Shown piece by piece: positions 1-34,658 of a stretch of 34,658 bases of DNA. Each line of letters begins with the position of its first letter. Position 1 is the stretch's first letter. Location: the NCBI RefSeq assembly GCF_014879935.1, contig NZ_JACSRD010000084.1, positions 1-34,658 on the forward strand, in the 5' to 3' direction. Below the pieces are notes generated by a model. That model saw only the letters and a program-made list of their open reading frames with translations, was not told the DNA's origin and did not search any database. The DNA comes from Prosthecobacter sp. GTDB lineage: Bacteria; Verrucomicrobiota; Verrucomicrobiia; Verrucomicrobiales; Verrucomicrobiaceae. Position numbers and translations under genes: made by a program.

Positions 1-70
1 ATCCGTTATCCAACCCGTGAGTACAACTTCTTTCTCTCGCCTTTTGAGGTTTTAAAACACTGCCTAGCCA

Positions 71-116
71 CAGGCTCGTCTCGCGGAGCGAGGCGGCTAC
101 TTTGCTTCGCGAAAGC
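71..116. repeat. Palindromic element overlapping the 3' end of the PfkB kinase gene
   Basis: Two adjacent small palindromes are visible. One has a GTCTCGC arm at 78-84, a GGA loop and a GCGAGGC arm at 88-94. The other is a TTCGCGAA core at 106-113. The kinase stop codon (TAG, read on the minus strand at 97-99) lies between them, so the last codons and the stop of the kinase are inside the element. It resembles dispersed REP-like elements, but no second copy occurs in this window. It could equally be a weak transcription terminator; no U-tract follows. Confidence 0.4.
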
Positions 117-1110
117 CCAGATCGCTCACCAGCCTCAGGCAATCCGCGACCGGCTTCAGCCCTTGCGACGGCGTGGGATGCGTCAGGCACATCGCGGCGG
201 TGCAGACGGCCAGACGCAGACGTTCGGCCACTGGCCACCCTTCGTGCGTGCCGTGCAGATAACCGGCAGCAAAGGCATCTCCCGCACCTGTGGCTCCAGC
301 GATGAAGCCAGCAGGCAGTTTGAGAGAGGGCTGATGATGCACGGTGCCGTTTTTTTCAGCGACCACGGCTCCGGCCTCGAAATGAATGATGACCTCGCGG
401 CGCACGCCTTGCGCGAGAAGCAGCAGGGCGGCGGTCTTGATCTTTTCGAGATCGGGTGGCGCTGATTTCAGATCAACGCCGGTCGCATGGCCCGCCTCGA
501 TCTCATTCACGATCAAATAGTCCGTGAAGGGCAGCGAGGCTTCGGTGACCTGCCGGAACTGTGGGTTCGTGGAGCTTACGAGATCCACGCTCGTCAGCAG
601 ACCGGCGGCTTGGGCGGCCTCCAGCACACGGCCGGCCATCGTGCGCCCGTCGGGCGGCAGGCGGTCCATCTCCGTCAGCAGCATCAGATAGCCCAGGTGG
701 AAGATTTTGGCCTGCGTGCGGCAGAAATCGAAGTGCGCCTCTCCCAGGATGGCATTGGCGCCCAGTTGATGAAAAAACGTGCGCCTGCCCGTGCCGCGGA
801 CCGTCATCGCATCCGTGTAGCTCGTCGGCGCGGCGTCGGTTTGATGCAGTTGCGTTGTGTCGATGCCTGTGGCGGCGCAGTCGCGCAGAATCCAGTCGCC
901 ATTCGCATCCGTGCCAACGAGTCCGGCCGCTTCCAACGGATAGCCAACCTGCATCGCCGCCAGATCTTTGAGCACGTTGTAAGGTCCGCCGCCGTTGGAT
1001 GATGTCTCGTCGTGAATGAACGCCAGCATGTCCTGCTCCGGCCACGCGTCGATGATCTTGACGTGATCGATGATGAAATTGCCGCCGGCGAGGATTCCTG
1101 TGCGAGTCAT
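97..1110 (-). CDS. PfkB/ribokinase-family carbohydrate kinase
   Basis: ATP-dependent kinase of the PfkB (ribokinase) superfamily, probably cytoplasmic, phosphorylating a sugar or nucleoside that cannot be named from sequence. The N-terminus has the ILAGGNFIIDHVK strand typical of the family. A GGGPYN motif near residue 40 corresponds to the substrate-binding GG...N signature. Near the C-terminus GATGAGDAFAAGY is the PfkB signature 2 (anion hole plus catalytic Asp). The ATG at 1110 gives 337 residues and starts a few residues before the first strand, as is usual in the family. An in-frame ATG at 1131 (344 residues) is equally possible, and no clear ribosome-binding site decides between them. 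The gene stands alone: nothing credible lies directly upstream, and the stop codon is embedded in a palindromic element. Family assignment is firm; substrate is unknown. Confidence 0.88.
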   Translation of the reverse strand: MTRTGILAGGNFIIDHVKIIDAWPEQDMLAFIHDETSSNGGGPYNVLKDLAAMQVGYPLEAAGLVGTDANGDWILRDCAATGIDTTQLHQTDAAPTSYTDAMTVRGTGRRTFFHQLGANAILGEAHFDFCRTQAKIFHLGYLMLLTEMDRLPPDGRTMAGRVLEAAQAAGLLTSVDLVSSTNPQFRQVTEASLPFTDYLIVNEIEAGHATGVDLKSAPPDLEKIKTAALLLLAQGVRREVIIHFEAGAVVAEKNGTVHHQPSLKLPAGFIAGATGAGDAFAAGYLHGTHEGWPVAERLRLAVCTAAMCLTHPTPSQGLKPVADCLRLVSDLGFREAK

Positions 1111-1131
1111 GGATTTGGTTGAGGGCTTCAT

Positions 1132-1882
1132 ACGGTCAAAGTGGCCGCGGAATTCGTCGATCAGTGTTCCATCGGTCTTTTTCGACGGCTCTGCCAATCA
1201 ATACAATCGGGGAACTCAGGCGACGTGACGCACCGTTGGTGTGCCAGGACTCTGCTACAGCACACGGGTAAGCCGTGTCATCGGAGCACCAGTCCAGTAC
1301 TACGGAACGTAATGGCCGGGTCTGATCCAGCGACATCAGCGCGCGGAGGAAAACCTCGGCCGAGGCGGAAGGGCAGCCCGCCACACGTTGGTGCGACAGC
1401 TGTCGCACGATCTCCGCCGTCGTTTCGTAACGCCACCGGTCGGTAAATGCTACGACCTCGGGAGGAGCCAGCCTACCTCCAGCGGGGCCCCCAAGCTGAG
1501 ATCTGGCTCTGCCTCTGGGTAACTTTAAGGTGGAGGCCGAGCCGTCATCGCCGTCATCGGACCGCACCTAAAGCCTTGAATCCCTATCCACAGTGTCAGG
1601 CTCGTCGCCTTCATGATGCCAGGCGGATGCGCCAGGAGGGCGCTGGTGATCAGGAACCGCACGGCGGAGGGATCGACCCATCCCCCCAGCGAACTGGAAC
1701 GCAAACTCACCGTCCAGGCTCTTCACGGCAGGGTGGATTCGCCAGATTGGCCAGCGGCTGAGCGATGCGAAACTTCACCGGCGAACTGGTGGAATCGCCA
1801 CAGCCAACCGCCGATGTCGAGATCAAGCGCCGCTCAACGACCTCAAAGCGGCCTAATGGCTCTGGATCCAGATCGCAGGTCT
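1132..1882. other. 0.75 kb without a credible gene
   Basis: Open frames exist on both strands (for example minus 1567 to 1136 and plus 1613 to 2182), but they overlap each other, lack family resemblance, and have codon use unlike the confirmed genes. The longest minus frame runs into the start of the kinase gene. No tRNA or recognisable structured RNA was found. A perfect 12-bp palindrome, TCTGGATCCAGA, lies at 1861-1872 just downstream of the secretin stop codon. The stretch could be a decayed gene or insertion remnant; nothing recognisable is left to prove it. Confidence 0.4.
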
Positions 1883-4498
1883 CTACCTAGCCACAGAAGC
1901 CGTGTCCCGATTGATCTTCTGTCCCGATGGATCAACCACGTTCACCGTCACGAAGATCACGACATTTTTGGTCTCGGTCTGCATCACTTCTCCTTTGAAG
2001 AACCTCCCGACAAACGGCAGATTCCCGAGCAACGGCACCTGATCATTGACCGCAGTATGCTTTTGGATTTTCACACCGCCAAGAACCACCGTGGCACCAT
2101 CCCAGATCTTCACAGCCGTCTGCACTTTATGTGTTTTGAAGATTGGCTGGAGGATCAAGTTTGGTGTTATAAGCTGCTCTGACTGGGCAAGCGGCACGTA
2201 AACCTGAGTATCTGCACCGTTGTCGTCAGTGGGATCGAGGTTCAAAAGGGCGGTCAAAAAAGACAAACTCGCCGGGGAATTGATTGGAGAACCATAATTG
2301 ACGAAGCCTTCGAATTCCGTCAGCTCAGGGGTCAAGGTGAGTTCAATCGTTCTGCCATCATCCGAGATGATCGGCTCGACCTCCACGGTCACCCCGGTCT
2401 TTCTCATTTCAAACGCCGTTGGAGTCGTGGGAGTGGCGATCATTTGCGATCCTCGGGCACTCCCCTGCGGGAGCTGAGGCGGCTCGAATTCCGTGGGATA
2501 AATGAACTCGCGGGTAACTTCCACCTGCGCTTTCAATCCATTCTTTGTCGTCACGCTGGGTGATGCATTCACATCAATCCCTTTTTTCTGCGAGAGCCCT
2601 CGCATGACTGACTGAAACTGGGGATCTGAAAACACACCTGCCACGGACAGCACCCCAGGGGCCACTGCTCCACCGCCAGTTGCCGATCCAGTCTGCAGCA
2701 AACTGTCAATTGTGTTTTGCTCCACAGCCAAGCTCCCTGACCTGATCCCCGAGGTGATGGGACCACCACCGTAAGGAACAGGCCTCGGCACGCCAGCTGG
2801 GATCGGCCCGGCCAGCGCACCGTTGACAGGTATTGCTGGGAAAACATCAAATGCGATCTGAGCCGGGGGAGGCACCGGATTGGGCACCTGTAGTGTCTGT
2901 GCAGGAATCGTCAGATTCGTAGTAAACGGAAAGTTCGCGGCATTGAAAGGTGTGCCGCTCCCTGAACTGCCTCCTCCGAGGAAAACGTTGTTTCCATTCA
3001 TGCCCACAGCGCCCATCAGCCAGTCGAAGCCGAGTTCTTCGACATTTTTCTGGTTCACCTCCAGCATGCGGATCTGGACGACAGCCAGCTTGGGTGCAGA
3101 CTTGGCCGCCGCTTCGACGAGTGTCTCCACCACCTCCATGTTAGGAACGGAGTTCCGAACCGTCAGCATGCTGGTGGCTGAATTGAAATAGGCGCTGGCT
3201 CCTTCGGGAAACGTCACGCCACGCGCCTCCAGGAACTCCTTGGCTCCCATCCTGCGGATCACCAACCCGCCGCCAGCAGGGGCCTGCTGGGCAAAGGGAT
3301 CGGTGGGCGGAGCCGCCGCATCTCCCGCTGGTGCGCTCTGGATGAAGTCAGGTGGAACCCGGAAGGTGCGGGAGATCAAGGCGCCATTGCGGTCGCTGAT
3401 GGAAACGAAGGTCACCGCATGGTCATCCACCTTGTAAGTCACGCCGCACATTTCACTCACGTAGCGCAGCACCTCCTCAATGGGCACGCTGGAGAGGTTC
3501 AGGCTGATCGGCTTGCCACGGGCATCGTCAGGGACATTCAACACAAAGCTGACGCCCTTCCCTTCCGGGTCGAGATCGCGGCTTCGCACACGGAGCAGTT
3601 CCGCCACCTCATCCAGCGTGGCTCCGGCGAAATCCACGGTGGGAAAAATGAGTGTCCGCAGCTTCTGGGTGATGGCTTCACGCCCGCTCCGGCCATAGGC
3701 ATTGGCCTGCATGCTCGCCCCAAACATCGCGCTCACGTCTTGCACGGTTGGCGGAAGTTGGTCCTCCCACGTCTGATCCACCGCAGACAGCATCTTCGAG
3801 CGCTGGTGATCGTAGGCGGCTTTGTAGTAGCGCTGCTTCTGCTGCTCGGCCTTTTCCATGCCGCGCCGTGCAGCGCTGCTGTATGGATCGATGCGAAGCA
3901 CGTCCTGGTAAGTCGCGATCGCCTTGTCGGGATCCCCGATCTCGATGAACGAATTCGCCTTCAGCAGCAAGGTCTGCACGGCCTCCACGTTCGCGACATG
4001 TTTGGCGGTCAGAGCCGGCGGAAACCGGTCTGGTTCGGCCAGCCGCTTCTGAAGCGCCAGCACTCGTGCGTCCTTTGGTGCGACCTCGGGTGAAAGCAGC
4101 TTCTCGATGAGCTTGTTCGCTGCGTCCAGATCCCCCTTTGCCGCCAAAGCCTGGGCGTGCAGGCAGCCGGCGACGACATAGCCGTTCCGCGCGGCCATCC
4201 GGTGCTCCTGGGCCAGCGGGATGTTCGGGAGCGAATCGTAAGTGGCTGTGAACAGCGTCAAGGCTTCCTCCGCCTTCTTCTCCTCGATCAACTGGTATCC
4301 GCGCTCGATTTCCTCCCGCGCGTTGTTCACCTGAATGGCACGACGCCGGGCTTCAGCCTGGGCCATGGCACTCACGGTCTGGGACCACACCGTCGTTCCA
4401 GCACCAAATGTCACGACCAGGGAAGCAATCACCCCACGCCCGATCAGGGTCCGCAGGTGCTTGGGTTGGGGGGAGTTCGAAAAAGACTTCGGGAGCAT
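1883..4498 (-). CDS. Secretin-family outer-membrane protein (Amuc_1098/PilQ-like) with N-terminal TPR region
   Basis: Predicted outer-membrane secretin ring of a type IV pilus or type II secretion-like machine. From the ATG at 4498 it has 871 residues; an adjacent in-frame TTG at 4501 is a less likely start. An N-terminal hydrophobic segment (about 20-38) precedes a helical TPR-like region (about 60-230, with a repeat around AIATYQDVLRIDP). An STN/N0-like domain follows (about 285-370), then an N1-like segment (YFNSATSMLTVRN). The C-terminal secretin domain carries the signatures VVLGGVKIQ and VPLLGNLPFVGRFFKG. Large TPR-plus-secretin proteins of this type are known from Akkermansia (Amuc_1098 family). 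The Gly/Pro-rich part around residues 520-600 is unusually long. No pilin, ATPase or PilM/N/O-type partner lies beside it, so the machine it serves cannot be read from this window. Confidence 0.87.
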   Translation of the reverse strand: MLPKSFSNSPQPKHLRTLIGRGVIASLVVTFGAGTTVWSQTVSAMAQAEARRRAIQVNNAREEIERGYQLIEEKKAEEALTLFTATYDSLPNIPLAQEHRMAARNGYVVAGCLHAQALAAKGDLDAANKLIEKLLSPEVAPKDARVLALQKRLAEPDRFPPALTAKHVANVEAVQTLLLKANSFIEIGDPDKAIATYQDVLRIDPYSSAARRGMEKAEQQKQRYYKAAYDHQRSKMLSAVDQTWEDQLPPTVQDVSAMFGASMQANAYGRSGREAITQKLRTLIFPTVDFAGATLDEVAELLRVRSRDLDPEGKGVSFVLNVPDDARGKPISLNLSSVPIEEVLRYVSEMCGVTYKVDDHAVTFVSISDRNGALISRTFRVPPDFIQSAPAGDAAAPPTDPFAQQAPAGGGLVIRRMGAKEFLEARGVTFPEGASAYFNSATSMLTVRNSVPNMEVVETLVEAAAKSAPKLAVVQIRMLEVNQKNVEELGFDWLMGAVGMNGNNVFLGGGSSGSGTPFNAANFPFTTNLTIPAQTLQVPNPVPPPAQIAFDVFPAIPVNGALAGPIPAGVPRPVPYGGGPITSGIRSGSLAVEQNTIDSLLQTGSATGGGAVAPGVLSVAGVFSDPQFQSVMRGLSQKKGIDVNASPSVTTKNGLKAQVEVTREFIYPTEFEPPQLPQGSARGSQMIATPTTPTAFEMRKTGVTVEVEPIISDDGRTIELTLTPELTEFEGFVNYGSPINSPASLSFLTALLNLDPTDDNGADTQVYVPLAQSEQLITPNLILQPIFKTHKVQTAVKIWDGATVVLGGVKIQKHTAVNDQVPLLGNLPFVGRFFKGEVMQTETKNVVIFVTVNVVDPSGQKINRDTASVAR

Positions 4499-4629
4499 CA
4501 AAATTTCGGTAAATCGGGGTTATAACAGGACTCAGCCGCACGCCCAAGCATTTTCTGCCACGAATCTCGCCCCCGCAGTTGCCCAATCGTCGTCCCTTGC
4601 TCTCTTGGCCGTTCCTACCACCCCAAGTC

Positions 4630-5613
4630 ATGTCCAAAGCCCCCATCAGAGTCGCAGTCACCGGCGCCGCCGGTCAAATCGGTTACGCCCTCCTTTTCCG
4701 CATCGCTTCCGGAGCCATGTTCGGCCCGGATCAGCCCGTGATCCTCCAGCTCATCGAGGCTCCCTTTGAGAAGCCGATGCAGGCCCTCGCCGGTGTCGCG
4801 ATGGAGCTCGATGACTGCGCTTTCCCGCTGCTCAAAGGCATCGTGCAGACCAGCGATCCCGCCGTGGGCTTCAAAGACGCCAACTGGTGCCTCCTCGTCG
4901 GTGCCAAGCCGCGTGGCCCGGGCATGGAGCGTGCTGATTTGCTCAAGGACAACGGCAAAATCTTCATCGGCCAGGGCCAGATCATCGACGCCGTCGCCGC
5001 AGATGACGCGCGCGTCGCGGTCGTCGGTAATCCCGCGAACACCAACTGCATGATCGCCGCGTCCCAGGCCAAGCGCCTCACGCCGGACCGTTTCACCGCC
5101 ATGGTGCGCCTCGATCAAAACCGCGCTCAGACCCAGCTCGCGCAGAAGGCCGGCGTCGATCTGACCGAGGTGAAAGACATCTTCATTTACGGCAACCACA
5201 GCCCCACGATGTTCCCGGCCTTTGCGCACGCCACCATCGGCGGCAAACCGGCAGCGGGAGTCATCAACGACAAGGCCTGGCTGGAAGGTCCGTTCTGCGA
5301 AACCGTCGGCAAGCGTGGCGCTGCCATCATCGCCGCTCGTGGTGCCTCCTCCGCCGCCTCCGCCGCCAACGCGCTCGTCGATCACGTCCGCTCGCTCGTC
5401 ACCCCAGGCGCCATCCATTCCGTCGCCGTGAAGAGCAATGGCCTCTACGGCTTCGATCCGGAAGTCTGGGCCGGCATGCCCGTCCGCACGACCACCCCTG
5501 GCAGCTACGAAGTCATCACGGGCTATGAGATGGACGACTTCGCCAAGTCGAAGATCGCCGCCACGAACAAGGAACTCGTCGATGAGCGTTCCTTCGTGGC
5601 TGAAATGCTGTAA
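4630..5613 (+). CDS. mdh: Malate dehydrogenase
   Basis: Oxidises malate to oxaloacetate with NAD(P) in the TCA cycle, in the cytoplasm. The ATG at 4630 gives 327 residues, the normal length for the cytosolic-type bacterial enzymes. The N-terminus has the Rossmann motif [19 protein letters not shown], with the extended GAxGQIGYxLLxRI sequence typical of this subgroup rather than the shorter lactate dehydrogenase-like malate dehydrogenases. Substrate-binding arginines are in [13 protein letters not shown] and RLDQNRAQ, and the catalytic histidine is His190 in GNHSPTMFP. Earlier in-frame starts (for example TTG at 4579) would add a sequence unlike the family. The gene is divergent from the secretin across about 130 bp and is followed by a strong intrinsic terminator, so it is probably transcribed alone. 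Confidence 0.96.
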
Positions 5614-5632
5614 TTCGCCTCGTTCGATCTCC

Positions 5633-5666
5633 GCCCCATGCGCCCTCGTGGCTCATGGGGCTTTTT
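5633..5666 (+). terminator. Rho-independent terminator after mdh
   Basis: An 8-bp perfect stem, GCCCCATG at 5633-5640 with CATGGGGC at 5654-5661, is followed directly by TTTTT (5662-5666). The 13-base loop can form a further short GCC/GGC pairing. It lies 20 bp after the mdh stop codon and before the DUF1501 gene, so it separates the two genes transcriptionally. Confidence 0.85.
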
Positions 5667-5704
5667 CTTGGCGAAATCCGTCCGCGCCGCAGCGTTAACG
5701 CCCC

Positions 5705-7117
5705 ATGTTCTCCACCCGACGCGACTTCCTTCAGACCACCGGCTGCGGCTTCGGCTACTTGGCGTGGCAGGCCATGGCGCAAAGCCAGGCCGCCCTGGCA
5801 GACCCGCTGGCCGTCAAACGAGCGCACCACCAGCCGAAGGCCAAGCGCGTCATTTTCCTCTTCATGCAAGGCGGCGTGAGCCACGTCGATTCCTACGACT
5901 ACAAGCCGCGTCTGCTCAAAGACGACGGCAAGATCATCGAGGTCGCCGATTCGCGGGCGATCGCGAAGACGGGCAAAGGCGCTCTCCAGCGCGTGATGAA
6001 ACCGCTATGGGACTTCAAGCAGCATGGCGAAACCGGTCACTGGGGCTCGAATCTCTTTCCGCACATCAATCAGCACATCGACGACCTCTGCTTCCTGCAT
6101 GGCATGCACACCGAAGGCGTCGCTCATGGTCCTGCCACGCTGTTCCTGCACACCGGCACCACCAGTTTCATCCGGCCCAGCATGGGATCGTGGGTCATGT
6201 ATGGACTCGGCGCGGAAAATGAGAACCTACCGGGCTTCGTCACCATCAGTCCGTCCCTTGGCAATGGCGGCCCGCGCAACTACGGCAACGCTTTCCTGCC
6301 GGCCATTTTCCAAGGCACCCCCGTCGGTCGCAGCGGCCAGCCTGCCAGCGAGGCCTCCATCAAGAACATCACGAACTCCATCTGGACGACCGAGCAGCAG
6401 CGCAAACAATTCAGCCTCCTCAGCTCGTTGAATGCCGAGCAGGCCGCCAAGGCGATGCCTGGCGACACTGAGATCGACGCCGTCATCCGCAGCTACGAAC
6501 TCGCCGCCCGCATGCAGACCAATGCGCCCGGCGTCATGGATCTGAGCGGCGAATCCGAGGCCACGCTGAAGCTCTACGGCATCAATGAGAAGCCGACCGA
6601 CAACTACGGTCGCCAATGCCTCATGGCCCGTCGTCTTGCTGAACAGGGAGTGCGTTACATCCAGGTCAATTACGGCGACAATTCCAACAACCCCGCCTGG
6701 GACCAGCACTCTAATCTGCCCAAGCATGGCGACCACGCTGCCGCAGTTGATAAACCTATCGCAGGCCTGCTCTACGACCTCAAACAACGCGGCCTGCTCG
6801 AAGACACCATCGTCTGGTGGGGCGGCGAATTCGGCCGCACGCCTTATGCTGAGAAAAACGGCACCGGCCGCGATCACAACCCGCTCGGTTTCACCGTCTG
6901 GATGGCGGGTGGTGGCTTCAAGGCAGGTCTCTCCCATGGCGTCACCGACGACATCGGCCACATGGCCGTCGAGGACAAAGTCCACATGCACGACCTGCAT
7001 GCCACCATCCTTCACCAACTCGGTCTCGATCACGAAAAACTCACCTTCCGCCATGCTGGCCGCGATTTTCGCCTCACCGACATTCACGGCCACGTCGTGA
7101 AGGAAGTGATTTCGTAG
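5705..7117 (+). CDS. DUF1501 family protein with Tat signal
   Basis: Exported protein of the DUF1501 family, an alkaline-phosphatase/sulfatase-like fold that is very common in Planctomycetes and Verrucomicrobia; its substrate is not known. The N-terminus STRRDFLQTTGCGFG is a twin-arginine signal, so export is expected in the folded state, possibly with bound metal. Family landmarks are FLFMQGGVSHVDSYDYKP after the signal, WWGGEFGRTPY and GRDHNPLGFTVWMAGGG in the C-terminal half, and HMHDLHATILHQLGLDH near the end. Length (470 residues) is normal. In these phyla the gene usually sits beside a DUF1549/DUF1553 c-type cytochrome partner. Here there is none: the next gene is the convergent PVC-type dehydrogenase, which itself ends in a cytochrome c domain. 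Confidence 0.9.
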   Translation: MFSTRRDFLQTTGCGFGYLAWQAMAQSQAALADPLAVKRAHHQPKAKRVIFLFMQGGVSHVDSYDYKPRLLKDDGKIIEVADSRAIAKTGKGALQRVMKPLWDFKQHGETGHWGSNLFPHINQHIDDLCFLHGMHTEGVAHGPATLFLHTGTTSFIRPSMGSWVMYGLGAENENLPGFVTISPSLGNGGPRNYGNAFLPAIFQGTPVGRSGQPASEASIKNITNSIWTTEQQRKQFSLLSSLNAEQAAKAMPGDTEIDAVIRSYELAARMQTNAPGVMDLSGESEATLKLYGINEKPTDNYGRQCLMARRLAEQGVRYIQVNYGDNSNNPAWDQHSNLPKHGDHAAAVDKPIAGLLYDLKQRGLLEDTIVWWGGEFGRTPYAEKNGTGRDHNPLGFTVWMAGGGFKAGLSHGVTDDIGHMAVEDKVHMHDLHATILHQLGLDHEKLTFRHAGRDFRLTDIHGHVVKEVIS

Positions 7118-7149
7118 GGTGCCAGACCGCCACGCCCGGTGCGGTTGAG

Positions 7150-7202
7150 GTTCCAAGTTTCATGTTTCAAGATCCTGAAACGTGAAACCTGGAACTTGGA
7201 AC
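7150..7202. repeat. Long imperfect inverted repeat between convergent genes
   Basis: The left arm at 7150-7169 (begins GTTCCAAG, ends GTTTCA) pairs with the right arm at 7176-7202 (begins TGAAACGTGAAAC, ends CTTGGAAC), leaving a 6-base loop and one bulge of about 7 bases in the right arm. It sits between the convergent DUF1501 and dehydrogenase genes and ends 7 bp from the dehydrogenase stop codon. It may act as a bidirectional terminator, although no U-tract follows, or be a dispersed palindromic element. Confidence 0.6.
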
Positions 7203-7209
7203 GATGCCC

Positions 7210-10200
7210 TCACTTCTTCGCCAGCGCCTCGAGATAGCCCAGCAGACTCGCGAACTCCTTCACCGTGAAGTTCATCATCAGGCCCGGAGGCATCATGCTC
7301 ATCGGCAGCTTTTGACGCTGCTTGATGTCGGCGGTTCTAAAAATGAACTCCTGGGACGCGATGTTGCGCAGCTTGACCTCATCCGCGCCTTCGAGGGTGA
7401 TGAAGCCCATCTGCTGCGTCCCGTCTTTGAGCGTGATCATCTCACTCGCGAACCCTTGGGCGATCGTTTTGTTCGGATCGAGGATGTTCTGCGCCAGTTC
7501 AGGCCGCTTGTAAGTTTGGGCGATGTTGCCGAGATAGGGCCCTTTCTGTGGTTCGGACTCCTGGGTCGTATGACAGGCGACGCAGGTGGCCCGGGTGAAG
7601 ACTTGTTCACCCAGCGCCAGATCGCCCGCTTCTTTCAAGACGGCCGCGAGCGCGTCCTCGAGCGTCAGCGTGGCGAGCTTCGGCGTTTTATCCTCGATCT
7701 TCTGGATGCGCATAGCCTTCGCGGCGCGTTCGGCGGCACCTTTGACCTCGGCATCGGCATCATCGAGCGAGGCGAGCACCTTGGCGGCGCTGGGCATGTG
7801 CTTGGAGGCGCTGATGGCGTCGATGATGAGCTTGCGGTGCTTCGGATCGGCCCAGCCCTTGTCGAGCGCCTTCTGCGTGAGCTGGATGGACTCCGGACTG
7901 CCCGTTTTGCGGTTCGCGAGGTTCAGCAACGCGGCATTCGCATACATCGACACCGGCCACTCGCCCTTCTCGGCGATCTGCTCGACGAGCTGATGGTGAT
8001 TTTCGAGCTTCGGCGCGTTCAAGAAGGCGTTGAAGGCCGCTTCGTAGTCTTTGCCGGAGTCCGGGAGCTTCTTGAGCGGCTCCAGCGCAGCCAAAGTAGC
8101 TTGAACGGCTTCAGCGCTGTCTGTTTTTGAGAGCGCGATGATGGCGGTGGAGAGAGTATCGGGGCCATTCTTGGCCCCTGCATCGGAGGGGGCAGGAATG
8201 CCCCCATTACGAACCAAACCAACCAGCAGCGGCACCGCCTCCGCCGGAACCTCCTCCGCACCGGCCATCTGCGCCGCCAGCTCCGGCAGCACCTTCGGGT
8301 CCTTCTTCGCGAGTTCGAGGATGCGCTGCTGCGCTTCGTTGAACTGGATGCGGTTGCGGTTCAGTTCCTTCACCAGGAAGGCCGCTTCCTCCGGCGTGGC
8401 CTTCGCCAGCGCGTCCTTCAGCGCCACGGCGATCTTCGGCGTCTCGCTCCAGGCCTCCGGCTGGTAATACGGCCCTCGCGTGTCCGGCCGCGTGCCCCAC
8501 GAATCGCCCTTCCACTCGCCTTCCTTGAAATGCAGACGGCACAGCGCCGCGAGGATGCCTTGGCGCAACGCGGGATCGGTGGCCTTGCCGAGACGCTCGA
8601 TGAGGCCGGTGACGACTTCGGGGGTGTGGATGACTCGGAGGCATCTCAAACTAAGGTCTTGTAGGTATGGATGCTTGGTTTCATCCAGTTTCCTGAACCA
8701 TTCTATAGCAGCCTCAGCCCCAATCCGCCGAGATGCCTCTACCACGATGGGCCTGAGAACCTCGGACTCATTCATGACATCAGGCGAAGAATAATCGACT
8801 ATTCTTCGAGCTTTGTTTGTGGCTACAAATTGCTCGATCCAAGCCAGATGCATGATGGAAGAGTCGTCGGGGCTAACTCCGATAAATCTTGGCATGGTGT
8901 TGATGTGAAATGGCTTGCTTGGTGAGCCGTTTTTAGGCTTGTCCACTTGAACGTGTCTCATGTGTCGGCTGATGTTCCACTGTAGCTTTTGGCCTTCATA
9001 ACTGAAGTTTTGCGCAGATTCGAGCACCCCACTTGCTTGAGGGTGATTCACAAAGACGCCCACTGCGGCGACCAGAGTCTCAAGATTCAGATTGTTTTGA
9101 GTATCGTTGGTTTCGCTGAGCAAGGCAGCGTGAACATTTCCCCAATTCCGCCTCACCAGCTCCCTTTGCGCCTCCATCCTCCGGCGGTTGCTCGCGGACT
9201 CCAGCACCTTCACGAGTTCCTCATCCTTCGCCTTCGCGAAATTCGGCAGCGGCTCCGCTTTGAAGCCCTTCGGCTTCACCTGAACGATGTAACCGACATC
9301 CGGTCCGGCCCAATCAAACGTCGCGCCTTTCCAACTGGAGCAATAGACGCGGCTCATGCCATCGACATCGGCGTCGGTGGGGCGGGTCATTTTGATGAAG
9401 GGCTCAGGCTTGCGGGTTTCTTCGAAGGTGGCGCCTTTGGGCTTCACCTGATGATGCCAGAGAGCGCCGCTGCCCCAGTCGCAGGTGAAAGGGGCGTTGT
9501 TCCAGGTGCCGAAGCCGGGTTCGTCGATGTAAACCGCGCCGCAGCCGCTGCCGCCGCCGTAGTCGGCGAGGGGCTGGATGCACTCCTCGTTGAAGTTTTT
9601 GTAGAGACGCGGGTAGCCGTGGTCGTCGAGGCCGGTGAAGTGGTGGAAGCGCACGTTCCAGCCGCCGCCGTCGTTCGTGTTGTCGCGGGCGAAGATGTCC
9701 ATCAGCGGGCTGATGGCGACTTCGAGGATGTTGCGTGTGCCGGTGGAGTAGATTTCGAGGCCGGTGCCATCTGGACGCACGCGGATGACGCCGCCGCCGC
9801 GATGCTGGAGCGTCTTGCCATCGGTGCCGGTGGCCTTCATGAAGCCGAAGTCGCCGCCCGCGATGTAAAGCCAGCCGTCGATGCCGAGGCTGAGGCCGTT
9901 CGTGGTGTGATCGGCCGGGCGGTCCTTGTAACCGAAGGCGATGTCCTTCACGAGGATGTTCTGCTTCTCCGCGACGCCATCGTGATCGGCATCAATGAAC
10001 TCGCTGAGGTGCGGCGGATGCACGAGGTAAAGCCGGTCGTGATCCCACACAAGCCCGCGCGGCGCATCGACCTCGCAAAAGACCTTCGTCTCATCCGCGC
10101 GGCCATCGCCATCGAGATCGCGCAGGCGGATGACTCGACCACGCTTCGGATTGCGGCCCAGCGAGCCATTCCCGTCCGAGGAAACGTAAAGCGTGCCATC

Positions 10201-11667
10201 CGGCTCCGCGGCGACGAAGACGGGGTAGTTCGCCGCAGCGCTGTTCGCGAAAAGGGTGACATCAAAGCCCTCCGCGACCTTCACATCCTTCAAAATGGCC
10301 GCTTCTTGCTCGGGAGTGAGTTTGACGATCTTGGGCGGCACGTTTCCGCTATCCTTATAGGTCGAATAGGACTCATGGGGCTTATTCAATGGTGACAATG
10401 CTTTGATGCCCGGGCCTTTCAGCCGCACTTCGCGAATGCTGGCCCAGCCGCCGCTCTTATTGCCCAGCGCATGCACCTTCACAAAACGGATGCCGTCGGC
10501 CTTGGCGAAGTCATTCGAGTAGGGGGCCTTCTTCTCGTTCGTGCTGCCATCGACGAGTGTGGTCCATGTCTTGCCATCGGCGCTGCCTTCGACTTTGAAC
10601 TGATACACGCCTTGGTTCTCCCACGAGGTCTCGATGCCCGTCAGCGTCTGCGGCTTCTCCAGCTCAAGCTGCAGCCACTGCGGATAATCCGGGCCGCTGG
10701 CGCACCAGCGGGTGCTTTCGTCGTTGTCCACGGCCCGCCAGGCGAAGTTGTTCTTGCCCGTCTCCTCGCTGCTCGCGGTCGCCTTGATACCCGTGGCGTC
10801 TTTCGGCGTGGGGGCCGGCTTCGGAGCTTCAGCAGGCTTTGCAGGCACAAAGGTCACTTTGTTCTGCCCTTGGAACGGCGTCAGGTAATCCGGCGTGAGC
10901 TTGTCACAGGCCCAGAGCAGGCCGCGCGTGATGAGATCAAGGTAACGCGCATCAGCGACGGTCTCGGTGTTGTGGCCAATAGTCGTGCTGAAGCTGCGGG
11001 CACCGTCTTTTTCGTTCGTCCAGGCCACGATGGCATCCACGGCCTTGCCTTTGACCATCTGACGGCCCATCGCGAGCGGATGGGCGTCGAAGAGGTTCAC
11101 ATTGTTATAAAGCTCCTCTTTGATCGTGGTCCAATCCGCCAAGGTATTGGGGACATTCTTGTCCCCTGTCCCAGACGGGGCAGGAATGCCCCGATTACGG
11201 CCGGTGACGATCGGATGCTCCTTATCGACAAATGTGATCGCGATAGGCTCCTGCGGGCCGTGGGAGTTCGATTGCAGGCCGAGTCGCTTGAACCAGCGAT
11301 CCTCGCCCGTGCGGAAGCTGTGCATCGCGCAGTGAAGCTGGATGCTCGGGATCGTCTTGTGAGCGTCGAGGATGCGCGTGAGCGTCTCCTTGTTGTTCAT
11401 GCTCGCCGCACATTCGTCATGGATGATGATGTCGTAGCCCTTGGCCCAATCCGCCTTGTCATACACCGGCAGCGGCGGGTTCGTGGACTTGTCGTCGGTC
11501 CAGATCACATCCACCTGCACATTCGCGCGGCTTTGGATGCCTTTCGCAATGACCTCGTGCTGCTTCGCGTAGTCATGGCAGCAGCCACCGGTGATGAGGA
11601 GGGCTTTCAGCGGCTCGGCGGCGACGAGCAGGGAGCAAGGGGCGAGGAGGAGGGCTGTTCGGAGCAT
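7210..11667 (-). CDS. Secreted ThuA / discoidin / PVC-type haem-binding dehydrogenase, multidomain
   Basis: A 1485-residue exported protein, starting at the ATG at 11667, which opens a signal peptide (MLRTALLLAPCSLLVAAEP). The longer frame upstream lacks a signal and would run toward lpxD. Domains in order: ThuA-like (about 20-270; LLITGGCCHDY, and WTTIKEELYNNV), F5/8 type C/discoidin (about 290-416; ATASSEE, AVDNDESTRWCASG), PVC-type sorbosone/glucose dehydrogenase-like beta-propeller (about 459-800; DLDGDGRADETKV), a helical HEAT-like stretch (about 800-1340), and a C-terminal cytochrome c with CVACH at 1362-1366 and a Met-rich SMMPPGLMM as possible axial ligand. Such proteins are a hallmark of the PVC phyla and are thought to oxidise sugars in the periplasm; the substrate is unknown. 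Two 19-residue insertions (157-175 and 1153-1171) come from a repeated palindromic element. The DNA for residues about 829-1009 is strikingly lower in GC. Confidence 0.9.
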   Translation of the reverse strand: MLRTALLLAPCSLLVAAEPLKALLITGGCCHDYAKQHEVIAKGIQSRANVQVDVIWTDDKSTNPPLPVYDKADWAKGYDIIIHDECAASMNNKETLTRILDAHKTIPSIQLHCAMHSFRTGEDRWFKRLGLQSNSHGPQEPIAITFVDKEHPIVTGRNRGIPAPSGTGDKNVPNTLADWTTIKEELYNNVNLFDAHPLAMGRQMVKGKAVDAIVAWTNEKDGARSFSTTIGHNTETVADARYLDLITRGLLWACDKLTPDYLTPFQGQNKVTFVPAKPAEAPKPAPTPKDATGIKATASSEETGKNNFAWRAVDNDESTRWCASGPDYPQWLQLELEKPQTLTGIETSWENQGVYQFKVEGSADGKTWTTLVDGSTNEKKAPYSNDFAKADGIRFVKVHALGNKSGGWASIREVRLKGPGIKALSPLNKPHESYSTYKDSGNVPPKIVKLTPEQEAAILKDVKVAEGFDVTLFANSAAANYPVFVAAEPDGTLYVSSDGNGSLGRNPKRGRVIRLRDLDGDGRADETKVFCEVDAPRGLVWDHDRLYLVHPPHLSEFIDADHDGVAEKQNILVKDIAFGYKDRPADHTTNGLSLGIDGWLYIAGGDFGFMKATGTDGKTLQHRGGGVIRVRPDGTGLEIYSTGTRNILEVAISPLMDIFARDNTNDGGGWNVRFHHFTGLDDHGYPRLYKNFNEECIQPLADYGGGSGCGAVYIDEPGFGTWNNAPFTCDWGSGALWHHQVKPKGATFEETRKPEPFIKMTRPTDADVDGMSRVYCSSWKGATFDWAGPDVGYIVQVKPKGFKAEPLPNFAKAKDEELVKVLESASNRRRMEAQRELVRRNWGNVHAALLSETNDTQNNLNLETLVAAVGVFVNHPQASGVLESAQNFSYEGQKLQWNISRHMRHVQVDKPKNGSPSKPFHINTMPRFIGVSPDDSSIMHLAWIEQFVATNKARRIVDYSSPDVMNESEVLRPIVVEASRRIGAEAAIEWFRKLDETKHPYLQDLSLRCLRVIHTPEVVTGLIERLGKATDPALRQGILAALCRLHFKEGEWKGDSWGTRPDTRGPYYQPEAWSETPKIAVALKDALAKATPEEAAFLVKELNRNRIQFNEAQQRILELAKKDPKVLPELAAQMAGAEEVPAEAVPLLVGLVRNGGIPAPSDAGAKNGPDTLSTAIIALSKTDSAEAVQATLAALEPLKKLPDSGKDYEAAFNAFLNAPKLENHHQLVEQIAEKGEWPVSMYANAALLNLANRKTGSPESIQLTQKALDKGWADPKHRKLIIDAISASKHMPSAAKVLASLDDADAEVKGAAERAAKAMRIQKIEDKTPKLATLTLEDALAAVLKEAGDLALGEQVFTRATCVACHTTQESEPQKGPYLGNIAQTYKRPELAQNILDPNKTIAQGFASEMITLKDGTQQMGFITLEGADEVKLRNIASQEFIFRTADIKQRQKLPMSMMPPGLMMNFTVKEFASLLGYLEALAKK
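8157..8211 (-). repeat. 55-bp double-hairpin element, copy 1, in frame within the dehydrogenase gene
   Basis: Two stem-loops stand side by side: GGGGCCA/TGGCCCC with loop TTCT (8161-8178), and GGGGGCA/TGCCCCC with loop GGAA (8188-8205). The element aligns without gaps to the copy at 11145-11199, with 46 of 55 bases identical. In the coding direction it encodes RNGGIPAPSDAGAKNGPDT (with 2 bases of flank), inserted in the helical repeat region. It is read in the same frame and orientation as copy 2. Confidence 0.8.
8641..9180 (-). other. Low-GC mosaic block inside the dehydrogenase gene
   Basis: Within the open reading frame the base composition drops abruptly. The line 8761-8820 has 25 of 60 G+C, against 39 of 60 at 9601-9660 in the same gene. 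Codons here often end in A or T, unlike either side. The block encodes about residues 829-1009 and contains no stop or frame change. This pattern fits replacement by recombination with a lower-GC homologue, or a divergent inserted domain. Confidence 0.55.
11145..11199 (-). repeat. 55-bp double-hairpin element, copy 2, in frame within the ThuA domain
   Basis: The stems are GGGGACA/TGTCCCC with loop TTCT (11149-11166) and CGGGGCA/TGCCCCG with loop GGAA (11176-11193). Compared with copy 1, one base pair in each stem is swapped on both sides (C-G to A-T; G-C to C-G), so pairing is retained. In the coding direction it gives RNRGIPAPSGTGDKNVPNT, interrupting the ThuA domain between HPIVTG and LADWTTIKEEL. 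Confidence 0.8.
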
Positions 11668-11794
11668 GGGAAATCGGGGCGCAGAAACCGCACAAATGGC
11701 AAAGTTTCTATCAGAAAAGTATTTGCGGCCAAAAATGGCCCCGAAGCATATCTTCGTTCGCTTTTGGCCGCCAAACTGCCACTCTCGCGCCCTC

Positions 11795-12838
11795 ATGCGC
11801 GCAACTGTGAAAGACATCCTGGAAATCGTCGGCGGAAAACTTCTCTCTGGAGATGAATCGACCACGATTGAGGGCTTTGCGAACTTGAAGGAAGCCGTGA
11901 AGGGCGATCTGAGCTTCTTCCACGATCCGCGCTACGAGACGCTGCTGGCCACCACCAAAGCCTGCGCGGTGCTGGTGCCGGCCAACTGGATGAAGTTGCC
12001 CGAAAACGTGGCCTGCATCGCCGTGGCGGATCCTTCGCGGATGTTTGAGACCATCGTGGAAAAGTTCGGCGTGCAGCCGGAACCCTTCAAACCCGGCATG
12101 CACGCCACCGCGGTGATCGGTGAGGGCGTGAAGTTCGAGGTGGCGAAGGTGCGCATCGGCCCGCGGGCGGTGATCGAGGACGGGGTGGAGATCGCAGACG
12201 GAGCGGAGATCGGCGCGGGCTGTTTCATCGGCCGGAACGTCCGCATCGGGGCGGACGCGAAGCTGTTTGCCAATGTTACGGTGCACACTGACTGCACCAT
12301 CGGCAAGCGGGTGATCCTGCATAGCGGCGTGGTGATCGGCGCGGATGGTTTTGGCTACGAGTTCGACAAGGGCCGCCACCGGAAGGTGCGCCAGGCCGGC
12401 ATCGTGCAGATCGACAATGATGTGGAGATCGGCGCCGGAACGATGGTGGACCGCGCCCGTTTTGGCCGCACCTGGATTGGCGAGGGGACGAAGATCGACA
12501 ATCTCGTCCAAATCGGCCACAACGTGGTCATTGGAAAGCACTGCATCATCGTCGCCGCCACCGCCATCGCCGGCAGTGCCCAAATCGGCGATTACGTGGT
12601 CATCGCCGCGCAATGCGGCATCGCCGGGCATGTCAAAATCGGCTCCCAGGCCACGCTCGCCGCCCGCTGCGGCGTCACGAAGGATCTCCCCGGCGGAGCG
12701 ACCTACATGGGGTATCCTGCCATTCCTGCGAACGAAGAGAAGCGCCGTCTGGCGGGCATCAACCGTCTCCCCGGTCTCACGAAACGCGTCAAAAAGCTCG
12801 AGAAAGCGGCCGGCAGCGATCCAATCGACGAAGACTGA
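11795..12838 (+). CDS. lpxD: UDP-3-O-acylglucosamine N-acyltransferase
   Basis: Third step of lipid A biosynthesis: transfers a 3-hydroxyacyl chain from acyl carrier protein to the 2-amino group of UDP-3-O-acyl-glucosamine, in the cytoplasm. The ATG at 11795 gives 347 residues, the usual length. The N-terminal uridine-binding domain is visible (FANLKEAVKGDLSFF). A left-handed beta-helix follows, made of hexapeptide repeats such as IGPRAVIEDGVEI and IGEGTKIDNLVQIG. The catalytic histidine is His242 in QIGHNVVIGKH. The C-terminus has the conserved YMGYPAIPANEEKR followed by a short helix. A longer upstream frame would overlap the divergent dehydrogenase start and lacks family similarity. The divergent gap is 127 bp, and the squalene synthase-like gene converges 12 bp after the stop. 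Here lpxD is isolated from the usual lpxA/fabZ/bamA neighbours. Confidence 0.95.
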   Translation: MRATVKDILEIVGGKLLSGDESTTIEGFANLKEAVKGDLSFFHDPRYETLLATTKACAVLVPANWMKLPENVACIAVADPSRMFETIVEKFGVQPEPFKPGMHATAVIGEGVKFEVAKVRIGPRAVIEDGVEIADGAEIGAGCFIGRNVRIGADAKLFANVTVHTDCTIGKRVILHSGVVIGADGFGYEFDKGRHRKVRQAGIVQIDNDVEIGAGTMVDRARFGRTWIGEGTKIDNLVQIGHNVVIGKHCIIVAATAIAGSAQIGDYVVIAAQCGIAGHVKIGSQATLAARCGVTKDLPGGATYMGYPAIPANEEKRRLAGINRLPGLTKRVKKLEKAAGSDPIDED

Positions 12839-12850
12839 GCCCGCCGCGTG

Positions 12851-13699
12851 TCATCGGCCAAACCGCGCCTTGATCAGGTGGCTGCCGAGAATCCAGACCT
12901 TGTGGATATTGCTCAGGCGGCAGCGCTTCTTGAAGACAGGAAAGCGCTCGCGTTTCAGCTTCTCCAGGATGCGTGAATAAATCGCGCCCATGATCTCGGA
13001 AGCGACCATGTTTTTGCGGTCTTCCGGCGGCAGGGCCTTGGCGGCGGCCTGGTAGTAGTCCCGTGCCCGGCGATACTGGAAGTCCATCATTTTAAAGAAG
13101 CGCTCGCTGGGCCGGCCGTCGAGAATCTCGCTCTCCAGGACGCCAAACTTCTTCAATTCGCTTTGCGGCAGGTAAATGCGGCCCGTTTCGCGGGCGTCCT
13201 GACCGACATCCCGGATGATGTTCGTGAACTGCAGGGCATAGCCGAGATTGATCGCGTAGTCCCGCGTGGCCGGGTTCGTGTGGCCGAAGATCTCGATGCT
13301 CACAAGGCCGACGACGCTGGCGACCTTGTAGCAGTAGCCGAGCAACTCCTCGAACGTGGCGTATCGCGTCTTCGTGATGTCGCTGGCGACGCCGTCGATG
13401 ATCTCGCCGAGCCATGCACGCGGGAAGCCGTATTTTTGCGGCAGCATCAGCACCTCATCGAGCACGGGATGCCCCGGCGGCCGGCCCTCCTCCACGCATC
13501 GCTTCCAGTAGTCCAGCTCCTTCTCCTTCTCCTCCTCGCCCACATCCGTCGCATCCGCGATGTCATCGACGACCCGGCAGAAGGCGTAAAAGGTGATCAT
13601 GTCCCTGCGTCGTTCCTTTGGCAGGCAGGCGAGCGCAAAGGCCAGGTTCGACTTCGCCCGCTTCGTGATTTGTTCAGGAGAAAGCGTGCCGCTGGTCAT
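12851..13699 (-). CDS. hpnD: Squalene/phytoene synthase family protein, probably HpnD-like presqualene diphosphate synthase
   Basis: Condenses two prenyl diphosphates head to head; the HpnD type makes presqualene diphosphate from farnesyl diphosphate for squalene and hopanoids. The ATG at 13699 gives 282 residues, normal for the family. The first Asp-rich motif is in FYAFCRVVDDIADATD and the second in NIIRDVGQDARETGRIYLP. The spacing, the IDGVASDI segment, YCYKVASVVGLVSIEIFG and the C-terminal MGAIYSRILEKL and RLSNIHKVW segments match HpnD better than HpnC or plant-type phytoene synthases, but this is judged by eye. The start codon overlaps the stop of the upstream membrane-protein gene (ATGA), so the two are translationally coupled. 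No hpnC, hpnE or shc is in the window. Confidence 0.8.
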   Translation of the reverse strand: MTSGTLSPEQITKRAKSNLAFALACLPKERRRDMITFYAFCRVVDDIADATDVGEEEKEKELDYWKRCVEEGRPPGHPVLDEVLMLPQKYGFPRAWLGEIIDGVASDITKTRYATFEELLGYCYKVASVVGLVSIEIFGHTNPATRDYAINLGYALQFTNIIRDVGQDARETGRIYLPQSELKKFGVLESEILDGRPSERFFKMMDFQYRRARDYYQAAAKALPPEDRKNMVASEIMGAIYSRILEKLKRERFPVFKKRCRLSNIHKVWILGSHLIKARFGR

Positions 13700-14838
13700 G
13701 CGGTGGGAGAACGTGGGAAGCCGTGGCGAAGCATCAGAAGAAGGGCGGTCAGCAATAGCCAGCAATCCAGCATGGCAAGCGCCAATGCATCCAGCGGCAG
13801 CACGATCACACGCCAGAGCGTCGATTCCGCAGCCCATGCATGCCCGAGCGCGGAGGCGTACCTGGCCGGAATCAAAATCGCCATTGCGGTGATGCTCAAA
13901 AACAGCAGCGGGAAGGCTGAGCGCAGCAGGATCTGGAGAGCAGCCGCACCTTGCTGCCAGAAGGGGCCTGAAACCACCGCCACAGCCAGCGGCAGCGCTG
14001 AAAAGACCAGAAGCAGCTCGATCCACAACCAACTGCCGACGCTCTGAGGCACGCTGAACTGCCACTGACGCCAGCAGAGCCACAAAAGATCGAATGCCGC
14101 CAGCAGCGCCGCTCCCTCCCACCGGGCAAAGGTTTCCTCAAGCGCTGCGACGGCATCTTTTTCCGCATTTGTGTCCTGCGGCTTCTCCCACGCGATGACG
14201 AAACGCGCCAACCACACCTGCATGCTGGCGCAAGCCAGAGCGGTGAAGATGTACCGGAGTCCCAGCTTCACCGTCTCTGCCCCCTCCGGCAGCATGCGTC
14301 TCAGTGTGACGACCTCCAGCGCCAGCCAGGCGAAGCCGGTCACGGTGACCGCCAGCAGCACGATCTTTTGTTCCGGGCCAGGACGTCGTTCCCCATAGCG
14401 GTACGGCCAGCGCCAGATGCGAATCGTCAGCATGGCCAGCACCAACGGCACCAGGCATGCCAACGGCGACGGCTGGATCAGCGCATGTGGCAGCAGGGCG
14501 AGATGCGCCAGCGCATCGCGTGCCAGCGGCAGGATCAGCTCCCGCCAGTCGTTGAGTTGCACCAGCGAGCAGCCCGGGGGCCTCCCGTCGCCCACCGTGG
14601 CCCCCAGCAGGGACGCCCCGGCCACCCAGAGTACCAAGGCTGGCCGCAACCGCACAAAATCCCATGCATCCGACAGATGCTGCCGCAGCGGGTGCCAGCG
14701 CAGATGCAGAGCCAGTCCGGCGATGAAACCGGTGAGGGCGAGTGTCGTTGTCTGCCAGTGGGAGAGATTCAAGGAGACGATCAATTCGCGAAAACATCTC
14801 GACACGCCAGCCCGTATTCGCTTCTCTCCATCCGCCAT
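13696..14838 (-). CDS. Polytopic membrane protein of unknown function, coupled to hpnD-like gene
   Basis: I do not recognise a family. The product (380 residues from the ATG at 14838) is rich in long hydrophobic stretches, about eight to nine likely membrane helices. Examples are TTLALTGFIAGLALHL near the N-terminus, IVLLAVTVTGFAWLAL in the middle and PLLFLSITAMAILIPA toward the C-terminus. A charged loop with an acidic helix (AEKDAVAALEETFARWEG) lies after the first half. The 3' end overlaps the hpnD-like start by ATGA, implying one operon, so a role in membrane lipid synthesis or transport is a reasonable guess only. The start is uncertain: an ATG at 14838 and a GTG at 14847 overlap the start of the divergent propeller gene, and in-frame TTG codons at 14784 and 14772 would remove the overlap. 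Confidence 0.7.
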   Translation of the reverse strand: MADGEKRIRAGVSRCFRELIVSLNLSHWQTTTLALTGFIAGLALHLRWHPLRQHLSDAWDFVRLRPALVLWVAGASLLGATVGDGRPPGCSLVQLNDWRELILPLARDALAHLALLPHALIQPSPLACLVPLVLAMLTIRIWRWPYRYGERRPGPEQKIVLLAVTVTGFAWLALEVVTLRRMLPEGAETVKLGLRYIFTALACASMQVWLARFVIAWEKPQDTNAEKDAVAALEETFARWEGAALLAAFDLLWLCWRQWQFSVPQSVGSWLWIELLLVFSALPLAVAVVSGPFWQQGAAALQILLRSAFPLLFLSITAMAILIPARYASALGHAWAAESTLWRVIVLPLDALALAMLDCWLLLTALLLMLRHGFPRSPTA

Positions 14839-16186
14839 GAAACTCACCTCCGCGCTCCTGCTTGCCTCGCTGTCGCTTCAATCCGTCGCTCTCGCCGAAA
14901 ACTGGCCGAACTGGCGCGGGCCCAACCAGGACGGCTCCAGTAGTGAGACCGGTCTGCCATCCAAGTTCAGCACGACTGACGGCGTGAAATGGGCGGCAGA
15001 CGTTCCAGGCATCGCCGCATCGGCTCCTGTGATCTGGGGGGACAATGTCTTCCTCACAGCCCCGATCGCCGCCGAGAAAAAGCTCGTCGGCCTGTGCTAC
15101 GACAAGCAGACCGGAAAAGAGAAGTGGCGCACCACCATTTCCGAAGGCGACGAGGTGCAGTGGGACGACAAGAGCAACCTCGCCAGCCCTTCGGCAGCCA
15201 CCGATGGCGACCGCGTATATTTCCTCTTCGCCAACGCCATTGCCGCAGCCTGCGATTTCAGCGGCAAAATCGTGTGGAAGCGTGATTTCAAGGAAACACA
15301 CGGCGCTTTCGCCACGCAGTGGACGTATGGCAGCAGCCCGACCATCGACAGCGGGAAGCTCTACATCCAGGTGCTTCAGCGCAACGAAACCTTCAAGTTC
15401 CAGGAGAAGTTCGAGAAAGGCACACCCGGCAAGGACTTGAGCAGCTACATCCTCGCCATTGATCCGGCGAACGGGAAGGACCTCTGGAAGCAGATCCGCC
15501 CCAGCACGGCGAAGATCGAGTCCCTGGAAGCCTTCAGCAGCCCGGTGTTCACCACTTACAAGGATCAGCGCCTCATGCTGATCTCCGGCGGTGACACGCT
15601 CACCATCCACGATGCCGCCACCGGCAAGGAATTCTCCCGCGTCGCCACCTGGAACCCTCCGGGCGAAGGCTACAACAGCTTCTTCCGCCTCGTCCCCTCC
15701 CCTGTCGTGGGCGATGGCATGGCCATTGTCTGCGCACCGAAGAACTCGCCCATCTTTGCCATTCCTCTCGATGCCAAAGGCGAAACCCAGCCTGTCTGGC
15801 AGACCGAGCCGAAAGGCGTGACCAGCGACGTGCCCACACCCGCTTTCTACAAAGGCAAATTCTACGTGCTCGACGGCGGCAAGAAGCTGCTGAGCTGCCT
15901 GGAACCGAAAACCGGCAAGGTGCTGTGGACGGGCGAGCTCGGCGGCAAGACCAAGTTTGAGAGCAGCCCTACCGTGGCCGACGACAAGGTCTATTGCATC
16001 AACTTCTGGGGCGAGGTCTATGTCGCCAAGGCGAACACCGACAAGTTTGAGCTTCTTGGCATGAACGAGATGGGCAACGGCTCCAAACCCAACGGCAACG
16101 CCGCCAGCGTCCGCGCCAGCATCTCTGTCAGCGACAGCAGCCTCTTCATCCGCACGCAGGACAAACTGTATCGCGTCGGCAAGTGA
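14837..16186 (+). CDS. Secreted PQQ-like beta-propeller protein
   Basis: A 449-residue exported protein with a signal peptide (MKLTSALLLASLSLQSVALA), then NWPNWRGPNQDGSSSETGLP, the standard opening of PVC-phylum PQQ-like propeller proteins. Repeated blades contain LVGLCYDKQTGKEKW, ILAIDPANGKDLW and LLSCLEPKTGKVLW, each matching the xxAxDxxTGKxxW pattern of PQQ/BamB-like repeats. No cytochrome or catalytic dehydrogenase domain is present, so enzymatic activity is doubtful; a scaffold or binding role is more likely. The ATG at 14837 was chosen because it begins the signal peptide. It overlaps the start of the divergent membrane-protein gene, so its promoter must lie within that gene or that gene starts later. 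A paralogue lies at 27308-28600. Confidence 0.88.
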   Translation: MKLTSALLLASLSLQSVALAENWPNWRGPNQDGSSSETGLPSKFSTTDGVKWAADVPGIAASAPVIWGDNVFLTAPIAAEKKLVGLCYDKQTGKEKWRTTISEGDEVQWDDKSNLASPSAATDGDRVYFLFANAIAAACDFSGKIVWKRDFKETHGAFATQWTYGSSPTIDSGKLYIQVLQRNETFKFQEKFEKGTPGKDLSSYILAIDPANGKDLWKQIRPSTAKIESLEAFSSPVFTTYKDQRLMLISGGDTLTIHDAATGKEFSRVATWNPPGEGYNSFFRLVPSPVVGDGMAIVCAPKNSPIFAIPLDAKGETQPVWQTEPKGVTSDVPTPAFYKGKFYVLDGGKKLLSCLEPKTGKVLWTGELGGKTKFESSPTVADDKVYCINFWGEVYVAKANTDKFELLGMNEMGNGSKPNGNAASVRASISVSDSSLFIRTQDKLYRVGK

Positions 16187-16190
16187 GCCG

Positions 16191-16256
16191 GTGCGTCGGC
16201 GGGACCGTTGGTCGGTTGATCAGTGTCCTTCGACGCATGCACTGACCTACCGAACC
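16191..16256. repeat. Interleaved inverted repeats just after a propeller gene
   Basis: TGCGTCG (16192-16198) pairs with CGACGCA (16231-16237). An overlapping set, GGTCGGTTGATCAGTG (16210-16225), pairs imperfectly with CACTGACCTACCGAACC (16240-16256). The two pairings interleave, so only one can form at a time unless a pseudoknot is made. The element begins 4 bp after the propeller stop codon, between it and the phosphodiesterase gene. Confidence 0.35.
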
Positions 16257-16282
16257 GCTGATCCACTGCCCAACTCACCGCC

Positions 16283-17653
16283 ATGCTCACCCGCGCCCTC
16301 ACTCTCCTCGCCGCCACCGCATCTCTCGCCCACGCGGCTCCCGCCGAGCACGTGATCCTCGTCAGCATCGACGGCTGGGCGCATCATTACTTTGATGATC
16401 CCAAATGCCACATGCCGGCGGTGAAGGCACTGGCGGCCAACGGTGTGCGGGCGAAGCGGATGGAATGCTCGTTTCCGACCGTGACGTGGACAAACCACAC
16501 CACGCTCGTCACCGGCGTGCATCCGGGCAAGCATGGTGTGCTGGCGAATGCCTATTTCGACCGTGCGCAGCGGAAGAAGATCCCGCTCATCCCTGATCCG
16601 CTCTTCAACAAGGACGAGATCGTCAAAACGCCCACCATTTACGATGCGGCGAAAGCGGCGGGCCTGAAAACGGCCGCGGTGATCTGGCCCGCCTCACGCG
16701 GAGCCAAAACGCTCGACTGGACGGTGCCGGATGTGTTTGAGCAGGAGCTGTTTGAGAAATACGGCACGCCTTCGTTGCTGGAGGAAGCCCGTGCGGCCGG
16801 CATCCCCATCGAAAAGCAGATGGAGTGGTGCAAGGCAGGCAACGCTGGGAAGGCGCAGCGCGACTACATGTATGCGCAGCTCGCCACGCACATCATCAAG
16901 AAGCACAAGCCGAACTTCCTGGCGATCCACCTCGTCAGCCTCGATTCGTTTGAGCATGCGCATGGCCGGCAGGTCGCCGAAGCCTACTGGGCGGCCAATG
17001 ATTCCGACAATCGCGTGGCAGACTTGATTCGAGCCGCCGAAGAGGCCGGAATTCGCGACAAGACGACCTTTGTCATCACCACCGACCACGGATTTGTGAC
17101 TTACACGAAGTCGATCAACGCCAACTCGGCGTTGAAGAAAGATGGGTTCGTCAAAACGATGCTCGGCAAGAGCCTGGCTCCCGATTCGCAGGTTTTCGCC
17201 ATGGCCGAAGGCGGCGCATGCTTCGTCTATGTGCTCGACACGGCGAACCGCGAAAGCATCCTCCAGCAGATCACGCCGAAACTGGCCAGGCTTGAAGGCG
17301 TGAGCGGTGTCGTCGAAGCGAAGGACTTCGACAGCAAGCTCCACCACCTCACCGCAGACAAAGATGGCCGCGAACCGGATCTCGTGCTGCTCGCCGGCGA
17401 CGGCTACACCTTCACCGACTCACTCGCCGACAACGAGGTCATCATCCCCAACGACCCGCCCAAGGGGGCTCACGGTCATTTCCAGCTCGATTCGAACCTC
17501 TACGGCAACTGCGTCATCAGTGGCGCAGGCGTGAAACCGGGGGGTGAGATTGACGAGATGAAGAACATCGACGTCACACCGACGATGGCAAAGCTCCTCG
17601 GCATCCCCTTCCCCGGTGCCGACGGCCGCGTGCTTGAAGAAGCGCTCAAATAA
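16283..17653 (+). CDS. Secreted alkaline phosphatase superfamily protein (type I phosphodiesterase/nucleotide pyrophosphatase)
   Basis: Predicted exported metal-dependent phosphoester or phosphodiester hydrolase of the ectonucleotide pyrophosphatase/phosphodiesterase (NPP) type; the substrate is unknown. The ATG at 16283 starts a signal peptide (MLTRALTLLAATASLAHA). After it, VILVSIDGWAHHYF gives the first metal-binding Asp. FPTVTWTNHTTLVTGVHPGKHG holds the nucleophilic Thr in the position seen in NPP enzymes. Further metal ligands are in TTDHGFVTY and in GAHGHFQLDS. Length (456 residues) is typical. It follows the PQQ-like gene on the same strand after 96 bp of palindromic sequence and converges with a lipoprotein gene 15 bp beyond its stop. 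Confidence 0.9.
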   Translation: MLTRALTLLAATASLAHAAPAEHVILVSIDGWAHHYFDDPKCHMPAVKALAANGVRAKRMECSFPTVTWTNHTTLVTGVHPGKHGVLANAYFDRAQRKKIPLIPDPLFNKDEIVKTPTIYDAAKAAGLKTAAVIWPASRGAKTLDWTVPDVFEQELFEKYGTPSLLEEARAAGIPIEKQMEWCKAGNAGKAQRDYMYAQLATHIIKKHKPNFLAIHLVSLDSFEHAHGRQVAEAYWAANDSDNRVADLIRAAEEAGIRDKTTFVITTDHGFVTYTKSINANSALKKDGFVKTMLGKSLAPDSQVFAMAEGGACFVYVLDTANRESILQQITPKLARLEGVSGVVEAKDFDSKLHHLTADKDGREPDLVLLAGDGYTFTDSLADNEVIIPNDPPKGAHGHFQLDSNLYGNCVISGAGVKPGGEIDEMKNIDVTPTMAKLLGIPFPGADGRVLEEALK

Positions 17654-17668
17654 GACGCGCCGAAAGCA

Positions 17669-18289
17669 TCAAAGCATGCCCGGAGCGTACCGTGGACGCG
17701 CTTCCGAGCCTGTGGCGAGGCTTTCGCGCATCTTGGGATCGTCCAGGGCGCGATCCACGGCGTCCTGCAACGCTCGAGAAGTCAATTCACGAAGCACCGG
17801 CACGGGAGAGCCGCTTCCTGGCCGGTAAGCGCTGCTCTGGCGCTCGCCATCATACACCTTGGTGAAAACCACCGCCTTCGTCGCCGCGTCCAGCACGTTC
17901 ACACGGATGCGGGCATAGCCATAGGGGTGCACCAGCAGTTGGGAACGCAGGTCCTGAATGTCCCCCTTGATGATGAATCGCGCGCCCTTGTCTGGAGCCA
18001 GCATGCCACGTGCCTCCAGCGCATGAGCGAAGGCGTTTCTCACAATGTCACGAACCGGCAGCCGTGTCTGCACGGTATCGACCGTCGGCCCGACCGGCAG
18101 ACGCACATGCCCCAGCGTCTGCGCCTGCTGACCACGCTTGTCCTTGAACTCGCCCACCACGAAGTCCGGCGTGCCGCGCACCATCCGCCCCGGCACATAG
18201 TCCAGGCTGACAACAGAGGAGTTCGAGCAGGAGGAGAGGCCCAGGATGGCTGTGGCCGCAAAAATAACAGACGTGCACCGGAGGTTCAT
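17669..18289 (-). CDS. Putative lipoprotein (YajG/LptE-like size and layout)
   Basis: A 206-residue predicted lipoprotein. The ATG at 18289 opens a signal ending in the lipobox LSSC (ILGLSSCSNSS), so the mature protein would be lipidated at that Cys and probably face the periplasm. The body has alternating strands and helices: VRDIVRNAFAHALEARGM, then RFIIKGDIQDL and RIRVNVLDAATKAVVFTKVY. The arrangement (family of helices for multimer ends, then a beta-meander that describes a derived quantity) resembles YajG-type lipoproteins, but similarity is too weak to assign. The frame continues upstream without a stop to 18475, but only the 18289 start yields a signal. The leader between it and the divergent L,D-transpeptidase-like gene contains a terminator-like hairpin with an eight-base U-tract on this strand. 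Confidence 0.75.
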   Translation of the reverse strand: MNLRCTSVIFAATAILGLSSCSNSSVVSLDYVPGRMVRGTPDFVVGEFKDKRGQQAQTLGHVRLPVGPTVDTVQTRLPVRDIVRNAFAHALEARGMLAPDKGARFIIKGDIQDLRSQLLVHPYGYARIRVNVLDAATKAVVFTKVYDGERQSSAYRPGSGSPVPVLRELTSRALQDAVDRALDDPKMRESLATGSEARPRYAPGML

Positions 18290-18360
18290 GGAAGCGCCAT
18301 TTGTAGTACGCCTTGGCCTCGAATCAACGCGCGAGATTTCACTCCGAACCTCACGGAGAC

Positions 18361-18439
18361 AAAAAAAACAACCCTGCCGGCACTCGGAACTCAGGAAAAA
18401 AACCCCCAAAACCTGAATCCAATTAACCCGGCAGGGTTG
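18361..18439 (-). promoter_or_regulatory. Terminator-like hairpin in a divergent leader (possible attenuator)
   Basis: A perfect 12-bp inverted repeat, CAACCCTGCCGG at 18369-18380 and CCGGCAGGGTTG at 18428-18439, encloses 47 bases that can form a smaller inner stem (TCAGG/CCTGA). On the minus strand the outer stem is followed directly by eight T residues (complement of 18361-18368), the form of an intrinsic terminator. It lies about 70 bp upstream of the lipoprotein start, with no gene upstream to terminate, and within 35 bp of the divergent start at 18474. It could be an attenuator, an operator or a small palindromic insertion. Confidence 0.6.
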
Positions 18440-18473
18440 ATTAATTAAATTTATATTCGGAAAGTGGGGGATC

Positions 18474-19247
18474 ATGCAATCCCAAAAAATTTGCCATCAA
18501 AAAAAATGCCGCGCAGGCCTGTTTGCCGCAGCGATTTTTGCTCTGTTGCCCGCCACAGCGCTCCACGCACAGATCGGGCGTGGCGTGCGGCAGGTCATCG
18601 TCGCCCAAGCAGCGAACTGGAACTCGAACACCGCCACGCTGCAATGCTGGCAGCGTGCCTCCAGCCGCGACGTGTGGCATGCTGTCTTCGAAAAGCCGTT
18701 TCCCGTGCTGCTTGGCAAAAAAGGCCTCGCCTGGGGGCGAGGCGTGTTTCCGGTGCCACGCAATGGCATTCCCATGAAGGTGGAGAAAGACTGGAAGGCT
18801 CCCGCCGGAGTGTTTCAGCTCGGCAGCTTGTTCGGCTACGCTGCGACAGCGCCGGGCGGAGCCCGGTGGCCTTACATTCAGGTGGGGCCTTGGGACGCTT
18901 ATGTGGATGACTCAGGCTCTCCCTATTACAACCAGCACGTCCGCATCGATCCGAGGAAAGGTGTTCCACCGTGGTTTGAAAAGCAGCGCATGAGGCTCGG
19001 CGATGCCGCCTACAAGTGGATGCTCGAGATCCGGCACAATCAGCAACCGGCCGCGCCAGGCTACGGCAGCGCGATTTTCTTCCACGTGCGCCGGGGACCG
19101 GACAAGCCCAGCGCAGGCTGCACCACCATGGCAGAATCCGACCTCGTGCGTCTGCTCCGCTGGGTCGATCCCACCGCCTCACCACACTACGTCCTGCTGC
19201 CAAAGGGCGACTACTCCGCTCTTCGGGCCTCCTGGGGCCTGCCGTGA
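18474..19247 (+). CDS. L,D-transpeptidase (YkuD-like) family protein
   Basis: Predicted periplasmic enzyme of the YkuD fold, which forms 3-3 crosslinks in peptidoglycan or attaches proteins to it. The ATG at 18474 opens a basic region and hydrophobic signal (GLFAAAIFALLPATALHA), giving 257 residues. The catalytic signature is at the C-terminal end: AIFFHVRRGPDKPSAGCT, with the conserved His in FFHV and the nucleophile Cys216 in SAGC. The region before it (DWKAPAGVFQLGSLFGYA) matches the usual TPxG-type strand. The Ser-Ala-Gly-Cys variant replaces the common S(H/R)GC. Purine-rich sequence (GGAAAG/GGGGG) just upstream may serve as the ribosome-binding site. The SGNH esterase gene follows after 58 bp on the same strand. 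Confidence 0.8.
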   Translation: MQSQKICHQKKCRAGLFAAAIFALLPATALHAQIGRGVRQVIVAQAANWNSNTATLQCWQRASSRDVWHAVFEKPFPVLLGKKGLAWGRGVFPVPRNGIPMKVEKDWKAPAGVFQLGSLFGYAATAPGGARWPYIQVGPWDAYVDDSGSPYYNQHVRIDPRKGVPPWFEKQRMRLGDAAYKWMLEIRHNQQPAAPGYGSAIFFHVRRGPDKPSAGCTTMAESDLVRLLRWVDPTASPHYVLLPKGDYSALRASWGLP

Positions 19248-19305
19248 GATGTGTCATGCAGGCGACAAGCCCGCGAGATTGATCTGACCTGGCCGTTGAT
19301 GTTTC

Positions 19306-21144
19306 ATGCGCCTCGTCCTGCCTGTTGTCCTCGCCCTCACGGCCGCTCTCCATGCCGAACCGCTCAAAGTCGTCCTGGCCGGCGATTCGACGGTCGCCAG
19401 CGTCCCAAAGCCACCAGCGGACCGGCCCACACTCGCAGGTTGGGGACAGATGCTGGGCGAGTTCCTGCCGGAGGCCAGGATCATCAATCACGCCCGCTCG
19501 GGCGCCAGCACGAAGAGCTTTCGTGATCTTGGACTCTGGGACCGTGTGCTGAAGGAAAAAGCCGGCTGGGTGCTGATCCAGTTCGGCCACAACGACGAAA
19601 AGCTCAAGGATCCCAAACGCGGCACCGATCCAGCGACGACATGCCGCGAGAATCTGAGAGCCTTCATCCGCGAAGTGCGCGAAAGCGGCGGGAATCCCGT
19701 GCTCATCACCTCCGTGGCCCGACGCATCTATGTGGATGGGAGGATGACCACCTCCCTCACTCCCTACGTGGAAGCCATGAAGGCGGTCGGCAGGGAGGCG
19801 AATGTTCCCGTGATCGACCTCCATGCGGCCAGTTTCGCGCTGTTTGACCAGTTGGGTGAGAAGTTCTGCCAGCTCTACGGCCCTGCGGAGCAGGACAAAT
19901 CTCACTTCTCCACCGAAGGCGCACGCATGATGGCGCGGCTCGTGGCCGAGGGACTCATTCGTGAGGTGCCGGAGTTGCGTCCGCGTGTCCAGCTCCTGCC
20001 GCGCCTGCCACCCAACGCACCGTTTGATCTGGACCGCCGGATCGTATCCGCAGGCTACGATGGCAGGACCTGCTGGGTGCATCCTCGTGCCGGTGCCATT
20101 CCGGGGAAAACGCCCGGTGTGGTCCTGACGATGCAGAAGCTGCTGCTGACGGGTAGCGATGTGTTTTTCGCGCTAAACGACACACGCAGTGATGATCTCG
20201 GCCAAAGCTGGAGTCCCATCACCGAACACGCCGAAACGCTCGGACGGCGCAACGAGCCAGAAGGCGTCGTGGTGGCCACCTGCGACTTCACGCCGAAGTG
20301 GCATGCCCAGAGCGGCCGGCTGCTGGGAATCGGCCACACCGTGCGCTACAGCGGCGACAAGGTCATCCACGACCGCAAACGCGAGACTTCGTGGGCGGTG
20401 TATGACGACAAGACGCGGCAATGGAGTCCCTGGACGCCCCTGGAGATGCCAGATGAGCCGTCATTCCACAGTGCGGGCGCTGGAAGCGTCCAGCGCGTCG
20501 ATCTGGACAATGGCGACGTCCTGCTGCCCATCTATTTCAAGGGCCAGGCCGACAAGTACTACTCCGTCACCGTCCTGCGCTGCTCGTTTGACGGCACGAA
20601 GCTCACGTATCGCAGTCATGGCGACGTGTTGACGCTGGAATCAGGTCGCGGCGTGTATGAGCCCTCCCTCATTCGCTGTGGTGGGCGATTCTACCTCACG
20701 CTGCGCAATGACAGTGCTGGTTACGTCTCAGTGAGCGACGATGGCGCTCACTTCAGCCAGCCGGCGAAGTGGTGCTGGGAGGACGGCAGCGACCTGGGCA
20801 ACTACAACACCCAGCAGCACTGGGTGACTCACGGAGGACGGCTGTGGCTCGTTTACACCCGGAAGGGAGCGCACAACGACCACGTCTTCCGCCACCGCGC
20901 CCCGCTGTTCATGGCGGAGGTGAACCAGGACACGCTGCGTGTGAAACGCGACACGGAAGTCGTGCTCGTCCCCGAATCCGGCGCACGCCTGGGGAACTTC
21001 GGCGTGTGCGAGGTCAGTGATGACGAGACGTGGGTCACCGTGGCGGAATGGATGCAAACCTGGTCACCCAATGTCGTCATCAGGCCCGGACATCCGCTCG
21101 GCGCGAACAACCGCGTGCATGCGGTGCGTATCCTTTGGAAATAG
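19306..21144 (+). CDS. SGNH esterase (rhamnogalacturonan acetylesterase-like) fused to a sialidase-like propeller
   Basis: A 612-residue secreted two-domain protein with a signal peptide (MRLVLPVVLALTAALHAEP). Residues about 20-230 form an SGNH/GDSL hydrolase: GDSTV carries the nucleophilic Ser, GAST and GHND the oxyanion-hole Gly and Asn, and DKSHFS the catalytic Asp-His pair. This pattern is that of rhamnogalacturonan acetylesterases, which remove acetyl groups from pectic polymers. Residues about 240-612 look like a six-bladed sialidase-type propeller with one good Asp-box (SDDLGQSW) and a degenerate one (VSDDGAHF). No full sialidase arginine triad could be confirmed. The fusion suggests deacetylation plus binding or cleavage of the same glycan. 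The metallophosphoesterase gene starts 8 bp after the stop, so the two are surely cotranscribed. Confidence 0.85.
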   Translation: MRLVLPVVLALTAALHAEPLKVVLAGDSTVASVPKPPADRPTLAGWGQMLGEFLPEARIINHARSGASTKSFRDLGLWDRVLKEKAGWVLIQFGHNDEKLKDPKRGTDPATTCRENLRAFIREVRESGGNPVLITSVARRIYVDGRMTTSLTPYVEAMKAVGREANVPVIDLHAASFALFDQLGEKFCQLYGPAEQDKSHFSTEGARMMARLVAEGLIREVPELRPRVQLLPRLPPNAPFDLDRRIVSAGYDGRTCWVHPRAGAIPGKTPGVVLTMQKLLLTGSDVFFALNDTRSDDLGQSWSPITEHAETLGRRNEPEGVVVATCDFTPKWHAQSGRLLGIGHTVRYSGDKVIHDRKRETSWAVYDDKTRQWSPWTPLEMPDEPSFHSAGAGSVQRVDLDNGDVLLPIYFKGQADKYYSVTVLRCSFDGTKLTYRSHGDVLTLESGRGVYEPSLIRCGGRFYLTLRNDSAGYVSVSDDGAHFSQPAKWCWEDGSDLGNYNTQQHWVTHGGRLWLVYTRKGAHNDHVFRHRAPLFMAEVNQDTLRVKRDTEVVLVPESGARLGNFGVCEVSDDETWVTVAEWMQTWSPNVVIRPGHPLGANNRVHAVRILWK

Positions 21145-21152
21145 ACCCTGCC

Positions 21153-22046
21153 ATGCCTCTGCACCTCACCAGCCGCCGCCACTTCATTTCCCAAATCGGA
21201 GCCACAGTCGCCCTGGTCCGCAGCGCGGTCGCTGCCACGGAGGTGGATGACAATCTCATCGCCATCCTGAACGACACACACATCGGCGCCCAGCAGGCCA
21301 AGGACGCCGCGATCCCGCTCAACCTCGCCACGACCATCGAATGGCTGCTTGCGCTGCCGAAACGGCCCGCCGCAGTCGTCATCAATGGCGATCTGGCCTT
21401 GAAGGACGGCAGGTCCGGCGATTACGAGCGTTTAGCGAAGCTGATCGCTCCTCTGCGCGATGCGGGCCTGCCTCTGCACCTGACGATGGGGAATCACGAT
21501 GAACGCGGCGTCTTTTACGATGTCCTCAAAAACGAGAAGCCAGACGCCCCAGCGGTCGAATCCAAACATGTGGGAGTGGTGGAACTGCCCGGCGTGAATC
21601 TCTTCCTTCTCGACTCACTCAAGCAGACGATGATTGCGCCGGGTGCCCTCGGCGAGATGCAACGCGGATGGCTGGCCAATTCACTCGATGCGCATGCAGA
21701 CAAGCCAGCACTGGTCTTTGCGCATCACAATCCCCGCCTCGGCGGCGATCCAAAGCACTTCCCTGGCGGCTTGGAGGATTCGGAGGAGCTGTGGAAGCTC
21801 CTCGTCGCCCGCAAACACGTCAAAGCCTACATCCACGGCCACATCCATCACCGCGACTTCTTCGAACACGAAGGCATTCACATCCTCAACACGCCCGCCG
21901 TCGGCTACGTGGCCAACAAACAGCTCTCCACCACTGGCTGGACCATGCTTCGCCTCATTCCAGGGGGTGCGGGGGTGACCACGCACACGCATCAGGCTGA
22001 TCACGCATGGAACGGCGTGAAGGTGGACCTGAAGTGGCGGATTTGA
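21153..22046 (+). CDS. Tat-exported metallophosphoesterase
   Basis: Calcineurin-like phosphoesterase with two metal ions, exported. The ATG at 21153 yields 297 residues and a twin-arginine signal (TSRRHFISQIGATVALV). An earlier in-frame start would lie inside the preceding gene. The five family blocks are all present: NDTHIG (D-x-H), INGDLALKDG (GD), MGNHDERG (GNHD), FAHHNP (H) and YIHGHIHHR (GHxH). The substrate is unknown; related proteins cleave phosphomonoesters, cyclic nucleotides or phospholipid head groups. It lies 8 bp after the SGNH-propeller gene and is likely in the same operon. Tat export suggests metal is loaded in the cytoplasm. Confidence 0.93.
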   Translation: MPLHLTSRRHFISQIGATVALVRSAVAATEVDDNLIAILNDTHIGAQQAKDAAIPLNLATTIEWLLALPKRPAAVVINGDLALKDGRSGDYERLAKLIAPLRDAGLPLHLTMGNHDERGVFYDVLKNEKPDAPAVESKHVGVVELPGVNLFLLDSLKQTMIAPGALGEMQRGWLANSLDAHADKPALVFAHHNPRLGGDPKHFPGGLEDSEELWKLLVARKHVKAYIHGHIHHRDFFEHEGIHILNTPAVGYVANKQLSTTGWTMLRLIPGGAGVTTHTHQADHAWNGVKVDLKWRI

Positions 22047-22167
22047 GGGCGCCGCAGGTCACGAACGCGCCATGTCGGGCACCTTGCGCCGATCTCCGGG
22101 CAGGGCGCTGGGTTGATGATGAACTTGCCCGCGTCGCTTCGTTTGTGTCTCGCTCTTTCCAACCACC

Positions 22168-24186
22168 ATGAGACACCTCCCGCTCCTCTTCACCGCCGTC
22201 TTTGCCGCGTTCAGCCATGCGGAGGACATCCGGCATCAGCCGCCGAAGGACCTGAACGGCTATTTCCCTTTCAATCCGCCCTCGTCTTTGAGCGAATGGG
22301 ACACACGTCGTGAGCAGGTGCGCCGGCAGATCCTCGTGGCGGAAGGTTTGTGGCCGATGCCGGCCAAGACGCCGCTCAACGCGGTGATCCATGGCAAGGT
22401 CGAAGGCGATGGCTTCACGGTGGAGCGTGTGTATTTCGAAAGCGCTCCCGGCTTCTACGTCACCGGCAGCCTGTGGAAGCCGAAGACGATCAAGGGCAAG
22501 GTTCCCGCCGTGATGTTCGCTCACGGACATTGGAAGGACGCGCGGCTGTCGCTTTCTGAACCGCAGAAAGTGCGTGAGGAGATCGCCATCGGTGCCGAAC
22601 GCTTCGAAAAAGGCGGCAGCAGCATCTTCCAGTCGCTGTGCGTGCAGCTCGCACGCATGGGCTGCATCGTATGGCAGTGGGACATGCTCAGCGATTCGGA
22701 CTCGATCCAGTTCTCACGTGAAATCGTGCATACCTTTGCCAAACAGCGCCCTGAAGCGAACCAGACGGAGAACTGGGGCCTCTACAGCCCGCAGGCGGAG
22801 GCGCACTTGCAGTCCATCATGGGCCTGCAAACCTGGAACGCCGTGCGCGGGCTCGATTTCCTGCTCTCGCTGCCCGAGGTCGATCCTGAGCGCACCGCCA
22901 TCACCGGCGCGAGCGGCGGCGGCACGCAGACAATGCTGCTCGCGGCCATCGACGACCGCATCAAGCTCTCCTTCCCTTGCGTGATGGTCAGCACGTCGAT
23001 GCAGGGTGGCTGCACGTGTGAAAACGCCAGCCTGCTGCGCATCGGCACGGGCAACGTCGAGTTCGCCGGCCTCTTCGCGCCGAAACCGCAGGGCATGAAC
23101 ACGGCGGACGACTGGACGAAAGAGCTCGCCACCAAGGGCTTCCCCGATTTGCAGAAGCTGTATGCGACCCACGGCAAGAAGGACAACGTCTTCCTGCTCC
23201 GTGGCGAGCATTTCAAACACAACTACAACGCGGTCACCCGCAGCGCCTTCTACACCTTCGTCAACAAGCACTTCAAACTCGGCTTCCCCTCGCCTGTGAT
23301 CGAGCAGGACTACGAGCCGCTGACGAAAGAACAGCTCACCGTTTGGGACGAAAAGCATCCCGCACCCAAAGCCGCCGATCCCGAGTTCGAGCGCAAGCTG
23401 CTGAAGTACTTCGCCGAAGATGCCGACAAGCAGCTCCAGGCCGCTGATCCCCAAGTTCTCCGCCAGGGCATCGAGTCCATCCTTGGCCGCACCTACGATC
23501 AGGCGGGCAAGGTCGAGTGGACGCTGAAGGACAAGCAGGATCGCGGCAATCACCTCGAAATGACCGGCACGCTGACCAACAAGACGCACAGCGAGGAAAT
23601 GAACGTCACCTGGCTCTATCCGAAGCAGTGGAACAACCGCGTGGTCATCTGGCTCGATGACAAAGGCCGCTCCGGCATCGCGAATGACGACGTGAAACAG
23701 CTCGTCGCCGCAGGAAACGCCGTCGTCGGTGTCGATCTGCTCTTCCAAGGTGGCGAACCGGTCAAACAGACGCGTGTCGTCGCCAATCCACGCGAATTCG
23801 CCGGCTACACCTTCGGCTACAACCACGCGCTGTTCGCCCAACGCGTTCACGACGTCCTCAGCGTCGTCACCTTCCTGCGCAACACCAAGGTGGGCAGCCA
23901 TCCGAATCCGAAGACCGTCTGCCTCGCCGCTTTCGGAGCGCAAACCGGCCCCATCGCTGTCGCCTCACTGGCGCTGGCCGGTGAACACGTGGACCGTGCC
24001 GCTGTGAGCACGCACGGCTTCCGCTTCGGCAAGGTGCTCGACTACCGTGATCCCATGTTCCTCCCCGGCGGTGCCAAATATCGCGACCTGCCCGGCATGC
24101 TCTCGCTTTACGACCCCAATCGACGCTGGGTCGCGGGTGAGAACGAGAACCGCAAGCCAACAGCCAACGACTGGCTGATGCAGTGA
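22168..24186 (+). CDS. Secreted tandem alpha/beta hydrolase (acetyl xylan esterase-like)
   Basis: A 672-residue exported protein with a signal peptide (MRHLPLLFTAVFAAFSHA). The first alpha/beta hydrolase domain (about 60-380) has the nucleophile elbow GASGGGTQT with Ser249, and a candidate catalytic His in EHFKHNYN. It resembles acetyl xylan esterase/S15-like hydrolases of PVC bacteria. A second, similar half (about 480-670) begins NNRVVIWLDDKGRSG and has the parallel elbow position occupied by AAFGAQTG, which lacks the serine, so it is probably catalytically dead. Repeated helices and strands in both halves suggest an internal duplication. It follows the metallophosphoesterase by 121 bp without an obvious terminator and may be the last gene of a four-gene run. 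Confidence 0.85.
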   Translation: MRHLPLLFTAVFAAFSHAEDIRHQPPKDLNGYFPFNPPSSLSEWDTRREQVRRQILVAEGLWPMPAKTPLNAVIHGKVEGDGFTVERVYFESAPGFYVTGSLWKPKTIKGKVPAVMFAHGHWKDARLSLSEPQKVREEIAIGAERFEKGGSSIFQSLCVQLARMGCIVWQWDMLSDSDSIQFSREIVHTFAKQRPEANQTENWGLYSPQAEAHLQSIMGLQTWNAVRGLDFLLSLPEVDPERTAITGASGGGTQTMLLAAIDDRIKLSFPCVMVSTSMQGGCTCENASLLRIGTGNVEFAGLFAPKPQGMNTADDWTKELATKGFPDLQKLYATHGKKDNVFLLRGEHFKHNYNAVTRSAFYTFVNKHFKLGFPSPVIEQDYEPLTKEQLTVWDEKHPAPKAADPEFERKLLKYFAEDADKQLQAADPQVLRQGIESILGRTYDQAGKVEWTLKDKQDRGNHLEMTGTLTNKTHSEEMNVTWLYPKQWNNRVVIWLDDKGRSGIANDDVKQLVAAGNAVVGVDLLFQGGEPVKQTRVVANPREFAGYTFGYNHALFAQRVHDVLSVVTFLRNTKVGSHPNPKTVCLAAFGAQTGPIAVASLALAGEHVDRAAVSTHGFRFGKVLDYRDPMFLPGGAKYRDLPGMLSLYDPNRRWVAGENENRKPTANDWLMQ

Positions 24187-24200
24187 GCCCGCGTCACTTC

Positions 24201-24241
24201 AGAACGAATCGGCGCTTGCAGAAGCAAACGCCATTCGTTCT
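24201..24241. terminator. Bidirectional hairpin between convergent genes
   Basis: AGAACGAAT (24201-24209) pairs perfectly with ATTCGTTCT (24233-24241), and the inner arms GGCG/CGCC and TTGC/GCAA extend the stem with single mismatches. It lies between the convergent hydrolase and serA genes, 12 bp from the serA stop codon. No U-tract follows in either direction, so it may need a protein factor or serve mainly to protect 3' ends. Confidence 0.6.
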
Positions 24242-24252
24242 CACTGCCAGAC

Positions 24253-25863
24253 TCAAACCGCCACGCAGTGCACCTTGCTGATGCCCTGGATTTTCTCCAG
24301 TTCAGCGAGGACTTCGGCACCCGGCGTGGAGTCGAGCGTGAGCAGCGTCAGCGCCTTGCCGCCTTCCTTGTCACGGCTGAGCGACATGTCGGCGATGTTG
24401 ACCTGATTCTTGCCCAGCGTGGCGCTATAGGCGGCGATCATGCCCGGGCGGTCGATGTTCTCAATGAACAGCAGTGTGCCTTCCGGACGGGCCTCGATGC
24501 GGCGGCCGTTGACCTTCACGATGCGCGGATCACCGGCGAAGAAGGTGCCGGAGATGCTGGCAGCCTCGCCGCTGTCGTTTTTGGCGACGACTTCGATGAG
24601 ATCGTTGAACTCGCTCGCGTCGGTGAGACGGCTTTCGGTGAAGCGGATGCCGAGGTTTTCGGCCACGCCGTTGGCGTTGATGTAATTCACCTGCTCGGCA
24701 CCGACGGGGCGCTCCAGGAAGCCTTTCAGCACCGCACGGGAGATCAAGGTCGTGTCGCCGGTTCCCACTTTGCCGCTGTAATTGATGCGGACGACATTGC
24801 TCCGTGCAGGAGCGAGTTGCGAAACGAGGCGGCCGAGAAGCTCGCCGAACTTCAAGAACGGCCCGATCTCGGCGAGCACCTTCGGATCCACGTTCGGCAT
24901 GTTCACCGCGTTGACGACCGTGCCTTGCAGCAAGTGCGCTTTGATCACTTCGGCGATTTCAATGCCGACGTTTTCCTGCGCTTCTTCCGTCGAGGCGCCA
25001 AGGTGAGGCGTGAAGACGGTGTTCGGGGCTTTGAGCAGCGGATAATCGGCGGGGGGCGGCTCGGTCTCGAAGACGTCGAGCGCAGCACCGGCGATGGTGC
25101 CAGCGGTGAGGGCTTCGGCGAGCGCGGCGTCGTCGATGAGGCCGCCGCGGGCGCAGTTGATGATGCGGCAGCTCGGCTTCAGCGTGGTGAGACGTTTCGC
25201 ATTGATCATGTGCTTCGTCTCCGGCGTCAGCGGCATGTGCATCGTGATGTAGTCTGCCTGCACGATGGCGGCATCGAGATCCTCACAAAGGGTCACGCCG
25301 AGGCTCTCCGCGCGGTTTTTGCTCAAATACGGGTCATAGGCCACCACGCTCATGCCGAAGGCCTTCGCACGCTTGGCGAACTCGGCACCGATGCGGCCCA
25401 TGCCGAGCACGACGAGCGTTTTGCCATACACTTCGGTGCCCTGGAAGCTTTTGCGGTCCCATTTGCCATTCACGATGGTGGCGTGCGCCTGCGGCGTTTT
25501 GCGGCTGAGGGCCATCATGAGGGTGAAGGCCTGCTCGGCGGTCGAAATCGTGTTGCCACCGGGGGTGTTCATCACCACCACGCCACGCTTGCTGGCCACG
25601 GGGATGTCGATGTTGTCCACGCCGACACCGGCGCGGCCCACGACTTTGAGGTTCGGCGCGGCTTCGATGACCTTGGCGGTCACCTTGGCACCGCTGCGCA
25701 CGATGATGGCGTGGGCGTCACGGGAGGCCTCGATCATCTTGTCCTCGGCCTTCAGGTCCATGTTCACCGTCACATTGAAGGACGGCTCCGCCTTGAGCAG
25801 GTCGATGCCCTTGCTCGAAATGGGGTCGTTGTTGCCGGCGATGAGGATGTTGAACTTGGACAT
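24253..25863 (-). CDS. serA: D-3-phosphoglycerate dehydrogenase
   Basis: First committed step of serine biosynthesis: oxidises 3-phosphoglycerate to 3-phosphohydroxypyruvate with NAD, in the cytoplasm. The ATG at 25863 gives 536 residues, the length of the long type with two regulatory domains. Visible motifs are VVLGMGRIGAEFA (nucleotide binding), NCARGGLIDD (substrate Arg), FETEPP (catalytic Glu) and FTPHLGASTEEAQ (catalytic His). After residue about 320 comes the intervening allosteric domain (KVGTGDTTLISRAVLKGFLE). The C-terminal ACT domain starts near ENIDRPGMIAAYSA and usually binds serine as feedback inhibitor. The gene is divergent from the coiled-coil protein over 101 bp and converges with the hydrolase through a hairpin. 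Confidence 0.96.
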   Translation of the reverse strand: MSKFNILIAGNNDPISSKGIDLLKAEPSFNVTVNMDLKAEDKMIEASRDAHAIIVRSGAKVTAKVIEAAPNLKVVGRAGVGVDNIDIPVASKRGVVVMNTPGGNTISTAEQAFTLMMALSRKTPQAHATIVNGKWDRKSFQGTEVYGKTLVVLGMGRIGAEFAKRAKAFGMSVVAYDPYLSKNRAESLGVTLCEDLDAAIVQADYITMHMPLTPETKHMINAKRLTTLKPSCRIINCARGGLIDDAALAEALTAGTIAGAALDVFETEPPPADYPLLKAPNTVFTPHLGASTEEAQENVGIEIAEVIKAHLLQGTVVNAVNMPNVDPKVLAEIGPFLKFGELLGRLVSQLAPARSNVVRINYSGKVGTGDTTLISRAVLKGFLERPVGAEQVNYINANGVAENLGIRFTESRLTDASEFNDLIEVVAKNDSGEAASISGTFFAGDPRIVKVNGRRIEARPEGTLLFIENIDRPGMIAAYSATLGKNQVNIADMSLSRDKEGGKALTLLTLDSTPGAEVLAELEKIQGISKVHCVAV

Positions 25864-25964
25864 GGTGGTTTGGGGAAAAGGGCGCGCAGACTAGCCGCCT
25901 TTCCTCAGCGCTCAACTACCAATGCGCACTGGACAGAGCGAGTCGGGCGGGTTGAATAGAGGGC

Positions 25965-27218
25965 ATGATTTTGGCCCAAGTCCCCGGCATCGGCGAACCA
26001 GAGCTTTACGCGATTTGCGCAGTCGTGGCGACCGGGCTTCTCAGTTGGATCATTTATGCGGTCAAACTGAAGCGCCACCGCAGGGAAGCAGCCACCGCCC
26101 AGGAAAAACTGCGCGCCGAGGCCGCTGCGACGCTGAAGGCAGCCCAGGATCATGCGGCAGCCGATGCCGCCGCGGCACGAACCGCCGCCGGAGCGGCTGC
26201 GGCGAAGTTTTCCGAGCTCCAAGAGCAGTTCGGCGACCTGCAGCAGCGTTTCACCACGCATCGTGAGGTGGCCGAACGCCGTGCCAACGACGCCTCCCAG
26301 CAAATCACGCGGCTGGAGGGCGAACTGGCCGCCACGCGCGAAGTTGCCGCCCAGCTTGTTCCCACGCAATCCCGCATCAAGGACCTCGAACTGGCGCTTT
26401 CCGCCGAACAAGGCCGCGTGAAGGCGCTGGAACAGACCGTCGAGGCCACGAACGCCCGCGCCGCTGATTTCGAGCAGCGGATGATCGCGGCACAGGAACT
26501 GGTGCTGAAGCACAAAACTGAGTTCCAGGAACAGGCCGCCGAATTGAAGAAGGTGCGGGACGAACATGCCGCCTACGCCGCTGCTGGTGGAGCCGAGGCC
26601 GAGGTGGCGAAAGCCCGCGAAGCCCAGCAGCAGGCCGAGGGCAAGCTCGCCAATCTGCAGCGTGCCCTCAAAGCTGCCGAGGCTCGTGTTGAGATGGTGC
26701 AGAAGGAGTTCATGAACGCCGTCGGCGTCCCGTCCGCCCCTCTTTCCAGCAGCGCCGCCGCTCTTTCGGCCGGCAACGAGAAAAAGATCCGCGAACTGGA
26801 GGACAAGCTCGCCCAGGTGGAGGCGGAGTCCCGCAAGAAGGCCCGCGAGGACGGCTACAAGATCGCCGAACTCGAATATCGGCTCAGCGAGGCGGTGGAC
26901 AAGAACCAAACGGCAGTGTCCCAAGGCCGCCCACCGTCACCACCTGAAGAGTCCACCGCTGCCATTCCGACGAGCAAGGCCCCGCAGGCAGGCGAATCCA
27001 CCGCCTCGGCACCCGATGCGACGCCGATCACCGCGGAAGCACCCTCGACAGGCAGCGACACGTCTGACGTTGCGCCAGCCACCGTCGGAACATCGCCAGC
27101 AAGCGAAATGCCCTCGGCCGTAGAGGCTTCTGCCGTGGTCGCTGCTGCAAATGAGCCTCCCGCTTTGCCCGGCCCCATGGTCCAGATGGATCTGCCCCAG
27201 CCTGAATCGGCGACCTGA
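25965..27218 (+). CDS. Membrane-anchored coiled-coil protein of unknown function
   Basis: No family was recognised. The 417 residues from the ATG at 25965 begin with a single membrane helix (about 13-33, ELYAICAVVATGLLSWIIYAV) followed by a basic stretch (KLKRHRRE). A long Ala/Glu/Gln-rich coiled coil runs over about residues 40-320, with heptad-like repeats (for example RIKDLELALSAEQ). The C-terminal 90 residues are a low-complexity Pro/Ala/Ser/Thr tail. The layout would suit a cytoplasm-facing scaffold or a protein that links the membrane to another structure. It is divergent from serA, and the second PQQ-like propeller starts 89 bp downstream on the same strand. Confidence 0.8.
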   Translation: MILAQVPGIGEPELYAICAVVATGLLSWIIYAVKLKRHRREAATAQEKLRAEAAATLKAAQDHAAADAAAARTAAGAAAAKFSELQEQFGDLQQRFTTHREVAERRANDASQQITRLEGELAATREVAAQLVPTQSRIKDLELALSAEQGRVKALEQTVEATNARAADFEQRMIAAQELVLKHKTEFQEQAAELKKVRDEHAAYAAAGGAEAEVAKAREAQQQAEGKLANLQRALKAAEARVEMVQKEFMNAVGVPSAPLSSSAAALSAGNEKKIRELEDKLAQVEAESRKKAREDGYKIAELEYRLSEAVDKNQTAVSQGRPPSPPEESTAAIPTSKAPQAGESTASAPDATPITAEAPSTGSDTSDVAPATVGTSPASEMPSAVEASAVVAAANEPPALPGPMVQMDLPQPESAT

Positions 27219-27307
27219 CCCCCCACCTCCCGGCCTCCGTCTGTCCGCCATCGTCCGTGGTCAGTCGTGGCAATTTTTCTCCCAACACCCGCGTTCTATC
27301 CGCCCGC

Positions 27308-28600
27308 ATGAAACTCAGCCTCGCTCTTGCCGCCCTTTTCGCACTCACCGCCCACGCAGCCACAGACTGGTCCCGCTTTCGCGGGCCGAACGGCAGCGGC
27401 GTCGCCGAGACCACCGGTCTGCCCTCGGTGGTCGATGACAGCACCACGCTGTGGAAGGTCGAGTCCGGCCGCGGCTGGTCTTCCCCCATCCTGTGGGGCG
27501 ACATGGTCGTGATCACCGCGGAAACCGCCGCCAACAAGCGTGCGGTGATCGCGTTTTCATCGGCGAACGGCAAAGAATTGTGGCGCCACGAGGAAGTCTT
27601 TGTGCCGCACAATCTGCACAAGACTTACAACACCTTCGCCAGCAGCTCCCCCTTCATCGACGCCCAGCGCATCTACATCAACTGGAGCAGCGGGCCCGAC
27701 ATCCAGGCGCTCGCCCTCGACCACGGCGGCAAGCTCCTCTGGCGCAATGACAAGGTGGCGGGCTACATCCACGAGCACGGCACCGGCGTCTCCGCGTTGG
27801 TGGTCGATGGAGTCATGATCCTGCGCAGCGAGTTTGATGTGGAGAAGAACGGCAAGGACCTCACCACCGCACCCGAGCAGCGTGAGTGGAAAAGCTGCAT
27901 CGTCGGCCTGGACGCAGCCACGGGCAAGCAGGTGTGGAAGCACGAGATGCCCAACTGCCTGAACACCTTCTCCACGCCCGTGGTGCATGAGTTGAAGGGC
28001 GGCCAAAAGGAAATCATCTGTGCAAACACCGGCAGCGGCGTCATGGGGCTCGACCTCAAGACCGGCAAGCTCAACTGGCAGCACAATCCGGGCTACAGTC
28101 AGCGCTCCCTCGGCTCCGGCGTCCTCAGCGATGACTTCTACTTCTGCACCTTCGGCACGGGCGGTGGCGTGAAGGAGATCGCCGCTCTGGACCTGAAAAG
28201 CGGCAAGCCGAAGCCGGTGGAATTCGAAATTCCGAAAGGCCTGCCCTATGTCCCCTCCCCGCTCGTGATCGGCGAGCACATGTATCTCCTGGGTGATGGC
28301 GGCATCCTCCGCTGCGTTGAGTTCAAGACCGGCAAGGTTCTTTATGAAGAACGCGTCGAAGGCACCACCGGCAGCGCCAAGTTCTTCAGCAGCCCCGTCG
28401 CGGGCGATGGCAAGATCTTCTGTGCCAGCCAGCAAGGCGACCTCATCGTCATCAAGGCCGGTCCGAAGTTCGAAAAACTCGCCGCCAGCAAGCTCGACGG
28501 CCCCGTGAACTCCGTCCCCGCGATTGGCGACAAGAAGCTCTTCGTCCGCACCGCCACCTCCCTCTACTGCCTCGGTGCCAAAGGCCAGCCTGTGCCGTGA
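27308..28600 (+). CDS. Secreted PQQ-like beta-propeller protein, paralogue of the one at 14837
   Basis: A 430-residue exported propeller. The ATG at 27308 begins the signal (MKLSLALAALFALTAHAA), followed by TDWSRFRGPNGSGVAETTGLP, nearly the same opening as the protein at 14837-16186. Blade motifs include VIAFSSANGKELW, IVGLDAATGKQVW, VMGLDLKTGKLNW and ILRCVEFKTGKVLY. No cytochrome c or signal for a membrane anchor is seen. The repeats follow the BamB/PQQ pattern without the catalytic Asp/Glu set of true quinoprotein dehydrogenases, so a binding role is more likely than oxidation. Its only upstream neighbour on the strand is the coiled-coil protein; a J-domain protein follows after 172 bp. Confidence 0.88.
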   Translation: MKLSLALAALFALTAHAATDWSRFRGPNGSGVAETTGLPSVVDDSTTLWKVESGRGWSSPILWGDMVVITAETAANKRAVIAFSSANGKELWRHEEVFVPHNLHKTYNTFASSSPFIDAQRIYINWSSGPDIQALALDHGGKLLWRNDKVAGYIHEHGTGVSALVVDGVMILRSEFDVEKNGKDLTTAPEQREWKSCIVGLDAATGKQVWKHEMPNCLNTFSTPVVHELKGGQKEIICANTGSGVMGLDLKTGKLNWQHNPGYSQRSLGSGVLSDDFYFCTFGTGGGVKEIAALDLKSGKPKPVEFEIPKGLPYVPSPLVIGEHMYLLGDGGILRCVEFKTGKVLYEERVEGTTGSAKFFSSPVAGDGKIFCASQQGDLIVIKAGPKFEKLAASKLDGPVNSVPAIGDKKLFVRTATSLYCLGAKGQPVP

Positions 28601-28772
28601 GGTGTCCGGGCACCCAAGGCACGCCTTCGTGATCACTCGGGAGAGGTCCGGGTCTTTTCAGGCCGGGCTTAGAGAAGACTGACCTGACCCACCTCAGGAA
28701 ATACCCTCTCCTTGACTCCCATCAAAAGTTGACGGAACGCCTGATCCTGCCTTGGAAGACGAACACGGAAGC

Positions 28773-29945
28773 ATGCTGACGCACTACCAAACTCTCAAAG
28801 TGGCTGAAGATGCGCCACCGGAAGTGATCAAAGCCGCCTATCGTGCGCTCAGCCAGCAGCACCATCCGGACAGCAATCAAGAGAGCCAGGAGGAGGCGCT
28901 GCGGGCCATGCAGGCCATCAACGAAGCGTATGAGGCGCTCATTGATCCAGAATCGCGAAGCGCCTACGACGAACAGATTCGCAGCATGCGTGTTGCCGCC
29001 GCAGGCGGGTCGGAAGCAGCACCGGACCTGGCAGGCGGCACTCTCGTCAAAAGAGGAGGCCCCGACTCTGCGGCAATCGAAGTGCGTCCTCATCGCAGAC
29101 GCCGATCCCGGTCGTCCCGCCATCATCCGGACCATGCGCTGGTGCCGTCATCTTCCGAAGTTTATTTCCATTCGTCGGGAAGATCTCGCGGCGGCAGCCT
29201 CGTTCGCGCCGAATCAAGGCTTGCGCCGATGTTCACGTCGTCTCAATCGACCGCCATCCATGGACGGATGCTTCCACAATCGGCGGATGATCCCCAGACG
29301 CCAGCAACCCCGCCGGGACCCGGAAAACGTGGATTCCGCATGATCTCGATCATCATCACCGCGTGCGTGCTTGCCATGCTGCTCCTGGCTGGCCTCGTCG
29401 CTTGGCGGCTGGGGTGGGTGAATCGATTCTGGGTGTGGTTTCAACGAGAGCAGGCACTTGAGGCGAGCCGGGGCCTCGTCTTCGGCGGACGCAACGATGT
29501 CGTGCCGATGGTGGACCCCAATGAACGTCCCTACGACCGGCCTGCCCTCACCCCGCAAGGCCGTCCCTGGCCTGAGGAAACGGGCTACCTGCCAGGCACT
29601 GAACAACGGCACACTCAAGGTCGCTGCGAGGTGGTCGTCGATAACGTGCTGCACGATGCGGACGTGCACGTGAAATTGCTGGCCTTGCCGGCGGATGACG
29701 AAGGCGATCCCATCGTCGTGAGGGAGGCCTTCATCGCCACAAGATCACAGATGCGCTTCGAGAACCTTCCCCCAGGAAGATATGAGCTGCGTTACCGGTC
29801 GCTCAGCAGCGGACTCATCTTCCGGGCTGCCGCGCTCGAACTGTCGCAGGATGCGGCCAGAAACAGCTCATCCAAGACGGTGTCGCTCTACAAGGTCATA
29901 CCAGGAAACCTTCAGCGCCCGCTCATCGCCGAGGACGCCTTTTGA
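28773..29945 (+). CDS. Membrane-anchored J-domain protein
   Basis: A DnaJ-type co-chaperone, expected to stimulate an Hsp70 ATPase. The ATG at 28773 gives 390 residues; a TTG at 28752 would add only seven. The J domain occupies about residues 1-65, with helix II IKAAYRALSQQH, the invariant HPD at 31-33 and helix III MQAINEAYEALIDPESRSAYDEQ. There is no G/F region, zinc finger or DnaJ C-terminal domain. Instead a low-complexity linker leads to one membrane helix (about 190-212, SIIITACVLAMLLLAGLVAW) and a C-terminal region of about 170 residues that looks like a beta-sandwich. With that topology the J domain is cytoplasmic and the C-terminal part extracytoplasmic. A short CGCCTT/AAGGCG hairpin spans its stop codon, and the GYF-domain gene converges 6 bp later. 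Confidence 0.88.
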   Translation: MLTHYQTLKVAEDAPPEVIKAAYRALSQQHHPDSNQESQEEALRAMQAINEAYEALIDPESRSAYDEQIRSMRVAAAGGSEAAPDLAGGTLVKRGGPDSAAIEVRPHRRRRSRSSRHHPDHALVPSSSEVYFHSSGRSRGGSLVRAESRLAPMFTSSQSTAIHGRMLPQSADDPQTPATPPGPGKRGFRMISIIITACVLAMLLLAGLVAWRLGWVNRFWVWFQREQALEASRGLVFGGRNDVVPMVDPNERPYDRPALTPQGRPWPEETGYLPGTEQRHTQGRCEVVVDNVLHDADVHVKLLALPADDEGDPIVVREAFIATRSQMRFENLPPGRYELRYRSLSSGLIFRAAALELSQDAARNSSSKTVSLYKVIPGNLQRPLIAEDAF

Positions 29946-29951
29946 AGGCGG

Positions 29952-30761
29952 CTACCGCGTTGCCCGCTCTTCACGTTCCACCGCCACCACCCCATCATTT
30001 CGCGCGACGATGATCTTCTTCTGCCGGTCCGGCTGACGGCTGCGCAGAATCACCACATTCCCAAGGTCGCGATCCGTGTGACCTTCGCCGAGGTATTCCC
30101 AGCCCTGCCCTGGCACCTGCATCTGCGCCGGAAACTCGAGCACCCGGCGATCCAGCAGAATCTGTTCATCAAACAGCGTTTCCAGGCTCGCCGGATACTT
30201 TCCATCATGATCCGCCGCGTATTGCTTCATGCCGATCACGATCTGACGGGCGTTGTTGATGGCCTTGATTTGATTGCCCTGCGCCTGCACCGCATTGAAG
30301 GCCGGCACCGCCAGCGAGGCCAGGATGGCGATCAGCGGGATCGCCGCGATCATCACATAGCCCATCACCAGTCCGGCCACGGCCATGCCACGTCCCTTGA
30401 GCGCACCGGCCGATTTTTTGATCGCTGAAAGGCCCAGATGCCCCAGGATCACCGCCGGAATGCAGGGCAGCCACAGCAGCAGACCTAGGATCCCGCAAAT
30501 CAGGCTTCCAACAGCCATTCCTGATGTCTTTGCGGGTCCCGCAGGAATCGCAGCAGCCTGTGTGACGGGTCCAAACACCGGAACTCCAGACACGGCCGCT
30601 CCCGGCGGTGGAATCAGCTTCGAAAGCGGCTCCCATTCCGCCATCCCCTCGCACCAGCCGAGGTCGGTCCCGACGAGTTCACCCGACACAAGGCGTCGAT
30701 AGACCTCCTCCTTCTCAAAAGGGCCGGACTTCTCCCCATTTTTGGCGACGTGGTAATGCAT
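29952..30761 (-). CDS. GYF_2 / DUF4190 protein with a pilin-like C-terminal segment
   Basis: A 269-residue membrane protein from the ATG at 30761. Residues 1-52 are a GYF_2 (DUF4339) domain: MHYHVAKNGEKSGPF and GMAEWEPLSKLIP show the typical aromatic/Gly spacing, and it is thought to bind proline-rich peptides. Residues about 80-150 are a DUF4190-like two-helix segment (GMAVGSLICGILGLLLWLPC). The next helix, IPLIAILASLAVPAFNAVQA (141-160), and the following NQIKAINNARQIVIGMKQYA copy the N-terminal helix of type II pseudopilins, and DHDGKYPASLETL matches the pilin headpiece. No prepilin cleavage motif precedes it. Similar chimeras occur in Verrucomicrobia; the role is unknown. The J-domain gene ends 6 bp away on the opposite strand. 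Confidence 0.82.
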   Translation of the reverse strand: MHYHVAKNGEKSGPFEKEEVYRRLVSGELVGTDLGWCEGMAEWEPLSKLIPPPGAAVSGVPVFGPVTQAAAIPAGPAKTSGMAVGSLICGILGLLLWLPCIPAVILGHLGLSAIKKSAGALKGRGMAVAGLVMGYVMIAAIPLIAILASLAVPAFNAVQAQGNQIKAINNARQIVIGMKQYAADHDGKYPASLETLFDEQILLDRRVLEFPAQMQVPGQGWEYLGEGHTDRDLGNVVILRSRQPDRQKKIIVARNDGVVAVEREERATR

Positions 30762-31184
30762 GGCGTGACAGATGTTGAATGGAACGACGGCAGAATTACC
30801 CGATCCGCCCCTCGCGGCACAATCCCAAAAGTTCGTGTGATGCGATCAATCCCGCTCATGCCTAGGGCATACGCATGACATGAGCGACTGAGTATGGCGG
30901 TTGAGAGGTGGATGAAACCTTCACCCATCGTCCCATCGCCATCCATCATGCAAGACACAGGGGCCGACTGATGCGCGAAATGTGCACCAAGGTGCTCAAG
31001 GCCAGTCCGCTGAAAGGCTCCGTGCGCAGCAAGCGCAACCGTTGCGCCCCTGATCCCACCTTCCGCACCGAAATCACCCGCCCTATTTTCCACGGTTTTG
31101 GCGCGTAAGCCCTGCATGAATGCCCTGCTGACGTCATTCGCTCTTGATCCACATTGACTTCGGTCCGGAACCGTCGCCTCCTCA
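30762..31184. other. 423 bp without a credible gene; upstream region of the GYF-domain gene
   Basis: Short overlapping frames occur on both strands (for example plus 30908-31108), but none shows a family motif, signal or ribosome-binding site. The interval separates the small lipoprotein gene from the next minus-strand gene and must hold the promoter of the GYF-domain gene. A nested palindrome lies at 30854-30885. No tRNA or known RNA structure was recognised. Confidence 0.4.
30854..30885. promoter_or_regulatory. Nested palindrome upstream of the GYF-domain gene
   Basis: GCTCATG (30854-30860) and CATGAGC (30879-30885) are perfect inverted repeats, and an inner ATGCC-TAG-GGCAT palindrome overlaps the left arm. 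It lies about 95 bp upstream of the GYF-domain start on the other strand. It could be an operator for a dimeric regulator or a cruciform; there is no further support. Confidence 0.35.
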
Positions 31185-31409
31185 TCACCGGGAAGAACCC
31201 GGCAGGCGATAGCCATTTCCGGCACCATCAGGCAGGCGGATGCCGGTGCTGCGGCCGCGGGGATAGTGCCGCGCCTGATGCTCGCTGCGGTGGCCCATGG
31301 GATCCACGGTTTCCCAGGCGGCGTCAAACTTCGTGGCCATGCTGGTGGTGCAGGAGCCCCCCCAGGAGCACAGGAGGAAAAGAATCGCACGCGGGAGGGA
31401 GAAAGTCAT
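31185..31409 (-). CDS. Small putative lipoprotein, translationally coupled to the SMP-30-like gene
   Basis: A 74-residue product not recognised as any family. It starts at an ATG (31409) 8 bp after the SMP-30 stop codon, with TGAGG spaced correctly as a ribosome-binding site that overlaps that stop. The N-terminus MTFSLPRAILFLLCSWGGSC has a basic residue, a hydrophobic run and a lipobox-like GGSC, so it may be lipidated. The mature part is short, polar and rich in Gly, Arg and His (RSTGIRLPDGAGNGYRLPG). Third-base GC preference and the start context support a real gene, but length and the imperfect lipobox leave doubt. Confidence 0.5.
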   Translation of the reverse strand: MTFSLPRAILFLLCSWGGSCTTSMATKFDAAWETVDPMGHRSEHQARHYPRGRSTGIRLPDGAGNGYRLPGSSR

Positions 31410-31417
31410 GACCAGCC

Positions 31418-32290
31418 TCAGAAGTAGCCCTTCACCTTCACTTTGCGGCCGAAAATCTTGTCCCCGGCGGCGATGTAGAGAACATCGTGGTCCTTGCCCG
31501 CGAACTCGACGCTCACCACCTTTGATTCCGGCGTCGGTTTCGTGATGATTCCGGCCAGACGGCCCGCCGGATCGAAAATCTGCACGCCCAGCTCCGTGGT
31601 CACGAAGAAACGGCCGTTCGCCTCCGTCGTCGCACCGTCGCCGGAGGCGGTTTCCTTGCCCACCGGCAGCCACATCGTCATGAAAGGCTCTCCGCCGGTC
31701 AAAGTGCCGTCATCTTCAATGCGCCAGGCCCACACATGCTTCCCGCCGTGTTCGGACACCACCAGCGTGCGTTCATCAGGGGAGATCGTGATGCCGTTCG
31801 GCTTCTGCACCTTCCCGGCATCAGCCACGACATGCTTCTTGTCCTTCGTGATCAGGTGCACGCTCAACGTCGGCGTCTCGGTGAAGTAAAGATTCCCCGT
31901 CTTGCTCACTACCAGGTCATTGCACTTCACCCCGGTCAGCAGCACCTCCACCTCCCCCTTCATCGTGATGGCGATGATGCGCTGCTCTTTGTTGTGGCAG
32001 GCGTAAAAGCGGCCGTCAGGACCGATCTGCAGGCCGCTGATGCCCGGGAGGTTGTCGAGAAACAAGTCTGTCTTCCCGGTCGCCACATCCAGCATGTAGA
32101 TCCCCTTCCCGGCCTTCACATCCGTGAAGAACAGATTGCCTTCCTTGTCACAGCAAAGGCCGTCCGTGAAGGTGAAGCCGCCCGCCGCCTCCTTCCAGGG
32201 CTCGCCCTCGACCAGGTAGTCGTGGAGGGAGGTGTCTTGCGCCAGAGAGGTGGAAACGAGGAGGCTGAGAATCAAAAGAGTGTGTTTCAT
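31418..32290 (-). CDS. SMP-30/gluconolactonase-like secreted propeller
   Basis: Six-bladed beta-propeller of the SMP-30/gluconolaconase/LRE family, metal-dependent lactone or ester hydrolases. The ATG at 32290 gives 290 residues and a signal peptide (MKHTLLILSLLVSTSLAQ); nearby ATGs at 32296 and 32314 would only extend it. Family landmarks are FTFTDGLCCDKEGNLFFTD (metal-binding region), GPDGRFYACHNKEQRI, VVSKTGNLYFTET and KPNGITISPDERTLVVSE, which contain the conserved Asn/Asp positions. In PVC bacteria this domain is often encoded next to, or fused with, an esterase like the gene directly upstream. Together they may cleave an ester or lactone-bearing sugar acid in the periplasm; the substrate is unknown. 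Confidence 0.9.
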   Translation of the reverse strand: MKHTLLILSLLVSTSLAQDTSLHDYLVEGEPWKEAAGGFTFTDGLCCDKEGNLFFTDVKAGKGIYMLDVATGKTDLFLDNLPGISGLQIGPDGRFYACHNKEQRIIAITMKGEVEVLLTGVKCNDLVVSKTGNLYFTETPTLSVHLITKDKKHVVADAGKVQKPNGITISPDERTLVVSEHGGKHVWAWRIEDDGTLTGGEPFMTMWLPVGKETASGDGATTEANGRFFVTTELGVQIFDPAGRLAGIITKPTPESKVVSVEFAGKDHDVLYIAAGDKIFGRKVKVKGYF

Positions 32291-32301
32291 GGGCATCAAA
32301 A

Positions 32302-32377
32302 GTTCACGGTTCACGATTCGCTGTTGGAAGAAACGCGTTCGCGGAGAACTGGGAACAGCGAACCCCGAACAGCGGAC
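32302..32377. repeat. Inverted repeat between esterase and SMP-30 genes
   Basis: The left arm 32309-32325 (ends TTCGCTGTT) pairs with 32354-32370 (begins AACAGCGAA), with 14 of 17 positions matching. Weaker pairing extends outward to 32302 and 32377. The element begins 6 bp after the esterase stop codon and ends close to the SMP-30 start. It may modulate the relative expression of the two genes, or be a dispersed palindromic element. Confidence 0.5.
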
Positions 32378-32383
32378 GGTTTG

Positions 32384-33259
32384 TCACTTCTTCCACAGCC
32401 AGCGCAGCGTGTCAGGCAGCAAAGCGCCGCCGTGCTTGCCGTTGTGCGTGCCTTCACCGAGCACGAACTGGTAGTCGTAACCTGCAAACTTCAGCGCCGC
32501 CGCCATGTCCTGGTTCGCCAGCGGCCAGTTGCCGAACTGGTTGTCCAGATCGTTCTTCCCGTCCTGGAGGAAGACCTTGAGAGGCTTCTTGTCCGTCTTG
32601 CGGACCAATGCGGGATACACATGCCCGCCGCGGATGTTCGTGAAGCTGCCGATGTGGCTGATCACCCTGCGGAACGCATCCGGCCGCTCCCACGCCACGG
32701 TGAAGGCGCAGATGCCGCCGCTGCTGTTGCCGCAGATGCCACGGCCTTCGGGATCGTCCGTCAGCTTGTGGTTCTTCGCCACTTCCGGCAGGATTTCTTC
32801 GATCAGGAAACGCGCATGCAGATCGCCCAGCGAGTCATATTCAAAGCTGCGGTTGCTCCGTGGCTTGTCCTTCGGATTCGAGGTTGGAAACACCCCTGGA
32901 TTGATGAAGAGGCCGATCGTCACCGGCATCTCGCCCTTCGCGATGAGATTGTCGAACACCACCGGCACGCGGAACTGCCCGTCCGCCTTCACAAAGCCGC
33001 CGCCGTCGCAGAACACCATCACGTTCGCCGGTTGTTCGGGCTTGTACTGCGCCGGCACATAGACCCACCAGTCGCGTGTAGTGCCCGGATAGATCTTTGA
33101 GTTCGTCCATGCCGGCATCTGCGTCACCTTTCCCTGCGGCACGCCTTTCTGCACCTGCGAGTCCGGCCCAAGAACATACTGGTCATCCTGCGGAGCGGCG
33201 AAGGTGACAGGGGCCAGGGCGAGAAACAAAGACAGAGAAACGCGAGCGGGGAACTTCAT
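32384..33259 (-). CDS. Secreted esterase D/enterochelin esterase-like hydrolase
   Basis: Alpha/beta hydrolase of the esterase D (Fes/feruloyl esterase-like) group. The ATG at 33259 yields 291 residues and a signal peptide ([21 protein letters not shown]); an ATG at 33292 is an alternative. The catalytic Ser179 is in [13 protein letters not shown], a candidate acid is in [11 protein letters not shown], and the His is in [11 protein letters not shown] near the C-terminus. The segment [16 protein letters not shown] is the usual first strand of this group. Related PVC proteins act on plant cell wall or glucuronate esters, so that is possible but unproven. The SMP-30-like gene follows on the same strand after an inverted repeat. 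Confidence 0.88.
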
Positions 33260-33315
33260 GAGGCGGAACCGAACGAGGAAGCGAAAGAGCATCTTGCACC
33301 AGCGCCTGCGCAATG

Positions 33316-33862
33316 TCAGTCACGCCCATCTTCTTCCGGAATGACAACCGCTGCGATCTCATCGGCATGCTCCAATCGCCAGCGTTCGAACCCTTCCATC
33401 GTCGGATAGTACTGCTGCGAGTGCAGAGCAAGCTGGAAGACCTTGTCAACCCGTTGAAAGTCGAGCGCAGCATCAAGCAGCTTGCCGCCCAGCCTCCCGT
33501 CATGCTCGAAGCACAGTTCCAGAAAGCCCCGAATCTCGACTCGCTGCGTGGTGGTAAGAAGGAAAACTCCTGGGCCGCTCGCCATAAATCCGTTTCCGTT
33601 CCCGCCGACAAACACCCACGAATGACTCCCCCTCGTTCGTTCTGCCATGCTTCGCTGCAAAGGAACTGAAGTCATTCTCTTTTACCCGGTGCCTTTTGAA
33701 CACGGTCAGCCGCGTCCCTGGAATCTGCCACTCGAGGGTCTCGCGATAGGCGCCGCAATGTCGGCAAACCGCCATTGATCCAAAAGCACCAAACCACGCC
33801 GCCCACAAGCCACCTGCGGCCAGCAGGGCGACAAATGGCATCTTGCCGACGTGCCTCATCAT
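33316..33862 (-). pseudogene. Small membrane protein gene interrupted by a frameshift
   Basis: Two reading frames appear to be halves of one gene. The first starts at the ATG at 33862, coupled by ATGA to the upstream gene, and encodes a membrane helix (MPFVALLAAGGLWAAWFGAF), a CRHCGAYRET motif and RLTVFKRHRVKENDFSSF. It then turns into a low-quality Arg-rich sequence. The second frame, one base off, continues with HSWVFVGGNGNGFMASGPG and a plausible soluble part ending EEDGRD at 33316. The join lies about 33615-33675; a run of five C (33628-33632 on the plus strand) is the likeliest site. Joined, the product would be about 182 residues. I recall unnamed Verrucomicrobial proteins with the same CxxC then H-x-W-x-F layout, but cannot check. 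It may be a real pseudogene, a sequencing error, or programmed frameshifting. Confidence 0.6.
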
Positions 33863-34389
33863 GGGGGTAGTGCCTCTCGGCCGGCGGGATTTTGCCGAGC
33901 GGAACGCACATGCAAGCGCACCACGCGGCTGCCCACGCGCGACACCTCATCGGCGATGCGGTCCAGCGGCAGCGGAGGATAGAAGTGCAAGGCCGCAAAA
34001 ATCGCCAGCAGCCACCCACCGTAGCCCAAGGCCGGATGAAAACATGGCACCGCCGTGTCGAACTCGGGATCGGTCAGCATCACCCGGAAGGACGGCTGCC
34101 AGGACAGCACCGAACAGCCGATGGCGATCACGCCCAGCAGCAGCGGAACCCACCAGACCCGCAGCCAGAGCCGGTGCAGCGCCGGGATCAGACGAAGCGG
34201 CAGCCCCACCACCAACAGCACCGCCACTGCGGCCGCGCTGAGCACCACGCCCACCACCGGTTGACCGATCAGCGACTCAAACCCCTCATAAACGGCCAGC
34301 CCCATCGCCAGCAGGTAATAAACCACCCCCAGCACCCACGCCGACCCGGCTTGAACGGCCAGGCGAATGAAATGGAACGCAGTTCTCAT
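33859..34389 (-). CDS. Multi-pass membrane protein of unknown function
   Basis: No family was recognised. The 176 residues from the ATG at 34389 contain about four membrane helices: AWVLGVVYYLLAMGLAVYEG, VVGVVLSAAAVAVLLVVGL, WWVPLLLGVIAIGCSVLSW and GGWLLAIFAALHFYPPLPL. They are followed by a basic C-terminus (VGSRVVRLHVRSARQ). A longer frame reaches 34584, but the added sequence is Gly/Arg-rich and unlike a protein start. The stop codon overlaps the next gene's start (ATGA), so it is coupled to the frameshifted small membrane protein, and the two may form one complex. Confidence 0.7.
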   Translation of the reverse strand: MRTAFHFIRLAVQAGSAWVLGVVYYLLAMGLAVYEGFESLIGQPVVGVVLSAAAVAVLLVVGLPLRLIPALHRLWLRVWWVPLLLGVIAIGCSVLSWQPSFRVMLTDPEFDTAVPCFHPALGYGGWLLAIFAALHFYPPLPLDRIADEVSRVGSRVVRLHVRSARQNPAGREALPP

Positions 34390-34620
34390 GGCAGAAGAGG
34401 TTATACACAGGCGCAAGTCTCCCCGGCAAGCCTTTTGCGCGGCCCGAGATCGGTGCCAACCCTTCCGAACTCCCAATTCGCGAACGCCGCCTCCCGTCTC
34501 CGAATCATACGCCAGCGTCCTGGAGTGTGGCGCCCCTCCGCCGCTTTCGAGCGTCCCCAGCCTCCCACCAAAGCTAGCCTGCATTTCTAACGCTCTGGAG
34601 CTTGCGCGGCGGCGATGTAG

Positions 34621-34640
34621 CGCGGAATTCCGATTCCGCG
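34621..34640. repeat. Palindrome near the window end
   Basis: CGCGGAAT (34621-34628) and ATTCCGCG (34633-34640) form a perfect stem with loop TCCG. A partial further copy of the arm (CTCGGAAT) ends the window at 34658. It looks like part of a dispersed GC-rich palindromic element cut by the window edge. The 230 bp before it, back to the membrane-protein start, hold no credible gene. Confidence 0.5.
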
Positions 34641-34658
34641 AAGGCCCCGCCTCGGAAT

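What the first reader, a model, noticed from the sequence alone, without database searches (positions are those of the whole stretch)
18361..18439. Terminator-shaped hairpin in a divergent leader
A perfect 12-bp stem followed by eight T on the minus strand stands between two divergent genes, where no upstream transcript needs termination. The inner 47 bases can form an alternative stem. This is the anatomy of an attenuator or unknown riboswitch for the lipoprotein gene, or of a protective barrier between divergent promoters.
Basis: partly seen in the sequence, partly recalled or inferred. Interest (0 to 1): 0.55.

Follow-up and report, generated by a model that had tools for sequence, protein, structure and literature searches.

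The report
New Verrucomicrobia small RNA gene
The hairpin looks like a complete small RNA gene, not a switch in front of the lipoprotein gene: a self-terminating RNA of about 80 bases with a nearly unchanging G- and U-rich loop, found in many members of one bacterial order and matching nothing in the RNA family library searched.

Summary
In detail: a 12-bp stem with a U8 tail lies on the minus strand at 18361-18439. The inner bases form a nested stem, not an alternative one. The leader/attenuator reading fails: the element stays divergent from an L,D-transpeptidase (YkuD) gene in 38 of 39 congeners, while in 7 of them the lipoprotein gene is on another contig; in other families the neighbours mostly differ. 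It has its own minus-strand promoter (TTGCAT-18-TATAAA; predicted start about 18443), so the hairpin is the whole RNA, an sRNA of about 80 nt. The stem covaries (21 of 23 pairs change on both sides across four families, on an alignment fitted to the structure), while the loop AGG-UUUU-GGGGG-UUUUUUU-CCU is exact in 36 of 41 congeneric copies. G-U versus A-C counts (65 to 8) mark the minus strand as the RNA. It matches 59 of 68 genomes of the family and 108 of 239 sampled from the order, with up to 11 matches per genome. Many copies outside the family carry a sigma-54-type site. No Rfam family matches. Function is inferred: most likely a trans-acting regulator working through its loop. I found no convincing excess of complementary sites and only one weak candidate target.

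The parts
18361..18443 (-). small RNA gene (predicted transcript about 80 nt)
   Evidence: conserved structure, promoter and U-tract; models R1, R2, R3 hit 18359-18443 minus
18428..18439 (-). outer stem, 5' arm of the RNA
   Evidence: in A4 all 12 outer pairs show at least one change on both sides
18369..18380 (-). outer stem, 3' arm of the RNA
18412..18422 (-). inner stem, 5' arm (UUGGAUUCAGG)
18384..18395 (-). inner stem, 3' arm (one bulge)
18396..18411 (-). apical loop UUUUGGGGGUUUUUUU; AGG-loop-CCU exact in 36 of 41 congeneric copies
18361..18368 (-). U8 tract of the intrinsic terminator
   Evidence: four or more T directly after the stem in 32 of 41 congeneric copies
18450..18455 (-). predicted -10 box TATAAA of the small RNA promoter
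   Evidence: read; TATA in 39 of 41 congeneric copies
18474..18479 (-). predicted -35 box TTGCAT, overlapping the YkuD start codon; 18-nt spacer
   Evidence: read; TTGC in 39 of 41 congeneric copies, spacer 18 nt in all 39
18474..19247 (+). divergent neighbour: L,D-transpeptidase (YkuD, PF03734)
   Evidence: beside the element in 38 of the 39 genomes where a DNA search found it
17669..18289 (-). gene downstream: putative lipoprotein (lipobox read by eye), not a constant partner
   Evidence: no Pfam match; adjacent in 33 of 41 loci, on another contig in 7 congeners

Best explanation
The feature is a stand-alone small RNA gene on the minus strand. RNA polymerase starts at about 18443 from a TTGCAT-18-TATAAA promoter, transcribes the two-part hairpin and stops at its U-tract, so the whole RNA of about 80 nt is one long stem crowned by the loop UUUUGGGGGUUUUUUU. 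Supported by sequence evidence: a conserved promoter, a covarying hairpin, a nearly invariant loop, the transcribed strand, independence from the lipoprotein gene, wide distribution and multiple copies. Inferred and not shown: that it is transcribed and ends there, and that it acts in trans through the loop. I judge base-pairing of the G/U loop with C- and A-rich RNA the most likely mode (about 0.4), ahead of capture of a protein or of ribosomal RNA (about 0.3). A role linked to the cell wall is a guess from the YkuD neighbour and one candidate target. The confidence given is for the small RNA gene, not for the mode of action.
For: Structure: unconstrained alignment A1 (41 copies of one genus, 34 distinct): 98.0% of 781 cells paired against 30-53% when the partner is slid. 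A4 (39 copies from four families, fitted to the model): 95.9% of 796 cells paired, 21 of 23 pairs changed on both sides, covariation score 0.494 against 0.219 shuffled. Strand: 65 G-U against 8 A-C cells in A1, 69 against 8 in A4. Promoter: TTGC and TATA, with an 18-nt spacer between the boxes, in 39 of 41 copies. Loop exact in 36 of 41 congeneric copies and in 16 of 17 from other genera of the family, allowing a 6-8 U run and one G before the closing CCU. Distribution: 59 of 68 family genomes, 10 of 11 genera; 108 of 239 sampled order genomes; 68 of 70 loop-pattern stretches in named genomes are titled as Verrucomicrobiota or its subgroups. Specificity: in 834,658 bases R3, which contains no sequence of this family, gives the window 46.3 bits and the next match 24.0; R2 gives 79.9, with 15.6 for the best match outside the element. 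Independence: synteny and differing neighbours.
Against: No expression data. Mode of action: an 11-base complement of the loop is not enriched (25 non-self sites in 10 genomes against 36 for the reversed control). 7-mers of the loop complement near gene starts number 35 against 26 reversed in G033 and 67 against 36 in G006; other controls in G006 give 42 and 50, and its upstream regions look A-rich, so I do not count this as proof. No Hfq was found. In A1 the number of pairs changed on both sides (4) and of further pair types (15) does not exceed shuffling (109 and 425 of 500 shuffles reach them). A4 and A6 counts lean towards the structure because those alignments were fitted to it. 9 of 41 copies lack four T directly after the stem. 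6 of 48 congeners had no model match. G028 and G042 copies are degenerate; the G004 copy lies away from YkuD and lacks the promoter. A DUF1549-type gene lies downstream on the same strand in three loci of two families (L176, L179, L197), so some downstream linkage outside the genus is not excluded.
Confidence: 0.85

Rival explanations
1. Attenuator or riboswitch in the leader of the lipoprotein gene: the hairpin ends transcription unless a ligand or factor remodels it.
For: The hairpin lies 71 nt upstream of the lipoprotein start on its coding strand and has terminator shape; the pair is adjacent in 33 of 41 congeneric loci.
Against: The lipoprotein gene is on another contig in 7 congeners while the hairpin stays; downstream genes in other families are mostly unrelated or opposite; the inner stem is nested, not exclusive; the predicted start leaves almost no RNA upstream of the hairpin that could hold an aptamer or anti-terminator.
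Confidence: 0.05
2. Plus-strand leader of the YkuD gene: the loop CCCCC pairs with the G-rich ribosome site and masks it.
For: In the window the YkuD ribosome region reads GTGGGGG; the element is a near-constant YkuD neighbour in the genus.
Against: A run of four or more G before the start codon is present in only 3 of 23 close relatives (L007, L025, L026) while the loop is kept; G-U pairs favour the minus strand 65 to 8; copies examined in other families do not adjoin YkuD.
Confidence: 0.03
3. Passive transcription barrier between two divergent promoters, or a DNA-level repeat or mobile element.
For: It is a stable hairpin between divergent genes; other families hold several copies, some close together.
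Against: The loop is kept while the stem covaries; a single locus with a conserved promoter in this genus; no further full copy in the own genome; no exact loop-pattern match in viral contigs.
Confidence: 0.04

Closest known systems
6C RNA of Actinobacteria (RF01066, recalled)
   Same: Conserved sRNA whose hairpin loops carry a homopolymer run (recalled).
   Different: 6C has two stem-loops with C-runs (recalled); this RNA is one hairpin with a G-run flanked by U-runs, and no Rfam family matches it. Of papers on 6C only a search listing with abstract openings was seen.
Qrr sRNAs of Vibrio and GlmY/GlmZ of enterobacteria
   Same: Sibling sRNAs with sigma-54 promoters (partly recalled; listing and abstract openings seen); relatives of the present RNA outside its family often carry -24/-12 sites and several copies.
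   Different: No match to any Rfam family; Qrr needs Hfq (recalled), and no Hfq was found in this genome; in the window's own family the promoter is sigma-70-like.
Transcription attenuators and riboswitch expression platforms
   Same: Terminator hairpin upstream of a gene.
   Different: No alternative fold, no room for an upstream aptamer, no constant downstream gene.

Membership tests
Any Rfam 15 family | covariance-model score above the curated gathering cut-off | tested here: not met
   0 matches for the window and for 16 loci with relatives; at E <= 10 only four weak matches of 12-15 bits, all below cut-off
Trans-acting intrinsic-terminator sRNA | own promoter and Rho-independent terminator, independent of neighbouring genes | tested here: met
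   by sequence only; transcription itself not measured
Trans-acting intrinsic-terminator sRNA | pairs with target mRNAs | tested here: inconclusive
   no convincing excess of complementary sites; one candidate 3' UTR
Trans-acting intrinsic-terminator sRNA | short stable transcript in vivo | not testable with these tools
   no expression data held
Riboswitch or attenuator leader | constant association with the regulated downstream gene | tested here: not met
   lipoprotein gene adjacent in 33 of 41 loci but on another contig in 7 congeners; varied downstream genes elsewhere
Riboswitch or attenuator leader | two mutually exclusive structures | tested here: not met
   inner stem nested inside the outer one in minimum-energy and centroid folds and in the consensus fold
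Hfq-dependent Qrr-like sRNA | Hfq present | tested here: not met
   PF17209 not found in the own genome while 5 of 14 controls ring; the assembly is 97.3% complete

The most novel reading that the evidence does not exclude
A class-wide family of minimal small RNAs in Verrucomicrobiota in which the whole molecule is a terminator hairpin and the letters that persist are a G-run/U-run loop. Copies multiply to 11 per genome and switch between sigma-70 and sigma-54 promoters, and they work without Hfq through a loop that captures a protein, ribosomal RNA or C-rich mRNA ends, in a mode not yet described.
Probability: 0.3. Interest if true: 0.8.

Novelty: new variant of a known kind. Interest (0 to 1): 0.62.

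Why it matters
In the listings I saw, no small RNA of Verrucomicrobiota stood out as described (15 of 28, 5 of 5, 1 of 1, 1 of 1 and 8 of 115 papers listed; no paper was opened). This element gives the phylum a conserved, often multi-copy sRNA family with precise coordinates, a predicted start and end, and a loop that can be mutated. It makes two questions testable: how small RNAs work in a bacterium without detectable Hfq, and why one loop stays fixed while the stem around it is free to change. The sigma-54-type sites outside the family suggest a regulated response.

Tried and rejected
Leader or attenuator for the lipoprotein gene: rejected by synteny. Plus-strand pseudoknot of loop CCCCC with the YkuD ribosome site: my own early idea, rejected because the G-run is not kept and wobble pairs favour the minus strand. 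Known RNA family: none. Mobile or phage element: no further full copy in the own genome and no exact loop-pattern match in viral contigs.

mRNA targets by loop complement: the 11-mer is not enriched (25 against 36). 7-mers: near starts 35 against 26 reversed (G033) and 67 against 36 (G006); after stops 12 against 21 and 40 against 30; in coding sequence 398 against 355 and 713 against 610; gene calls were crude. Of the 20 non-self 11-mer sites displayed (of 25), 4 lie by eye just before terminator-like hairpins (L317 and its orthologue L318, L324, L339); since A-tracts are common there I do not count this as evidence. The 3D-domain 3' UTR match (19 nt, BLAST E 0.02 and 0.013) is present in 8 of the 30 orthologues read (one of them with a mismatch; G035 keeps a part), so it is only a candidate. 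48 of 48 genomes had a match to that protein; I read the 30 with loci.

The first sigma-54 scan used too strict a pattern, found 4 sites in 105 upstream regions, and was replaced. The CM alignments A2 and A5 mixed in antisense matches and were not used; A3 was used only for reading. For A4 I gave 34 of the 53 loci and an E-value limit chosen to leave out antisense matches; for A6 the limit was chosen likewise.

Full report
OBSERVATION. The hairpin is real. On the minus strand CAACCCTGCCGG (18439-18428) pairs without a mismatch with 18380-18369 and is followed by eight T (18368-18361). Between the arms a second stem (18422-18412 with 18395-18384, one bulge) carries a 16-nt loop UUUUGGGGGUUUUUUU (18411-18396). 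Both stems form together in the minimum-energy and centroid structures (-37.9 kcal/mol, z -5.4, 0 of 200 shuffles as good). The inner stem therefore extends the hairpin and is not an alternative to it.

CONSERVATION. The window lies in G000, a 7.7-Mb genome. By matching contig lengths, several congeners are records titled Prosthecobacter, G007 is Brevifollis gellanilyticus, and two (G039, G040) are MAGs titled Akkermansia muciniphila. A DNA search finds the element in 39 of 48 genomes of the genus, the own included, at E <= 8.2e-12. In 22 close relatives identity to the window averages 0.93 over the element and 1.00 over the loop with its closing pairs, against 0.50 in the flank towards the lipoprotein gene, 0.63 in the spacer and 0.59 in the first 20 YkuD codons. 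In 18 more distant congeners the values are 0.80, 0.93, 0.27, 0.43 and 0.40, where the last stretch is not always YkuD coding sequence. A covariance model (R1) matches 59 of 68 genomes of the family and 10 of 11 genera: 42 of 48 in the genus, 17 of 20 in other genera. In a sample of the order 108 of 239 genomes match at E <= 0.01; the weakest are partial and may be chance. A loop-pattern scan of the species genomes returned 70 stretches, 68 titled as Verrucomicrobiota or its subgroups and 2 as Cyclobacterium.

STRUCTURE AND STRAND. In the unconstrained alignment A1 (41 copies, 34 distinct) 98.0% of 781 cells form standard pairs, against 30-53% when partners are slid. The number of pairs changed on both sides (4) and of further pair types (15) is no more than shuffling gives (109 and 425 of 500 shuffles reach them), but the changed cells (33 against 10.0), the share paired and the covariation score exceed all 500. 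In A4 (39 copies from families f1, f2, f3 and f5, fitted to the model, so leaning towards it) 21 of 23 pairs change on both sides, 158 cells against 43.5 shuffled. In A6 (22 copies from f2 and two families of other orders, also fitted) 15 of 21 pairs do, with 91.8% of 426 cells paired. Among cells that are not Watson-Crick, G-U on the minus strand occurs 65 times, A-C 8 times and others 8 times in A1; 69, 8 and 25 times in A4. The tolerated wobble pairs exist only if the minus strand is the RNA. The loop with its closing pairs, AGG-UUUU-GGGGG-UUUUUUU-CCU, is exact in 36 of 41 congeneric copies, and a form with 6-8 U is found in 16 of 17 copies of other genera of the family. In the order the loop reads AGG-UUU-(variable)-GGG(GG)-UUUUU-CCU with variations.

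PROMOTER AND INDEPENDENCE. Directly upstream on the minus strand 39 of 41 congeneric copies keep TTGC and TATA, with an 18-nt spacer between the two boxes in all 39. In the window these are TTGCAT (18479-18474, overlapping the YkuD start codon) and TATAAA (18455-18450), predicting a start at about 18443, at the foot of the hairpin. In the 39 genomes where the DNA search found the element, it lies beside YkuD in 38, the exception being G004; the 41 aligned loci were mostly fetched through YkuD, so they are not counted for this. In other genera of the family the divergent neighbour matched YkuD in 4 of 5 proteins tested, the fifth being cut by its contig end. The lipoprotein gene is adjacent in 33 of 41 loci but on a different contig, with no copy in the fetched flank, in G007, G016, G019, G027, G028, G036 and G046 (the element of G027 and G028 was found by the model, and of the other five also). 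In other families the neighbours tested are unrelated to either gene: a DUF1549/DUF1553 protein, MFS and PTR2 transporters, carbamoyl-phosphate synthase, a tRNA-modifying enzyme, an FGE-sulfatase-domain protein, Rho, a PEP hydrolase-like protein, and two without Pfam match. A DUF1549-type gene lies downstream on the same strand in three loci (L176, L179, L197), the one recurrent neighbour seen besides YkuD outside the genus. The G004 copy (L102) is near neither YkuD nor the lipoprotein gene and lacks the promoter.

A WIDER FAMILY. Model R2 matches 29 of 387 genomes sampled from the phylum at E <= 0.001. R3, which contains no sequence of the window's family, matches 52 of 384 sampled from the class at E <= 1e-4 and finds the window's element as the only match in G000; it was reached through R1 and R2, so it is not fully independent. 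G141 has 11 matches, G178 seven, of which I read four that lie within 1.7 kb. As a negative control, in 834,658 bases R2 scores the window 79.9 bits and the best match outside the element 15.6 (the element's antisense strand 28.6), and R3 scores 46.3 and 24.0. Phylum matches near 28-37 bits, often only about 40 nt long, are therefore doubtful. Outside the window's family many copies have a sigma-54-type site close to TGGCAC-N5-TTGCT (recalled consensus, at least 9 of 11): 10 of 12 in f3 (54-59 nt upstream, one at 97), 6 of 28 in f2, 0 of 4 in f5, 3 of 3 in other orders, 0 of 58 in f1 (expected from shuffles 0.05, 0.15, 0.03, 0.01, 0.26), and 9 of 23 in a second set (expected 0.19). Related copies are not independent events. 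The own genome encodes sigma-54 but its copy has a sigma-70-like promoter. Relatedness of the f19 and f21 copies, some of whose loops keep only the G-run, is less certain.

FUNCTION. Sequence evidence supports a short self-terminating RNA; expression is not shown. A conserved loop on a freely changing stem points to action through the loop. Complementary sites show no convincing excess: 25 non-self 11-mers against 36 reversed in 10 genomes; 7-mers near starts 35 against 26 in G033 and 67 against 36 in G006, the latter with other controls at 42 and 50. One candidate target is the 3' UTR of a 3D-domain gene, 19 nt complementary to the sRNA in the own genome. The predicted co-fold is -74.9 kcal/mol, only 4.9 better than the two RNAs alone (-38.0 and -32.0), and the site is present in 8 of 30 orthologues read. 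No Hfq was found. I put base pairing at about 0.4, protein or ribosomal RNA capture at about 0.3, and leave the rest open.

COMPARISON AND NOVELTY. No Rfam family matches the element or 16 loci with relatives. Literature searches for small or structured RNAs in Verrucomicrobia, Prosthecobacter and Akkermansia gave listings in which this RNA was not visible (15 of 28, 5 of 5, 1 of 1, 1 of 1 and 8 of 115 papers listed). I opened no paper, so an earlier description is not excluded. It works like other terminator-ended sRNAs with homopolymer loops (6C) or sigma-54 siblings (Qrr, GlmY/GlmZ), features partly recalled, but matched no known family in the tests made. I rate it a new variant of a known kind.

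Noticed in passing
G000:C24:53919-53937 (in L113) and orthologues: 3' UTR of a 3D-domain (PF06725) gene, between stop codon and terminator, carries CCCCCAAAACCTGAATCCA, complementary to the sRNA; present in 8 of 30 orthologues read.
   Followed up: partly
L196-L199, L201-L203, L211 (f3), upstream of the element: sigma-54-type site 54-59 nt upstream, a possible 5' hairpin (by eye), and a recurring GGGTTGAAAC linker that could pair with the terminator's 5' arm, so an alternative fold may exist there though not in the window.
   Followed up: partly
f2 copies, e.g. L209, L210, L291-L301, L309: Palindrome within 2 mismatches of TGTCGCGACA directly upstream of 16 of 28 copies; possible operator, no chance control run.
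   Followed up: no
L389-L401 (f19): Some genomes (e.g. G657, G646, G704, G760) hold two paralogue types: one with a sigma-54-type site and a G-run or G-rich loop, one with loop GGUUUCAUGGUUUUUCC or similar and without such a site.
   Followed up: partly
L102 (G004:C22:11712-11798): Element copy away from YkuD and the lipoprotein gene, without the promoter; probably relocated or decaying.
   Followed up: partly
L176, L179, L197: A DUF1549-type (PSCyt2) gene lies downstream of the element on the same strand in three loci of two families.
   Followed up: no
   Followed up: no
window 18475-17669 minus: The longest ATG frame for the lipoprotein runs through the hairpin to 18475; the lipobox argues for the start at 18289.
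   Followed up: partly
window 18743-18724 minus: A second terminator-like stem inside the YkuD gene, antisense.
   Followed up: no
G000, whole genome: No Hfq (PF17209) found in a 97.3% complete assembly.
   Followed up: partly
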